A stretch of 64,000 nt of DNA from Aquiluna sp. Lineage in GTDB: Bacteria > Actinomycetota > Actinomycetes > Actinomycetales > Microbacteriaceae. The translations under genes were made by a program, and so were the position numbers. The notes under the pieces were generated by a model. It saw nothing but the letters and a program-made list of their open reading frames with translations. It was not told where the DNA came from and did no database searches. Of this stretch, positions 1 through 64,000 are shown piece by piece; within the stretch, counting starts at the first letter, position 1, and every line of letters begins with the position of its first letter. The DNA lies in NCBI GenBank assembly GCA_021741585.1, contig JAIOXN010000001.1:673059-737058 (forward strand). Direction: 5' to 3'.

Positions 1-873
1 AGCACCCTCTCGGGTTGCCACGTTTCCACCAACGATGTCGGTGTGCTTAGCAAATGGCTCTAGCTTGAGCTTTCTAATCATTTCCAAAACTGCAGAATTG
101 TGGCCGTGGGCGGTGTCAACGATCAACATGTCAACTCCGGCCTCAACCAATGCCATTGAGCGCTCCCAAGCATCTGGACCGACACCAACAGCAGCGCCTA
201 CCAAGAGCCTTCCGGCGCCATCCTTGGATGCGTTTGGATACTTCTCGCTCTTGTCGAAATCTTTGACGGTAATAAGGCCACGGAGTTTGCCGTTGTCATC
301 AACTAGTGGCAACTTCTCGATACGGTGCTGAGCAAGGAGCGCCATTGCCTCATCGGGATTGATTCCGGCCTTGCCGACAATTAGTGGCATTGGGGTCATC
401 ACATCTTTAACCAATGTCGTGGTTCTTTGAACCTCCAACACAAATCTCATGTCGCGGTTTGTGACGATGCCGATGAGCTTGCCGTCTTCATCCACCACTG
501 GAAGGCCAGAGACGCGGTATTTACCGCAAAGGTCATCAACTTCCTGAATGGTGGCGTAGGCGGTTGTGGTTACCGGGTGGGAAACCATTCCAGCTTCACT
601 TCTTTTGACTAGATCGACCTGATTGGCCTGAGCCTCAATAGAAAGGTTGCGGTGCAAAATTCCAAGACCACCCTGGCGAGCCATCGCGATTGCCATCCTG
701 GCCTCAGTGACTGTGTCCATTGCTGAAGAAATCAGCGGGATGTGGATGGAAATATTTTTAGAAACCTGGGTTGCAGTGCTCACAGCCGAAGGGATCACAT
801 CAGATTGCCCAGGCAACAACAGCACGTCATCGTAGGTAAGGCCGACAAGGGAAAATGGGTCTTGTAGCTCCAA
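1..873 (-). CDS. guaB: IMP dehydrogenase, N-terminal 291 residues (cut by window edge)
   Basis: IMP dehydrogenase oxidises IMP to XMP with NAD, the committed step of GMP synthesis, in the cytosol. The visible part starts with the typical LVGLTYDDVLLLPG stretch, then the PLISSAMDTVTE segment, two CBS repeats (about residues 95-210) and the DTAHGHN and VGGNVAT strands of the TIM barrel. The catalytic cysteine loop lies beyond the window edge. The start is a TTG at 873, the only start codon after an in-frame TGA at 885, with GAGG about 7 bases upstream. It is transcribed away from the liv operon across a divergent 220 bp spacer. Identity is certain; only the 3' part is missing. Confidence 0.97.
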   Translation of the reverse strand, partial: MELQDPFSLVGLTYDDVLLLPGQSDVIPSAVSTATQVSKNISIHIPLISSAMDTVTEARMAIAMARQGGLGILHRNLSIEAQANQVDLVKRSEAGMVSHPVTTTAYATIQEVDDLCGKYRVSGLPVVDEDGKLIGIVTNRDMRFVLEVQRTTTLVKDVMTPMPLIVGKAGINPDEAMALLAQHRIEKLPLVDDNGKLRGLITVKDFDKSEKYPNASKDGAGRLLVGAAVGVGPDAWERSMALVEAGVDMLIVDTAHGHNSAVLEMIRKLKLEPFAKHTDIVGGNVATREGA

Positions 874-967
874 GAGACAACCTCACTGATTGATTTGCTG
901 GGTTTGCTGGTCGCCCAATAATCCTACCTTTGCCCAAAGGGTTATTGGAAAGGCATAAAAACCGCAA

Positions 968-994
968 AATTCCAAAATGTAACAAAACTGTTTC
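968..994. promoter_or_regulatory. possible GlnR-like nitrogen operator between guaB and liv
   Basis: On the minus strand the order is GAAAC-6 nt-GTTAC-6 nt-GAATT. This matches the alternating a/b half sites (gTnAC and GaAAc, 6 nt apart) described for actinobacterial GlnR, with the last half site degenerate (3 of 5). It lies about 100 bp before the liv permease gene. Nitrogen control of an amino-acid importer would make sense, but this is motif matching by eye and no glnR gene is in the window. Confidence 0.25.
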
Positions 995-1030
995 ACACTC
1001 AGTTAGGCATGTTGAATCATCGCTGCTAAT

Positions 1031-1050
1031 GTTTTTGGAAACCCAAAAAC
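1031..1050. promoter_or_regulatory. 8-bp inverted repeat in the liv leader
   Basis: GTTTTTGG and CCAAAAAC form perfect 8-bp arms around a 4-base AAAC loop, 46 bases before the permease start. It has no T-run after it on the plus strand, so it is not an obvious terminator. It could be an operator or an RNA hairpin in the 5' leader. Confidence 0.4.
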
Positions 1051-1096
1051 TGGGATTGTTCCGCGGGCATTGACGCCCACACGATTTGGAGGACCT

Positions 1097-2401
1097 GTGC
1101 TATTCCTCTCTGCGCTCAACCCTAAGCGGTTGTTGCAAGCACTCATTGTTCTAGTAATTGCCTTGATTGTTGGGGCTGGCTTATTCACGACCCCAGCCAA
1201 CGCTGACAGCGTTGGCGACATCAATGGACCAGGTGTCTCAGGAAACGTTCGCGTTGATGGTGAACCGGTTGCCGGGGTTCGCATGATTGTTGAAGGTGGC
1301 GGCTACAGTGCCGAAACCGTAACGGACGCAAATGGCCAGTGGTTTATTGGTGTCCCAAGCAAGGACCCAACCTATAACGTCACCATTGACGAGAGCACTC
1401 TGCCTGAGGGCGTAGTTGTCCTCGAAGGCGAGCCAACTCAGCAAGTAACACTTGATCGAGGCGACCGCGTCGTAAAGAATTTCTTTATCGGTGAGGGCGT
1501 CCGAAATGTTGTGAGCTTTGGCGATCAGCTGATTGCTCGTTTGGTCTACGGTCTCAACTTCGGTCTGATGCTTGGACTTGCAGCAGTGGGTCTGTCGCTG
1601 GTGTTTGGTACAACCGGACTCTCAAACTTTGCTCACTCCGAGATGGTTACCTTTGGTGCCGTTGCCGCATTGATTTTGGGCTCCACACTGCAGCTTCCTA
1701 TGTGGGTTGCAATTCCAGCGGCTGTTTTGCTTTCCGGTGGATTTGGTTGGGCGCTTGATGCCGGACTCTGGAAGCCGCTGAGAAAGCGCGGCCTTGCACT
1801 GGTGCAGTTGATGATTGTTTCGATTGGTCTCTCACTAGCTGTTCGCTACATCTTCCAGTACTTCATTGGTGGTGGCACCGAGCAGCTGCCTGGATTTGAT
1901 GCACCAAAAATTCCGTTGTTTGGATCTGTTGCGCTTTCGGTGACCGACCTGGTTTCCATGGCCTTGAGCCTGATTGTTATTGGTGCATTTGCCTGGTGGC
2001 TAATGAGGACCAAGACCGGTAAGGCCACTCGCGCAATCTCGGATAACCCAGATCTAGCTGCTGCATCGGGTATCGATGTAGACAAGGTGATTCGCGTGGT
2101 TTGGATCGTTTCCGCGGCCATGGCAGGTCTCGCCGGTGTGCTTTGGGCCTACTTCCGCCCCGGTATCAAGTGGGACATGGGTGCCCAGATTCTGCTCTTG
2201 ATTTTTGCCGCTGTGACACTGGGTGGTCTGGGAACCGCATTTGGTGCCCTTGCCGGTGCAATCGTGGTTGGTGTGCTGGTTGAGACTTCGAGCCTGTTTA
2301 TCCCAGCCGACCTCAAGTACGTTGGCGCGCTTGTGGTTTTGATTTTGGTACTGCTATTTAGACCTCAAGGTCTCTTGGGTCGAAAACAACGGATTGGTTA
2401 G
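1097..2401 (+). CDS. livH: branched-chain amino-acid ABC permease (LivH type) with extra exported N-terminal domain
   Basis: This is one of two membrane subunits of a HAAT-family importer for branched-chain amino acids or related substrates. Residues about 8-33 form a hydrophobic signal/anchor ending in ANADS. Residues about 45-130 form a hydrophilic beta-rich module with GPGVSGNVRVDG, VTDANGQW and GVPSKD features, like carboxypeptidase-regulatory or SdrD-B folds. From about residue 140 a standard LivH permease follows, with roughly eight membrane helices and the loop sequence NFAHSEMVTFGA. At 434 residues it is about 140 longer than a typical LivH. I chose GTG at 1097 because GGAGG lies just upstream; a TTG at 1070 is in frame but lacks such a site. 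It leads the livHMGF operon. Confidence 0.9.
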   Translation: MLFLSALNPKRLLQALIVLVIALIVGAGLFTTPANADSVGDINGPGVSGNVRVDGEPVAGVRMIVEGGGYSAETVTDANGQWFIGVPSKDPTYNVTIDESTLPEGVVVLEGEPTQQVTLDRGDRVVKNFFIGEGVRNVVSFGDQLIARLVYGLNFGLMLGLAAVGLSLVFGTTGLSNFAHSEMVTFGAVAALILGSTLQLPMWVAIPAAVLLSGGFGWALDAGLWKPLRKRGLALVQLMIVSIGLSLAVRYIFQYFIGGGTEQLPGFDAPKIPLFGSVALSVTDLVSMALSLIVIGAFAWWLMRTKTGKATRAISDNPDLAAASGIDVDKVIRVVWIVSAAMAGLAGVLWAYFRPGIKWDMGAQILLLIFAAVTLGGLGTAFGALAGAIVVGVLVETSSLFIPADLKYVGALVVLILVLLFRPQGLLGRKQRIG

Positions 2402-2411
2402 GAGGTAGAAC

Positions 2412-3395
2412 ATGAACTGGGGACAGATTTTCTCAAACACTTTGGAGAGCTTGCTCACTCCAACCACTCTGGCTTATGCGCTAGCAGCCCTTGGACTTGC
2501 AATGCACTTTGGTTTTGCGGGTCTACTCAACTTTGGTATCGCGGGCTTCATGGCCGTTGGTGCCTATGGCTACGCGATCTCCGTGCTCACCTTTGGTTTG
2601 CCTTGGTGGGCTGGAATGCTCATGGGTGTCGCAGCTTCGATTGTTTTCTCGCTGATCATGGGTATCCCAACCCTGCGACTTCGTGGTGACTATCTGGCGA
2701 TTGTGACCATTGCCGCGGCTGAGATCCTAAGACTGTTGTTCCTAACTACAGCTTTCGAGCCGGTTACCGGATCAGCAGACGGTCTATTTGGATACAACAA
2801 CGCCGGTGGCTTCAATGCTGCCAACCCGTTCCCACCAGGGTCCTACGGCTTTGGCCCGTGGACCTATAACGCTGAAAAGCTCTGGGTTGTTACCTTTGGT
2901 TTGATCATCTTGGCGCTTTGCGTGTTCTTGCTTTGGTCGCTAATGCGTTCACCTTGGGGAAGGGTTATCAAGGGTATCCGCGAGGATGAGGATGCTGTCC
3001 GTGCCCTTGGAAAGAACGTCTTTGCATACAAGATGCAGGCACTAATCATTGGTGGTGTCTTCGGAGCCCTTGGTGGAATCGTTTATGCAGCTTTTGCAAA
3101 CGTCTCCCCAGGTGTTTATGTCACCTCACTGACCTTCTTTGTATGGACCGCTTTGCTTCTTGGTGGAGCAGCAACCATCTTCGGTCCGGTTGTCGGATCA
3201 ATCATCTTCTGGGTCTTGCAGGCGTTCTTGACAAACGTTCTGCCAGAGCTTGCGGTGAATGGAATTCTTCCAATCTCTGGCACCCAGGCAGCAACCATCA
3301 AGTACATCTTGATTGGTGCTGGATTGATGCTTCTGGTTATTTATCGCCCACAGGGCATCTTCGGAAACAAGAAGGAGTTGACCTTTGTCAAGTAA
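2412..3395 (+). CDS. livM: branched-chain amino-acid ABC permease (LivM type)
   Basis: This is the second membrane subunit of the importer. The 327 residues contain about eight to nine hydrophobic helices, the LivM-like NFGIAGFMAVGAY motif near the N-terminus and the cytoplasmic coupling-loop region SPWGRVIKGIREDEDAVRALGKN cut short here to its key GRVIKGIREDE core (about residue 190). The C-terminus ends in YRPQGIFG, usual for the family. ATG at 2412 follows TAGGAGGTAGAAC, giving a strong ribosome site 10 bases after the preceding stop, so translation with livH is likely coupled. The TTG start of livG overlaps its last 11 bases. Confidence 0.95.
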   Translation: MNWGQIFSNTLESLLTPTTLAYALAALGLAMHFGFAGLLNFGIAGFMAVGAYGYAISVLTFGLPWWAGMLMGVAASIVFSLIMGIPTLRLRGDYLAIVTIAAAEILRLLFLTTAFEPVTGSADGLFGYNNAGGFNAANPFPPGSYGFGPWTYNAEKLWVVTFGLIILALCVFLLWSLMRSPWGRVIKGIREDEDAVRALGKNVFAYKMQALIIGGVFGALGGIVYAAFANVSPGVYVTSLTFFVWTALLLGGAATIFGPVVGSIIFWVLQAFLTNVLPELAVNGILPISGTQAATIKYILIGAGLMLLVIYRPQGIFGNKKELTFVK

Positions 3396-4275
3396 TCAAA
3401 CCCCCGAAAAGGCAACTGGCCTTCACATCGGAACTCCTGCTCCAGGTTGCAAAAAGACCAACCCAATGCTCGTTATTGATCATGTCAAAAAGAGCTTTGG
3501 TGGTCTCACTGCAGTTGATGTTGAACACCTCGAGATTCCAACCGGTGCAATCACTGCGCTAATTGGTCCAAACGGTGCCGGTAAAACCACACTGTTTAAC
3601 CTATTGACAGGATTCGACTCCCCTGACACTGGTACCTGGTCTTTCCAGGGAACCTCGCTCTCAGGCGTGCCTTCATTCAAGGTGGCTCAGATGGGTCAGG
3701 TTAGAACCTTCCAGCTCACCAAGGCATTGAGCTTGCTCACCGTTTTGGAGAACATGAAGCTGGGAGCCAAGAACCAAGCTGGTGAAGGGCTTCTGAAATC
3801 CCTCATCCCAAGCATCTGGCGCAAGCAAGACCAGGAAATTGAAGTTAAAGCTATGGAGCTGCTAAAGCGCTTCAAGCTGGATACCAAGAAGGATGACTTT
3901 GCTGCGTCGCTATCCGGTGGGCAGCGCAAGCTCTTGGAAATGGCAAGAGCACTTATGACCGATCCAGTATTGGTCATGCTTGATGAGCCAATGGCAGGTG
4001 TGAACCCTGCCTTGACTCAGTCGCTATTGGATCACGTTTTGGATCTCAAGAACCAGGGCATGACTGTTCTGTTTGTTGAGCACGATATGCACATGGTTCG
4101 CCACATCGCCGACTGGGTTGTCGTGATGGCCGAAGGCAAGGTTGTTGCCGAAGGTCCGCCATCCACAGTCATGAAGGAGCAGGCAGTTATCGATGCCTAC
4201 CTAGGTGCTCACCAAGATACCGACCTTGGTGTCGTAACCGGAAGAATTACCATCGTTGACGAGGGAGATAAGTAA
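3385..4275 (+). CDS. livG: branched-chain amino-acid ABC transporter ATPase (LivG type)
   Basis: This is one of the two cytosolic ATPases that power the importer. Walker A is GPNGAGKT (residues 61-68), the signature is LSGGQRK, Walker B is VLVMLDEP, and the switch histidine sits in VEHDMHMV. A long segment between Walker A and the signature is typical of LivG compared with LivF. The start is a TTG at 3385 overlapping livM by 11 bases, with AAGGAG 7 bases upstream. An ATG at 3466 would remove a hydrophilic 27-residue leader but has a weaker ribosome site. It is followed by livF in the TAATG overlap arrangement. Confidence 0.94.
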   Translation: MSSNQTPEKATGLHIGTPAPGCKKTNPMLVIDHVKKSFGGLTAVDVEHLEIPTGAITALIGPNGAGKTTLFNLLTGFDSPDTGTWSFQGTSLSGVPSFKVAQMGQVRTFQLTKALSLLTVLENMKLGAKNQAGEGLLKSLIPSIWRKQDQEIEVKAMELLKRFKLDTKKDDFAASLSGGQRKLLEMARALMTDPVLVMLDEPMAGVNPALTQSLLDHVLDLKNQGMTVLFVEHDMHMVRHIADWVVVMAEGKVVAEGPPSTVMKEQAVIDAYLGAHQDTDLGVVTGRITIVDEGDK

Positions 4276-4994
4276 TGACTCGAGTAGTTGACGTTCAAGA
4301 TCTAACTGCTGGATACCTGCCTGGAGTGAACATCCTCAATGGCACCAACCTTTATGCAGACAAGGGTGAGCTAATCGGAATCATCGGCCCAAACGGTGCC
4401 GGAAAGTCCACGCTGCTCAAGGCAATCTTTGGGCTAGTTAAGGTTCGTGGTGGCTCCATCAAGCTAAACGGTGAAGAGATTGCAGGGCTTAAGCCCAACC
4501 AGTTGGTTGCCAAGGGTGTTGGATTTATCCCTCAGACCAACAACGTCTTCCCTTCTTTGACTATCGAAGAAAACCTACAAATGGGCATCTTCCAAAACCC
4601 AAAGGATTACGACAAGCAACTTGACTTCGTAGTTTCGATCTTTGCCGAGCTTGGTGCTCGTCTGAAGCAGCGTGCTGGTTCGCTCTCCGGTGGAGAACGC
4701 CAGATGGTTGCCATGGGACGCGCGCTAATGATGGATCCAGCGGTATTGCTTTTGGATGAACCATCTGCAGGTCTAAGCCCAGTTCGCCAGGACGAAGCAT
4801 TCCTTCGCGTCTCTGAGATCAACAAAGCGGGAGTGACCTGCATCATGGTTGAGCAGAACGCAAGACGCTGCCTCCAGATTGCAGATCGTGGCTACGTGCT
4901 TGATCAGGGTAAAGATGCAGTTGTTGGCACCGGTCGTGAGCTTCTAAACGACCCACAGGTCATCGGACTATACCTCGGCACCCTTGGGGACTAG
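4275..4994 (+). CDS. livF: branched-chain amino-acid ABC transporter ATPase (LivF type)
   Basis: This is the second ATPase subunit. It has Walker A GPNGAGKST (residues 38-46), a Q-loop in IPQTNNVFP, signature LSGGERQ, Walker B VLLLDEP and the end motif YLGTLGD. Its 239 residues match the family length. The ATG shares a base with the livG stop (TAATG), so the two ATPases are probably made in equal amounts by coupled translation. Substrate specificity cannot be read from the ATPases. Confidence 0.95.
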   Translation: MTRVVDVQDLTAGYLPGVNILNGTNLYADKGELIGIIGPNGAGKSTLLKAIFGLVKVRGGSIKLNGEEIAGLKPNQLVAKGVGFIPQTNNVFPSLTIEENLQMGIFQNPKDYDKQLDFVVSIFAELGARLKQRAGSLSGGERQMVAMGRALMMDPAVLLLDEPSAGLSPVRQDEAFLRVSEINKAGVTCIMVEQNARRCLQIADRGYVLDQGKDAVVGTGRELLNDPQVIGLYLGTLGD

Positions 4995-5133
4995 AAAACC
5001 TCCTAAAGGCTCTCTAATAGGCGTTGGCGCTGCAATTGGCGTTGCCGTGGGAGTAGCAACTGAAAACCTGGGTCTTTGGCTTGCGCTGGGCGTTGCCATT
5101 GGTGCTGCACTAGATTTTTCACCACGCAAATAG
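4984..5133 (+). CDS. 49-residue glycine-rich small membrane protein (hypothetical)
   Basis: A short frame opens at TTG 4984, inside the last codons of livF, and ends at TAG 5133. After a basic start (MGTRKPPK) it has two segments with glycine/alanine-zipper spacing, GVGAAIGVAVGVA and LALGVAIGAAL, and ends FSPRK. This is what a small integral membrane protein looks like, and such Gly/Ala peptides are common next to transporters in Microbacteriaceae. No good ribosome site is visible, so translation would depend on coupling to livF. I do not know a function. The frame fills the gap exactly up to the terminator. Confidence 0.5.
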   Translation: MGTRKPPKGSLIGVGAAIGVAVGVATENLGLWLALGVAIGAALDFSPRK

Positions 5134-5142
5134 CTTTAGATA

Positions 5143-5180
5143 AAAAACATCCCCTCCGGATAACCGGAGGGGATGTTTTT
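5143..5180. terminator. bidirectional rho-independent terminator, liv operon / livK
   Basis: A 17-bp perfect stem (5143-5159 with 5164-5180) closes a 4-base ATAA loop. A-tract and T-tract flank it on both sides, so it can stop transcripts from livHMGF on plus and from livK on minus. The GC core is CATCCCCTCCGG. Confidence 0.93.
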
Positions 5181-5194
5181 GTTGGAACTAGTTA

Positions 5195-6469
5195 CTAGCC
5201 ACGGATGGTAGCTGGAACGTTGTTTCCATCGAACTGCTGGATCAGGATGTTACCGTCAGTTGGGTCACCCTTTTCGTTGAATGTAACAGCACCTGAAGGG
5301 CCGTCGTAGTCAGCGGTACCACCAGAGATGATGATGTCAGCACACTCAGCAAAGCTGGTGCACTTGGTGCCGTTGCCGGAACCACCAGATACTTCCTGGA
5401 GGGTTACAGACATGTTTGCACCCTGGGTGCTCTTGGCCTCAAGTGCTGCTAGAGCTAGCAAGATCACAGCGTCGTAAGACTCTGGACCATATGCGTTTAG
5501 CTGTAGTGCCTCGTTGCCACGTGCCTGCCAGTTCTCGTCCATCTTCTTTACGAAGTCGCCGATCTTGCTCTCGTTTACACCTGGGTAGGTACCCTTGGCA
5601 CCCTCAAGTGTTCCAGGAGCAAAGTCCTCAGAGTAGTTGGTTAGGTTACCGTCAACAAAGTAAAGGTCCTTTCCAGGGAACTGGGAAACCAGTGCTGGAA
5701 TGATGGTCTTTGCCTCGTCGAAGGTGATCAAAACGATTGCATCTGGGTCGCCCGCAAGTGCCTCGTTGATCTGGCTGGTGAAGTTGGTGTCACCGGTGTT
5801 GTAAGTAGGCTGAGCCAATACGGTTCCACCAGCTGCTTCGAAAGCAGTCTGAGTGAAGCCAGCTAGGCCGGTGCCGTAGGAGTCGTTTAGAACGATCATT
5901 GAGATGTTCTGGTGTCCGTCCTCAGCAATTAGGTTTCCTAGAACTTCACCCTGTAGTACGTCTGAAGGTGCGGTACGGAAGTACAGTCCCTTGTCCTCGT
6001 AGTCAGTTAGTGCAGCCGAGGTGTTAGCTGGTGAGAACTGAATCACACACTCTGCGATAACACGGTCGATGAACTGTAGTGAGGTTCCGGAGGATGCGGC
6101 ACCTAGAATCGCCTGAACGCCAGCGTTCAATAGGCGAGGGATCTCGGTGTCGTAAGCCTTGTTGTCGGTGTCACCCGAGTCACCCCATGTGACGTCGATG
6201 GTGATTCCCTTGCCAGCTGCGTTTACCTCGTCGATTGCGAGTGCAGTTCCAGCCTCTTCAGGTGGGCCTAGGAATGCGAGGTTACCGGTCTGAGGAAGTG
6301 CGGTACCTAGCTTTAGAACTAGATCTCCGCTCTGCTCTGGACCTAGCTCACAGCCGCCAGCGGTGGTAGTCGCGCTGCAACCAGTTAGTACAGCTGCACC
6401 CAAGGCGAAAACACCTAGAGCTGCAGCAGACTTCATGGCAAAGCGTGACTTCTTGTTGGTTTCAGTCAT
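5195..6469 (-). CDS. livK: branched-chain amino-acid type ABC substrate-binding lipoprotein
   Basis: This is the extracytoplasmic solute receptor for the adjacent LivHMGF importer. It has an N-terminal basic stretch, a hydrophobic core and the lipobox VLTGC, so the mature protein should be lipid-anchored at the cysteine. The body is a Peripla_BP_6 fold (LKLGTALPQTGNLAFLG onward, two lobes). ATG 6469 follows AAGGAGCAAGA; an upstream in-frame start at 6520 would add 17 residues before the signal peptide and is rejected. It is convergent to the rest of the operon, not co-transcribed, so receptor and channel can be made at different levels. Confidence 0.94.
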   Translation of the reverse strand: MTETNKKSRFAMKSAAALGVFALGAAVLTGCSATTTAGGCELGPEQSGDLVLKLGTALPQTGNLAFLGPPEEAGTALAIDEVNAAGKGITIDVTWGDSGDTDNKAYDTEIPRLLNAGVQAILGAASSGTSLQFIDRVIAECVIQFSPANTSAALTDYEDKGLYFRTAPSDVLQGEVLGNLIAEDGHQNISMIVLNDSYGTGLAGFTQTAFEAAGGTVLAQPTYNTGDTNFTSQINEALAGDPDAIVLITFDEAKTIIPALVSQFPGKDLYFVDGNLTNYSEDFAPGTLEGAKGTYPGVNESKIGDFVKKMDENWQARGNEALQLNAYGPESYDAVILLALAALEAKSTQGANMSVTLQEVSGGSGNGTKCTSFAECADIIISGGTADYDGPSGAVTFNEKGDPTDGNILIQQFDGNNVPATIRG

Positions 6470-6501
6470 TCTTGCTCCTTGAAATAGCAATTGAGTGGCA
6501 A

Positions 6502-6522
6502 ATGTGGGCAATTTACCCACAT
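6502..6522. promoter_or_regulatory. perfect inverted repeat in the livK leader
   Basis: ATGTGGG (6502-6508) and CCCACAT (6516-6522) flank a 7-base spacer, 32 bases before the livK ATG on its upstream side. It fits an operator for a dimeric repressor or an mRNA hairpin. The regulator is unknown. Confidence 0.45.
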
Positions 6523-6686
6523 CGCTTCCTAAAGCCTAGTGAAAACATGAAAATTCAAAAGCAACCAAAACGCATTAATCACGCAATTTTGACCACGCAT
6601 ATACGAATTTCGTTGATTATCACTGATTCAACTTCGATTTAGGTCAGCGATATGTTGGATATGCTTCGAATTACTAAAAAACAAGG

Positions 6687-6723
6687 CAATTGTTAGCAGT
6701 GAGTAACAATTGGATTGCAATTG
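6687..6723. promoter_or_regulatory. CAATTG repeat cluster between rarD and livK
   Basis: CAATTGTTA (6687-6695) and TAACAATTG (6704-6712) are perfect 9-bp inverted arms, and a third CAATTG lies at 6718-6723. Read on the minus strand the hairpin is followed by CCTTGTTTTTT, so it may be the AT-rich terminator of rarD. The third copy argues for a possible protein-binding array upstream of livK instead. Confidence 0.45.
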
Positions 6724-6724
6724 T

Positions 6725-7636
6725 TTATGGTTGCTCCACAACCAATACTGGATTTCGCTTGCGAAACAGGGCATCCGACGTGAGGATCACAAGGCTCAGC
6801 CAGACCAATCCGAATCCAATCCAGCGCACCGCAGGCATCTCTTCGCCCAAGATGAAATAGGCAGTGGAGAATTGCAATACCGGGGTCAGGTATTGAATGA
6901 ATCCAATCATCGAAAGCGGGATGCGGCTAGCCGCAGCCCCGAACAATATCAACGGCACCGCAGTCAGAATTCCAAAGCCAACCAGAATCGATAATTCAAA
7001 GGTCCCGGTTGCAAGCATGATTGGCCCGGTGGCCGCCACAAAAAACAGTTGGCCGAGCGCAATTGGCATCACAATTGCCGATTCAATAGTGAAAGATTGC
7101 AGCGCCCGAATCTTGCCGCCAACTCGGTTTTTAGCAAGCGAATAGATAGCAAAGCTGATTGCCAGAGCAAAGGCAATCCATGGAGGTCTTCCGTAGTCAA
7201 TCGTCAAAACTACAACTGCGACTAGACCGACACTCAGCGCCACCCACTGCATCCGGCGCAGTTTCTCTTTGAGAAGCAAGACCGCAAACAGGATCGTGAT
7301 GAGTGGGTTCATGAAGTAACCAAGAGAGGATTCGATTGTGTTGCCTGTGGCAACTGCAATGACATAAACCTCCCAGTTGATGAAGATAAAAATTGCCGCC
7401 AGACCCAACCACTTAAGTCGCTTTGGGTTTCTGACCAAAACCCAGATTTCCCGCCAGGTTCTGCTGAGCGTCACCAACAGAGCTGCAAATAGGAAACCAA
7501 ACACCACTCGCCAAACCACAACTTCGAGCGGACTGGCAAATTTTGTGAGATTGATGATTAGCGGGAACGCTCCCCAGATCAAATAAGCGCTAATGCCAAG
7601 GATTAGTCCAGTGGATTGAATCGAGCGCGTCTTCAC
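6725..7636 (-). CDS. rarD: RarD-type EamA/DMT family transporter
   Basis: This inner-membrane drug/metabolite transporter has about ten helices in two EamA repeats. The N-terminal ISAYLIWGAFPL and VVVWRVVFGF segments are characteristic of RarD. RarD was named for a chloramphenicol-sensitivity phenotype, but its natural substrate is not settled. I place the start at GTG 7636, because TAAGCT (7643-7648) precedes it by exactly 6 bases, the leaderless arrangement seen repeatedly here. A TTG two codons upstream is the alternative. It lies 28 bp beyond the groES terminator and has its own promoter. No partner gene is nearby. Confidence 0.88.
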   Translation of the reverse strand: MKTRSIQSTGLILGISAYLIWGAFPLIINLTKFASPLEVVVWRVVFGFLFAALLVTLSRTWREIWVLVRNPKRLKWLGLAAIFIFINWEVYVIAVATGNTIESSLGYFMNPLITILFAVLLLKEKLRRMQWVALSVGLVAVVVLTIDYGRPPWIAFALAISFAIYSLAKNRVGGKIRALQSFTIESAIVMPIALGQLFFVAATGPIMLATGTFELSILVGFGILTAVPLILFGAAASRIPLSMIGFIQYLTPVLQFSTAYFILGEEMPAVRWIGFGLVWLSLVILTSDALFRKRNPVLVVEQP

Positions 7637-7664
7637 ATCCAAAGCTTAGGGGTCCAGAAAATGC

Positions 7665-7696
7665 AAAACGACCCAAGGCGAACCTTGGGTCGTTTT
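7665..7696. terminator. groES rho-independent terminator
   Basis: A perfect 14-bp stem (7665-7678 with 7683-7696) has a CGAA loop on plus, which reads as a stable UUCG tetraloop in the minus-strand RNA. The flanks are A and T tracts. It lies just after the groES stop and is symmetrical, so it could also work on the plus strand. Confidence 0.93.
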
Positions 7697-7707
7697 GGTG
7701 AATTTAT

Positions 7708-8004
7708 TTAGCGCTCGATGATTGCTAGTACGTCGCGTGCAGAGAGCACTAGGTACTCACGGCCGTCGTACTTTAGCTCGGTGCCGCCGTACTTTGAGAA
7801 GATAACGCGGTCGCCAACTGATACGTCAACCGGAATGCGGTCCCCGTCATCATTGAAGCGTCCTGGACCTACGGCAACAACCTCGGCCTCCTGTGGCTTC
7901 TCTTTTGCGGTGTCTGGGATAACCAGACCAGATGCAGTTACCTGCTCTGCCTCAACTGGCAGAACAACAATTCGATCCTCGAGTGGCTTAATTGAAACCG
8001 ACAC
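7708..8004 (-). CDS. groES: co-chaperonin GroES
   Basis: GroES is the 10-kDa lid of the GroEL folding chamber. The 98 residues include [10 protein letters not shown], the mobile loop with [13 protein letters not shown] and the terminal beta-strand region RDVLAIIER. The start is GTG 8004, with AGAGG 6 bases upstream; the nearby ATG at 8006 is out of frame. The gene is monocistronic: a strong terminator follows and no groEL is adjacent, so GroEL must be encoded elsewhere. Two CIRCE operators overlap its promoter, so heat-inducible control by HrcA is expected. Confidence 0.97.
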
Positions 8005-8036
8005 ATTGACCTCTTCTTTACTAAAGATTTTTGGTT

Positions 8037-8063
8037 TTAGCAGACTCGCAGCGCGAGTGCTAA
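8037..8063. promoter_or_regulatory. CIRCE operator 1 (degenerate) at the groES transcription start
   Basis: Read on minus, TTAGCACTC is followed by 9 bases and GTCTGCTAA. The left arm is perfect against the consensus TTAGCACTC-N9-GAGTGCTAA and the right arm matches 7 of 9. It sits over the expected groES transcription start, about 33 bases upstream of the GTG. Confidence 0.85.
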
Positions 8064-8067
8064 TAAA

Positions 8068-8096
8068 ACTTTAGGCCCAAATTAGCACTCAGTCAA
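8068..8096 (-). promoter_or_regulatory. groES promoter between two CIRCE sites
   Basis: On minus, TTGACT (8096-8091), a 17-base spacer and TAAAGT (8073-8068) form a housekeeping-type promoter. The -35 lies in the spacer of CIRCE 2 and the start site falls in CIRCE 1, an arrangement suited to tight HrcA repression. Confidence 0.75.
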
Positions 8097-8108
8097 GGTG
8101 AGTGCCAA
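8082..8108. promoter_or_regulatory. CIRCE operator 2
   Basis: TTAGCACTC-N9-GAGTGCCAA matches the CIRCE consensus at 17 of 18 arm positions. It overlaps the groES -35 box and lies about 24 bases before the divergent methyltransferase start, so HrcA could affect that gene too. Confidence 0.92.
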
Positions 8109-8131
8109 TCCATTACCGATACCGTTAGAGC

Positions 8132-9316
8132 GTGGAATCTCAAATCAGCAAACTTCTAACCAAAGAAGCTCTCTCGCTCTTGCGAGAGGTTGGCCCGCTT
8201 GATGGTTCAGCCGATGTCTTGAAATTGATAACCACCCTCAGAAAAGCTGGACACGATCCTGAATTAGTAACGATAGTTGTGAATCAAGCCAGGCTTCGCC
8301 ACAGGGCAATTGCCAAATTTGGAGAGTTCTCAAACGAGTTGTTATTCACCGAAGCCGGTCTCGAGCAGGCCACCAGGCTCCCAATTGCGGCACTACACGC
8401 CCAAAGATTTCGAGATTCCCAAATTAAATCTGTAACTGACCTGGGCTGCGGAATTGCTGCAGATGCGATGGCTTTTGCAGCCCTTGGAATTCAAGTCACT
8501 GCTGTAGAGCAGGATCCCGATACCGCAGCCCTGGCAAGTTTCAACCTTGCAAACTTCCCAGACGCTCGAGTCCTGAACATGAGCGCCGAGGATTCGGAGA
8601 TCAAATCCGAGGCATTATTTTTTGATCCAGCTAGGCGAGACTTGAGTCGCAAGTCCAAGACCCATACTCGGCTAAACCCGGAAGACTTCAGCCCGAATCT
8701 TAACTGGGTATTTGAAATGGCCAAAGAATACCCAACCGGCGTAAAGCTATCCCCAGCATTCGATCACGATCTGATACCTGAGGCATCCGAAGCCATCTGG
8801 GTTTCACACAACGGTGATTTAGTGGAGGTTTTGCTTTGGTTTGGCACATTGGCTACTAAGGGCCAAAGAAGTGCGCTGCTTCTAAAAGATGGGCAACGCT
8901 TTGAATTTGTCGCCGATCCCAGCATTTCTGCATTGGTAGACAGGCCCAAAAAATACATCTTTGAGCCGGACAACGCCCTGATTCGCTCGCATTTAATGGG
9001 TGAATTTGCTAACCAAAATGGCCTCACCCTTCTTGCTCCGAGCATCGCATACCTCAGCGCCGAAGAGAGAATCGAATCTCCTTGGGTAAAAGCTTATGAG
9101 GTGGTGGACCAGCTTCCACTTGACATCAAGATTCTCAGAAAGGCTCTTGCTGCCCGCGAGATTGGCGAATTGGAAATAAAGAAGCGTGGCATTGATCTAA
9201 CTCCGGAAGAACTCAGGCCTCAGCTCAAACTGAAAGGCAAAAACGCCGCCACCTTGATTCTCACCAAGGTGGACGGCGTTAGAGCTGCCTTTATTTGTTA
9301 CAACCTAAATAGGTAG
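8132..9316 (+). CDS. class I SAM-dependent methyltransferase with THUMP-like C-terminal region
   Basis: The 394-residue protein has an all-helical N-terminal region, a Rossmann SAM-binding core with the motif I sequence DLGCGIAADAM (about residue 103) and VEQDP acidic loop, and FFDPARRD, a motif IV-like DPAR active-site strand. The C-terminal third resembles the THUMP-like domain family. This architecture is widespread in Actinobacteria and is thought to modify RNA, but the substrate is not known. The GTG start has TACCGT exactly 6 bases upstream and no ribosome site, which suggests a leaderless mRNA. It is divergent from groES. Confidence 0.8.
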   Translation: MESQISKLLTKEALSLLREVGPLDGSADVLKLITTLRKAGHDPELVTIVVNQARLRHRAIAKFGEFSNELLFTEAGLEQATRLPIAALHAQRFRDSQIKSVTDLGCGIAADAMAFAALGIQVTAVEQDPDTAALASFNLANFPDARVLNMSAEDSEIKSEALFFDPARRDLSRKSKTHTRLNPEDFSPNLNWVFEMAKEYPTGVKLSPAFDHDLIPEASEAIWVSHNGDLVEVLLWFGTLATKGQRSALLLKDGQRFEFVADPSISALVDRPKKYIFEPDNALIRSHLMGEFANQNGLTLLAPSIAYLSAEERIESPWVKAYEVVDQLPLDIKILRKALAAREIGELEIKKRGIDLTPEELRPQLKLKGKNAATLILTKVDGVRAAFICYNLNR

Positions 9317-9320
9317 TGCT

Positions 9321-9701
9321 TTAGTCGTTGTCGCCAAATCTCATGTGGCCAAAGCCTTCGCGGAAGTCTCCGCCAAATTGCATGTTGCCATAATCCATTC
9401 CGTAGCCAATCCTCAAGATCGCTCCGCCAATAAACATCAGCACCCATACAGCAATTGATGCGTAACCGAGAGAGGTTCCAATGATTGCCATGGTGCGGCC
9501 ATTCTCATGGCTCTTTTTGATTTGAGCCAGAGCGATGTGACCTGTGATGATTGCGATTAGTGAGCCAATGCCGCTGATTGCAGATGCCAGGGAAACTACA
9601 GCCAGAGTGTTGAGGCTGGTCCAATCAAACTTTGGTTTTGTTGCTACTTCGATTACTTCAGACTCCGGCGCCTTTGCAGCGTCAGCGGACTTCTCTGCCA
9701 T
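9321..9701 (-). CDS. DUF4190 domain membrane protein
   Basis: The 126-residue protein has a charged N-terminus of about 28 residues and then the DUF4190 pattern: a first helix (LAVVSLASAISGIGSLIAI), GHIALAQIKKSHENGR and a second helix of similar length. The C-terminal tail is unusual: it repeats GYGMDYGNMQFGGDFREGF-like segments rich in Gly, Phe, Met and Asp. DUF4190 function is unknown. ATG 9701 is preceded by CCAAGGAGGACC, a strong ribosome site. It ends 5 bp from the end of the convergent methyltransferase gene. Confidence 0.85.
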   Translation of the reverse strand: MAEKSADAAKAPESEVIEVATKPKFDWTSLNTLAVVSLASAISGIGSLIAIITGHIALAQIKKSHENGRTMAIIGTSLGYASIAVWVLMFIGGAILRIGYGMDYGNMQFGGDFREGFGHMRFGDND

Positions 9702-9776
9702 TTCTGGTCCTCCTTGGATTAGGAGTTCAGCTTGGCATCCGACACTGTCCCTTTGCTGTGCTGAAGCTGGGAGTTA

Positions 9777-11258
9777 CTAGGGAGTCTGAATCTGGCGGAT
9801 GTCGAGGGTGGACTCTGCCCCAAAGCCCAGGCCGCTAGGCGATTTTCCGGCCATAACCAATTGCGCACCTAGGGCCGCAATCATTGCCCCGTTGTCGGTA
9901 CAAAGGTCGAACCTTGGAATCCTGAGCTCAATCCCCTGCTCGGCACAGCGCTTGGTCGCAACCTCTCTAAGTCTTTGATTGGCAACCACTCCCCCGCCCA
10001 GCAACAATCGCATCAAACCAAACTCTTGGCAAGCGTTGATTGCTTTTGTCAGCAAAACGTCAACGACGGCCTCGCGGAAGCTCGCTGCGATATCTGCTTT
10101 GTTTATCACTTCGCCGTTCGCTTCTGCTTTTTCGACGTGTCTTGCAACAGCGGTTTTGAGGCCTGAGAAGGAGAAGTCATAGCGGTGCTTTTCCATGTCC
10201 TTTGGCAGCGTCAAGCCCCGAGGGAATCGGACAGCCTTTGGATCACCAGCCTTGGCAAGCATGTCTATCTCGGGCCCACCGGGATACGGCAACCCAAGAA
10301 GCCTCGCTGTTTTGTCAAAAGCTTCACCAGCGGCATCGTCGATGGTTTCACCGAGCAAGACCACATCAGAAAGCAAGTCTCGGACTAGCAACAATGATGT
10401 GTGGCCTCCGGATACCAACAGTGCAATGGTTGGAAGCTCGACACTGCCGCGCTCCAAAACATCGGCCCCAACGTGACCAACAAGGTGGTTCACCGCATAG
10501 AGCGGTTTGTCATGAGCGAGCGCCAAACCTTTAGCTGCGCCAATGCCCACCATCAATGCCCCGGCTAGACCCGGTCCATTTGCAACGGCGATTGCATCAA
10601 CCTCAGAGAGATCTATCCCGGCTTCTTTTAGGGCTTTATCTAGAGTCGGCTGGATAGCTTCCAAATGCGCTCTAGCCGCAACCTCTGGGACCACACCGCC
10701 ATATTTGGAGTGCTCATCCATTGAGGAGTGCAGGGCATTTGCCAAAAGCCTGTTACCACGAACAATCCCAACCCCGGTCTCATCACAAGTGCTCTCAATC
10801 CCCAAGACGATCGGTTGTTTTATCTCAAGCCGCATGATCAAAGCATCCACGCCATCAGGCTGGTAGTAGCGCTTACGAACATCAATCTGCTCAAAACCTA
10901 AAGACATGTAGAGCCCAATTGCAGTTGGGTTGTCCGCCCTAACCTCGAGCATCACTGCCTCGGAGCCAAGAGCTTTTGCTCTTGCCAAAAGATCTAGCAT
11001 TAGTGCGCGACCAATGCCCTTGCCCTGAGATTCCACAGAAACCCCAATGGTCTGAATATCCGACAGGAAAGACCCTGGAATAGTTTTGAGACCGGCATAA
11101 CCAACTAGTTCTGAATCGAAGGCTCCGATGTAGTAGCCATCAGAAGCCGCTAGCTCTGATCCCATGGACTTCTCTGACCAGGAATCCGTTGGGAAAAGTG
11201 CAGTCTCGAGAAGCATTACCCGTTCGAGGTTCTCCGGGCCTATTTGCTGAATCTTCAC
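9777..11258 (-). CDS. tsaD: fused RimI acetyltransferase - TsaD tRNA t6A transferase
   Basis: Two enzymes are joined in one 493-residue frame. Residues 1-147 are a GNAT N-acetyltransferase like RimI, with the acetyl-CoA loop QGKGIG (78-83) and the [18 protein letters not shown] segment. Residues from about 150 are TsaD (Gcp/YgjD), starting [14 protein letters not shown], with the metal-binding VNHLVGH and the LVSGGHTSL nucleotide region. TsaD transfers threonylcarbamoyl to A37 of ANN-decoding tRNAs. Most bacteria encode the two separately. No internal stop or start separates them. The GTG start shares a base with the tsaB stop (TAGTG). RimI's usual target is ribosomal protein S18, but its role when fused is unproven. 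Confidence 0.93.
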
Positions 11259-11842
11259 TAGCCACTCACCTTCTTAGGCGCCGATGGTGAGACGTCCGGT
11301 GAGCGCAAATACAGAGCACTAACGTCACTCAGATCCAATCCATTTGCAGCGGCATATACGGCAAACCGACCAACCAACTCTGCATTGCAGGATTGGGTAA
11401 TTCGCCTGTGGTCATCGAAATTTTCCAACTCAACTGGATTCATCACCCAAGGGTCCGAGGTGGCGACACTATCAAGGTAGGTTCTTGCAAATAACTCTTT
11501 GCGCTTGGCATCAAAGGTGACCAAAATCTTGCCGTCTGGATTTGCCAAAGCAAGTGCATCCAATGTGATCACGCCAAATGCCGCGATGTTTCTTGCGGTT
11601 GCAAACCCAAGGCCTGCTGCCATGCCCACTCGCAAGCCGGTATAGGGCGCTGGCCCCCTGCCAATGGCCACCGAAGTGATTTGCGCTGCGGAAACACCTG
11701 CTTCATTCAAGACTTGAGATATAGCCATACCAATGTTTTCGGCATGGCCAAAAGGGTCCTCAAAAAAACTATAAGAGAGAAGTTTTTCCCCATCTAAAAC
11801 TGCAGCAGAGGTTCCTGCTGAGGTGTCAATCGCGAGCAGCAA
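11258..11842 (-). CDS. tsaB: TsaB, t6A synthesis partner of TsaD
   Basis: TsaB is the inactive TsaD paralogue that forms the TsaBDE threonylcarbamoyl-transfer complex. The N-terminus [14 protein letters not shown] is the ASKHA phosphate-1 loop, and [18 protein letters not shown] is the family signature. I chose TTG 11842 because AGGAGG sits 6 bases upstream and the family start lies there; a longer frame to 11902 has no support. It overlaps the end of tsaE by 17 bases and is followed directly by rimI-tsaD, so all three subunits are co-produced. Confidence 0.92.
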
Positions 11843-12278
11843 TTTCAACCTCCTGAAAGCGAGCGCCGAAACCCAAGACGGTAACCTGGCGAACTTCATC
11901 ATCCGAAGAGCGATCGATGTTTACCTCTAAATAACTCTGAGCAAGGCCATCAACATAATCCCTAGCCCACTCGACAACAACTACCGAATTTGCGAAATCG
12001 ATATCAAGATCATCAAGCTCCATGGCCGAAGACAACCGATAAGCATCAACATGGACGAGTTTTGGGCCAGCTGTGGTCTTGTGGGTTCTAGCAAGAACAA
12101 AAGTTGGCGATTGGATTGTGCCGATAGCGCCAAGGCCTTCGCCTATGCCCCTGGTGAGAGTGGTCTTACCCGCCCCGAGTTCACCGTTTAGAAGAACTAA
12201 ATCACCGGCGGCCAATACCCCGGCAATCTTCTTACCCAGCTCAATCATTTGGTCTGAGTCTTTGACCTCAAACTTCAT
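11826..12278 (-). CDS. tsaE: TsaE, ATPase of the t6A complex
   Basis: TsaE is the small P-loop ATPase that resets the TsaBD complex during tRNA t6A37 synthesis. Walker A is GELGAGKTT (residues 32-40), the SPTF motif follows, and VHVDAYRLSS and VVVVEWARD are the other conserved strands. The 150 residues match the family. ATG 12278 lies 2 bases after the alr stop. It is in the operon glmS-acpS-alr-tsaE-tsaB-rimI/tsaD, an arrangement common in Actinobacteria. Confidence 0.95.
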   Translation of the reverse strand: MKFEVKDSDQMIELGKKIAGVLAAGDLVLLNGELGAGKTTLTRGIGEGLGAIGTIQSPTFVLARTHKTTAGPKLVHVDAYRLSSAMELDDLDIDFANSVVVVEWARDYVDGLAQSYLEVNIDRSSDDEVRQVTVLGFGARFQEVEIAARD

Positions 12279-12280
12279 GG

Positions 12281-13342
12281 TTACTCGAACACCCGCTGAG
12301 CACGCCCGCCAATTCGAGTAACAATCTCATAGTTGATGCTTCCCGAGCTTTCTCCCAGGGCTTCGGCTGTTGGCTCCCCCTTGGCAGCGTCACCAAATAT
12401 CACTACCTCATCGCCAATTACAACCTGGTCCGCTCCTACATCAACAACAAACTGATCCATAGCTACTCTTCCGACCACGGGGTATTGCTCTCCAGCGATC
12501 AGCACTTTTGCTCCAACAGAGACTCTTGGAATCCCCTCAAAATATCCAAATGGCACCAGGGCAAGGTTTGTTTCATTCTCTGTGACATAGCGATAGCCAT
12601 ATGACACACCTTGGCCAGCAGGGACCCTCTTCACATTTGCAACCCGAGCACTTACCCGCATCGCTGGCCGCAATGAATACTCTTCAATCCCTCTATCCTC
12701 AAAAGGATTTAGGCCATAGACCGCAATCCCACAGCGAACCATGTCGTAACGCATCTGAGGGTATTGCAGTGCCCCAGCACTTGCCGACAGGTGCCGTTGG
12801 GTTATCTTGACACCAAAACTATTTGCTAATTCAATCGCCTGCTCAAATTGACGCTGCTGTTCAAGATCATCCTCAGTGGAGGTGTTTGCGAGGTGAGAAA
12901 AAATCCCCACCGATTTACCGGATAGGGCTTCAAACACCTGCTCCCATTCACTTTCGGCAAAACCATTTCTGCCCAGCCCGGTATCCACCTTGATATGAAG
13001 AATCGGTGAATTGGTTGCCAAGGCTTTCTCTAGAACTTCGAAGCTTGAAACTCCCAGTTCAATTTTTTGCTCAACTGCAAGAGCGAAATCATCAGTTGGA
13101 TTGAGAATCCAGCACATCACTCGAGACTCAATGCCAGCAAGCCGCAAGGTGAATGCCTCAGCTAGATCTGCAACCCCGAGGGCGTCTACCCCGGCGTCTT
13201 GCAATGCGCGGGCAACTTCTATTTGCCCGTGGCCATAGGCATTTGCCTTCACAATCGCCATTACCTGTGCTGGAGCGCAAAGCGCCTTGAGGCTGCGATA
13301 GTTCTCGACTATCGCAGCAAGGTCAACCCTTATCTCACGCAT
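12281..13342 (-). CDS. alr: alanine racemase
   Basis: This PLP enzyme interconverts L- and D-alanine for peptidoglycan. The PLP lysine lies in VMAIVKANAYGHG near residue 33, and the second catalytic base, a tyrosine, is in GVSYGYRYV. The HLASSA-like region appears as HLSASAGALQYP, and MRYDMVRCGIAVYGLNP is a family block. The length of 353 is normal. The ATG is 4 bases after the acpS stop, so expression is linked to the wall-precursor gene glmS upstream. Confidence 0.95.
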   Translation of the reverse strand: MREIRVDLAAIVENYRSLKALCAPAQVMAIVKANAYGHGQIEVARALQDAGVDALGVADLAEAFTLRLAGIESRVMCWILNPTDDFALAVEQKIELGVSSFEVLEKALATNSPILHIKVDTGLGRNGFAESEWEQVFEALSGKSVGIFSHLANTSTEDDLEQQRQFEQAIELANSFGVKITQRHLSASAGALQYPQMRYDMVRCGIAVYGLNPFEDRGIEEYSLRPAMRVSARVANVKRVPAGQGVSYGYRYVTENETNLALVPFGYFEGIPRVSVGAKVLIAGEQYPVVGRVAMDQFVVDVGADQVVIGDEVVIFGDAAKGEPTAEALGESSGSINYEIVTRIGGRAQRVFE

Positions 13343-13345
13343 GAA

Positions 13346-13696
13346 CTAAGCCTCCAACACAACAACGGCTGCCGCAACCCCGGCATCATGACTAAGGCTC
13401 AGGTGTGTGACTTTGACCCCAGCTTCCGAAAGTTTGGTTTTGGTGTCGCCGTGAAAAACAAAAACGGGCTTTCCGTTAACATCTTTCTCAACCTCAATCT
13501 CGGACCAAATAAGCAGCCTGGGATCACCAATTGCTTTAGCCAATGCCTCTTTGGCAGCAAACCTTGCTGCCAAAGATTCGGTTTTTAGCTCCAATTCATT
13601 TGAGTGAAAGAGTCGTTGGGCAAGATTTGGGGTGCGAAGAAGGGAGTCCTGCATTCGCTCAATGGAACACAGATCAATCCCAATTCCTCTAATCAA
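13346..13696 (-). CDS. acpS: holo-[acyl-carrier-protein] synthase
   Basis: AcpS attaches the phosphopantetheine arm from CoA to acyl carrier protein. The signatures GIGIDLCSIERM and RFAAKEALAKAIG (metal and CoA binding) are present, with HLSLSHDAGVAAA near the C-terminus. The 116 residues form one trimer subunit. The start is TTG 13696, immediately after the glmS TAG with no gap, so translation probably depends on coupling to glmS. Confidence 0.93.
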   Translation of the reverse strand: MIRGIGIDLCSIERMQDSLLRTPNLAQRLFHSNELELKTESLAARFAAKEALAKAIGDPRLLIWSEIEVEKDVNGKPVFVFHGDTKTKLSEAGVKVTHLSLSHDAGVAAAVVVLEA

Positions 13697-15547
13697 CTAC
13701 TCGACCGTGACGCTCTTGGCCAAGTTTCTAGGCTGGTCAACATCAAGACCCTTGGCGCTTGCAAGTTCCAGGGCAAAGATCTGCAGTGGAATCACTGACA
13801 ATACGCTCGCCATCAGAGGCGAGGTAACCGGGATGTGGAAAACCTCGTCGGCTACCGAATCCACCTGAGTGTCACCAGTCTCCGCAATCGCAATCACCTT
13901 GGCGCCGCGAGCCTTGATCTCCTGAATGTTTGAGACCACCTTTGGGTGTAACGAGTCTTCGCCCTTTTGCGAAGGCACCACAACGATCACGGGTTGGCCT
14001 TCTTCAATAAGTGCGATTGGGCCGTGCTTTAGTTCTCCGGCTGCAAAACCTTCGGCGTGAATGTATGCAAGCTCCTTGAGCTTGAGTGCACCCTCCATGG
14101 CGATTGGGTAGCCGACATTTCTACCAAGGAACAGAATCGACTTGGCATTTGAGAATGCCTTACCAAGATCTCTCATGTGGCCAACCGAATCCAGCACCTT
14201 TTTGACCTGGCGAGGAAGCTTCAAAAGCTCCTTACCCAGGCCCTTGAGTTCTGCTTCAGGCATAGCTTTTCTGAGCCAGGAAAGTGAAAGTGCAACCAGA
14301 AGACCCGCGGTGATCTGCGCGGTGAAGGCCTTTGTGGAAGCAACTGCAACCTCTGGACCGGCATGTGTGTAAATGGTCGCATCCGACTCGCGAGCAAGCG
14401 TTGCGCCCTGGGTATTGCAGATGCTCAAAACCTTGGCTCCACGCTCCTTGGCGTAGCGAACTGCCATCAGGGTGTCCATCGTTTCACCGGATTGTGAGAT
14501 AGCAAGAATCAAAGTCTTGGCATCAATAATCGGATCGCGGTAACGGAACTCATGGGCTAATTCCACGGAAACTGGAATCTTGGCCCACTTTTCGATTGCA
14601 TATTTGGCAACCTCACCGGCATAAGCAGCAGTGCCACAAGCCACGATTGTGATTCGGTTCACCTCGGAGAGTTGGTCTAGGCCTGCAAATTCAGCCAGCT
14701 TTACGCTTCCATCCGAAGCAAGTCGACCCATCAAGGTGTCACCGACTGCCTGCGGTTGGTCGGCAATCTCCTTGGCCATAAATGATGGCCAACCACCCTT
14801 GGAAGCACTCGATGCATCCCAATCGACGGTGAATTCTTTGGGGGTTACCGGTTCACCTGCAAAGGTGGAAACAGATACGCTTTCGGCTCGCAGCTCAACG
14901 ATTTCGTCTTGCCCCACCGAAACAGCTTTCTTGGTGTATTCCACAAAAGCTGCGACGTCTGAACCCAGGAAGTTCTCGCCATCACCAAGACCAATGACCA
15001 GTGGCGAATTTCTCCTAGCAGCAAGAATCAGATCCTTGTGATCCTCGTGAATGCAAAGCAAGGTGAACGCACCATGCAAACGATTGACTACCGACCTAAA
15101 TGCTTGAGTAAGGTCGCCAGATTTCTCATATTCTCGAGCCACAAGATGAGCTGCGACCTCGGAATCGGTCTCTGACGAGAACTTGGTTCCTGCGGCCAAA
15201 AGCTCGGCTTTTAACTCTGCAAAGTTCTCGATGATGCCGTTGTGAATCAGGGACAGTTTGAGGTGCTCACCGCCAAGATGCGGGTGCGCATTGCCATCGG
15301 TTGGAGCACCATGGGTAGCCCAGCGAGTGTGGCCAATACCAATATGTGCGTCTGCCATCGGCGAGCCGGCTAAGTCCTCAACTAAGACGTTGAGTTTGCC
15401 GGCCTTTTTGCGAGTTTGAAGGCCGCCAGATTGATTGATTACCGAAATCCCTGCTGAATCATATCCTCTATATTCAAGGCGCTTTAAGCCACCTAGCAGT
15501 ACGTCCAGGGTTGACCCTGGGCCCACATAACCAACGATTCCACACAT
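13697..15547 (-). CDS. glmS: glutamine-fructose-6-phosphate aminotransferase (isomerising)
   Basis: GlmS makes glucosamine-6-phosphate from fructose-6-phosphate and glutamine, the entry to UDP-GlcNAc and the cell wall. After Met1, Cys2 (MCGIVGYVG) is the glutaminase nucleophile. Two SIS sugar-isomerase domains follow, with ISQSGETMDTL and FLGRNVGYPIAMEGALKLKE regions, and the C-terminus is the usual LAKSVTVE. TAGATT lies 7 bases before the ATG, so the mRNA is probably leaderless; that leaves no room for a glmS ribozyme. Downstream steps here include glmM at 16809. Confidence 0.96.
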   Translation of the reverse strand: MCGIVGYVGPGSTLDVLLGGLKRLEYRGYDSAGISVINQSGGLQTRKKAGKLNVLVEDLAGSPMADAHIGIGHTRWATHGAPTDGNAHPHLGGEHLKLSLIHNGIIENFAELKAELLAAGTKFSSETDSEVAAHLVAREYEKSGDLTQAFRSVVNRLHGAFTLLCIHEDHKDLILAARRNSPLVIGLGDGENFLGSDVAAFVEYTKKAVSVGQDEIVELRAESVSVSTFAGEPVTPKEFTVDWDASSASKGGWPSFMAKEIADQPQAVGDTLMGRLASDGSVKLAEFAGLDQLSEVNRITIVACGTAAYAGEVAKYAIEKWAKIPVSVELAHEFRYRDPIIDAKTLILAISQSGETMDTLMAVRYAKERGAKVLSICNTQGATLARESDATIYTHAGPEVAVASTKAFTAQITAGLLVALSLSWLRKAMPEAELKGLGKELLKLPRQVKKVLDSVGHMRDLGKAFSNAKSILFLGRNVGYPIAMEGALKLKELAYIHAEGFAAGELKHGPIALIEEGQPVIVVVPSQKGEDSLHPKVVSNIQEIKARGAKVIAIAETGDTQVDSVADEVFHIPVTSPLMASVLSVIPLQIFALELASAKGLDVDQPRNLAKSVTVE

Positions 15548-15577
15548 GAGCTCTAATCTAGGGCAGAATAGCCTGTT

Positions 15578-16525
15578 GTGACGTCATCACAGGCCAACCA
15601 GAGCCTTTCTCCCTATCTCGCTATCGAGCGAGCTGACTGGGCTGAACTCGGACAATCCACCAAACTCCCGCTCACAGAGATTGAGCTTGCCAACCTAAAG
15701 GGCCTAGGGGATTTTCTGGACCTTAAAGAAGTGACCGACGTGTTTTTGCCCATCTCACAACTGCTCAGCCTCTATGCAACTCAGACTCAGGATTTACATC
15801 ACACCACCAGCCAATTTTTTGGTGAGCGGGCTGCAAGAACGCCCTTCATAATCGGAATCGCTGGATCGGTTGCGGTTGGAAAATCCACGGCGGCACGTTT
15901 GTTGAAAGAACTAATGCAGCGCTGGGATGGGACGCCAAAAGTCGAGCTAGTAACAACAGATGGATTCCTTTACCCAAATGCGGAGCTTGAACGTCGCGGA
16001 ATCATGCATCGCAAAGGTTTCCCTGAGAGCTATGACCGCAAAAGGCTGCTGCAGTTCGTCAGCGACATAAAATCTGGCAAGAACAACACCAATGCTCCCG
16101 TCTATTCACACCTGAGTTACGACATTGTTCCGGATGAGTTTGCAACCGTGACAGCACCGGATGTTCTGATTCTCGAGGGCCTGAATGTTTTGCAACCACC
16201 AAGCGCTGGGCAAGAACTTGCCCTGAGCGATTTCTTTGATTTCACGATTTACATTGACGCCGACGTTAAAGCAATTGAGAAGTGGTATCTCTCAAGGTTC
16301 CACCAACTTTTCACAAGCGCCTTCACTAACCCGAAGTCATATTTCCACTCGCTAACCCTCGAGCTAAATGAAGAGCAAGCAATCGATCGAGCCCAGAAAT
16401 TCTGGCGAGAGATCAACCTTCCCAATTTGCGTGAGAATATCGAGCCCACTAGATCAAGGGCCACGTTGGTCATGCAAAAAGGTGACGACCACCGAGTCGA
16501 AAAAGTGCTTCTGAGGAAGCTCTAA
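15578..16525 (+). CDS. coaA: type I pantothenate kinase
   Basis: CoaA phosphorylates pantothenate, the first and controlling step of CoA synthesis. Walker A is GSVAVGKS (residues 96-103), followed by TTDGFLYPN, KGFPESYD and the YSHLSYDI substrate region. The 315 residues match prokaryotic type I kinases. The start is GTG 15578, divergent from glmS with 30 bp between; CAGAAT lies 8 bases upstream and there is no ribosome site, so a leaderless start is likely. CoA links it functionally with acpS. Its 3' end overlaps the NIPSNAP-like gene by 4 bases. Confidence 0.95.
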   Translation: MTSSQANQSLSPYLAIERADWAELGQSTKLPLTEIELANLKGLGDFLDLKEVTDVFLPISQLLSLYATQTQDLHHTTSQFFGERAARTPFIIGIAGSVAVGKSTAARLLKELMQRWDGTPKVELVTTDGFLYPNAELERRGIMHRKGFPESYDRKRLLQFVSDIKSGKNNTNAPVYSHLSYDIVPDEFATVTAPDVLILEGLNVLQPPSAGQELALSDFFDFTIYIDADVKAIEKWYLSRFHQLFTSAFTNPKSYFHSLTLELNEEQAIDRAQKFWREINLPNLRENIEPTRSRATLVMQKGDDHRVEKVLLRKL

Positions 16526-16809
16526 AGGATAAAGCTGATGTGCTTTTCCAGAATCCCATCCGGAAAAGTCTTGAAAGCTTCTGCCCTGGCAGTCGATTGA
16601 AGATACTCCTGCTCATTTGCCAAAAACTTTGACTTATCCCCGGCAATGGAAACCGCCCAGATGAATTCCGAATTATCTGTTGCCATGTAGAACTCAATTT
16701 CAAATTCAAAAAGCCTTCTTAGGGCAGGCATTTCTTGCTCAAACCAAGCCACGAATGCGGAGACCGCCTCGGGCTTCAGTTCATATCTGCGAAGTTGAGT
16801 GGTTTTCAC
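16522..16809 (-). CDS. NIPSNAP-like small protein
   Basis: The 95-residue protein begins with KTTQLRRYELKPEAV, followed by an alpha/beta ferredoxin-like pattern with FEIEFYMATDNSEFIWAVS. This matches the dimeric alpha-beta barrel (NIPSNAP) family, whose bacterial members have no agreed function. Its GTG shares a base with the glmM stop (TAGTG), so it is the last gene of the glmM unit and is likely translated by coupling. No catalytic residues can be assigned. Confidence 0.7.
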   Translation of the reverse strand: MKTTQLRRYELKPEAVSAFVAWFEQEMPALRRLFEFEIEFYMATDNSEFIWAVSIAGDKSKFLANEQEYLQSTARAEAFKTFPDGILEKHISFIL

Positions 16810-18152
16810 TAGATGCTGAGTCTTTTTTCAACTAAAACGGAGATGCGCTCGGCCCAGCTCAACGCAGTTCCGTGATCCTTTGCCTCAACCATGACACGAA
16901 CCAATGATTCAGTTCCAGAGGCTCTGAGCAGAATCCTTCCGGAGTCACCGAGCTCCTGGGTTCCCTGGAGGACCAACTGTTGGATCGGTTCGTCCTTCTC
17001 GACTTTGGTCTTATCCACTCCGGTGACATTGATTAGAACCTGTGGGAAGTTTGGCATTTTTGACACCAACTCGCGAAGCGACTTTCCGGTTGAAGCAACC
17101 TTGGCGGCAAGATGCAGACCGGTCAGGATGCCGTCGCCCGTGGTGGCAAACTGCGAGAAAATGACGTGGCCTGACTGCTCGCCGCCAAGCGAATAGCCAC
17201 CCTCACGCATTGCCTCCAAAACATATCTGTCGCCCACCTTGGTCTCAACCATCTCGATTCCAGCTTCGCGCATCGCAATCTTGAGCCCCAGGTTCGACAT
17301 CACAGTTGTGACCAATGTATCCCTGGCTAAATCTCCAGACTCTTTCATTGCGATTGCGAGAACCGTCATGATGTGATCGCCGTCAACAATTGCCCCGGTG
17401 TGATCAACCGCAAGGCAGCGATCCGCATCGCCATCGTGGGCAATTCCAAGATCTGCGCCATGCTCAACCACCGCAGTTTGCAATGCGGTTAGGTGGGTAG
17501 ATCCACAACCCTGGTTGATATTTAAACCATCCGGATCGGCGCCGATGACAATGACTTTTGCTCCAGCGGCAGCGAAGACGTCTGGAGATATGGCGCTTGC
17601 TGCTCCGTTGGCACAATCCAGAACTACTTTCAAGCCATCTAGGCGATTTGGCAGCGTCCCAAGGAGATGAATTTGATAGCGGTCCTCGGCATCTGCAAAC
17701 CTGGTTAGCCTGCCAACAGCGGCACCAATCGGAGCGATTGATTTCCCCATTGCGGCTTCTATTTCGTCTTCAACAGCATCCGGCAGTTTGTGTCCCCCGC
17801 GCGAGAAAAACTTAATTCCATTATCCGGAGCCGAGTTGTGACTAGCGGAAATCATGACGCCGAAATCCGCATCAAGGTCGGCAGTCAAATAGGCGGCTGC
17901 TGGAGTTGGTACCACACCGGCGTCAAAAACATCGACTCCGGATGATGTGAGACCGGCAATCATGGCAGCCGAAATAAAGTCAGAAGAGATTCTTGGATCG
18001 TGACCGATCACCACTCGCGGCCTATCGCCACGGGAAATTGGATCAGCGCCTAACACCATTGCAGCAGCCTGCGCCAACGAAAGAGCAAACTGCGCGGTTA
18101 TGTCTTTATTCGCTATTCCGCGAACACCGTCTGTGCCAAAGATTCTGCCCAT
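16809..18152 (-). CDS. glmM: phosphoglucosamine mutase
   Basis: GlmM converts glucosamine-6-phosphate to glucosamine-1-phosphate, the step after GlmS. The N-terminus [10 protein letters not shown], the phosphoserine loop [12 protein letters not shown] (Ser104), the metal loop HDGDADR and the sugar loop [10 protein letters not shown] are all present. The C-terminal phosphate-binding [11 protein letters not shown] is intact. It follows rpsI with a 16-base gap and no visible terminator, so it is likely co-transcribed with rplM-rpsI, as in other Actinobacteria. Confidence 0.97.
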
Positions 18153-18168
18153 GGGGCAAAGAGTATCT

Positions 18169-18651
18169 TTAGCGCTTTGAGAACTGCGAAGCCTTGCGGG
18201 CCTTCTTCAAACCAGCCTTCTTGCTCTCAATGATGCGAGAGTCACGGCGGAGGAAGCCAGCCTTCTTCAAGGTTGCGCGGTTATTGTCGGCGTCGATCTG
18301 GTTAAGTGCACGGGAGATGCCTAGACGCAATGCGCCAGCCTGTCCTGCAATGCCGCCGCCGTCAATGCGAGCGATGACATCGTATGCACCCTGCAGTTCA
18401 AGCACGGTGAAAGGGTCGTTGATTAGCTGCTGGTGCAGCTTGTTTGGGAAGTAGTCCTCGATGGTGCGGCCGTTCACAGTTATCTTGCCGGTTCCAGGAA
18501 CCAAGCGAACACGTGCAACAGCTTCCTTGCGACGACCGGTGCCAGCGCCAGGAGAGGTTAGGTCGCCCCGTGAGCGAACAACCTTCTGTGGTGCAGACTC
18601 AGTGGTGAAGGAGGTCTGTGCCTCTACTTCTACAGTCTCGTTCTCTGCCAA
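18169..18651 (-). CDS. rpsI: ribosomal protein uS9
   Basis: uS9 is a small-subunit head protein whose C-terminal tail reaches the P-site tRNA. The first 35 residues or so are an acidic, poorly conserved extension, common in Actinobacteria. The core runs from [13 protein letters not shown] through [14 protein letters not shown], with the conserved basic end [12 protein letters not shown]. It is encoded 11 bases after rplM, the standard pair. Confidence 0.97.
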
Positions 18652-18662
18652 GTTCTTAGTCC

Positions 18663-19106
18663 TTACTGAGTGATCTGGTCGATGGTGAATGGCTTTGGCT
18701 GCTGTGCAACGTGTGGGTGCACTGCGCCCTTATAAACCTTCAGCTTTGATAGCTGCTGGGTGCCAAGAGTGTTGTGAGGAAGCATTCCGCGAACAGCCTT
18801 CTCAACAGCGCGCTCTGGATTCTTCTCCAAAAGCTCTGCATAGGTTGTTGCAGTCAAACCACCTGGGTAACCAGAGTGGCGGTAAGCCTTCTTCTGAGCA
18901 AGCTTGGATCCGGTCAACGCGACCTTGTCTGCGTTGATGATGATCACGAAGTCACCGTTGTCCATGTGGGCAGCAAAGGTTGGCTTGTGCTTGCCGCGTA
19001 GCAAAGTTGCGACGGTTGATGCAAGACGGCCTAGAACCACGTCGGTTGCATCGATGATGAACCACTCGTGGCGCAGCTCGCTGGCCTTAGGCGAATAAGT
19101 ACGCAC
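18663..19106 (-). CDS. rplM: ribosomal protein uL13
   Basis: uL13 is an early-assembly large-subunit protein. [16 protein letters not shown], the GKHKPTF segment and [11 protein letters not shown] are family blocks; the length of 147 is standard. The ATG follows AAGAGGTAATTTAGC. Its transcript probably begins in the 112 bp gap after truA, which contains the hairpin-like TTCGGCTATGCCGAA. Confidence 0.97.
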
Positions 19107-19218
19107 GCTAAATTACCTCTTAGTTTCTTTTGTGTGACTCCGCATGGTATTAGCGGCTTCAAACTCTTTCGGCATAGCCGAACCAAGGTGCAAGTCTAGA
19201 GGGTTACTAGCCCCTAGG

Positions 19219-20082
19219 TCAAACAGAAATATCATCTAAACCACGCATATTTCTAGTCTTTTCCGCTTGATTCGCCAGTTCTGCATCTGGCGGGTATGAA
19301 ACTCCCACCAAATTGAGCCCTTGAGGGGCAACGACCTTGAATTTTGCGGTCCTAATTGCAGACTTTTGTATCTCCCAAAGCTCTTCTTTTGAAAGCTTCT
19401 TCTCTCCCACTGCGGACAAACCGCCAACTAGTGCTCGGACCATATTGTGGCAAAAAGCATCTGCCTCGAGCCGAATCATGATTTTGCCATCGGACTCGCG
19501 CTGAATCTCAAGTTTTCGCAACTCTCGAATTGTGGTGGAGCCTTCCCTTGGGCGACAAAATGCTCCAAAATCTTTGAGGCCCACCAGACCCTGGGCGGCC
19601 GCTCTCATCAAATCAACGTCCAAAGTTCTGGGGGTAGAAAGAACGTACCTAAACCGCATTGGATCCGGCTTACACAAAGCATCAGAGATGCCGTACTCAT
19701 AAGATCTGCCCGTTGCCGAGAATCGTGCGTGAAAACCCGCCGGAGCTAGTTCAACGCTATACACCCCAATATCTGAGGGGGTTAGGTTTTGCAATCGCTT
19801 GGCGGTGAGCGGAGTCCTGCCCAATCGCCCAAGCTGCTCTTGAGAAAGATCGATGTGCATAACCTGGTGAGATGCATGGACACCAGCATCGGTGCGACCT
19901 GCGACCCGCATGCCGAAGTCGTTATCACTCTCGCCAAAAACTTTGGCTAGGGCAATCAAGAATTCACCCTGAACAGTTCGCAAACCGGGCTGCTTGGCCC
20001 ATCCGGCAAAATCTGTGCCGTCGTAGGCGTAATCAATCCGGAAACGAGAAAGCCCGCCGGGGATACCAGCGGGCTTTTTCAT
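19219..20082 (-). CDS. truA: tRNA pseudouridine(38-40) synthase
   Basis: TruA isomerises uridines 38-40 in the anticodon stem. FRIDYAYDGTDFAGWAKQ is the N-terminal strand, and the catalytic aspartate is Asp65 in GRTDAGVHA. SYEYGI and FCHNMVRALVG are further blocks. The only start codon available is ATG 20082, whose first eleven codons overlap a GC-rich hairpin (20049-20077) that follows rplQ. There is no good ribosome site. It ends the alpha operon, as in many bacteria. The 287 residues include a short C-terminal tail. Confidence 0.93.
   Translation of the reverse strand: MKKPAGIPGGLSRFRIDYAYDGTDFAGWAKQPGLRTVQGEFLIALAKVFGESDNDFGMRVAGRTDAGVHASHQVMHIDLSQEQLGRLGRTPLTAKRLQNLTPSDIGVYSVELAPAGFHARFSATGRSYEYGISDALCKPDPMRFRYVLSTPRTLDVDLMRAAAQGLVGLKDFGAFCRPREGSTTIRELRKLEIQRESDGKIMIRLEADAFCHNMVRALVGGLSAVGEKKLSKEELWEIQKSAIRTAKFKVVAPQGLNLVGVSYPPDAELANQAEKTRNMRGLDDISV
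20049..20077. terminator. hairpin overlapping the truA start (attenuator or terminator of rplQ)
   Basis: A 12-bp stem (20049-20060 with 20066-20077, one G-T wobble in the minus-strand RNA) closes a 5-base loop. On minus it is followed by TTTCTCGTTTCC, a weak T-tract; on plus by TTTTT. It lies 14 bases after the rplQ stop and inside the truA coding start, so some transcripts may stop here and truA output may be reduced. Confidence 0.6.
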
Positions 20083-20090
20083 GAAACTAA

Positions 20091-20678
20091 TTACTCGGCT
20101 TTTGGCTCTTCAGCTTCTGCCGCAGCTGCCTCTTCGACAACCTCGGCTGCTGGAGCCTCTTCGACGATTTCAGCAGGAGCTTCGGTTGCAGCCTCGGCTA
20201 CAACTTCCTCGGCTACTGCCTCTTCGACTACAACTTCTTCAACTACCTCTTCAACTGCTACTGCAGATGTTGCGATGTTGTTTACAAGCTTGGTCTTAGT
20301 GGTCTTTGGCTTTGGGTTAACCTGCTCAAGCACTAGCTCAATAACCGCCATTGGGGCGTTGTCGCCCTTGCGGAAACCAAGCTTGGTGATGCGGGTGTAA
20401 CCACCCTGACGGTCGGCAACCAATGGAGCGATCTCAGCGAAGAGCTCGTGAACGACGCCCTTGTCTAGGATCTGCTGCATGACACGACGACGTGCGTGCA
20501 GGTCACCGCGCTTTGCAAAAGTCACTAGGCGCTCGGCAATCGGACGAAGACGCTTAGCCTTGGTCTCGGTGGTGACGATGCGCTTGTGCTTGAACAGCGA
20601 GGTAGCCATGTTGTTGAGCATTAGGCGCTCGTGTGCTGGTCCGCCACCTAGGCGAGGTCCCTTTGTTGGGGTTGGCAT
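20091..20678 (-). CDS. rplQ: ribosomal protein bL17 with acidic C-terminal extension
   Basis: bL17 sits near the polypeptide exit of the large subunit. The core (residues 1-about 118) has [30 protein letters not shown] and the GYTRI block. Beyond it, about 75 residues are almost only Ala, Glu and Val (EEVVVEEA type), an acidic low-complexity tail seen in several Actinobacteria with unknown role. The gene follows rpoA by 25 bases. Confidence 0.96.
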
Positions 20679-20703
20679 TTATTTCTCCTTGAGTTTCTAA
20701 GAG

Positions 20704-21693
20704 TTAGATCTGGTCTTCGTCGAAACCGCCACCGAAGTAAGCGCCATCGAATCCTGGAACGGCATCCTTGAAGCGAAGGCCAAGAGAAGCAAGCTTCTCG
20801 CGAACCTCGTCAACAGACTTGGAACCAAAGTTGCGGATGTTCATTAGCTGGTCTTCGCTTAGTGCGATTAGCTCGGAGACGGTGTTGATTCCCTCGCGCT
20901 TTAGGCAGTTGTATGAACGAACGGTGAGGTCTAGGTCCTCAATTGGGGTAGAAAGCTCGTTTGAAGCAGCAACCTCAACAGGTGCCGGCCCAATCTCGAT
21001 ACCCTCAGCCTCGTTGTTTAGCTCCTTCGCTAGACCGAATAGCTCGACCAGGGTGGAACCTGCTGATGCGACTGCATCCTTTGGCTCCATCGAAGGCTTG
21101 GTCTCAACGTCAACAACTAGCTTGTCGAAGTTGGTGAACTCACCGGCACGAGTTGCCTCAACGCGGTAAGAAACCTTCAAAACTGGAGAGTAGATGGAGT
21201 CAACTGGGATTACGCCAGCCTCTGCATCTGGGTTGCGGTTCTGAGAAGCCTGAACATAGCCACGACCACGCTCAATGATGAACTCGATCTCTAGCTTGCC
21301 CTTGGTGTTCAAAGTCGCAATCAATAGCTCTGGGTTGTGAACCTCAACACCGGCAGGAACCTGGATGTCAGCAGCGGTCACAGGACCAGCAGCGGTCTTA
21401 GATAGGTGAGCAACAACCGGAGCATCGTGCTCGGAAGAAACAACTAGGTTCTTGATGTTCAAGATGACCTCTACGACGTCTTCTTTCACACCAGGAATGG
21501 TGGAAAACTCGTGGCTAACACCCTGAACGCGGATGTTGGTAACAGCAGCACCTGGAATCGAAGACAACAGGGTGCGGCGTAGTGAGTTTCCTAGGGTGTA
21601 ACCAAAACCTGGCTCCAATGGGTCCAAGATAAATCTTGAACGGTTTGGGCCTAGAACTTCTTCGTGCAGTGTGGGGCGCTGTGCAATTAGCAC
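20704..21693 (-). CDS. rpoA: RNA polymerase alpha subunit
   Basis: Alpha forms the dimer on which the polymerase assembles. The N-terminal domain has [20 protein letters not shown] and the C-terminal domain (about residues 245-310) has [18 protein letters not shown] and [11 protein letters not shown], the helix-hairpin-helix DNA-binding part. The 329-residue length is normal. The 93-base leader after rpsK holds two inverted repeats. rpsD, often found just upstream, is absent. Confidence 0.98.
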
Positions 21694-21730
21694 TATTTGG
21701 TTCCTTTCATCTGAACATCCACTATTTGAT

Positions 21731-21766
21731 GCTCGTCTTGAAGCACACGAGCGGGCACTCGAGTGC
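21731..21766. promoter_or_regulatory. inverted repeats in the rpoA leader
   Basis: GCTCGT (21731-21736) pairs with ACGAGC (21747-21752), and GCACTCGAGTGC (21755-21766) is a perfect 12-base palindrome. Both lie in the 93-base gap between rpsK and rpoA. They may be RNA structure for operon processing or control. Confidence 0.35.
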
Positions 21767-21786
21767 GTGAATCTTCTGTTTTAGAG

Positions 21787-22191
21787 TTAGACGCGGCGAC
21801 GCTTTGGAGGGCGGCAACCGTTGTGAGCCTGTGGGGTCACATCTGAAATTGAACCGACCTCAAGGCCTGCTGCCTGAAGTGAACGAATTGCAGTCTCGCG
21901 ACCAGAGCCTGGGCCCTTCACGAATACGTCAACCTTCTTTAGGCCGTGCTCCTGTGCCTTGCGAGCAGCAGACTCTGCAGCTAGCTGAGCGGCGAATGGA
22001 GTCGACTTACGTGAACCCTTGTAACCAACATCGCCAGATGAAGACCAAGCGATTACCGCTCCGGTCAAATCGGTGATGGTGATGATGGTGTTGTTGAAGG
22101 TTGAGCGGATGTGCGCCTGACCTGCTGGAACATTCTTCTTATCCTTGCGGCGAGGCTTGCGAGCCGCTGCGGATGCCTTAGGTGCTGCCAT
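21787..22191 (-). CDS. rpsK: ribosomal protein uS11
   Basis: uS11 lines the platform near the E site. [29 protein letters not shown] and the C-terminal [11 protein letters not shown] are diagnostic. The ATG follows AGGAGATAAAAA. It lies 28 bases after rpsM and precedes rpoA. Confidence 0.98.
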
Positions 22192-22219
22192 TTTTTATCT
22201 CCTAGATCCTTAGCCGCGA

Positions 22220-22597
22220 CTAGCGGGTTGCCTTCTTCTTACCGGCGACCGTACGCTTTGGACCCTTGCGAGTACGAGCGTTGGTCTTGGTGCGCTGACC
22301 GTGGACCGGTAGGCCCTTGCGGTGGCGAATTCCCTGGTATGAACCGATCTCAACCTTGCGGCGGATGTCTGCTGCGACATCTCTGCGAAGATCACCCTCA
22401 ACCTTGTATTCCTTCTCGATAACCTCGCGAAGGGATACCAACTGGTCGTCGGTTAGGTCTTTGACGCGAACGTCTTCTGAAATCTTGGTGGTCTTTAGAA
22501 TCTCGCTTGAGCGAGTGCGACCGATGCCATAGATGTAGGTAAGGGAGATAACCACGCGCTTGTCGCGAGGGATATCTACTCCAGCAATACGTGCCAT
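22220..22597 (-). CDS. rpsM: ribosomal protein uS13
   Basis: uS13 forms head bridges to the large subunit. [21 protein letters not shown] and the basic tail [17 protein letters not shown] are present; length 125. It is separated from rpmJ by a 134-base leader that carries a CCGG-type inverted repeat, the position where other bacteria have an S4 control site. Confidence 0.98.
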
Positions 22598-22731
22598 TTT
22601 GGATTTTCTCCTGTTTATTCAAAGGTCTGTGGCAATCCCATCCCAATCTGGCTGACTGGGCCCCGGCCTTTGTCCGGAGGTGAGCCTTCGCTCTTAGGTT
22701 GCCTTTGCTATTTAGTTATGGTTAGGGCTAA

Positions 22732-22845
22732 TTAGCCCTGGCGCTGCTTGTGACGAGGGTTCTCGCAAATAACCATCACGTTTCCGTGACGGCGGATGAC
22801 CTTGCACTTGTCGCAGATCTTCTTAACGCTTGGGTTAACCTTCAT
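22732..22845 (-). CDS. rpmJ: ribosomal protein bL36
   Basis: This 37-residue zinc-ribbon protein reads [15 protein letters not shown] then [19 protein letters not shown]. The ligands are the two cysteines of CDKC, the cysteine in VICENP and the following histidine, so this is the zinc-binding (C+) form. It starts at ATG 22845, 11 bases after infA, in the usual infA-rpmJ-rpsM order. Confidence 0.96.
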
Positions 22846-22856
22846 GCTCTTACTTT

Positions 22857-23078
22857 CTACTTGTAGCGGTAAATGATGCGGCCACGAGTCAGGTCGTAGG
22901 TCGACAGCTCCACAATCACGCGGTCTCCTGGGAGAATGCGGATGTAGTGCTGACGCATTTTTCCCGAGATGTGGGCTAGCACTAGGTGCCCGTTGGTTAG
23001 CTCCACCCGAAACATTGCGTTGGGTAGCGCTTCAGCAACAGATCCTTCGATCTCGATTACGCCGTCTTTGTTGGCCAT
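22857..23078 (-). CDS. infA: translation initiation factor IF-1
   Basis: IF-1 blocks the A site during initiation. The 73-residue S1-like OB fold reads [37 protein letters not shown] and ends GRIIYRYK. It starts a subgroup: the 151-base gap upstream contains a TTGACA (23172-23167, minus) and small inverted repeats, so a separate promoter is likely. Confidence 0.97.
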
Positions 23079-23229
23079 GCACTCACTTATTCACTACTTT
23101 TTTGCGTCACGAACGCACAAAAACCTAACCCAATTAGGAACAAGGAATTTGCGCAGAAACGCCGAATGTCAATCCTAGGGGATAATCTGCGGGGATGCTA
23201 GTGCCGAATTGGAATATTTTCGCGCTTTT

Positions 23230-24051
23230 CTAAAGCGCAACCGGAGTTATGCCAAAAGGCCTAAGACCCTCGACTCCGCCATCGACCGCAGTTAGTACCC
23301 AAACACCTTTTTCATGAACTGCAACCGAGTGCTCCCAATGAGCGCCGTCCCCACCATCCTTGGTCACAACTGTCCAGTCATCGCTATCAACAAAGGTTCT
23401 TTGATCACCCGAGGTAATCATTGGTTCGATTGCAACGCACAGGCCAGCTTCGACCTTTGGCCCCTTGTCACGAACTCGGTAGTTAAATACGGCTGGATCC
23501 TCGTGCATCGAACGACCAATTCCGTGACCAACGTATTGCTCCAAAATTCCGTAGTTTCCGCCTGCGCTGATGTGCTCCTCAATCGCAATGCCAACTTCGT
23601 TCAGATGCTTGGCTTTGGCCAGGGCTGCAATGCCTGCCCAGACTGAACCTTCGCAAACATCGGATTGCTTCTGCCTTGCTGCAGTGAGCTCATTGTCTAA
23701 TCCTGGAACCACGATTGAGAATGCGCTGTCACCGTTCCAGCCATCAACCTCAGCGCCGCAGTCAATCGAAAGAAGATCGCCTGCCTGAAGCACCTTGTTA
23801 GAAGGGATGCCATGAACAATCTCGGAATTTATGGATGCGCAAATGGTGTGGTAATAACCTGGCACTAATTGAAAATTAGGAATCCCACCGCCGGATCGGA
23901 TTGTTTTCTCGGCAATTTGGTCAAGCTCCAGAGTTGTAACTCCGGGCTTAATCGCTGCCTTCACATTCGCCAGAGCCTTGGCGGTTAAAAGCCCAGCAAC
24001 TCGCATTTTGCGAATTTGCTCAGTTGTTTTTAGTTCGTATTTCTTACGCAT
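23230..24051 (-). CDS. map: methionine aminopeptidase type I
   Basis: MetAP removes the start methionine from new proteins. The five metal ligands can be placed: two Asp in LLSIDCGAEVDGWNGD, His in GHGIGRSMHEDP, Glu in AIEPMI and Glu in HWEHSVAVHE. The chosen ATG 24051 gives MRKKYELKTTEQIRKM, the family start, and overlaps the adk stop by 8 bases. A frame extending to 24123 runs inside adk and is not supported. Confidence 0.95.
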   Translation of the reverse strand: MRKKYELKTTEQIRKMRVAGLLTAKALANVKAAIKPGVTTLELDQIAEKTIRSGGGIPNFQLVPGYYHTICASINSEIVHGIPSNKVLQAGDLLSIDCGAEVDGWNGDSAFSIVVPGLDNELTAARQKQSDVCEGSVWAGIAALAKAKHLNEVGIAIEEHISAGGNYGILEQYVGHGIGRSMHEDPAVFNYRVRDKGPKVEAGLCVAIEPMITSGDQRTFVDSDDWTVVTKDGGDGAHWEHSVAVHEKGVWVLTAVDGGVEGLRPFGITPVAL

Positions 24052-24631
24052 CTGGGTGGAGACCGCGCGCCTCAATAGATTCGATGATTCGCGCGGTGAC
24101 ATCCTCGATCTCGCCAAGACCATCGATCATGGCAACCAAACCTCTGGAGGCATAGATGTCGATCAGCGGAGCGGTTTGCTCTTCGTAAACATCAAGGCGG
24201 TGACGAATTACCTCAGGAGTGTCGTCGGCACGACCCTCGACCTGTGCTCGGTGCGCCAAACGGCGAACCAATTCATTTGTGTCGGCGGTTAGCTGCACAA
24301 CGATGTCTAGTTTGGTGTTGTTCTCGCGCAGGATGTCATCAAGCTCTTCGGTTTGATCAGAAGTCCTTGGATATCCATCAAGCAAGAAGCCCTTTTGAGC
24401 ATCCTCGTGGCTCAGACGATCTCTAACCAAGGCGTTGGTGAGAGAATCTGGCACATATTCGCCGCGATCCATGTAACCCTTGGCTTCAACACCAAGCGGG
24501 GTCTGATTCTTCACGTTGAAGCGGAAGATATCACCGGTTGAGATTGCCGGAATGGAAAATCTTTGAGCCAAAAGTGCTGCCTGAGTCCCCTTACCAGCAC
24601 CCGGAGGTCCGATTAGTAGGAGGCGGGTCAC
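24044..24631 (-). CDS. adk: adenylate kinase
   Basis: Adk equilibrates ATP + AMP with two ADP. Walker A is GPPGAGKGTQ near the N-terminus; GFLLDGYPRT and the LAHRAQVEGRADD region follow. At 195 residues it is the short-lid form, without the zinc-finger insertion, as usual in Actinobacteria. It overlaps the secY end by 4 bases (ATGA), the classic secY-adk-map order. Confidence 0.97.
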   Translation of the reverse strand: MTRLLLIGPPGAGKGTQAALLAQRFSIPAISTGDIFRFNVKNQTPLGVEAKGYMDRGEYVPDSLTNALVRDRLSHEDAQKGFLLDGYPRTSDQTEELDDILRENNTKLDIVVQLTADTNELVRRLAHRAQVEGRADDTPEVIRHRLDVYEEQTAPLIDIYASRGLVAMIDGLGEIEDVTARIIESIEARGLHPDA

Positions 24632-25941
24632 TTCAGTAGACCCTCGTAGTTGCGCTGCTGCATCTGCGCGTTGATCTGCTTGACAGTGTCAAGACCAACA
24701 CCCACGATGATCAGGATCGAGGTTCCACCGAATGGGAAGTTTGAGTTCGTTCCAATTGCGCTGAAGGCAACAAGTGGAATCAGAGCAATCAGACCTAGGT
24801 AGATAGCACCTGGGAAAGTGATGCGGCTAATTACATACTCAAGGTATTCGGTGGTCGGACGACCTGCACGGATACCTGGGATAAATCCACCGTAGCGCTT
24901 CATGTTGTCGCTGATCTCCTCTGGGTTCAAGGTGATTGCAACATAGAAGTATGTGAATCCAAGAATTAGAGCGAAGTAAAGCGCCATGTAAAGCGGGTTG
25001 TCTCCAGAGGTCAAGTAGGTAGAAATCCAGGTGACCCAGCCGGCCACTTGTCCGTTTGCATCTGGCTGGTTGAACTGAGCCAAAAGCGCTGGCAAGTAAA
25101 GCATTGAGGAAGCGAAGATAACCGGGATAACACCCGCGGTGTTTACCTTCACGGGAATATAAGTAGCCTGGCCACCGTATTCCTTGCGGCCAACCATGCG
25201 CTTTGCATACTGAACCGGAATTCTGCGCTGAGACTGCTCAACCAAAACAACCAATCCAACAACCACAAATCCAACTGCCATCACGATGACGAAGATCTCA
25301 ATGGTGCGGGTCTGAAGAATCTCAAGTAGTGAGGATGGGAAGCTCGATGCAATTGAAGTAAAGATAAGTAGTGACATTCCGTTACCAACACCGCGCTCGG
25401 TGATCAACTCACCAAGCCACATGATCAAACCGGTTCCCGCGGTCATGGTCATCACCATCAAGGTGATGGCAAGCGGTCCATTGTCAACCAAGATCGGCAA
25501 AGTACAGTCGGCACCAAATAGTGCGCCCTGTCTGGCAACCGCAATCAAAGTCGTGGACTGCAATAGTCCAAGAGCAATGGTTAGGTAACGGGTGTACTGG
25601 GTTAGCTTTGCCTGTCCCTGAGGACCTTCCTTGTGCAAGGTCTCAAAGCGAGGAATCACAACGCGCAATAGCTGCGTGATGATCGAAGCTGTGATGTACG
25701 GCATGATGCCCAAGGCAAATATGGAGAGCTGCAATAGCGCTCCACCTGAGAATAGGTTCACCAGTTCATATAGACCAGATGTTTGCTGTGACTGAGTCAA
25801 ACACTGCTGGACATTCGAGTAATCAACGTTTGGGGCCGGGATAAACGAACCCAAACGGAAGATTGCAATGATGCCGAGCGTGAAAGCTAGCTTGTTGCGC
25901 AAATCCGGTGTGCGGAATGCGCGAGCAATGGCCTGAAACAC
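24628..25941 (-). CDS. secY: protein translocase subunit SecY
   Basis: SecY is the ten-helix membrane channel of the Sec pathway. It starts with the amphipathic AIARAFRTPDLRNKL, has the plug region NLFSGGALLQLSIFALGIMPY cut here to its GGALLQLSIFALGIMPY core, and the cytoplasmic loop YAKRMVGRKEYGG. The 437 residues are standard. It is downstream of rplO by 26 bases. Confidence 0.97.
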   Translation of the reverse strand: MFQAIARAFRTPDLRNKLAFTLGIIAIFRLGSFIPAPNVDYSNVQQCLTQSQQTSGLYELVNLFSGGALLQLSIFALGIMPYITASIITQLLRVVIPRFETLHKEGPQGQAKLTQYTRYLTIALGLLQSTTLIAVARQGALFGADCTLPILVDNGPLAITLMVMTMTAGTGLIMWLGELITERGVGNGMSLLIFTSIASSFPSSLLEILQTRTIEIFVIVMAVGFVVVGLVVLVEQSQRRIPVQYAKRMVGRKEYGGQATYIPVKVNTAGVIPVIFASSMLYLPALLAQFNQPDANGQVAGWVTWISTYLTSGDNPLYMALYFALILGFTYFYVAITLNPEEISDNMKRYGGFIPGIRAGRPTTEYLEYVISRITFPGAIYLGLIALIPLVAFSAIGTNSNFPFGGTSILIIVGVGLDTVKQINAQMQQRNYEGLLK

Positions 25942-25967
25942 GGTGAACCTACTCCCCTGAGATGAAC

Positions 25968-26693
25968 TTAGGCGTTGACGCTGCCGCCGGCAGCTTCGAT
26001 TTTGGTCTTAGCCGAAGCAGAAACCTTGTCAACGGTGATGTCAAGCTTAACCGAGACATCGCCATTTCCTAGAACCTTCACTGGCTCGCCCTTGCGGACT
26101 GCACCCTTGGCCACTAGATCGGCAACGCTGACTGCTCCACCCTTCGGGTAAAGCTCGGATAGCTTCTCCAAGTTTACAACCTGGTACTCCACGCGGAATG
26201 GGTTCTTGAAGCCGCGAAGCTTAGGTGTGCGCATAACTAGGTTCACGCCACCACCCTCGAAACCTAGACGGGTTGTGGTGCGAGCACCAGTTCCCTTGGT
26301 TCCGCGACCCGCGGTCTTACCCTTTGAACCTTCACCAAGACCCTTACGAGTCTTCTCCTTCTTTGCACCCTTTGCAGGGCGAAGGTGGTGCAGCTTCAGG
26401 ATCTGGCTCTTCTCGACCTTTTCAGCAGCCTTCTTTGCAGCTGGCTTTGCCGCTGCCTTTGGAGCTGCAGCTGGCTTCTCAACTACCTTGTCAGCTGCCT
26501 TTGGTGCAGCAGCCTTGGCAGGAGCAGCTTTCGCTGCAGCTGGCTTGGCGGCTGGCTTTGCAGCTGCGGTCTTTGGTGCAGCCTTAGCTGCAGCAGGCTT
26601 AGCTGCTGTGGTCTTAGCCGCAGGCTTTGCAGCAGCTGCCTTTGGGGCAGCCTTTGCAGCTGGCTTTGCGGCTGGCTTCTTTTCTTCAGCCAT
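25968..26693 (-). CDS. rplO: ribosomal protein uL15 with long Ala-Lys-Pro N-terminal tail
   Basis: uL15 is an assembly protein near the large-subunit central region. The core begins near residue 99 ([15 protein letters not shown]), followed by [14 protein letters not shown] and GFEGGG. Before it lie about 95 residues built almost only of Ala, Lys and Pro ([12 protein letters not shown] type), resembling histone H1 tails; the usual protein is about 150 long and this one is 241. The long start is real: its ATG overlaps the rpmD stop (TAATG) and has GAGGAG upstream. A similar tail occurs on uS17 in this window. Confidence 0.96.
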
Positions 26694-26878
26694 TAGTCGA
26701 TCTCCTCAACCTTGACGAGGTGGGCGACGGTGTTCACTAGGCCGCGAACAGACAAAGTGTCTTCGCGAACTACGATGTCACCGATGCGCTTCAGACCCAG
26801 GGTGCGAAGTGAATCGCGCTGGTTCTGCTTGCCACCGTTTGAACTCTTTACTTGGGTAACTTTCAGACGAGCAGCCAT
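26693..26878 (-). CDS. rpmD: ribosomal protein uL30
   Basis: This 61-residue large-subunit protein reads [34 protein letters not shown] and [15 protein letters not shown]. It lies between rpsE (2-base gap) and rplO (TAATG overlap), the standard spc-operon position. Confidence 0.97.
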
Positions 26879-26880
26879 TA

Positions 26881-27554
<674 letters not shown>

Positions 27555-27558
<4 letters not shown>

Positions 27559-27926
27559 AGCTTCAGTCCTTCCTCGCGGGCAGCGTCAGCAATTGCTGCG
27601 ACGCGACCTGCATAGCGGTTGCCGCCGCGGTCGAAAACGACCTCGGAGATGCCGGCAGCCTTTGCGCGCTGCGCAATTAGCTTGCCTACCGCTACTGACT
27701 TATCGGTCTTGGTGCCGTCTGCCTTGCGCATTTCAACTTCCATGGTCGAAGCCGATGCCAGGGTGTGACCCTTGGAATCGTCTACTACCTGAACGAATAC
27801 GTGGCGGGCAGAGCGGTTTACTACCAAGCGAGGACGGGTTGCAGTGCCCTCAATCTTCTTGCGGAGTCTGTCGTGACGACGGCCACGAGCAGCAGACTTC
27901 GACTTACCTCTAGTTCCGAGTTTCAC
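27555..27926 (-). CDS. rplR: ribosomal protein uL18
   Basis: uL18 binds 5S r[21 protein letters not shown], the LASAST turn and the C-terminal [24 protein letters not shown], of which [12 protein letters not shown] is the key block, are present. Length 123. It follows rplF with a 2-base gap. Confidence 0.97.
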
Positions 27927-27928
27927 GT

Positions 27929-28465
27929 TTACTTACCACTCTTTCCGGCCTTGCGACGTACGTGCTCGCCTTCATAGCGAACACCCTTGCCCTTATATGG
28001 CTCTGGCTTACGAAGCTTGCGAATGTTTGCAGCCATCTCACCAACGGCCTGCTTGTCGATTCCCGAAACGATGATCTTGTTGTTTCCTTCAACGGTCAGG
28101 GTGATACCTGCTGGTGGAGTAACAACTACTGGGTGGCTAAAGCCAAGCGCTAGCTCAAGGGTTGCACCCTTTGAAGCTGCACGGTAACCAGTACCAACGA
28201 TCTCGAGGCTCTTGGAGAAACCGGTTGAAACACCGTGAACGTTATTAGCGATCAGGGTTCTGGTTAGTCCGTGAAGCGACTTTGACTTTGCCTCGTCGTC
28301 TGGACGGGCAACGATTACGGTGTTGTCCTCTAGAACAGCGGTGATTGGGTCAGAGATTGTAAGAGCTAGTTCGCCCTTTGGTCCCTTAACCGCAACGTGC
28401 TGTCCATCGATAACAACTGTGACTCCAGCTGGAAGCGGAATCGGAAGTTTTCCAATACGTGACAT
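27929..28465 (-). CDS. rplF: ribosomal protein uL6
   Basis: uL6 has two related domains near the factor-binding centre. [16 protein letters not shown] opens domain 1 and the C-terminal signature [25 protein letters not shown] shows here as [14 protein letters not shown]. Length 178. It lies 4 bases after rpsH. Confidence 0.97.
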
Positions 28466-28469
28466 GTGA

Positions 28470-28868
28470 TTACCAGATGTAGGCGATGACTTCTCCGCCT
28501 ACTCCCTTCTTGGCAGCCTGGCGGTCAGTCAATAGACCGCTTGAAGTGGACAAGATGGCGATACCTAGGCCGCCAAGGACCTTAGGTAGTTCGGTGGACT
28601 TTGCGTAAACGCGAAGACCTGGCTTTGAAACACGCTTGATGCCAACGATGCTGGACTCGCGGTTTGGGCCGAACTTTAGGGTTACGGAAAGAGTCTTTCC
28701 AACCTTTGCGTCTTCAACCTTGTAGTCAGCGATGTAACCCTCTGACTTTAGGATCTGAGCAATGGTTCCCTTTAGCTTTGAGTAAGGGAGGCTAAGCGAA
28801 TCGTGATCTGCACTATTCGCGTTGCGCAGCCGGGTCAGAAAATCTGCTACCGGATCTGTCATTGTCAT
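28470..28868 (-). CDS. rpsH: ribosomal protein uS8
   Basis: uS8 is a central-domain assembly protein and the translational repressor of spc operons in other bacteria. [24 protein letters not shown] and the C-terminal GILSTS-like segment ([16 protein letters not shown]) with GGEVIAYIW are present. The 71 bases between rplE and rpsH contain no rpsN/rpsZ, which usually sits here. Confidence 0.97.
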
Positions 28869-28939
28869 TTATTTATCTTCTTTCTCAAGTTGGTTTCCCA
28901 GCGCTTTGCAGGCTCTGGGACCTATCTCAATTGGGGGGC

Positions 28940-29521
28940 TTATTTGTCCTTGAATGGGAAACCGAGTGCTTTTAGAAGTGCGCGGCCCTCATCGTCGGTC
29001 TTTGCAGTGGTCACAACAGTGATGTCCATACCGCGAACGTGGTCAATCTTGTCCTGGTCGATCTCGTGGAACATTGACTGCTCTGAGAGACCAAAGGTGT
29101 AGTTTCCACGGCCATCGAACTGCTTTGGAGACAGTCCACGGAAGTCACGGATACGAGGAAGAGACAAGCTCAATAGTCGGTCTAGGAACTCCCACATGCG
29201 GTCGCCACGCAAAGTTACGTGTGCACCAATTGGCTGTCCTTCGCGAAGCTTGAACTGCGCAATTGACTTGCGAGCGATGTTTACCTGAGGCTTCTGACCG
29301 GTGATAGCGGTTAGATCGCGGATTGCTCCCTCGATCAACTTGCCATCCTTGGCAGCTGCACCAACACCCATGTTCACAACGATCTTCACTAGTCCTGGAA
29401 CCTGCATTGGGTTCTTGAACTCGAATTCCTTGGTTAGGGTCTCAATGATCTCGGCGCGGTACTGTGCCTTTAGACGAGGTAGGGTCTTGCCTACTGGAGC
29501 CTTCTTAGTTGCGGTAGCCAT
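28940..29521 (-). CDS. rplE: ribosomal protein uL5
   Basis: uL5 binds 5S rRNA and contacts the P-site t[35 protein letters not shown] with its ITGQKP core, and the [17 protein letters not shown] block are present. The 193 residues include about 15 extra at the N-terminus. Its ATG overlaps the rplX stop by one base. Confidence 0.97.
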
Positions 29522-29874
29522 TAGATGTCCTTCCCGGTCTTGCGAGCAACGCGAGTCTTGGTGCTCTTGCCAGTCTTGGCATCCTTCTCAATCTTGAAAC
29601 CAACCTTGGTTGGCTTCTTGGTGCTTGGGTCAACCAAAGCAACGTTTGAGATGTGGATTGGAGCTTCCTGAGTGATGATGCCACCGGTTGAAGCGCCACG
29701 GTCGGTCTGGCCGGCCTTCTGGTGCTTGGTAACGATGTTTACACCCTCAACAATTACGCGGTCGGTCTCGGTGATAACCGCTAGCACGTGACCCTGCTTG
29801 CCGCGGTAGCCACCGCGAGCCTGGGTTGCGCCAGTCATAACCTGAACTAGGTCGCCTTTTTTGATTTTCGCCAT
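29521..29874 (-). CDS. rplX: ribosomal protein uL24
   Basis: uL24 starts large-subunit assembly. The KOW motif [20 protein letters not shown] (residues 3-22, cut at 20) opens the protein, and [14 protein letters not shown] follows. The 117 residues are normal for Actinobacteria. It follows rplN by 2 bases. Confidence 0.97.
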
Positions 29875-29876
29875 GA

Positions 29877-30245
29877 TTAGATAACCTCCGGAGCCAAGGA
29901 AATGATCTTCATGAATTTCTTTTCACGAAGCTCACGACCAATTGGCCCAAAAATACGAGTTCCGCGTGGCTCGCCATCGTTCTTGATGATGACGGCTGCG
30001 TTCTCGTCGAACTTGATGTATGAACCATCTGCACGACGGGTCTCTTTTACGGTGCGAACGACGACGGCCTTAACGACCTCACCCTTCTTGACGTTACCGC
30101 CAGGAATTGCGTCCTTCACTGTGGCAACGATGATGTCGCCTAGACCTGCGTAGCGGCGGGTGGATCCACCCAGCACGCGAATGGTCAGCAGCTCTTTGGC
30201 GCCGGTGTTATCGGCCACCTTGAGTCTGGATTCTTGCTGTAGCAC
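29877..30245 (-). CDS. rplN: ribosomal protein uL14
   Basis: uL14 forms intersubunit bridges. [33 protein letters not shown] and the [16 protein letters not shown] block identify it; 122 residues. The start is GTG 30245 with AAGGAGAAAAA upstream. The gap after rpsQ is 55 bases and holds no gene. Confidence 0.97.
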
Positions 30246-30300
30246 TTTTTCTCCTTGTTTAGTGAATAACGATTCCGACCGTTATCCTCAGGGGTTTTGT

Positions 30301-30681
30301 TTACTTAGCCTTTTCGAGGATCTCGACTAGGCGCCAGTTCTTGGTGGCAGATAGTGGACGGGTCTCGTCGATAACGACTAGATCGCCAATGCCTGCAGAG
30401 TTGTTCTCGTCGTGAGCCTTGATCTTCTTGGAAACGCGAAGGACCTTGCCGTAAAGCGGGTGCTTCTTGCGGTCCTCAACCAAAACCACGATTGTCTTGT
30501 CCATCTTGTCGGAAACTACATAGCCACGACGTGACTTGCGGTAACCGCGCTCGACCTCTTTGACAACCTTTGGAGCCTTAGCAACCTTTGGCTTTGCAGC
30601 CTTTGGTGCCGCAGCCTTCGCAGCTGGCTTAGCGGCTGCCTTTGGAGCTGCCTTAGCAGCTGGCTTCTTCTCGTCAGCCAT
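30301..30681 (-). CDS. rpsQ: ribosomal protein uS17 with Ala-Lys-Pro N-terminal tail
   Basis: uS17 is a primary 16S rRNA-binding protein. The OB-fold core starts near residue 46 ([20 protein letters not shown]) and has the [19 protein letters not shown] block. The first 45 residues are a low-complexity Ala/Lys/Pro tail ([16 protein letters not shown] type) much like that of uL15 in this window. The usual protein is about 85-90 long; this is 126. The ATG sits in context TAAAGATGGC, 2 bases after the rpmC stop. Confidence 0.96.
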
Positions 30682-30683
30682 CT

Positions 30684-30962
30684 TTATGCCTCCTCAGCAG
30701 GCTTTGCTGCTGCCTTCTTTGTGGTCTTTGGGGCCGCTGCAACAACCGCACGAATCCCGAGCTCACGCTCACGGATTACGGTGTGGATGCGAGCGATGTC
30801 GCGCTTGATCGCCTTTAGGCGACCGTGAGCGTCAAGCTGTCCGGTTGCGCTCTGGAAGCGAAGGTTGAACAACTCTTCCTTTGCCTTGCGAAGCTCTTCT
30901 ACTAGAAGAGAATTCTCGATCTTGTCGAGATCCTCAGGAGTGAGGTTCTTTGAACCGATCAT
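30684..30962 (-). CDS. rpmC: ribosomal protein uL29 with basic C-terminal tail
   Basis: uL29 surrounds the exit tunnel and helps dock SRP and trigger factor. The two-helix core includes [20 protein letters not shown] and [19 protein letters not shown]. The last 18 residues ([16 protein letters not shown]) are an Ala/Lys/Pro tail like those on uS17 and uL15. The 92 residues exceed the usual 65. Its start overlaps the rplP stop. Confidence 0.96.
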
Positions 30963-31381
30963 TATGCGTCACCTTCTTCACGCTTGATGATGCGAGCCTT
31001 CAGCGGGAGCTTGTGGATCGCGCGAGTCAATGCCTCTCTGGCAATGGTCTCTGAAACACCGCTTAGCTCAAAGAGCACGCGGCCAGGCTTTACGTTTACT
31101 ACCCACCACTCCGGTGAACCCTTACCGGAACCCATGCGGGTTTCGGCTGGCTTCTTGGTGAGGGAGCGGTCTGGGAATACGTTGATCCAAACCTTTCCAC
31201 CACGCTTGATGTGACGGGTCATTGCAATACGAGCAGACTCAATCTGACGGTTGGTTAGGTATGCAGGGGTTAGTGCCTGTACACCCCACTCGCCGAAGCT
31301 GACCTTGGTGCCACCGGTCGCGTGACCGGAGCGCTTTGGGCTGTGCTGCTTGCGGTGCTTGACTCTTCTAGGAATCAACAT
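30962..31381 (-). CDS. rplP: ribosomal protein uL16
   Basis: uL16 organises the A-site and 5S interface. [22 protein letters not shown] and the [20 protein letters not shown] block, of which [10 protein letters not shown] is diagnostic, are present. Length 139. It lies 3 bases after rpsC. Confidence 0.98.
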
Positions 31382-31384
31382 TTT

Positions 31385-32128
31385 TTAGCTCTCGCTTCCT
31401 GCTGCAGCTGGTGCAGCTTCACGTGGGCCACGACGGCCAGCGGCAGGGCGAGGGCCACGCTGAGTTGCCTGCACTGCTGCAAGCTCCTTGGCGGTTAGGT
31501 CACCCTTGTAGATCCAAACCTTCACACCGATGCGACCAAAGGTGGTCTTAGCTTCGTAGAAGCCGTAGTCGATGTTGGAGCGAAGGGTGTGTAGTGGCAC
31601 ACGGCCTTCGCGGTAGAACTCTGAACGAGACATTTCAGCGCCACCTAGACGACCGGCACACTGGATACGGATACCCTTTGCTCCGGCGCGAAGTGCACCC
31701 TGAATTCCCTTACGCATTGCGCGACGGAAAGCCACACGAGCAGCAAGCTGCTCCGCGATACCCTGAGCTACCAACTGAGCGTCGGCCTCTGGGTTCTTAA
31801 CCTCAAGGATGTTCAAAAGAACCTGCTTGCCGGTTAGCTTCTCGATGTCAGCGCGGATACCCTCTGCCTCTGCGCCACGGCGGCCAATGACCAAACCTGG
31901 GCGAGCAGCGAAGATGTCAACGCGAACACGGTCACGGGTGCGCTCAATCTCAATGCGAGAAATACCTGCGCGGTCCAGCTTCTCCTGCAAGAACTGACGG
32001 ATGCGAACATCCTCGATCACGTAGTCAGAGTAACGCTGACCCTTCTTGGTGGAGTCCGCGAACCAACGTGAGCGGTGCTCAGTGGTGATTCCTAGGCGGA
32101 AGCCGTAGGGATTGACTTTCTGACCCAT
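31385..32128 (-). CDS. rpsC: ribosomal protein uS3
   Basis: uS3 lies at the mRNA entry and has helicase activity with uS4 and uS5. [13 protein letters not shown] opens it, the KH domain has [16 protein letters not shown], and the C-terminal domain has [23 protein letters not shown] with core [10 protein letters not shown]. The final 25 residues are a Pro/Arg/Ala tail. The ATG shares a base with the rplV stop. Confidence 0.98.
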
Positions 32129-32502
32129 TACTTACCTGCCTTCTTGACGGTCTCGTCAGGAGTTGCAACTACCACAGTGATGTGGCTGGTGCGCTTGTTG
32201 ATACGGAATGCACGCCCCTGAGCACGTGGGCGGAAACGCTTTAGCGTTGAGCCCTCGTCCACAAATGCCTGCGAAATGATTAGGTCGTCCTCGTCCACAA
32301 TTGCACCGGCCGACTCACCTTTGACCTTGGCGTTTGCAACAGCAGCGGCAACGAGCTTGTAAATCGGCTCAGATGCTGCCTGTGGGGCAAACTTCAAAAT
32401 TCCAAGGGCCTCGGTGGCCTGCTTGCCGCGGATCAAGTTGACGACACGGCGAGCCTTCATTGGGGTCACGCGGATGTTACGCACTTTAGCGATAGCTTCC
32501 AT
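32128..32502 (-). CDS. rplV: ribosomal protein uL22
   Basis: uL22 lines the exit tunnel and its loop can affect macrolide binding. [20 protein letters not shown] and the C-terminal [20 protein letters not shown], here split over two blocks, identify it; 124 residues. It follows rpsS by 32 bases. Confidence 0.98.
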
Positions 32503-32534
32503 CGATCTTTCCTTTACTCTCTAGGCGCCCCGGC

Positions 32535-32816
32535 TTAGCCGCGGCGGCCTTTCTTGTCGTCCTTCACGTGTCCACGGAAGGTGCGGGTTGGTGCGAATTC
32601 GCCTAGCTTGTGACCAACCATGGTCTCGCTAACGAAAACTGGGATGTGCTTGCGACCGTCGTGCACCGCAATGGTGTGTCCAAGCATTGCTGGAACGATC
32701 ATTGAGCGGCGTGACCAGGTCTTGATCACATTCTTGGTGTTGGCCTCGTTCTGTACGCGCACCTTTTTCATTAGGTGCTCGTCGACGAAGGGGCCCTTTT
32801 TCAGACTTCTTGGCAT
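32535..32816 (-). CDS. rpsS: ribosomal protein uS19
   Basis: uS19 sits in the head next to uS13. [38 protein letters not shown] and [14 protein letters not shown] are present; 93 residues. It lies 10 bases after rplB. Confidence 0.98.
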
Positions 32817-32826
32817 CTAAGTTCTC

Positions 32827-33660
32827 CTACTTCTTGCCGACGTAACGACGACGAACGATTTGCTTATCAGATGGAAGGTTTGGCTTACGAGTGCGGCCTT
32901 CCTTCTGACCCCAAGGGGTAACAGGGTGACGACCACCAGAGGTCTTACCCTCACCACCACCGTGTGGGTGGTCAACCGGGTTCATAACTACACCACGAAC
33001 GGTTGGGCGAACGCCCTTCCAGCGCATGCGGCCAGCCTTACCCCAGTTGATGTTGGACTGCTCAGCGTTGCCGACCTCACCGATAGTTGCACGGCAGTTG
33101 GCGTCAACGTTGCGGATTTCACCAGATGGCAAACGCAGCTGCGCGTTAGGGCCATCCTTAGCTACTAGACGAACCGAAGCGCCGGCTGAACGTGCCATCT
33201 TGGCACCGCCGCCTGGCTTTAGCTCGATTGCGTGGATAACAGTTCCAACTGGAATGTTGCGCAGTGGAAGGTTGTTACCTGGCTTAATGTCAGCGCCTGG
33301 ACCCTGCTCGATTGCATCGCCCTGCTTTAGCTTGTTAGGAGCGATGATGTAGCGCTTGGTTCCATCGATGTAGTGGATTAGCGCAATGCGAGCGGTGCGG
33401 TTCGGGTCGTACTCAATGTGAGCGACCTTGGCCGGAATGCCGTCCTTGTCGTGGCGACGGAAGTCGATCACGCGGTACTGACGCTTGTGTCCACCACCGA
33501 TGTGGCGGGTGGTGATGCGGCCAGCCGAGTTACGGCCACCGGTCTTTGGAAGTGGTCTTAGCAACGACTTCTCAGGAGTGCTGCGAGTGATCTCTGCAAA
33601 GTCTGCAACAGATGAACCGCGGCGGCCCGGAGTGGTTGGCTTGAATTTACGAATTCCCAT
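32827..33660 (-). CDS. rplB: ribosomal protein uL2
   Basis: uL2 is needed for peptidyl transfer and subunit joining. [17 protein letters not shown] and [20 protein letters not shown], with the near-catalytic histidine in DHPHGGG, are intact. The 277-residue length is standard. It follows rplW by 14 bases. Confidence 0.98.
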
Positions 33661-33674
33661 TATTCAATTTCCCC

Positions 33675-33974
33675 TTAGCCGATGTAGGTAAAGATGTCGA
33701 TGGTTCCGGAGCGAAGTGAAACAATGGCGCGCTTGGTGTCCTTGCGCTTGCCTAGTCCAAACTTCGTACGGCGGGTCTTGCCCTGACGGTTCAGGGTGTT
33801 GATGGTGTCTACCTTCACGTTGAAGATTGACTCAATTGCCTGCTTGATCTCGGTCTTGTTCGAGCGAGGGTCCACCTCAAAGGTGTACTTTCCCTCGTCG
33901 ATCAAGGAGTAGCTCTTCTCCGAAATGATTGGCTTGATGATTACGTCGCGTGGGTCCTTCTGAATGGCACTCAT
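33675..33974 (-). CDS. rplW: ribosomal protein uL23
   Basis: uL23 is the docking site for trigger factor and SRP at the tunnel exit. [35 protein letters not shown] and the basic loop are present; 99 residues. It overlaps rplD by 4 bases. Confidence 0.97.
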
Positions 33975-34618
33975 GCGCTGACCTCCTCGGTCTTGACAGC
34001 TGACTCAACAAAAGAGGCAAGTGCAGCGGCGGTGAACACTACATCGTCTGCGTGCAAAACGTCGTACGCGTTCAACTGGTCAACAGGTAGAACGTGAACG
34101 GTCTGCAGGTTGCGCAGCGACTTGTATGAAAGCTCATCTGAGCGGTCAAGCAGAACCAGGATGTTCTTGGCGGTTGAGATCTGAGCCAAGAAAGCAGATG
34201 CTGCCTTGGTCGATGGGTTCTCACCAAGTGCGAACTGGTCAATGACGTGAATCTTGCCGTTGCGAGCGCGGTCCGAAAGGGCTCCGCGAAGAGCTGCAGC
34301 AATCATCTTCTTAGGGGTGCGCTGTGAGTAGTCACGAGGCTTTGGACCGTGGATGATTCCACCGCCGCGGTGCTGTGGCATACGAACAGAACCCTGACGC
34401 GCGCGTCCGGTTCCCTTCTGCTTGAAAGGCTTCTTACCAGAACCGGAAACCTCACCACGGCGAAGCGTGGACTGGGTTCCCTGGCGGGCTGCTGCAAGCT
34501 GTGCAACAACTACCTGGTGAATAAGTGGCACGTTGGTCTGGACATCGAATAGCGCCTCAGGAAGGTCTACCGATCCGGACTTCTTGCCCTTTACGTCGAT
34601 TAGGTCAACAGTTGACAT
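33971..34618 (-). CDS. rplD: ribosomal protein uL4
   Basis: uL4 has an extended loop into the exit tunnel and represses S10 operons in some bacteria. [18 protein letters not shown] and [20 protein letters not shown] (cut at 20) mark the loop; the C-terminal globular part has KNILVLLD. Length 215. Its ATG overlaps the rplC stop. Confidence 0.97.
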
Positions 34619-35274
34619 TAGTTGCTCTCCTTCACGGCGTTGCGAACGAACACCAACTGGCCCTTAGGACCAGGAACAGCACCCTTGATCAAAAGTAGGC
34701 CTCTTTCAAGGTCAACTCCGTGCAGGGTGAGGTTCAAAGTGGTAACGCGGTCGGTTCCCATGCGGCCAGGCATCTTCTTGCCCTTAATGACCTTGGATGG
34801 GGTGGTACCGGCACCAATGGAACCAGGCTTACGGTGGTTCTTGTGAGCACCGTGTGAAGCGTGGATACCGGCAAAGCCGTGACGCTTCATTACACCTGCA
34901 AAACCTTTACCCTTTGAGGTTCCAACGACGTCCAACTTGGCGCCAACCTCAAAGATGTCAACGCCGAGGGCCTGGCCAACGGAGTATGAATCGGTGTCTG
35001 CGGTGCGAATTTCAGCTAGGAAGCGGCGAGGAGTGGATCCTGCCTTGGCGAAGTGTCCAGCGGTTGGCTGGTCAACTTTACGCGGGTCGATTGCACCATA
35101 GGCAATCTGGATGGCCTTGTAGCCATCCTTCTCGATGTTCTTGATCTGGGTGATGATGTTCTCGCCAGCCTCAACCACTGTGATTGGAACAATCTTGTTG
35201 TTCTGATCCCAGGCCTGAGTCATGCCGAGCTTCTTGCCCAACAGACCTTTGACGGTTCTTGTCTCTGTAGTCAT
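34618..35274 (-). CDS. rplC: ribosomal protein uL3
   Basis: uL3 is an early-assembly protein reaching the peptidyl-transferase centre. [15 protein letters not shown] and the central [12 protein letters not shown] with [20 protein letters not shown] (20) block are present. I chose ATG 35274, which has AAGGATTCGAAA upstream and gives the family start [10 protein letters not shown]; a frame from 35310 would add 12 residues overlapping the intergenic region. It is 10 bases after rpsJ. Confidence 0.97.
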
Positions 35275-35284
35275 TTTCGAATCC

Positions 35285-35593
35285 TTAGAGCTTGATCTCG
35301 ATGTTGACATCTGCGGGCAAATCTAGGCGCATCAGCGAATCGACCGCCTTTGGAGTTGGGTCGATGATGTCAATGAGGCGCTTGTGGGTGCGCATCTCAA
35401 AGTGTTCACGGCTGTCCTTGTACTTGTGTGGTGAGCGGATGACCGTCACGATGTTCTTCTCGGTGGGTAGTGGAACTGGTCCAACTACCTTTGCACCGGC
35501 GCGGGTGACTGTGTCAACGATTTTGCTCGCTGACGAGTCGATGATCTCGTGGTCATACGACTTCAGTCGAATGCGGATCTTGTTAGCCGCCAT
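35285..35593 (-). CDS. rpsJ: ribosomal protein uS10
   Basis: uS10 works in the 30S head and as NusE in transcription antitermination. [36 protein letters not shown] and the [12 protein letters not shown] block are present; 102 residues. It heads the S10 operon; a leader of up to about 100 bases is expected from the candidate promoter region upstream. Confidence 0.98.
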
Positions 35594-35948
35594 AATGACT
35601 CGCTTTCGGTTGTCGGTGACCTTTCGGCCACACAGTTTTTTGGGCCAATTGGGATAAATCCCGCCTGGCTGCCGTGATGCTGATGCACTGTTTTGATGTC
35701 AACGCCCTATTGCTAGGGCCCGTTCCAGAGAAAAACTTTGATTTTTCGTGACAAGCACGCAAAAACAAAACTTGAATCTAGATAAGTTTTTTGGTTCTTA
35801 GCTGCGGTTGGCCCAGTTTCCTGTGCACAAATCCAACAGTGGTTCACCCATAGGGCAAATACTCATGAACCCGACAATCCTGCCACAGTCCATACCTCAA
35901 GCGCAAGTTAAATCCCACAGAGTTTTTGGCCGGGTTTTAGGAAAAAAC
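35594..35948. other. 355-bp gene-free region upstream of rpsJ
   Basis: No coding frame is convincing here; plus-strand frames reaching into pirin are antisense. On minus it contains a TTGACA (35702-35697) with only a poor -10 (CATCAC) 17 bases on, and a 6-bp hairpin GCCCTA-GCAA-TAGGGC (35704-35719) whose minus-strand loop is a GNRA tetraloop. Next to the pirin stop, GGTTTT/AAAACC (35933-35949) is a weak AT-rich hairpin. The region probably holds the S10 operon promoter and leader. Confidence 0.5.
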
Positions 35949-36833
35949 CTATCTCGGCTGCAGGGTGACATTTGGCAAGTCGGGGGCTGGTATCCAGCCG
36001 CCGATCCTGTCCTCAAATTCGCCAAATCGAGCATCTCTTTGATTCCATTGCTCCCGCGCTAATGCGATGTCTTGATGGGTTCTTCCGATGAAGTTCCACC
36101 ACATCACAATCTTTTCGCCAAAGGGTTCGCCACCAATCAACATCAGTGTCGCGCCGGTTTTACTCTCGATTAGAACCGACTCTGGACCGCTCTGGCTATA
36201 GAACAAAGATGAGACCTCAATCTCTTGACCCTCAATCTCGGCATTACCAGCAACCAAAAGCAAGCCATGCTCAAAATCAGATTTGAGCGGGATAGTGTGG
36301 GTGCCAGGTTCAAGCCTTAGTTCCACGCCAAGAATCGGAGTAAATGCCGTTGCCGGCGAACTAACTCCTTGGAACTCTCCGATCAGGACTTTGGCTTTCA
36401 AGCCCGTGGCCTCGAGCGTGGGCAGTTGATCTAAGTGCTCAAAAGCAGGTGCAATATCCAAAGACTCCTTGGGTAAGGCGATCCACAACTGCACTGCGTG
36501 TAAATGCTCGGTGCTGGCGATTGAGAGTTCGCTATGTGAAATACCAGCACCCGCAGTCATGAGATTCAACTGTCCAGGGTGAATCATCTGAATCGTGCCA
36601 ATGCTGTCGCGATGTTCTATCTCGCCCTCAAAGAGCCAGGTTGCTGTTTGAAGGCCTGTGTGCGGATGAGATGCAACCACCATTCCATCGGTTTGCTTGG
36701 TTGGCCCAAAGTGGTCCACAAAGCACCAAGCACCGATGGTCTTGAGGTTTTTGTGGGGCAAAGTTCTATCCACGCTCACACCGGTCCGGGTGGTGAGCTT
36801 GATGGGTCTGGATTCAATTAGCATCAACATCAT
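35949..36833 (-). CDS. pirin family protein
   Basis: Pirins are bicupin iron proteins; some act as quercetin dioxygenases, others as transcription cofactors. The N-terminal cupin has HPHTGLQTATWLFEGEIEHRDS with core HPHTGLQTATWLFEGE and the metal residues HPH, a later His (IEHRDS) and GISHSE. The C-terminal cupin carries LVAGNAEIEGQEI. The 294 residues match the family. An ATG at 36827 inside the first codons is an alternative start. It is not part of the ribosomal operon and sits between it and the toxin-antitoxin pair. The substrate is unknown. Confidence 0.9.
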   Translation of the reverse strand: MMLMLIESRPIKLTTRTGVSVDRTLPHKNLKTIGAWCFVDHFGPTKQTDGMVVASHPHTGLQTATWLFEGEIEHRDSIGTIQMIHPGQLNLMTAGAGISHSELSIASTEHLHAVQLWIALPKESLDIAPAFEHLDQLPTLEATGLKAKVLIGEFQGVSSPATAFTPILGVELRLEPGTHTIPLKSDFEHGLLLVAGNAEIEGQEIEVSSLFYSQSGPESVLIESKTGATLMLIGGEPFGEKIVMWWNFIGRTHQDIALAREQWNQRDARFGEFEDRIGGWIPAPDLPNVTLQPR

Positions 36834-36882
36834 TCAACCAGCTAGGGGTCAGAGGATTCCTTGCTGAGAGAGAAGTCCAGGT

Positions 36883-37155
36883 CTAGTAGTGGTATCTGCC
36901 CTGCAGAAACTGGATTCGATTTCCCTGGACTTGATAGACCAGGCGATGCTCCTGAGTGATCCTTCGGGACCAGACATCGCCTGCGAATTGCCTAAGTCTC
37001 TCCGGCTTGCCCACTCCATCAAAAGGGTCCTTCAAAGTTGCCTTCACCAGGCTGAGAAGTTTTGTTCCAACTCGTCTATCGGCCTGCATCCAATGAGCAA
37101 GGTCCTCCAGAAACTCAATCTGGAAAACCGCTTCGTACTGCAACTCAGGCGTCAA
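36883..37155 (-). CDS. yoeB: YoeB-type toxin (mRNA interferase)
   Basis: YoeB toxins bind the ribosomal A site and cut mRNA. Conserved residues can be placed: Glu52 in GKPERLR, Arg64/65 in WSRRIT, Arg71 in EHRLVY, and the terminal His89-Tyr90 in GRYHY. The fold FLEDLAHWMQAD to KDPFDGVGKPE is typical. The start is TTG 37155, overlapping the antitoxin by 11 bases; TTG 37143, one base after the antitoxin stop, would give 86 residues. No residue loss is visible, so it may be active. It is held by YefM just upstream. Confidence 0.9.
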   Translation of the reverse strand: MTPELQYEAVFQIEFLEDLAHWMQADRRVGTKLLSLVKATLKDPFDGVGKPERLRQFAGDVWSRRITQEHRLVYQVQGNRIQFLQGRYHY

Positions 37156-37426
37156 CGCCGTAGAGCTTTTCCAAAGAACTGAGCGCGCTAGGTTTTATTT
37201 CGTCAGTAGTTGCGCGGACCAAGGCCATCAATAGGCGCTCGGCATTCTTGGGTGACCGAAGCAGGTGAGCGCTTTCCACTAGACCTTGCAGTTCATCCGC
37301 TGCAATCATTGCTACATCACCGCCGGAGCGTCTTTTTACAATGACGATCTCGCGGTCATCAATAGCTTTGTCCATTAGAGACTTTAGGTTCTCGCGAGCC
37401 TGGCTATATGAAGTTTCTATTGTCAT
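37145..37426 (-). CDS. yefM: YefM-type antitoxin
   Basis: YefM neutralises YoeB and autoregulates the pair. The 93 residues have the Phd/YefM start TIETSYSQARENLKSLMDKA, then IVKRRSGGDVAMIAADELQGL and a C-terminal tail, NAERLLMALVRA onward, that wraps the toxin. ATG 37426 has GGAGG 5 bases upstream. The longer frame to 37459 crosses the operator and is rejected. The operator palindrome lies immediately upstream. Confidence 0.92.
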   Translation of the reverse strand: MTIETSYSQARENLKSLMDKAIDDREIVIVKRRSGGDVAMIAADELQGLVESAHLLRSPKNAERLLMALVRATTDEIKPSALSSLEKLYGVDA

Positions 37427-37438
37427 GGTGCCTCCGTC

Positions 37439-37459
37439 TTGGACAGTACTACTGTACAA
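37439..37459. promoter_or_regulatory. YefM operator palindrome
   Basis: TTGGACAGTA and TACTGTACAA are 10-base arms around one central base, with one mismatch. The TGTACA core at 37453-37458 is the motif described for YefM operators in E. coli. It sits 13 bases before the yefM ATG, consistent with autorepression. Confidence 0.7.
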
Positions 37460-37510
37460 GATATCGGGCTGGGAAGCGATACCTTTTTTAGAACATTCGA
37501 CTAGAAATGC

Positions 37511-37540
37511 AAAACCCCCTCAGTTTCCTGAGGGGGTTTT
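37511..37540. terminator. tuf rho-independent terminator
   Basis: A perfect 13-bp stem, AAAACCCCCTCAG (37511-37523) with CTGAGGGGGTTTT (37528-37540), closes a 4-base loop. It lies 18 bases after the tuf stop and ends the str operon. Its T-tracts allow both directions. Confidence 0.93.
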
Positions 37541-37558
37541 GGCTAGAACTTCGATCTA

Positions 37559-38749
37559 CTACTTGTTGATCTTGGTAACGGTACCGGCACCTACGGTGCG
37601 GCCACCCTCACGGATCGCGAAGCGAAGACCTTCCTCCATAGCAATTGGCTGGATTAGCTCTACGGTCATCTCGGTGGTGTCACCAGGCATAACCATTTCG
37701 GTACCAGCTGGCAAGGTGATAACACCAGTTACGTCAGTGGTACGGAAGTAGAACTGTGGACGGTAGTTCGCGTAGAACGGGTTGTGACGGCCACCCTCAT
37801 CCTTTGAAAGGATGTAGACGTTGCCCTCAAAGTTGGTGTGTGGAGTGATCGAACCAGGCTTGCAAACAACCTGACCGCGCTCTACGTCCTCACGCTTGGT
37901 ACCGCGAAGAAGTAGACCTACGTTCTCTCCGGCCTCTGCGTAGTCAAGTAGCTTGCGGAACATCTCGATACCGGTAACGGTGGTCTTCTGCTTGTCGCGG
38001 ATACCAACGATCTCGACTTCTTCGTTCACCTTGATCTGTCCACGCTCGATCTTTCCGGTGATAACGGTTCCACGACCGGTGATCGTGAAGACGTCCTCAA
38101 CTGGCATCAAGAATGGCTTCTCGGTGTCACGAACTGGCTCAGGAATGTTTGCGTCAACTGCGTCCATAAGGTCAAGAACCTTCTGGCCCCAAGCTGCGTC
38201 ACCCTCAAGTGCCTTAAGAGCTGAAACCTGGATAACAGGAGCGTCATCGCCTGGGAACTCGTACTGAGATAGTAGGTCGCGGACCTCAACCTCAACGAGC
38301 TCAAGAATTTCTGCATCGTCAACCATGTCAGACTTGTTTAGAGCAACAACGATGTAAGGAACGCCAACCTGGCGAGCCAATAGCACGTGCTCCTTGGTCT
38401 GTGGCATAGGACCGTCGGTTGCTGCAACTACAAGAATTGCACCATCCATCTGGGCTGCACCGGTGATCATGTTCTTGATGTAGTCAGCGTGGCCTGGAGC
38501 GTCTACGTGTGCGTAGTGGCGCTTCTCAGTCTGGTACTCAACGTGTGAAATGTTGATGGTAATACCGCGCTGCTTCTCCTCTGGGGAGTTGTCAATCTGG
38601 TCGAATGCATATGATGCGTTCAACTCTGGGTACTTGTCGTGAAGTACCTTGGTGATAGCCGCAGTCAGAGTGGTCTTACCGTGGTCGACGTGACCAATGG
38701 TTCCGATGTTGACGTGCGGCTTTGTGCGCTCGAATTTCGCCTTAGCCAT
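37559..38749 (-). CDS. tuf: elongation factor Tu
   Basis: EF-Tu delivers aminoacyl-tRNA to the ribosome. G1 is GHVDHGKT (residues 19-26), followed by [21 protein letters not shown] (core [12 protein letters not shown]) and NKSDMVDD. The length of 396 is standard. ATG 38749 has GGAGG upstream; an 11-residue longer frame is not supported. It follows fusA with a 103-base gap that contains TAAGAT as a possible -10, so it may have its own promoter as well as read-through. Confidence 0.98.
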
Positions 38750-38852
38750 TGTGGGTCCTCCTAAGGATCCGTTGTAAATCATCGACCTAGGTGGCCGACT
38801 CTGATTTGGGGTTTACAGACTTTCTATCTTAGCCAAATTACGAGTAGATGTA

Positions 38853-40955
<2,103 letters not shown>

Positions 40956-40999
40956 GGTTGCCTCCGAAAGAATTTTTTTGTTTAGTTGGTTAATGAGTA

Positions 41000-41040
41000 C
41001 ATCCGCCAGGGAAACGCTGCGTGAACAGCCCTGACGGATG
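41000..41040. promoter_or_regulatory. long hairpin between rpsG and fusA
   Basis: CATCCGCCAGGG (41000-41011) pairs with CCCTGACGGATG (41029-41040), 11 of 12 positions, around a 17-base loop. It begins 9 bases after the rpsG stop on minus and precedes fusA by 44 bases. It has no T-tract. It may be a processing or r-protein control site. Confidence 0.55.
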
Positions 41041-41049
41041 AGCGCTGGA

Positions 41050-41520
41050 TTACCAGCGGTAGTGTGCGAATGCCTTGTTGGACTCTGCCATCTTGTGAGT
41101 GTCCTCGCGACGCTTCACAGCAGCACCTAGGCCGTTGGATGCATCAAGGATCTCGTTCATTAGACGCTCGGTCATGGTCTTCTCGCGACGCTGCTTTGCG
41201 TAGAGCACCAACCAGCGCATGGCCAAGGTGTTAGCGCGGTGGCTCTTTACCTCGATTGGCACCTGGTAGGTGGATCCACCAACACGACGTGAGCGAACCT
41301 CAACGGTTGGGCGAACATTGTCCAAAGCCTTCTTTAGAAGAACCACTGGGTCATCACCGGTTTTGCGGTTGGTGCCCTCAAGTGCACCGTAAACGATGGA
41401 CTCTGCGATTGACTTCTTGCCATCAAGAAGAATCTTGTTGACTAGCTGGGAAACTACTGGCGAGCCGTAAACAGGATCGTTGACGACTGGACGCTTGGCT
41501 ACTGGGCCTTTACGTGGCAT
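41050..41520 (-). CDS. rpsG: ribosomal protein uS7
   Basis: uS7 organises the 30S head and represses str operons in E. coli. [19 protein letters not shown] and [15 protein letters not shown]-like [15 protein letters not shown] are present, with [13 protein letters not shown] at the end. Length 156. Its ATG overlaps the rpsL stop by one base, so the intergenic site used for S7 control in E. coli is missing here. Confidence 0.98.
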
Positions 41521-41891
41521 TACTTACCCTTCTTTGCGCCATAGTGGCTACGAGCCTGCTGGCGGTTCTTAACTGCCTGGGTGTCTAGTGCACCGCGGAC
41601 GATCTTGTAACGAACACCCGGTAGGTCCTTAACACGGCCACCGCGGACTAGCACCATCGAGTGCTCCTGAAGGTTGTGACCCTCACCCGGGATGTACGCG
41701 GTAACTTCGGTACCGTTTGAAAGCTTGACACGGGCAACCTTACGAAGCGCGGAGTTCGGCTTCTTTGGGGTCGTGGTGTACACACGGGTACACACGCCAC
41801 GCTGCTGTGGGTTTGCCTTAAGAGCTGGAGCCTTGGTCTTTACGACCTTAGGGCTGCGTCCCTTACGAACCAACTGCTGAATTGTTGGCAC
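41520..41891 (-). CDS. rpsL: ribosomal protein uS12
   Basis: uS12 monitors decoding. [11 protein letters not shown] opens it; the streptomycin-relevant lysines sit in [11 protein letters not shown] and [11 protein letters not shown] and are wild type, so the protein predicts sensitivity. Start GTG 41891 gives 123 residues and is preceded by AAGGAGAAGAA; the longer frame adds an unlikely 14 residues. It has its own promoter after rpoC. Confidence 0.97.
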
Positions 41892-42013
41892 TTCTTCTCC
41901 TTGTTCGAGTTTCTCCGGCGCGCGGATTCGCACTTTTTACCGAAGATTTTTTGGCCCCGCCTCAGCGACTAGAGACTGCTGGCCTAATTCACGCATTCGC
42001 ATGAACCTTGCCA

Positions 42014-42042
42014 AGCATACTCAAGCCGCTTTGCGCGGTCAA
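42014..42042 (-). promoter_or_regulatory. str operon (rpsL) promoter
   Basis: On minus, TTGACC (42042-42037), a 17-base spacer and TATGCT (42019-42014) form a good housekeeping promoter. It starts 14 bases after the rpoC stop and gives a leader of about 115 bases before rpsL. Confidence 0.75.
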
Positions 42043-42055
42043 ATGATTTATTTAA

Positions 42056-45000
42056 TTAGTTCTCATCCAATGCAAACGGATCTGCAAGGCTGAGAGAGAG
42101 CTCCTGGGAGTCAAGGTCGACAGAATCAACATTGGCGTCTGACCAGATGCGGTTCGGGTAACGCTCCGCCTTGGCTTCTTCGGTGCCATCCACCTCGAAG
42201 TCACGGTATTGCTTTAGTCCGGTACCGGCAGGGATCAACTTACCGATGATGACGTTCTCCTTTAGACCAACAAGTCTGTCCTCACGGCGATCTAGCGCTG
42301 CCTGAGTTAGAACTCGAGTGGTCTCCTGGAAGGATGCTGCCGATAGCCATGACTGCGCGGCCAAGGATGCGCGGGTCATACCCATAACTTCCTGGCGAGC
42401 AGATGCAGGCTTCAGACCCTGTGCCACAACGGCGCGGTTCTGAACAGCAAATCTCTGACGGTCAATTACCTCACCTGGCAACATTGCGGTGTCACCAGAG
42501 TCAATAACGGTTACCTTGTTCAGCATCTGACGAACAATCACCTCAAGGTGCTTATCGTGCAGTGGCACACCCTGTGAACCATAGATCGCCTGAACACCGC
42601 GGATAATCTCAGCTGCTGCTTCACGAGCACCCTTGATCATCAACACCTCGTGAGGAATTGGAGTTCCATCAACTAGGTAGTCTCCGGCCTCAACCGAGTC
42701 ACCTTTCTCAACAACTAGGTCGTCAAGGTTGGTAACAGAGGTGATTGGAAGGTAAGGGCTTAGCTTCTTGAAGGTCTTTGACGCAGTACGGCTGAAGCTG
42801 TACTGGGTTGCCATTGACTCTGCTTCTTTCTCAGCAGCCTCACCCTGTGGGCGAACATAAACGTCGTAGCGCTTGGCACCTGAAGTGGAAACGGTCTCGA
42901 CAATGTCAACCTTTCCATTCCAGAAAGCCATAACGGCAACCTTGCCAGCCTGACGCCAACCAACGCGGGCCTCAAGCAAGTCGGTAACACCGTTTAGACC
43001 CTGGGTGATGTCATAGGAAATCAGACGCTCAACACGAACCTTCTGGCCACCGATTGACTTCAAAATGGTCTGCTTCTTAGCTGATGACGCAGCACCACCA
43101 GTGTGGAAGGTACGCATTGTTAGCTGAGTTCCAGGCTCACCAATTGACTGAGCAGCGATGATACCGATGGCTTCACCAACGGTTACCTTCTGGTTAGTCG
43201 CAAGTGAGACACCGTAGCACTTGGCACAGATACCAGCTTCTGCCTCACAAGTTAGAACCGAACGAACCGTAATGGTCTCGTGTCCAGCTTCCTTGATTCG
43301 ACGAACCGCTGCGTGGTCGATGTTCTCGCCGGCTGGAAGAACAACGTTCTTGCCATCTTTGATATCAACCAGGTTGGTGCGGCCAACAATCGATAGTTCG
43401 ATCTGGTCGTCATCCAACAGGTCCTTGTCCAAACCACGTGATGTTCCACAGTCGTCGATCTGGATGATGACATCCTGAGCAACGTCTACCAAACGACGTG
43501 TTAGGTAACCTGCGGCAGCAGTCTTCATAGCGGTATCCGCGTTACCCTTACGGGCACCGGTTGCGTTAATGAAGTACTCGTGTGGGGTTAGACCAAGAAG
43601 GTAGTTTCCCTTTACAGGCATCGGAGCAAAGTCACCGGAAGAGGTAGCAACCGGTCCACGCATACCCATGATGGAACGAATCTGTAGCCAGTTTCCACGA
43701 GCTCCAGAGGTAACCATCTTGTAGATTGCGTTGTCCTGAGGAATCGAGTTCTTAAGCAAGGTCTCAATCTCTTGAGTCTCCTTGAACCAAAGAGCACCCA
43801 GCTCGTCACGACGCTCAAGGTCAGACTTTAGACCGTTGTCGAAAGCTTCCTGAATCTTGGTGTGAGCCTTCTCAGCCTTCAGAATGCGGGTAGCGCGCTC
43901 CTTGTCAAACTCGCCCTTAGGGTCGAAGTTTGCATCGGAGATAGCCATTGATACTCCCGAGCGGGTTGCCCAGTAGAAACCGGCATCCTTTAGCTTGTCA
44001 AGTGACTGTGCAACCTCGGTGCGGCTAAATAGCTCCACCATGTCGGACACGATCTGACCAAGCTGCTTCTTGCCGACCTGCTCTTCAACATAGACATAAG
44101 CCTCTGGAAGGGTCTGGTTGAACAATGCACGACCGAAGGTGGTCTCTTTTAGAACACCATCGATGCGGATGCGAACCTTGGCACCAAGATCTAGCTGACC
44201 TAGGTCAAACGCCATCTGAGCCTCACCCATCGAGGTGAAGGCAAGGCCTTCGCCAACGCCTCCTGGAACCTCAGCGGTTAGGTGGAAGATACCAATGATC
44301 ATGTCCTGGGTTGGAGTTGCAACCGGACGACCATCGGATGGCTTCAAGATGTTGTTTGAAGCAAGCATCAAGATGCGAGCCTCAGCCTGAGCCTCAACTG
44401 ACAGTGGAAGGTGAACAGCCATCTGGTCACCATCGAAGTCAGCGTTGAACGCAGCACAAACAAGTGGGTGAAGCTGAATCGCCTTACCCTCAACCAATAG
44501 TGGCTCGAATGCCTGAATACCTAGACGGTGCAGGGTAGGAGCACGGTTTAGAAGAACCGGACGCTCGCGGATTACTTCTTCAAGTACTCCCCAAACCTGT
44601 GGGCGGCTTCTTTCAACCATGCGCTTAGCGCTCTTGATGTTCTGAGCAAGACCCAGATCAACTAGACGCTTCATCACAAATGGCTTGAAGAGCTCAAGCG
44701 CCATTAGCTTTGGCAAACCGGTCTGGTGCAGCTTGAGCTGTGGACCAACAACGATTACGGAACGACCCGAGTAGTCAACGCGCTTACCCAAAAGGTTCTG
44801 GCGGAAACGACCCTGCTTACCCTTGAGTAGGTCAGAAAGTGACTTCAGAGCACGGTTACCAGTTCCGGTAACGGCACGACCACGGCGACCGTTGTCGAAT
44901 AGCGCGTCAACAGCTTCCTGGAGCATGCGCTTCTCGTTGTTCAGAATGGTCTTTGGAACAGCGCCTAGGTCGACGAATCGCTTTAGACGGTTGTTACGGT

Positions 45001-46234
45001 TGATCACCCTGCGGTAAAGATCGTTTAGGTCGGAGGTTGCAAAGCGACCACCATCTAGCTGCACCATTGGACGAATCTCTGGTGGCAAGACTGGCAATAC
45101 AGAGAGCACCATCGACGTCGGTGGAGTTCCGGACTGCAAGAAGCTGTTTACAACCTTCAGGCGCTTGATTGCCTGAGTCTGCTTTGAGCCCTTGGTGGTT
45201 GCAATCTCAGCGCGAAGCTCAGCTGCAGCACTCTCTAGGTCAAATGCGGCTAGCACCTGCAAGACAGCCTCAGCACCGATCTCGGTGATGATGTAGTCAG
45301 AGAAGTAGTAGTCGAAGTGGTCGAAGACAACATCGTTTGGCATGAGCTGTCCAACCTCGGCGGTTAGGAACATTCTCCAAGCCAACTGCTCCTTGTGGAG
45401 GTTGGATGGACGCTCTAGACGTGCGTACTCACGAACAATCTTGTCGGTCTTCTTCTTGAAATCAGAAAGAAGCTTCTTGATCTTCTTGGTCTCATCGGCG
45501 GTGCGGACAACGATCTCGTCGCCCTCTTCGTCGGTGTCGGCAGCCAGTGCACGTGCGGACCAGAATGCATCGGCATCCTTTTCCTCGGTCACGATTAGCT
45601 GCTCGAAGCTCTTGATGAACTGCTTCTCAATCCAGCGTGGTGCTTCCCACATCTTGTTGGAAATCTGCATTTCAAGGCCAAGCTCGCGAAGTTCGGCGAT
45701 TTCAGCAGAAGCTGCGGCCTCGAACTCCTCGTTACGACCTTCAACCAGTGCGCGCATACGGTTTACGTATTCCTCGCGAACTAGGTCATACTCGCCAAGC
45801 TTCATCTCATGGTCGATGTCCATGACACGGTAGGCAGCGAAGTAAATGATCTTCTCAAGGTCCTTTGGAGCCATGTTCAATAGGTAGCCAAGGCGTGATG
45901 GAACACCCTTGAAGTACCAGATGTGAGTCACAGGAGCTGCAAGCTCAATGTGACCCATGCGCTCACGACGAACAGAGGACTTTGTTACCTCAACACCACA
46001 ACGCTCACAAACGATGCCCTTGAAGCGAACACGCTTGTACTTTCCACAAGAACATTCCCAGTCCTTAGTTGGACCGAAGATCTTCTCGCAGAAAAGGCCG
46101 TCCTTTTCTGGCTTTAGGGTGCGGTAGTTAATGGTTTCAGGCTTCTTGACCTCACCGGATGACCAGGAGCGAATCTCTTCGCTGGTGGCTAGACCCACCC
46201 GAAGGGCACTGAAGTTTTCTACTTTGATAGACAT
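42056..46234 (-). CDS. rpoC: RNA polymerase beta-prime subunit
   Basis: Beta-prime carries the catalytic magnesium site [12 protein letters not shown] near residue 600. The zinc site [20 protein letters not shown] (20) lies at the N-terminus, and the trigger loop and MRTFHTGG region follow (about residue 1040). Zinc site 2 appears as [15 protein letters not shown]. The length of 1392 is longer than the roughly 1300 usual for Actinobacteria; the additional length is spread through the clamp and C-terminal parts. The 36 bases to rpoB hold AAGGAAA as ribosome site. Confidence 0.98.
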
Positions 46235-46270
46235 ATTTTTATATTTCCTTTTGAAAAATTCGGATTCGGG

Positions 46271-49200
46271 TTACTGGTAGGTGTTGAAGTCGGTGTCGAT
46301 GGATAGGTTCTCGTTGCGAGAAAGGTTGATACCCAACTCTTCTGCAGCGCGATCTGTCTCGAACTCTTCGTCCTTGAGAACAACGACTGTGCCGTTCTCA
46401 TCGAGTACCTCAACGTTTAGACCAAGAGACTGCATCTCCTTGGCTAGAACGCGGAAGGACTCAGGGATACCTGGAGCCTGGATGTTGTCACCCTTCACGA
46501 TTGCCTCGTAGGTGCGAACACGGCCCTGGATGTCATCTGACTTGATGGTTAGAAGCTCCTGCAGGGTGTGTGCAGCACCGTAGGCCTGCAGCGCCCAAAC
46601 TTCCATCTCACCAAATCTCTGGCCACCAAACTGTGCTTTACCACCAAGTGGCTGCTGGGTGATCATCGAGTAAGGACCAGTGGAACGAGCGTGAATCTTG
46701 TCATCAACCAAGTGGTGAAGCTTCAGCATGTACTTCACACCGACAGCAATCTTGCCTGGGAATGGCTCACCTGAGCGGCCATCAAACAGGGTTGCCTTAC
46801 CGGACTCGTCAATCAAACGCTCTCCGCCCTCAGGAACAATGGTGTGACCCAAAAGACCAGCTACCTGGTTCTTGGTTGCACCATCGAATACCGGGGTGGC
46901 AACCTTGGTGCCAGCCGGGTGAGAGTAAAGGTCCTTTGACATCTGGTCTGCCCACTTGGCAACGCCCTTGATGTCCCAACCCTGGCGGCAAACCCAACCA
47001 AGGTGTGACTCAAGAACCTGTCCAAAGTTCATACGACCAGGAATACCAAGCGGGTTCAGAACGATGTCAACCGGAGTTCCATCTTCCATGAACGGCATGT
47101 CCTCAACTGGCAAGATCTTGGCAATTACACCCTTGTTACCGTGGCGACCAGCAAGCTTGTCACCCTCGGTAATCTTGCGCTTCTGAGCAATGTAGACAAC
47201 AACACGCTTGTTTACACCAGCGCCTAGTTCGTCTCCCTGCTCTGCGTCGAAGACGCGAACACCGATGATGGTGCCCTGCTCACCGTGTGGCACCTTCAAA
47301 GAGGTGTCGCGAACTTCGCGGCTCTTCTCGTTAAAGATTGCACGGAGCAAACGCTCTTCAGCGGAAAGCTCGGTCTCACCCTTAGGGGTTACCTTTCCAA
47401 CCAAGATGTCGCCTGGGCGAACCTCGGCACCGATTCGGATGATTCCATTCTCATCAAGCTGAGCAAGAGCTTCGCCCGAGATGTTTGGAAGGTCTGCGGT
47501 GATTTCTTCGGCACCTAGCTTGGTGTCGCGAGCGTCAACCTCATATTCCTCGATGTGGATTGAGGAAAGCACATCGTGCTTCACGATCTCCTGAGACAGG
47601 ATGATCGCGTCCTCGAAGTTGTAACCCTCCCAAGGCATGAATGCAACAAGCAGGTTCTTACCAAGTGCCAATTCACCGTTCTCGGTGGAAGGGCCATCGG
47701 CTAGAACTTCGCCAATCTCAACGCGCTGGTCAACCGAAACGATTGCGCGCTGGTTGATTGCGGTTCCCTGGTTGCTGCGATCGAACTTGCGAAGCAAGTA
47801 AGTCGAGCGAGTGCCGTCATCGTTCATCACGGTGATGTTGTCTGCGTCGATTTCCTCAACTACACCAGCCTTTTCGGTGGTGACCACAGCGCCGGAGTCG
47901 ATAGCTGCAATGCGCTCCATACCGGTTCCAACATAAGGTGACTCAGCGCGAAGCAGTGGAACTGCCTGACGCTGCATGTTTGCACCCATCAGCGCACGAG
48001 ACGAGTCGTCGTGCTCCAAGAACGGAATCAACGAGGTTGAAACCGAAGCCAGCTGGCGTGGGGAAATGTCTAGGTAGTTCACATCTTCTGCCGCAACCTC
48101 AACCATGTCGCCACGGAAGCGAGCAAACGCACGAGGACCGACCAAAGAGCCGTCTTCCTTCAGAGGAGTCTCGGCGGCTGCGATAACCATTCCCTCTTCA
48201 GCGGATGCGTCTAGGTACTCGATCTTGGTAGAAACCTTGCCATTTTTAACTAGGCGGTAAGGGGTCTCAATGAAACCGAAGGTGTTGATGCGGCTGAATG
48301 CAGTCAAAGAACCAATCAGACCAATGTTTGGACCTTCTGGAGTCTCAACTGGACACATGCGACCGTAGTGCGATGGGTGTACGTCACGTACCTCCATCTG
48401 GGCACGCTCACGAGCAATACCTCCCGGTCCAAGCGCAGACAAACGGCGCTTGTGGGCAAGGCCTGCAAGCGGGTTGTTCTGGTCCATGAACTGAGATAGC
48501 TGGGAAGCTCCGAAGAACTCCTTGATTGCAGAAACAACTGGGCGCAGGTTGATCAGGGTCTGAGGAGTAATCGCCTCAATGTCCTGAGTAGACATGCGCT
48601 CACGAACCACACGCTCCATACGAGATAGACCAATGCGAACCTGGTTCTGAATCAACTCACCAACCGAGCGAATACGACGGTTTGAGAAGTCATCAATGTC
48701 ATCTGGGCGAACAGTCAAAGTGACCTTCTTGCCAGCCATCTTCAAAGTGAAGTCAACCGCAGAAGCAGAAGGCTGGATGCCGTTTGCCAAGGTTAGGTCG
48801 AATAGCAATAGGTACTTCAAAGTTGCAACGATGTCTGCGTTTGTCAAGGTGGTGATGTCAGCACCCTGGTCAACAGAAAGCTTGCGGTTTAGCTTGTGAC
48901 GACCCACGCGAGCAAGGTTGTAGCGCTTGCCCTCAAAGTAGGTGGAGCGCAACCATGCCTCGGCAACCTCGGCACCCGCAGCCTCGCCGCGGACCTTGCG
49001 GTAAACCTCGCGAAGTGCGTCTTCCTTGGACAAAATTGGCGATGCGAATACCTTCGACTCGTCATACTCCAAAGTGCGCTCGATGATGTCCTCATCAAAC
49101 TTCATGCCCAATGAGTTGTTTTCAACAGCTGGCTTCAGGTCTGAGAATTCTGCGCGAATCTCTTCCTTTGACATACCAAGTGCCTTTAGGAAGATGGTTG

Positions 49201-49894
49201 CAGAAACCTTGGTCTTGCGGTCAACCTGCACCTGCAGAATTGGCTGGCCAAAACGTGCAGCCGGCTTACGTTCGTCCTTGACCCACTCGGTCAAAAACTC
49301 TAGGTAAGAACCACGCGATGGAATGATCTGCGCCTTGTTGTTTCTAACGTCCAAGTTTCCTGTGGTGTTGGTTGACACCGAGAAGTAAACACCTGGGGAG
49401 CGAACTAACTGGGACACAACAACACGCTCAGTGCCGTTGATGATGAAGGTGCCCTTGCCGGTCATGACCGGGAAGTCACCCATGAATACTGTCTGGCTCT
49501 TGATTTCACCGGTTAGGTAGTTGGTGAACTCGGCCTTGATGTAGAGAGGCTGGGTGTAGCTCTTGCCCTTTTCCTTGCACTCATCAGGAGTGTAGGTCGG
49601 GTCAAACAGCATCGGCTCAGAGAAAGAAAGGCCCATCTTTGCATCCTGGGCAGCGTTTGAGCTGTCCTCGATTGGGCTGATCTCCTCAAAAACTTCGTCG
49701 AGACCAGTGCGGGCGTCAGCGCCTGCAATCTCTCGCCAAGCCGGTGCACCAATTAGCCACTCGAAACTCTCAGTCTGCAGTGAAAGCAGGTCTGGGATCT
49801 CGATTGGATCTGGGTGCTTCGCGAAGGTGGGACGCATCGCGTTGCGGCTGTTGTTTGCGGACTTTACGGACTTAGCGTTTTTCGCAGCGGCCAA
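46271..49894 (-). CDS. rpoB: RNA polymerase beta subunit
   Basis: Beta holds the catalytic fork and the rifampicin pocket. The rifampicin region reads [20 protein letters not shown] (20), with the key Gln, Asp, His, Arg and Ser positions wild type; Ala replaces Ser/Thr at two neighbouring sites. The C-terminus includes [20 protein letters not shown]. Length 1207. The start taken is TTG 49894, with AGGGG upstream; ATG 49837 is an alternative that would drop 19 low-complexity residues. Confidence 0.97.
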
Positions 49895-50033
49895 AGTGAA
49901 TACCCCTAGGGAATCGTTGTTATTAGGCGGGAAATTCGCATACCTAACCTGGCTGTAGCCGCAATTTGCTACGCACCAAACGACCTATATATGACGAGTG
50001 GCTAGTTAGGACAGCAAACCTCAATACTAACGG

Positions 50034-50075
50034 GTGCGTATTATGCACCGCAAGTTCTTTTTTCGCAGGTTCTTT
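50034..50075 (-). promoter_or_regulatory. rpoB upstream region with tandem and inverted repeats
   Basis: CGCAAGTTCTTT (50049-50060) and CGCAGGTTCTTT (50064-50075) are tandem 15-base-period repeats with one mismatch. Next to them GGTGC-GTATTAT-GCACC (50034-50050) is an inverted repeat whose minus strand includes CATAAT, a possible -10. The rpoBC promoter is probably here. Confidence 0.45.
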
Positions 50076-50111
50076 ACTTTTTTGTGATGAAAAAACTTTT
50101 AAACTTGCGAG

Positions 50112-50588
50112 CTAGAAATTGCGAGTTTTTTGGTCTCGAACCGCTTTATTCATCTCGCGCTTGGCATCTTGCTCTTTGAGAGTCTGGCGCTTGTCGTATT
50201 CCTTCTTACCCTTGGCAACACCGATTTCGACTTTGGCGTAGCCGTCCTTGAAATAGAGACTCAGAGGAACAAGGGTGTAGCCGGGATCCCTCACTTTGCC
50301 CGCGATCTTGTCTATCTCCTGGCGGTTCAGCAAGAGCTTGCGTTTGCGCCTGGTGGTGTGATTGGTCCACGAACCCTGGAAGAACTCTGGAATGTGGACG
50401 TTTTCTAGGTACACCTGGCCGTTGTCAATACTGGCAAAGCCATCAACCAATGACGCTCTCCCTGCTCTAAGTGTTTTGACTTCTGTTCCAGTTAGCACAA
50501 TGCCAGCCTCGTACACGTCCTCAATGTGGTAATCGTGTCGAGCCTTGCGGTTTGTGGCCACAGCTTTCTGGCCGCGCTCCCTGGGCAT
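50112..50588 (-). CDS. smpB: SsrA-binding protein SmpB
   Basis: SmpB brings tmRNA to stalled ribosomes. [22 protein letters not shown] (core [10 protein letters not shown]), [18 protein letters not shown] and the basic tail [16 protein letters not shown] are present; length 158. The tmRNA gene itself is not in the window. It is the last gene of prfB-ftsE-ftsX-smpB, 10 bases after ftsX. Confidence 0.97.
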
Positions 50589-50598
50589 CTAAAAACTC

Positions 50599-51513
50599 CT
50601 AGGCTTTGAGGTATCGGCGGATTGAGATAGCAGAAGACAAAACTGCCAATCCAATTCCAATACCAATCAGGTAAGGAGCAATCCTAAGGGCATCATCGAT
50701 TCCCACAAAGCTTGTGAATGCAAGCGAAGTTGCCAAAAAGTCCGCCACAAAGTACTTAACAATTGCAAGGGTTGCACCAACAGACAGCAAGCCACCGATG
50801 GCAGCAGCAACCACACCCTCCAAAATAAAGGGCAACTGGATAGAGAAACGCGATGCTCCAACCAATCTCATGATGCCAATCTCGCGAGAGCGTGAAATCG
50901 CACTCAGCCTGATGGTTGTTGATATCAATAGGGTTGCACTTAGGAGCATCACCGCGGCGACCCCAGCGCCCATCAAGGATGCTGCATTCAAAAACGCAAA
51001 AATCCCGTCCAAATAACTGCGTTGATCTCTAACCTCTTCAACCCCACCAAGGCCCGAGAAACTTTCAACCAATAGATCGCTCTGGTTAGGGTCCTTTAGA
51101 TTTACCCAGAACGCTTCGTTTAGTTGATCTGCGGTGATGTACTGGGCAGTTCCCGTTGCGCCGAATTCTGCAACAAACTTTTCATAGGCCTGAGCTTGAT
51201 CCTCAAACGCGTAACTTTCAACATATGGCGACACCGCAGCTGAATCAAGCTGGGCTTTCACCGCTGCTTTTTCGCCATCGGTTGCAATCCCAGTTGGGCA
51301 AGCAGTTTCCGGGGAGTAGTCGGTGCAGAGATAAATGGCCACCTGAGCATTTTTTGCCCAGTAACTGTTCATCAGGCCAACTTGAGCCTGGAGCAACATG
51401 GTGACTCCAACAAAAGTCAATGAAACAAATGCCACCAAAATAATGGAAACCACCATCGTGATATTGCTTCGAATACCGGCCCACATCTCTTGCAGGATTA
51501 GACCAATTCTCAT
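50599..51513 (-). CDS. ftsX: cell-division ABC-like permease FtsX
   Basis: FtsX anchors FtsE at the division site and activates peptidoglycan hydrolases. It has one N-terminal helix, an extracellular loop of about 130 residues containing two cysteines in LCTDYSPETACPTG, and three C-terminal helices with SAISRSREIGIMRLVGAS, the FtsX cytoplasmic block. Length 304 is normal for Actinobacteria. It overlaps ftsE by 4 bases (ATGA). Confidence 0.96.
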   Translation of the reverse strand: MRIGLILQEMWAGIRSNITMVVSIILVAFVSLTFVGVTMLLQAQVGLMNSYWAKNAQVAIYLCTDYSPETACPTGIATDGEKAAVKAQLDSAAVSPYVESYAFEDQAQAYEKFVAEFGATGTAQYITADQLNEAFWVNLKDPNQSDLLVESFSGLGGVEEVRDQRSYLDGIFAFLNAASLMGAGVAAVMLLSATLLISTTIRLSAISRSREIGIMRLVGASRFSIQLPFILEGVVAAAIGGLLSVGATLAIVKYFVADFLATSLAFTSFVGIDDALRIAPYLIGIGIGLAVLSSAISIRRYLKA

Positions 51514-52265
51514 TCTTGGTCCTCAACTGATTCTGAAATCGCCCAGGTTGTTGTGGTGATTGTTGTGATTTCAGCTGAGGGGATCTCTTTATAACCAGCG
51601 GTCTGGGCGTCGCGTACGATCTCTCCGTTTTTTACCTCAACCACTCGCTTCTGCATGCGGTCAACGATCGAGCGGTCGTGAGTTGCCATCACAACGGTCG
51701 TTCCGGAAAGGTTAATACGGTCCAAGAGGTTCATGATTTCAACCGAGGTCGCAGGATCTAAGTTTCCGGTTGGTTCATCTGCCAACAAGACATCAGGGCG
51801 ATTCACCAATGCTCTGGCGATTGCCACTCGCTGTTGTTCTCCTCCGGAGAGCTCGCGAGGATATCTGGAGGATTTTTCTTCAAGTCCGACCAAGCGCAAG
51901 ACATCTGGAACTGCAGTTTCAATAAAAGCTTTAGAGCGGCCAATCACCTGAAGAGCGAAAGCCACGTTTTGAAAAACAGTTTTATTCGGTAATAACCGAA
52001 AGTCTTGAAATACCACGCCTAGTTTTCGCCTCAATTGGGCGACTCTCGAACTAGAGATTCTGGTTAGGTTCTCACCCAAAACCAGAGCGAGACCTGAGTC
52101 TACTTTTTCCTCGCGCATCATGATGCGAAGCATGGAGGATTTGCCCGAACCCGAAGATCCAACTAGGAACACAAAGTCTCCACGCTGGATATCTAGCGAA
52201 ACATTGTTTAGAGCAGGCGAAGTTCCACCCTTATAGGTTTTAGAAACATTCTCTAGGCGAATCAT
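51510..52265 (-). CDS. ftsE: cell-division ATPase FtsE
   Basis: FtsE is the ATPase partner of FtsX at the divisome. Walker A is GSSGSGKSS, the signature is LSGGEQQRVAIARAL, and Walker B is VLLADEPTGNLD. At 251 residues it has a C-terminal tail of about 25 residues beyond the typical protein, rich in Thr and acidic residues. ATG 52265 follows a 53-base gap after prfB. Confidence 0.96.
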   Translation of the reverse strand: MIRLENVSKTYKGGTSPALNNVSLDIQRGDFVFLVGSSGSGKSSMLRIMMREEKVDSGLALVLGENLTRISSSRVAQLRRKLGVVFQDFRLLPNKTVFQNVAFALQVIGRSKAFIETAVPDVLRLVGLEEKSSRYPRELSGGEQQRVAIARALVNRPDVLLADEPTGNLDPATSVEIMNLLDRINLSGTTVVMATHDRSIVDRMQKRVVEVKNGEIVRDAQTAGYKEIPSAEITTITTTTWAISESVEDQE

Positions 52266-52318
52266 TGCCTCAAAAGCCTAAGACAGTGGAACTTATAAAG
52301 CCTTTTGCCACGAGGAGA

Positions 52319-53425
52319 TTAGGCATTTGGGGTTTTGCGCCAGCGAATCCCGGCGGCAATAAACCCGTCGAGATCTCCGTCAAACACAGCATCCGGGTTA
52401 TTGACTTCGTATTCGGTTCTTAGGTCTTTCACCATTTGATATGGGGCCAAGACATAGGAGCGCATTTGTTCACCCCAGGATGCTTTAACGTCCCCCGCGA
52501 GCTCCTTCTTCTTGGCATCTTCTTCTAGCTTCTTGGCAGCCAAGAGCCTCGACTGCAAAACGCGCAGCGCTGCCGCCTTGTTTTGCAATTGGCTTTTCTC
52601 GTTTTGGCACGAAACAACGATCCCGGTCGCAATGTGAGTAATTCGGACCGCAGAGTCGGTGGTGTTAACCGATTGTCCGCCGGGGCCAGAGGACCTAAAT
52701 ACGTCGATCCGAATGTCGTTATCTGGAATGTCAATAACGTCTGAAGATTCAATCAGCGGAACCACCTCAACAGCAGCAAACGAAGTCTGCCGCTTACCTG
52801 CTGAGTTGAATGGGCTCATTCGAACAAGTCGGTGAGTGCCGGATTCAACCGATAGATTTCCAAACGCGTAGGCCTCCGGAATTTCAAATGTTGCGCTTTT
52901 GATCCCAGCACCTTCGGCATGGGAAACATCCAGCACGTTGGCCTTCATATTTTGCTTCTCGCAGTAGCGCAAATACATTCGCATCAGCATCTCGGCAAAG
53001 TCGGTAGCATCATCGCCACCTGCCCCTGACCTAATCGTCACGATTGCGCCGCGGGAATCGTATTCTCCATTCAGCAGGGTTTCGACTTCAAGCTTTGAAA
53101 CGGCCGCCTGGATGCTTGCGAGTTCAGATTTCGCTTCTGCTTTGGAAGAGGCATCGTTTTCCAGGTTTGCAAGTTCGATTAGGACTTTAAGATCATCGAT
53201 TTGCGACCCGATGTCCTTGGTTTTTTGCAATTTGGTTTTTAGGCGAGAAAGAGCACTGGTGACCTGCTGTGCCTTTTCTTGATTGTCCCAAATATCAGGG
53301 TTGCTAGCTTCTAGCTCAAGCTCAGCTATCTGCTTCTCCAGCAAATCAGGGCGAACCACGGCGACCACGGCAGCAAAGGTTGTTTCAACCTCGGCAATGG
53401 CCTCAGACAGGTCCAGCTCTGACAT
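52319..53425 (-). CDS. prfB: peptide chain release factor 2
   Basis: RF2 ends translation at UAA and UGA. The stop-reading SPF motif lies in RMSPFNSAG (about residue 204) and GGQ in [20 protein letters not shown] (20; about residue 250). The 368-residue frame is open from ATG 53425 with no internal UGA, so the programmed +1 frameshift that controls prfB in many bacteria is absent. It starts the prfB-ftsE-ftsX-smpB set. A ribosome site AAGGAAA lies upstream. Confidence 0.97.
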
Positions 53426-53482
53426 TTGAACTCGATTTCCTTGTATTCAAAGAAAATACCGAGAGCTAATTAGATCTCGGTA

Positions 53483-53572
53483 TGGCGGTGACGGTGGGAT
53501 TTGAACCCACGGTGGGCTTTCACCCACACAACTTTTCGAGAGTTGCACCTTCGGCCGCTCGGACACGTCACC
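53483..53572 (-). tRNA. tRNA-Ser (anticodon CGA)
   Basis: The 90-base gene includes an encoded CCA (53485-53483). The acceptor is GGTGACG/CGTCACC with G as discriminator base. The anticodon stem CAACT/AGTTG closes the loop CTCGAAA, giving anticodon CGA (codon UCG). The long variable arm (GTGGGTG...CCCAC) marks a class II tRNA. It lies 57 bases upstream of prfB on the same strand. Confidence 0.96.
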
Positions 53573-53637
53573 GCCAAGCAGTTTAGCGGGTTATGACCTA
53601 AGCGCTATCCCTCCTAAGCTCTGGCTAAACTTCACCC

Positions 53638-54561
53638 ATGTCTCATGAAGGTTCAACTAAAGCGATTCTTGCCGCGCTCTTTGCCAATCTAGGAATCGCA
53701 ATTACCAAGTTCGTTGCATATTTGTTTTCGGGTGCGGCTTCAATGCTTGCCGAGAGCGTGCACTCGCTCGCCGACTCCGCAAATCAGCTGCTATTGATTC
53801 TGGGTGGCAAGCGCGCAAAGCGCGCTGCGACAGAGGAGCATCCTTTTGGATATGGGCGTTCAAGATATGTTTATGCCTTCATTGTTTCGGTAGTGCTCTT
53901 CACCGTTGGTGGAATGTTCTCGCTTTATGAGGGCATCGATAAGCTCAACCACCCGCATGAGCTTGAAAACGTTTGGTTGCCGATTACGGTTCTTCTGATT
54001 GCGATTGTTCTTGAGGGCTTTAGCCTCAGAACTGCAATACGGGAGAGCAGGCCGTTCAAGGGCAACCAAACCTGGCTTCAATTCATCAGGAGAGCTAAGT
54101 CGCCTGAACTGCCCGTGGTCTTGCTTGAAGATACCGCCGCCCAGCTCGGGCTGGTAATGGCCCTGGTTGGAGTTGGCCTCAGCGTTATAACCGGAAACCC
54201 AATTTGGGATGCTTTTGGAACGATAGCAATTGGCGCACTCTTGATGCTGGTTGCAGTTCTACTCGGTGTTGAGATGGCTAGCTTGCTGATCGGCGAAGGT
54301 GGGACAGCAGGTGAAGTTGCCAGCATCAAAAAGGCGCTTATTTCAGCACCAGGGGTTGAGTCTGTTATTCACCTGAAGACGCTCTATTTGGGCCCAGAAG
54401 AATTAATGTTGGCGGCAAAAATTGCGATCAAAGCAAACGCGACCGGCGAGGAGATCGCTCAATCCATCGATTCAGCGGAATTAGCCGTGCGCGAAGCCGT
54501 TCCGGCTACCAGGGTGATTTACCTTGAACCGGACATCCAAAGAGTCAGCGTTTCTCGCTAA
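53638..54561 (+). CDS. cation diffusion facilitator transporter
   Basis: CDF proteins export divalent metals such as zinc, iron or manganese in exchange for protons. The 307 residues have six helices, the metal-site block ASMLAESVHSLADSANQ in helix II, a conserved EEHPFGYGRSRYVYAF turn and a cytoplasmic C-terminal domain after about residue 215. No His-rich loop is present, so the metal cannot be named. TAAACT lies 6 bases before the ATG and there is no ribosome site, so the mRNA is probably leaderless. It overlaps the end of tadA by 17 bases, convergently. Confidence 0.9.
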   Translation: MSHEGSTKAILAALFANLGIAITKFVAYLFSGAASMLAESVHSLADSANQLLLILGGKRAKRAATEEHPFGYGRSRYVYAFIVSVVLFTVGGMFSLYEGIDKLNHPHELENVWLPITVLLIAIVLEGFSLRTAIRESRPFKGNQTWLQFIRRAKSPELPVVLLEDTAAQLGLVMALVGVGLSVITGNPIWDAFGTIAIGALLMLVAVLLGVEMASLLIGEGGTAGEVASIKKALISAPGVESVIHLKTLYLGPEELMLAAKIAIKANATGEEIAQSIDSAELAVREAVPATRVIYLEPDIQRVSVSR

Positions 54562-54988
54562 AGAATTTTTTCAATATCGACGAGCACTCTTCTTCCAAAA
54601 CTCCAGCAATGACCTCCACTGGTTTACCCAACCTGGAGTCTCGTAAGACGTCATAGATTGATCCAGAGGCACCGACTCGCTCATCCCAAGCGCCGAATAC
54701 CACCCTTGGAATTCTTGCTGCAAGAATCGCGCCTGCGCACATGACACAAGGCTCCAGGGTCACAATCAAAGTGGTGTTTTCCAGCCGCCATGATTGAAGC
54801 TTCTCCGCGGCTATGCGAATTACTTCAATTTCTGCGTGGGAAGTCGGGTCGTGCTTTTTTTCCCGTTGGTTATGAGAGGCGGCGATTACCATGCCCTTGT
54901 CATCAACCAAAAGAGCACCGACCGGGACCTCGGGCACGGCTTTGGTGGCTTCTTGCAAAGCAGAGTGCATGAGTGACACAAAATCCAT
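54545..54988 (-). CDS. tadA: tRNA(adenine34) deaminase
   Basis: TadA converts A34 to inosine in tRNA-Arg(ACG). The zinc site is HAE (His51, Glu53 as proton shuttle) and PCVMC (Cys81, Cys84). ATG 54988 gives [14 protein letters not shown], the family start, and a 147-residue protein; a longer frame to 55204 runs antisense to upp. It is divergent from upp with 12 bp between, and its -10 TAGGCT overlaps the upp start (minus strand, 55001-54996). Leaderless expression is expected. Confidence 0.94.
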
Positions 54989-55003
54989 AGGCTTGAGCCT
55001 ATG
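54986..55003. promoter_or_regulatory. symmetric divergent leaderless promoter of tadA and upp
   Basis: CATAGGC (54986-54992) and GCCTATG (54997-55003) are perfect 7-base arms around TTGA. The outer three bases are the two start codons. Each strand reads TAGGCT, an actinobacterial -10, followed by 7 bases and ATG. The two promoters thus interlock, and a polymerase or repressor bound here would affect both genes. No clear -35 is visible. Confidence 0.7.
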
Positions 55004-55648
55004 CGACTTACCGTAGCGAACCACCCTCTGATTACTCACAAACTTACGATCCTGCGCGATGAGCGAACGCCATCGCCGATTTTCCGATTGCTCGTTGAAG
55101 AGCTGGTTACCCTGCTGGCATATGAAGCAACCAGAGATGTCAGGGTGGAAAGCGTGAGCATCAAGACACCGGTGACCCAGACGGTTGGACTGCAACTCTC
55201 CCACCCAAGGCCGCTTATTGTGCCAATATTGCGCGCCGGTCTTGGAATGCTCGAGGGAATGACCAAGCTCCTGCCATCAGCAGAAGTTGGGTTTTTGGGC
55301 ATCAAAAGGGATGAAGAAACTTTAGAGCCCTTCACGTATGCGAACCGTCTACCAGATGATCTTGCTAATCGCCAGGTTTTCATCATCGACCCGATGTTGG
55401 CGACCGGTGGCACACTCAACGACTCAATTGACTACGCCTTTGAGAGAGGCGCCGAAAGCGTCACCTGTGTTTGTCTTCTTGGTGCTCCAGAGGGGGTAGA
55501 AAACGTCAAAAGCCACCTGAATTCCAAGTGGCCTGCTAAAGACGTGAATATAGTTCTAGGTGCCTTGGACGAGAAGCTAAATGAGCTCGGCTACATCGTC
55601 CCTGGCCTTGGTGATGCCGGCGATCGACTCTATGGAACTGCCCAATAA
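55001..55648 (+). CDS. upp: uracil phosphoribosyltransferase
   Basis: Upp salvages uracil by joining it to PRPP to make [23 protein letters not shown] is the family start, and the PRPP loop is [10 protein letters not shown] with the uracil-binding [13 protein letters not shown] near the C-terminus. The 215 residues match. The ATG at 55001 has TAGGCT 7 bases upstream and no ribosome site. It is divergent from tadA. Confidence 0.96.
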
Positions 55649-55657
55649 GAAACAAAC

Positions 55658-55686
55658 TTGACATTTTCAAAATCTTTTAGCAAACT
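55658..55686 (+). promoter_or_regulatory. strong promoter ahead of the Cys/Met-rich short frame
   Basis: TTGACA (55658-55663), exactly 17 bases of spacer and CAAACT (55681-55686) give a near-ideal promoter, 10 bases after the upp stop. The ATG of the short frame follows 8 bases later, so the transcript starts at or just before it. Confidence 0.75.
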
Positions 55687-55694
55687 TCACCGCA

Positions 55695-55769
55695 ATGAGT
55701 AATCGACTAGGCACTTCTGCGCAGGTTTCAACCTGCGCCATGTTGTCTTGCTCGATGTGCATGCTTTAG
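55695..55769 (+). CDS. 24-residue Cys/Met-rich leader peptide (candidate attenuator)
   Basis: The frame ATG 55695 to TAG 55769 gives 24 residues that begin MSNRLGTSAQ and end STCAMLSCSMCML. Three Cys and three Met fall in the last 11 residues. It lies directly behind a consensus-like promoter, with no ribosome site, so leaderless translation is likely. A 9-bp hairpin lies inside its codons (55719-55738) and a longer hairpin starts at the stop codon (55769-55810). This is the layout of a sulfur-amino-acid-sensing leader. Polycysteine leaderless leaders acting this way are known in mycobacteria. The controlled gene would be the winged-helix regulator at 55873. I cannot prove translation. Confidence 0.6.
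   Translation: MSNRLGTSAQVSTCAMLSCSMCML
55719..55738 (+). promoter_or_regulatory. hairpin 1 within the leader peptide frame
   Basis: GCGCAGGTT and AACCTGCGC are perfect 9-bp arms around TC. A 2-base loop is too tight for RNA, so about two inner pairs must open. It covers the codons just before the Cys/Met stretch and could act as a pause hairpin. It has no T-tract. Confidence 0.6.
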
Positions 55770-55810
55770 TGCCGCTACGCGAAACAGCTATTTCGTATTA
55801 GCCAAGGCAC
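55769..55810 (+). promoter_or_regulatory. hairpin 2 at the leader peptide stop codon
   Basis: Nested arms GTGCC/GGCAC (55769-55773 with 55806-55810), GCTA/TAGC (55774-55777 with 55799-55802) and CGAAA/TTTCG (55780-55784 with 55791-55795) form a long stem with small internal loops. It begins at the G of the leader stop TAG, so a ribosome stalled on the Cys/Met codons would change its folding. Confidence 0.55.
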
Positions 55811-55872
55811 CAGCACCCCAACAAACACACGTGATTCGTGTATTTCATTCGCACACACTCAAAGGACAAAAA

Positions 55873-56475
55873 ATGCCACTGGCCACCAAAACTCAAACCG
55901 CGACAGAGATTAAGGGATTCGCTCTTTACGTTGGAATATCCGAACTCGAAGCCCTTAATGCAGGGACATCGCTTGCTGAAATCGCAATCGCACTCAAGGC
56001 AACAATTGCAAAGCTCGTGCCCGAGAAATCTAACGAGACCTATGCCACTGCTGCAATTGCGCCAGAAAACGCAAAGGGTCGCAACTTAGATCTAACAAGG
56101 CTTGCCCTTCATGAGCCAAAGGCAACCCGCGCTAAGACCGAGCAATTTGAAACCGAAGCAAAACCAGCCAAGGGAATCGTCGTAGACCTGACAAGGAAGC
56201 GGGTATTTGTCGACGGCAGAAATGCCGCACTAACCTGCAAGGAGTTTGAATTGTTGGCCTTCCTGATTGAAAACCAGGGTGAAACGGTTTCGAGAGATCA
56301 AATTGCTAGCATCTCCGAACGCTGCGGAGAATCCACCCCAAATGCCAGGACTATTGATGTTCACGTGCGTCGCCTGAGAAGCAAAATCGCAGGTTACGAG
56401 GATGTTGTGCGCACTTCCCGAGGTATTGGCTACCGATTTGATAAGCACCCCGATGTGCTAATTGAACAGCTCTAA
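55873..56475 (+). CDS. OmpR/PhoB-type winged-helix DNA-binding protein (no receiver domain)
   Basis: The 200-residue protein has an N-terminal region (to about residue 90) with FALYVGISELEALNAG and RNLDLTRLALHEP, unlike a response-regulator receiver and lacking a phospho-Asp. The C-terminal 100 residues form an OmpR/PhoB winged helix: LTCKEFELLAFLIENQGETV, SRDQI, RTIDVHVRRLRSKI and RTSRGIGYRF. Similar one-domain regulators occur in Microbacteriaceae, with unknown signal. ATG 55873 has AAAGGA upstream. An upstream leader of about 180 bases contains the peptide frame and hairpins; a further small hairpin, ACACG/CGTGT, lies at 55827-55841. Confidence 0.82.
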   Translation: MPLATKTQTATEIKGFALYVGISELEALNAGTSLAEIAIALKATIAKLVPEKSNETYATAAIAPENAKGRNLDLTRLALHEPKATRAKTEQFETEAKPAKGIVVDLTRKRVFVDGRNAALTCKEFELLAFLIENQGETVSRDQIASISERCGESTPNARTIDVHVRRLRSKIAGYEDVVRTSRGIGYRFDKHPDVLIEQL

Positions 56476-56484
56476 ACTCTAGGA

Positions 56485-57081
56485 GTGCCAGCTACTTTCC
56501 AAAGTCTTGACGAGGGCTTATCCGCGGTTGCAAAAGCGTTTATTGCCATAACAGATCGCAAGCCCGCAGCGATTCTCGCGATTGATGGCCCCGCCGCCTC
56601 TGGCAAGAGCACGTTTGCTAAAACACTTCAGGAGATTTTGTTCACCGACCTAGAGCAACTGCCTCGAGTGATTCACATGGACGATCTGTACCCCGGGTGG
56701 GAAGGTCTCAGGGCTGGTTCTAGCTACCTGCAGAAACAAGTGCTTGAACCACTGCGAATCGGCAAGGCAGCAACTTGGCAAATATGGAACTGGAAAGAAT
56801 CGGCTCGCGGGTCAAAAACTGAACCGGGAAATGGCTGGCGCGAATTTGAAGGTCAAACACCACTGATTGTTGAGGGCTGTGGCGCTATTTCGGCAGCCAC
56901 GGCCATGCTCGTTGACCTGAGAGTATGGATAGAGGCGGACGCCAAGGTTCGGCACCAGAGATGGCAAGAAAGAGATGGCGGGCAGTTTGAATCACAATGG
57001 CAACTCTGGGAAGACCAAGAGCAAGAGTTTTATGCGTCCGAGAAATCGAAATCTTTCGCAGATTTCCTAATAACTATTTAG
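56485..57081 (+). CDS. P-loop NTPase of the uridine kinase-like family
   Basis: Walker A is GPAASGKST (residues 35-43), followed by VIHMDDLYPGWEGL, a DD substrate motif like that of uridine kinase, and LIVEGCGAIS. The family (COG0572-like) includes nucleoside and pantothenate kinases, and the true substrate is not shown. GTG 56485 has TAAACT exactly 6 bases upstream; the TAA of this hexamer is the stop codon of the previous gene. So the gene probably has its own leaderless promoter within the preceding stop. It overlaps dedA by 4 bases at the 3' end. Confidence 0.82.
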   Translation: MPATFQSLDEGLSAVAKAFIAITDRKPAAILAIDGPAASGKSTFAKTLQEILFTDLEQLPRVIHMDDLYPGWEGLRAGSSYLQKQVLEPLRIGKAATWQIWNWKESARGSKTEPGNGWREFEGQTPLIVEGCGAISAATAMLVDLRVWIEADAKVRHQRWQERDGGQFESQWQLWEDQEQEFYASEKSKSFADFLITI

Positions 57082-57713
57082 GCGCGATTCGCTTTCCAGG
57101 TTCTGAATCCAGCTATCACGCTCATACCTATTACCACCAGCGCGATCACGTAAACCACTGGCCGAACCCAAGGAATTGAATAGGTGAAATATCCAGCAAG
57201 CGTTAGCCCGCAACCCCAAAGAAATGCACCAACTGCATTCGCACTGAAAAACTGGTAATAATTCATTTTGCCAATGCCGGCAAGTGCTGGGACGAACACT
57301 CGACCCCAAGGGATGAATCTTGCCACCACAATCGACCACCAGCCATAGCGCTGATAAAACTGCTCAGAACGAAGGATCCCTCGCTGGATCCAGCTTCCTT
57401 TTCGCTTGTCTAGATAAGGGCGGCCGTAGTGTCTTCCGAGCGTGTAGCCAACTTGGTCACCAAGCCAGGCCGAGACTCCAACGCCGATAACCATCACCAA
57501 AATGTTTATGGAATCGGTGTGGGCGGCAGCAACAAGACCGGCAGCAAACACCAAAGAATCGCCAGTGATAAAGGGAATGAAGGCCCCGACAAAAAGCCCG
57601 GTTCCGGCAAAAACTAGACCGAAAACTGCCAAATAGAAAAGGATTGGGCCAATCTGATCAAACCACCCAACAACATCATCGGTTATTGAAAGGCGTATTG
57701 AGGGGGCGATCAC
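57078..57713 (-). CDS. DedA/VTT family membrane protein
   Basis: DedA proteins are inner-membrane transporters or scramblases that recycle lipid carriers, including undecaprenyl phosphate. The 211 residues have five to six helices, with GAFIPFITGDSLVFAAG and the conserved YGRPYLDKRK and RFIPWGRVFVPALAGIGKM loop, core GRVFVPALAG. GTG 57713 is preceded by TAGAAT and exactly 6 bases, a leaderless start. A perfect inverted repeat AATTCTA/TAGAATT surrounds the promoter. Confidence 0.9.
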   Translation of the reverse strand: MIAPSIRLSITDDVVGWFDQIGPILFYLAVFGLVFAGTGLFVGAFIPFITGDSLVFAAGLVAAAHTDSINILVMVIGVGVSAWLGDQVGYTLGRHYGRPYLDKRKGSWIQRGILRSEQFYQRYGWWSIVVARFIPWGRVFVPALAGIGKMNYYQFFSANAVGAFLWGCGLTLAGYFTYSIPWVRPVVYVIALVVIGMSVIAGFRTWKANRA

Positions 57714-57718
57714 AGTTA

Positions 57719-57748
57719 AATTCTAAGCGAGTCGCGCGGCCTAGAATT
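57719..57748. promoter_or_regulatory. inverted repeat around the dedA -10
   Basis: AATTCTA (57719-57725) and TAGAATT (57742-57748) are perfect arms 16 bases apart. On minus, the arm nearest dedA contains its -10 TAGAAT, and the other covers the stop of the nitroreductase gene. It may be a repressor site or a coincidence. Confidence 0.35.
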
Positions 57749-58319
57749 CCCCAAGAATAATTTCACTCAGGCTCTTTCGTTCACGCTGAGCAGCCTCTCG
57801 CGTCTGTAATTCTGGGCTGGCTTTCGATACGTCACCGGGCAAGCCAATTGCCAAGATAATTGCAGGCTCAAAACCCTTAATCCCAAATTCATCCAGGAGC
57901 TGCTGCTTCTCGAATCCGCCCATGTAGTGAGATTTAAAGCCTCTTGACTCTGCTTCCAAAACAACATTTGATGCTGCCAGGCCCGCATTAAACATGGCGG
58001 TGCCTCTGTCAAATGCTGTACCATCTGGGCGCGTTGTTGATGCCAAGACAACTACCAATGCAGATGCTGCAGGCGCCCAAGACTGGTTGAACCCGGTCAG
58101 AGTCGGAATCACTTTTGAATGAGCCTCGGTGCCTCTTGGAGCAACAACGAATTTCCAGGGCTGGAAATTATTGCTCGATGGCGCCCAGCGCGCTGCCTCG
58201 ATGAAGGCAGTCAGCTCTTCTTTTGAAAAGCTGTGCGAGGAATCGTAAACCCTCGGGCTCCAACGCCCTGAAACTAGAGACGAGACCGGCACTGAGGTGA
58301 TTGCTGTTTTATCGAGCAT
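57741..58319 (-). CDS. nitroreductase family protein
   Basis: These are FMN-dependent oxidoreductases using NAD(P)H. The 192 residues contain RWSPRVYDSSHSFSKEEL, the FMN contact WAPSSNNFQPWKFVV and MGGFEKQQLLDEFGIKG. The length is that of the single-domain group. Natural substrates are unknown. It lies 18 bases after ltaE on the same strand and probably shares its transcript. Confidence 0.88.
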   Translation of the reverse strand: MLDKTAITSVPVSSLVSGRWSPRVYDSSHSFSKEELTAFIEAARWAPSSNNFQPWKFVVAPRGTEAHSKVIPTLTGFNQSWAPAASALVVVLASTTRPDGTAFDRGTAMFNAGLAASNVVLEAESRGFKSHYMGGFEKQQLLDEFGIKGFEPAIILAIGLPGDVSKASPELQTREAAQRERKSLSEIILGEF

Positions 58320-58337
58320 GCTTGCTGAACCGAACTT

Positions 58338-59423
58338 TCAGATACTTAGACTTTCGCAAGTCTCTCGCACATCCTTGAGAAACTCCTGAATTTGCTCAGA
58401 TCCGGTATCCCAAGCAGACATTAATCGAATCTGATTCTTTGGAGCATCCCAATCGTAGAAATACCAAGATTTTCGCAGTTCGGATGTGAGCCTTGGATCA
58501 AAGATTGGGAAAACTGCATTCGCCTCGCAAGAAATTGGCAATGCAACAAGTTCAGGATAATTTCTGGAAATCGCTTCTAAGCCAATAGACATTTCCTTGG
58601 CCATTGAATTCGAGTTTTTGGCAAGTTCTAGAGCCAGTTGATCTTGGCCAAAAAGCGCCACGAGTTGTGCCGAAATGAATCTCATTTTGGAGGGAAGTTG
58701 CATTGATGTTTTTCTCAGATACGGAAGCGCATTGACTGCCTGACTTCCTATCGACGTCCCGGAGTCAAGAACAACCACCGCCTCGGCTGCCATGGCTCCG
58801 ATTTTGGTTCCACCTAGGGAAAGAATATCCACTCCAACATCAGTGGTTATTTCTCGGAAGCTAACGCCCAATGCCGCTGCGGCATTGGCAAGACGTGCTC
58901 CATCAAGGTGAAGCGCTAGCCCATTGTCATGGCAAAGCTTTGAGATCTCTCTAATTTCAGCTGGGGAGTAAACAGTGCCGTACTCGGTTGTGTTTGCGAT
59001 AGTTACGACCGATTGCTGGGCGCGATGCACAAACCCAACATCGCGCAGTTCCTGTTTTATTAAATCCGGGGTCAGCTTGCCGTCGGCTTTGGGAATATCG
59101 ATATTCCACAATTTGAGGCCGGCCATTTTTTCAGGTGCGCCACCCTCATCAAGGTTGACATGGGCTGTATTCGCGCAGACGACAGCGCCCCACCTGGGGG
59201 TCACGGCTTGAAGCGCGATTACGTTGGCGCCAGTCCCATTGAAAACAGGGAACCCCACAGCGTTAGCTCCAAAAAGCTCGGTGACTAGAGTTTGGAACTC
59301 TTCGGTTTGAGCATCCTCACCATATGCGATAGCGCTCCCCGCGTTTGAGTTCAGAATCCCATCAAGAACAGCCGGGTGAACTCCGGAGTAATTATCAGAT
59401 GCGAAATAGCCCTTTAGAGACAT
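58338..59423 (-). CDS. ltaE: low-specificity L-threonine aldolase (beta-eliminating lyase family)
   Basis: This PLP enzyme splits threonine or allo-threonine to glycine and acetaldehyde. FASDNYSGVHPAVL opens the protein, LHLDGARLANAAAALG is the family block and the PLP lysine is in LSLGGTKIGAM near residue 206. The 361-residue length is normal. It is followed by a nitroreductase gene. The related beta-eliminating tyrosine/tryptophan lyases are longer, so threonine aldolase is favoured. Confidence 0.87.
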   Translation of the reverse strand: MSLKGYFASDNYSGVHPAVLDGILNSNAGSAIAYGEDAQTEEFQTLVTELFGANAVGFPVFNGTGANVIALQAVTPRWGAVVCANTAHVNLDEGGAPEKMAGLKLWNIDIPKADGKLTPDLIKQELRDVGFVHRAQQSVVTIANTTEYGTVYSPAEIREISKLCHDNGLALHLDGARLANAAAALGVSFREITTDVGVDILSLGGTKIGAMAAEAVVVLDSGTSIGSQAVNALPYLRKTSMQLPSKMRFISAQLVALFGQDQLALELAKNSNSMAKEMSIGLEAISRNYPELVALPISCEANAVFPIFDPRLTSELRKSWYFYDWDAPKNQIRLMSAWDTGSEQIQEFLKDVRETCESLSI

Positions 59424-59865
59424 CTTGCTCGATTCAGATTGGTGGTTAGTTCCAACGCAATCTAGATTCTAAGACTTGCTGGAGAGTACCAAACTAGAGG
59501 AAAGAATTTTGCCAGCCTGGTCCAGTCGAACTTCAATTCGAACTGCACCGAGTGCAATTGAGTCGGTGCCCTCATGTGGAATCTTGAACCAGGTGCAGTG
59601 AATGCCACTTTGAGTATGGTGATCGCTTGAAGACTCTCAATTCTTTGCTGACCAAAGCTTTTGATGGTGCTGGCATTAAAAAATCAGCGAAGATCCCGAT
59701 TTATTCGGATGGACGCCCCCTCAGATTCTGAAGTGAGAAGCTGCTCATTTGAATGTTTTTAAATTAGATCTGAAATGTTTGAAAACGGCACTGCTTTTGC
59801 CCAAATAATTATCCAGTCACGGGGCCCTCCGGTCCACAGATGGTCAACTTCGCGAGGTAAGCTCT
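59424..59865. other. 442-bp gap between ltaE and the UDP-sugar dehydrogenase gene
   Basis: No intact gene is evident. The minus strand of the ltaE side holds a 5'-less coding remnant (59469-59676). The plus side has AT-rich sequence (59750-59775) and the GAGG ribosome site and TAAGCT -10-like hexamer before the dehydrogenase. Promoters for ltaE and the polysaccharide locus must lie here. Confidence 0.5.
59469..59676 (-). pseudogene. possible decayed coding remnant upstream of ltaE
   Basis: A minus-strand frame ending at TAG 59471-59469 is open for 55 codons and reads QSGIHCTWFKIPHEG then IALGAVRIEVRLDQAGKI, with protein-like hydrophobic alternation. It has no start codon: a TGA lies just upstream, while another frame starting at ATG 59676 carries on over the same DNA. 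A frameshift joining the two would give a protein of about 70 residues. I do not recognise a family. Confidence 0.35.
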
Positions 59866-61188
59866 TTGACCGTGAAGGTATCTGTAATTGGGCTTGGTTA
59901 TTTGGGAGCTACTCACGCTGTTGCGATGGTGGAATTGGGTCACGATGTAATCGGAATCGAACCTGACCAGATAAAACTTGAATCTCTCAGAAATGGAATT
60001 CTGCCTTTTCACGAACCGGGATTGGGTTCGGCATTAACTCGGGCAATAGCCTCTGGTCGTCTCAAATTCTCTTCGTCTCACAACCAAGAATCTGCTGCCG
60101 CAGAGATTCACTTCATTTGCGTCGGGACACCCCAGAAACCCGGTAGTGCTGCGGCCGATACCTCGTATGTGATGGCAGCCGCTAAAGACTTGGCTAAATG
60201 GGTTTCAAAGACCGCGGTGGTTGCAGGTAAATCAACGGTTCCGGTTGGGACTGCAAAATTGCTGCGCGACTCCATGAGCGAGATTGCCGGATTCAATATC
60301 CATCTAGCTTGGAACCCGGAGTTCCTGCGGGAAGGCACCGCACTTGAAGACTCCCTTCGACCAGATCGTTTGGTCATTGGGGCCTGGGAAGAGTATTCAG
60401 TTGAGAGGCTAAAAGCGGTCTACAAACCAATCCTTGATCTAGGGACCCCGTTCTTGGCGCTTGATGTTCCAACCGCCGAATTGGTGAAGGTGGCTGCCAA
60501 TGCTTTCCTCGCAACCAAAATCAGCTTTATAAACGCAATGGCTGAAGTTGCCGAGGTCTCCGGAGGCGATGCAGTGGCACTGGCCAAAGCCATCGGCTAT
60601 GACGAGAGAATAGGCAATAAATTCCTCCGGACCGGAATTGGGTTTGGTGGCGGCTGTTTGCCAAAGGACATCCGCGGCTTTGTGGCAAGGGCCGAAGAAC
60701 TCGGAGTCGGTTCGGCAGTTGAGTTTCTGAGGCACATTGATGCCATTAACCTTCGAAGAAGAGACAAGGTTGTTGAACTTGCCAAAGTTGAGCTTGGCAA
60801 CCTTCACGGAAAGCGCATAACCATGTTGGGGATTTCCTTCAAGCCAGATAGCGATGACCTTAGAGACTCCCCCGCCCTTGAGATTTCTCAGCGTTTGACT
60901 GCTGCAGGCGCAACAGTCACGGTTCACGATCCAGTTTCTCTCGACGCGCTCTCATCTCGCTCACCTGAACTTAACCGAGAGGGTGACCTAGTTGAGGCAA
61001 TGCGTGAGGCTGATCTGACCATTTTAGGAACCGAGTGGAAGCTATACCGTGAGGCAGATCCTCACCTTCTTGGTTCACTCGTTGCAACCAAGACCGTGAT
61101 TGATGGGCGCAATGTTTTGGATGTCCCAGCGTGGCAAAAAGCTGGCTGGAAAGTGATTGCGCTTGGAAGAAGCATCGTAAATGGCTAA
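59866..61188 (+). CDS. UDP-glucose/GDP-mannose dehydrogenase family protein
   Basis: The enzyme oxidises a sugar nucleotide twice with NAD to a uronate, a precursor for surface polysaccharide. The Rossmann motif is GLGYLG, CVGTPQKPGS follows, EFLREGTALEDSLRPDRLVIG (core EFLREGTALED) marks the active site and the catalytic Cys is in GFGGGCLPKDI near residue 264. At 440 residues it matches UDP-glucose dehydrogenase. The start is TTG 59866, with GAGG 8 bases upstream; GTG 59872 is possible. It overlaps the next gene by 8 bases. Confidence 0.92.
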   Translation: MTVKVSVIGLGYLGATHAVAMVELGHDVIGIEPDQIKLESLRNGILPFHEPGLGSALTRAIASGRLKFSSSHNQESAAAEIHFICVGTPQKPGSAAADTSYVMAAAKDLAKWVSKTAVVAGKSTVPVGTAKLLRDSMSEIAGFNIHLAWNPEFLREGTALEDSLRPDRLVIGAWEEYSVERLKAVYKPILDLGTPFLALDVPTAELVKVAANAFLATKISFINAMAEVAEVSGGDAVALAKAIGYDERIGNKFLRTGIGFGGGCLPKDIRGFVARAEELGVGSAVEFLRHIDAINLRRRDKVVELAKVELGNLHGKRITMLGISFKPDSDDLRDSPALEISQRLTAAGATVTVHDPVSLDALSSRSPELNREGDLVEAMREADLTILGTEWKLYREADPHLLGSLVATKTVIDGRNVLDVPAWQKAGWKVIALGRSIVNG

Positions 61189-62125
61189 AGCCCTAAAGAA
61201 CATTACTTTTGTGATGCCGGTTCTCAATGAGGCGACATATCTTGAGGGTGCCGTTGCTTCGGTATTTGAGCAGAGCGTCCCTGGAGAAATGGAACTCGTG
61301 CTCTCCCTAGGTCCATCCACAGACGGCACAGATCTGATTGCAAAGCAGCTGAAAAAGAAATACGGCACCAAGTTGCAATTGGTGCATAACCCAAAGGGTA
61401 AAACCGCTACCGCACTGAATCTTGCAATTGCTAAGTCTAAGTTTGAGGTGATTGCCAGGGTTGACGCTCACTCAGAACTCTCGTTTGGTTATGCGCAATT
61501 AGCGGTAAAGACCTTGAACTCCTCGGGTGCTGCAAATGTTGGCGGAATGATGATCGCCAAAGGCAAGACCGATTTTCAGAAGGCCGTCGCCTATGGCTAT
61601 AACAATCGGGTTGGTCTGGGCGGTGGCTCTTTCCACGTTGGTGGAAATGCCGGTCCTGCCGACACGGTGTACTTGGGCGTCTTTAGAAAATCTGTCCTGG
61701 AGGAACTTGGGGGTTTCTCCGAGGTCTGGATCCGCGGGCAAGACTGGGAACTCAATAAGAGAATCCGTGAGGCTGGGCACGTGGTTTGGTTTGAGCCAGA
61801 TCTAAAAGTTGGCTATTACCCAAGATCCTCTTGGGAAGCACTTGCCAAGCAGTTCTTCAAGACTGGAATGTGGCGAGGGGCTTTGACCAGGGAAGCTCCT
61901 GGTCAAAGTGCTGTTCGCTATTGGATTCCGCCGGTCTTGGTGTTGGCAACGCTGTTTTGGTTTCCGCTTTGGATTTACCTTCTTGGCATTGCTGGCCTGG
62001 TTGCACTCTCAAAGGGAACCAGCAATGCGGTGAAGCTTTGGTTGATGTTGGTGTTGCCAACGATGCACTATGCCTGGGGCATAGGTTTTTGGTTTGGTCT
62101 GATTAGGGACCAAAAACGGGCCTAA
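61181..62125 (+). CDS. glycosyltransferase family 2 with C-terminal membrane segments
   Basis: This GT-A enzyme transfers a sugar from a nucleotide donor. FVMPVLNEATYLEGAVASVF opens it, the metal-binding Asp lies in ARVDAHSEL (residue 95), and RGQDWELNKRI is the acceptor-side block. Two to three hydrophobic segments lie near the end, after about residue 235 (VLVLATLFWFPLWIYLLGIAG, core ATLFWFPLWIYLLGI), so it is membrane-bound. It overlaps the dehydrogenase end and probably acts in the same polymer pathway. Confidence 0.9.
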   Translation: MAKALKNITFVMPVLNEATYLEGAVASVFEQSVPGEMELVLSLGPSTDGTDLIAKQLKKKYGTKLQLVHNPKGKTATALNLAIAKSKFEVIARVDAHSELSFGYAQLAVKTLNSSGAANVGGMMIAKGKTDFQKAVAYGYNNRVGLGGGSFHVGGNAGPADTVYLGVFRKSVLEELGGFSEVWIRGQDWELNKRIREAGHVVWFEPDLKVGYYPRSSWEALAKQFFKTGMWRGALTREAPGQSAVRYWIPPVLVLATLFWFPLWIYLLGIAGLVALSKGTSNAVKLWLMLVLPTMHYAWGIGFWFGLIRDQKRA

Positions 62126-62141
62126 CTGGTAGATTTTGCCC

Positions 62142-63899
62142 GTGAGTAACCGCGATGTAGTGATCTGTAGCTTCTATACCCCTGACGAGTATTACGGTGG
62201 GCATGCCCGCGAACTCAAGGCTCAACTTGATTCCATTGGGGTCGGCTATGAGCTTTTGGAGATACAAAAACGCGAGGGCGAAGACTGGGCAGATGTCACT
62301 CGCCGGAAGATTGGCTTTATCCGCGAGATCTGCCAGAAGCACCCGGACAAGATGGTGTTCTGGATTGATGTTGACTGCAGAATCACCCAATTACCCGCAT
62401 ACATCTCAAACACCACTGCTGACATCATTGGATTCCAGAGGAGCTTTGGCTCACCTTTGCAGATTGGTTACCACAACCGAACCAGGTTCTGGGAGCCAAG
62501 CTTTTGGGGAGTAAATGCAACTCCTCAGGGGCGCAAGCTCATTGAAGATGCATATGAGCTTGAACAGCGGGCCGAAATCAAGGCAACCGACGACTACTTC
62601 CTAGAAGAAGCTTGGCGAGCAAACTCCCGCGTAATGACATTCCAGATGATCCCTGGAACAGCAATTGTTCGTGACCGTAAGGTATCTGAACCTGGGCAGC
62701 ATGACTCATTCTTTGTCTTTGGCTCTTCCGGAAATGTTGCTGACTTCAAGGACAAAGTTGTACAGCACGGAACCGGCAAACAAATCGGCAGCCGCAAGAA
62801 ACTCCTCAAACAGGCAAAAAAGATTGAGAAGGCGCTGCCAGATTCGATTAAAAAGCCACTTCGTCGTCTAGCAGACGGTGCGGGCATCACAGGGATTCTG
62901 ACTGCGGGCAAGGCCAAGAGCATTGACCCAGAGCGCTCCAAGCTGATTGGTGAAATGCTCGGTGGTGGCATCAAAGGTGATGGTTTGCTTTTTGCAAATG
63001 CAAGAGAATCTTTCGACAAAAAATACATTGCCACCTTTGGCGAGCAATCCATCATGACCGCGGCGGAGTCTTTCCTGAGCTACGCAGCCAAAGAGTCTCC
63101 AAATACCATCAGGCTTGCCTGGTGGTCAAAGCCATTCCCTGGAAACTTTGGCGACTGGCTAAGCCCACTGATTGTTTCTAACTTCACCGATGCCAAGGTG
63201 GTTTTGCAATCACCTGTAAGACCAACCTCCAAAAAGCACCTAATCGCTCTTGGTTCAATCGGAAGATTTATTAAGAGCAGCTCGGTAGTTCTGGGAACTG
63301 GTATCTCAACCGATGATCTCGAACTAAACCGCAAGGCGCAATATGTTTCGGTGCGTGGCCCAATCACCGCCAGAGTGCTAAGGCAATCTGGCGGTCCAGA
63401 GGTAACCGCATTTGGTGACCCAGGTCTCGCACTCTCTCGCATCATTCCGGTTGAGCGCGGCAACACAAACGGCAAGGTTGCCTTTATTAGACACTTCTCC
63501 CACACCTCAATCCCGATGCAGCTTCCGGAGAAAATGGAAGAGCTTTCGGTCTTGCTATCTCGCCAAAATGACATTGCTGAGTTTGTCGGAAAACTTGTTC
63601 AATACGACAGCGTTGTCACCAGCGCAATGCACGTAATGATTACTTGTCAGTCCTATGGAATACCTTGTGCCCTAGTTACATTTGAGGGGTCTGAGGAGAA
63701 TGTCCATGGAAGTGGAATTAAGTATGAGGACTATGCACTTGGTGCCGGGGTTGAAGTCATGAACCCACAAGTTGTGCCATTGGATCTTCGGATAGTTGAC
63801 TTAGATAATCTGATCCGGGACATCTCTGTCTCCGAAGTCAAAAAGGATGAGGTAATCTCTCACATCCACACCGCGCTGGAACTAATGAGTAAGAAGTAA
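62142..63899 (+). CDS. two-domain protein: glycosyltransferase-like domain + polysaccharide pyruvyltransferase domain
   Basis: Residues about 3-200 resemble a GT-A nucleotide-sugar transferase with the WIDVDCRI acidic motif near residue 80 and an ATDDYFLEEAWR block. A basic linker rich in Lys and Ala follows (about 225-275). Residues about 325-560 resemble a polysaccharide pyruvyltransferase, with PFPGNFGDWLSPLIV, VSVRGPITARVL, FGDPGLAL and the C-terminal GIKYEDYALGAGVEV. Pyruvyl groups add negative charge to surface glycans. TAGATT lies 6 bases before GTG 62142, which I prefer to TTG 62136. The pairing of domains suggests a two-step transfer, but activity is unproven. Confidence 0.78.
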   Translation: MSNRDVVICSFYTPDEYYGGHARELKAQLDSIGVGYELLEIQKREGEDWADVTRRKIGFIREICQKHPDKMVFWIDVDCRITQLPAYISNTTADIIGFQRSFGSPLQIGYHNRTRFWEPSFWGVNATPQGRKLIEDAYELEQRAEIKATDDYFLEEAWRANSRVMTFQMIPGTAIVRDRKVSEPGQHDSFFVFGSSGNVADFKDKVVQHGTGKQIGSRKKLLKQAKKIEKALPDSIKKPLRRLADGAGITGILTAGKAKSIDPERSKLIGEMLGGGIKGDGLLFANARESFDKKYIATFGEQSIMTAAESFLSYAAKESPNTIRLAWWSKPFPGNFGDWLSPLIVSNFTDAKVVLQSPVRPTSKKHLIALGSIGRFIKSSSVVLGTGISTDDLELNRKAQYVSVRGPITARVLRQSGGPEVTAFGDPGLALSRIIPVERGNTNGKVAFIRHFSHTSIPMQLPEKMEELSVLLSRQNDIAEFVGKLVQYDSVVTSAMHVMITCQSYGIPCALVTFEGSEENVHGSGIKYEDYALGAGVEVMNPQVVPLDLRIVDLDNLIRDISVSEVKKDEVISHIHTALELMSKK

Positions 63900-63901
63900 C
63901 C

Positions 63902-64000
63902 TTGCGAAAAATCTTCCAGGAACTCTATGCGACCACAAGATTGCTGGTCCCTAAAGGCCGCTATCGCTGGCAGCTCTTGTTCTTGGTCTTGATTGCCGCC
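63902..64000 (+). CDS. N-terminal fragment, probable ABC-type flippase or exporter (cut by window edge)
   Basis: A TTG 3 bases after the previous stop opens a frame to the window end: MRKIFQELYATTRLLV, then RYRWQLLFLVLIAA, the start of a first membrane helix. This resembles the beginning of ABC exporters with fused permease and ATPase, such as PglK-type flippases, and such a gene would fit the polysaccharide locus. With 33 residues visible the assignment is tentative. Confidence 0.45.
   Translation, partial: MRKIFQELYATTRLLVPKGRYRWQLLFLVLIAA

Follow-up and report, generated by a model that had tools for sequence, protein, structure and literature searches.

What does the intergenic region between upp and the regulator gene that follows it do in Aquiluna (Microbacteriaceae), and to which signal might it respond? 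The window analysed here is a 64,000-nucleotide stretch of an Aquiluna genome, in which this leader region lies between upp (55001–55648) and the regulator ATG at 55873. The leader features and the regulator are on the forward strand. A promoter (55658–55686) was read from the sequence, with a −35 hexamer TTGACA (55658–55663), a 17-nt spacer and a −10 hexamer CAAACT (55681–55686). Eight nucleotides further on begins a leader frame (uORF) of 24 codons, MSNRLGTSAQVSTCAMLSCSMCML (55695–55769), which ends in the stop codon TAG (55767–55769). The regulator is preceded by the Shine-Dalgarno (SD) sequence AAAGGA (55861–55866), and an AAGGA-type site is retained in most relatives. A preliminary description of this DNA had given the same promoter, spacings, frame length and regulator start, and re-reading the sequence showed them to be correct. 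It had also called the promoter near-ideal. This holds for TTGACA, the 17-nt spacing and the conserved layout, but the −10 hexamer agrees with TATAAT at only three of six positions and a consensus promoter scan of the window leader gave nothing above the scan threshold. Among relatives, a TTGAC motif followed by a hexamer after 16–19 nt is kept at 125 of 139 distinct loci, and the uORF ATG lies 6–8 nt past the −10 hexamer at 115 of these 125. Since the distance is 8 nt in the window, the leader mRNA is probably leaderless, with a predicted transcription start at the uORF ATG or no more than about 2 nt from it.

The last 11 residues of the uORF, CAMLSCSMCML, hold three Cys and three Met, as had been noticed previously. 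With background frequencies taken from the long frames of the window (Cys 0.52%, Met 2.4%), the chance of at least six Cys plus Met in 11 residues is about 3e-7. The proposed sensor is formed by codons 19–23, TGC-TCG-ATG-TGC-ATG (55749–55763), whose C-[SR]-M core is kept across the family, and an additional Cys codon is located at 55734–55736. The three Cys codons of the window uORF are separate; most relatives have a CC pair. A C-[SP]-M core is present in the frame of all 20 Aquiluna sequences. In other Microbacteriaceae genera the uORF usually ends in AVMCCRMC(R/A), with MMMPxxAVMCCRMC(R/A) as a longer form, and in several genomes of a second family of the order it ends in MRCCRMHA. In the alignment of the 20 Aquiluna sequences, gaps within the frame are multiples of three and gaps after the stop codon are not. 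The most constant residue of the uORF is Cys; Met is frequent, but RNA pairing partly dictates it. The last Cys codon is a free mixture of TGC (47) and TGT (46) in 93 of 104 distinct tails. Of the 85 distinct tails with Arg ahead of the last Met-Cys (codon −4 relative to the stop), 81 use CGA, a bias that persists although synonymous change is permitted and that perhaps reflects a slow codon or an RNA contact. One leader (L045) carries a species-specific in-frame expansion, with MMPVL four times before MMPVRAVACCRMCA.

By a single fixed criterion, a Cys/Met-rich uORF precedes the regulator at 149 of 173 loci, versus 0.2 in Markov-shuffled upstream regions. The link between a conserved Cys/Met leader and the regulator is thus borne out family-wide, and a coincidence confined to one genome is ruled out by the presence of the uORF across Aquiluna, in other genera and at these 149 loci. 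The identical scan found no such uORF at the other 24 loci, and in another family comparison two Clavibacter loci are among those that lack it. The leader is linked specifically to one gene, the regulator. Of 100 family genomes, 46 carry one copy each of a 21-nt core, TGYTGYCGNATGTGYNNCTRA, which invariably lies on the strand of the regulator and 186–526 nt upstream of the regulator match; the reversed control pattern has no match in the 100 genomes. A near-identical core is present in just 19 of 395 genomes of the class, all from two families. Pattern searches of the family and class genomes did not show the leader core repeated at other sites, and the downstream gene is a winged-helix regulator in all relatives compared.

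The leader RNA of the window folds more stably than shuffled sequences (z −3.2), and single-sequence folds of 20 Aquiluna leaders share a similar architecture of five stems, P1–P5. Because the register of the stems varies, RNAalifold found little structure on the plain alignment. The stems were examined instead with cognate-versus-swapped tests, in which 3′ arms were exchanged among 16 non-redundant Aquiluna species; their permutation statistics ignore phylogeny. The arms of P1–P4 diverge strongly among species yet stay complementary. P1 (55696–55861) pairs TGAGT (55696–55700) with ACTCA (55857–55861; z −2.8, p 0.004), and in most relatives the frame start pairs with ACTCAT directly 3′ of the SD. 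P2, GCGCAGGTTTCAACCTGCGC (55719–55738), is the hairpin reported earlier inside the frame and has either a 4-nt loop closed by 8 bp or a 2-nt loop closed by 9 bp (z −7.0). P4 (55769–55810) is the nested stem whose first base is the G of TAG. It consists of GTGCC...GGCAC and an inner stem (z −6.2), and its outer five pairs are intact in 20 of 20 sequences. P2, the outer P4 and P5 jointly have a covariation of 0.170, versus 0.069 when shuffled and 0.017–0.075 when slid, in a column-wise count that ignores phylogeny. Conservation of the Cys/Met codons and stems in relatives, whose absence would have counted against the preliminary description, was clearly found.

P3 (55757–55854) joins GTGC (55757–55760) of the Cys/Met codons to GCAC (55851–55854) of the pre-SD segment. 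An untargeted duplex test with long segments in the genus was null (−24.3 versus −24.2, p 0.42); restricted P3 segments, defined only after this result, gave a cognate-versus-swapped z of −4.2 in the 16 Aquiluna species. P3 has about 4 bp in the window, the weakest of the set, and 7–9 bp in several relatives. Among 25 species with short leaders the P3 score reaches z about −5 (0 of 20000 permutations), and the uORF of 119 species in long-leader genera pairs more strongly with the pre-SD segment of its own species than with those of others (0 of 5000 permutations); neither statistic models phylogeny. The stem at the stop codon had been put forward as the switching structure. P4 does co-vary, but the telling pairing also includes P3, which connects the Cys/Met codons with the pre-SD segment. 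Sequence comparison thus shows the frame and its conservation, the leaderless promoter layout, the co-evolution of P1–P4 and the specificity for one gene.

The Aquiluna alignment also contains a near-invariant 37-nt element, GGCACCAGCACCCC(R)ACAAACrCACGTGATTCGTGyA (55806–55842), with the hairpin P5 (ACACG-TGATT-CGTGT, 55827–55841). It is a single-copy sequence in the Aquiluna genome, and its invariance in Aquiluna far exceeds the need of pairing. P5 is nearly invariant, but that of the window shows a compensatory A-U for G-C. A shorter core, GRCACCAnnACCCC, is retained in Rhodoluna-like leaders. The element may be a binding site for a protein or an RNA.

Which step of gene expression does the leader control? 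No terminator with a T-tract is evident after the uORF, which agrees with the earlier remark on its absence. Terminator-like hairpins do not clearly exceed the chance level, with two weak sites, one of them inside the uORF, versus 0.8 expected, and an intrinsic terminator acting as a classical transcription attenuator was rejected on these grounds. The pairing of the Cys/Met codons with the pre-SD segment in P3 indicates translational control and would explain the lack of a T-tract, and the position of P1 and P3 on the flanks of the ribosome-binding site (RBS) fits the same step. Direct sequestration of the SD is unsupported, since the folds leave the SD single-stranded and exposing the SD-to-AUG stretch alone costs about 3 kcal/mol in every ribosome state. 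Any block would therefore come from the neighbouring structures rather than from pairing of the SD. For the 30S landing site (−22 to +13), a region picked after the SD-to-AUG result, a simple model puts the mean opening cost at 8.2 kcal/mol when the RNA is free; this falls to 5.7 when a ribosome occupies the Cys codon and to 7.5 when it occupies the stop codon.

The missing T-tract, the location of P1 and P3 beside the RBS and the landing-site costs together make translational attenuation, with the ON state at Cys shortage, the most likely reading. We assign a probability of about 0.68 to a leaderless Cys-codon translational attenuator that couples the supply of cysteine, possibly also of methionine, to translation of the regulator. 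That the signal is cysteine, that the ON state is starvation and that translation is the step under control are inferences. In the proposed mechanism, transcripts would begin at the uORF ATG or no more than about 2 nt away, and ribosomes would translate the uORF. When cysteine is ample, they would get to the stop codon and depart, after which P1 and P3 would fold on either side of the regulator RBS and shut it. When Cys-tRNA is scarce, a ribosome stalled on the Cys codons would mask the 5′ strand of P3, so that P3 (and P1) would open, a ribosome could land on the regulator RBS and the regulator would be made.

The main rival is Rho-dependent attenuation through the same Cys uORF, in which a stalled ribosome would block Rho, and finished translation would expose the C-rich invariant CACCAGCACCCCAACAAACRCACG and let Rho stop transcription before the regulator. 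Such a model would account for a C-rich, G-poor 37-nt element just past the stop codon that is nearly invariant, which base pairing alone does not explain. Rho-dependent attenuation has moreover been proposed for actinobacterial cys leaders (PMC1262725) and demonstrated for the CruR uORF (PMC9426467). However, the sequence constraint on the element goes far beyond the requirement of a rut site, the element contains a stable hairpin, and the co-evolution of P3 with the pre-SD segment is unneeded for Rho. We consider this alternative unlikely.

A second alternative places the sensor in the nascent Cys/Met-rich peptide itself, which would bind copper or another metal, or respond to thiol oxidation, and so stall or release its own ribosome. 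Cys and Met at such short distances could act as ligands of soft metals, and a uORF that senses copper and carries a CXXC motif is known in CruR (PMC9426467). The peptides of the present leaders, however, are about 22–35 residues long with Cys at the extreme C-terminus, and the Cys residues would therefore still be in the exit tunnel when the ribosome is at the stop codon. The spacing of Cys and Met also varies (CSMCML, CCRMC, CSMAMCM, CACRRMCC), the window peptide has no CXXC or RAPP motif, and regulator neighbours, upp among them, have no metal function. A peptide sensor is therefore improbable. Very improbable is a general ribosome-distress sensor like the whiB7 leader, in which any stall in the uORF, caused by antibiotics or starvation, would turn the regulator on. 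The layout of a uORF and stems before a regulator gene is shared, and the CGA codon before Met (81 of 85 tails) is perhaps a slow codon, but a general sensor would have no use for Cys codons kept over two families, and the Cys run is the top conserved feature. That the Cys and Met codons are a chance or structural by-product, present only since RNA pairing requires UGC and AUG, is hardly credible: the Met-Cys codons of Aquiluna do form the 5′ strand of P3, where GU pairing permits exactly TGC and TGT, yet long-leader genera often use upstream parts of the uORF for better pre-SD pairing and still keep the Cys codons, and other families have Cys-rich frames of different sequence.

What would a translational attenuator of this kind control? 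The regulator (55873–56475) is an orphan OmpR/PhoB/GlnR-type winged-helix protein of 200 aa, with a C-terminal Trans_reg_C domain of the OmpR/PhoB type (PF00486, 65.6 bits, residues 116–189). A Pfam search identified no N-terminal receiver domain. The N-terminus comprises about 100 conserved residues without a Pfam match and is modelled as mostly helical, so that the one-domain protein of the preliminary description does not stand. With a structure model of mean pLDDT 79 and pTM 0.49, Foldseek gave good matches for the C-terminal domain only, to winged helices such as those of GlnR and PhoB. An orthologue is present in 147 of 150 Microbacteriaceae genomes sampled, and more distant full-length homologues occur in further families of the order. 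The gene directly 3′ of the regulator (56485–57081) is P-loop kinase-like (NF005115, 149.6 bits, below the cut-off of 173) and may be co-transcribed with it.

GTAAC- or GTCAC-type direct repeats are found near the regulator promoter. In three upstream regions of the second family (L209, L212 and L213), a pair of TTGTTAC-type repeats, spaced by about 21 bp, extends across the leader promoter. Both kinds of repeat suggest autoregulation, the TTGTTAC pair with a GlnR-like binding mode. A regulon search with strict GTAAC-type repeats in the genus and the second family matched only the regulators' own promoters, a Microbacterium-type pattern had no match in 120 genomes, and these promoter-repeat searches found no link between the regulator and sulfur genes. 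The PAPS/APS reductase family (PF01507) has no match in the Aquiluna genome, which is 99.8% complete. Sulfate assimilation is apparently missing from this genome, and cysteine supply is therefore likely critical. As no other regulator targets were found, the sulfur link is drawn from the leader, together with the absent PAPS/APS reductase. More tentatively, the locus may represent a family-wide sulfur-starvation switch, in which a Cys (+Met) leader governs a master regulator of the GlnR-like type in almost all Microbacteriaceae and their relatives, and the 37-nt element serves as a further, new site of recognition by a protein or RNA. We regard this wider reading as plausible, though somewhat short of probable. 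With a conserved attenuator in front of a single orphan regulator, a candidate master regulator can be named whose input is directly testable, and in a genome without a detected sulfate-reduction gene the leader may be a main way of noticing sulfur shortage.

The leader has no match to Rfam 15 covariance models up to E 10, and leader peptide profiles gave none for six peptides (NCBIfam) and five peptides (Pfam), so that a known RNA or leader peptide family was rejected. The literature searched contained no earlier description of the leader or the regulator, and none of sulfur control in Microbacteriaceae (Microbacterium, Clavibacter, Curtobacterium, small freshwater Luna bacteria). The leader is real and family-wide, and as a probable attenuator it is new in target and anatomy and of a known general kind. 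It differs from the CruR copper uORF (DUF2946, with CXXC and RAPP; PMC9426467) in that the window peptide has no Pfam match and neither motif. The cysS leader uORFC-8-2 of Rhodobacterales also places tandem Cys codons in a leader stem, but it has an intrinsic terminator, precedes cysS and belongs to Alphaproteobacteria (PMC8632094). The whiB7/wblC attenuator is likewise a uORF governing a regulator gene in Actinobacteria; it differs in its antibiotic signal, its WhiB protein and its transcription attenuation with a terminator. In the LEU element of actinobacterial leuA, a regulatory codon run pairs with the SD region of the gene as well, whereas the codons are Leu, a pseudoknot is involved and the target is biosynthetic (PMC1262725). 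Predicted cys/cbs leaders of Mycobacterium, Propionibacterium and Bifidobacterium are similar in being actinobacterial, in having a short leader whose Cys codons lie close to its stop and in lacking a terminator, but they precede cys operons, have no reported conserved hairpins and come from other families (PMC1262725).

The likeness suggested by the preliminary description was to the polycysteine leaderless short ORFs of mycobacteria, which have Cys codons near the stop and cysteine biosynthetic genes downstream (Canestrari et al. 2020, as presented in PMC9031893 and PMC13236596). Judged by these accounts, the likeness extends to the probably leaderless Cys uORF, the Cys codons near the stop, the proposed translational control and the lack of a terminator, and the promoter spacing (6–8 nt at 115 of 125 loci) fits a leaderless start of the mycobacterial type. 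It does not extend to the target, since the mycobacterial ORFs, as presented there, act on cysteine biosynthetic genes, whereas no such operon follows the Aquiluna leader, which precedes an orphan regulator, mixes Cys with Met and has four co-evolving stems. Cysteine-codon attenuation would thereby be extended from biosynthetic operons to a transcription factor, through which a local tRNA-charging signal could turn into a regulon-wide response.
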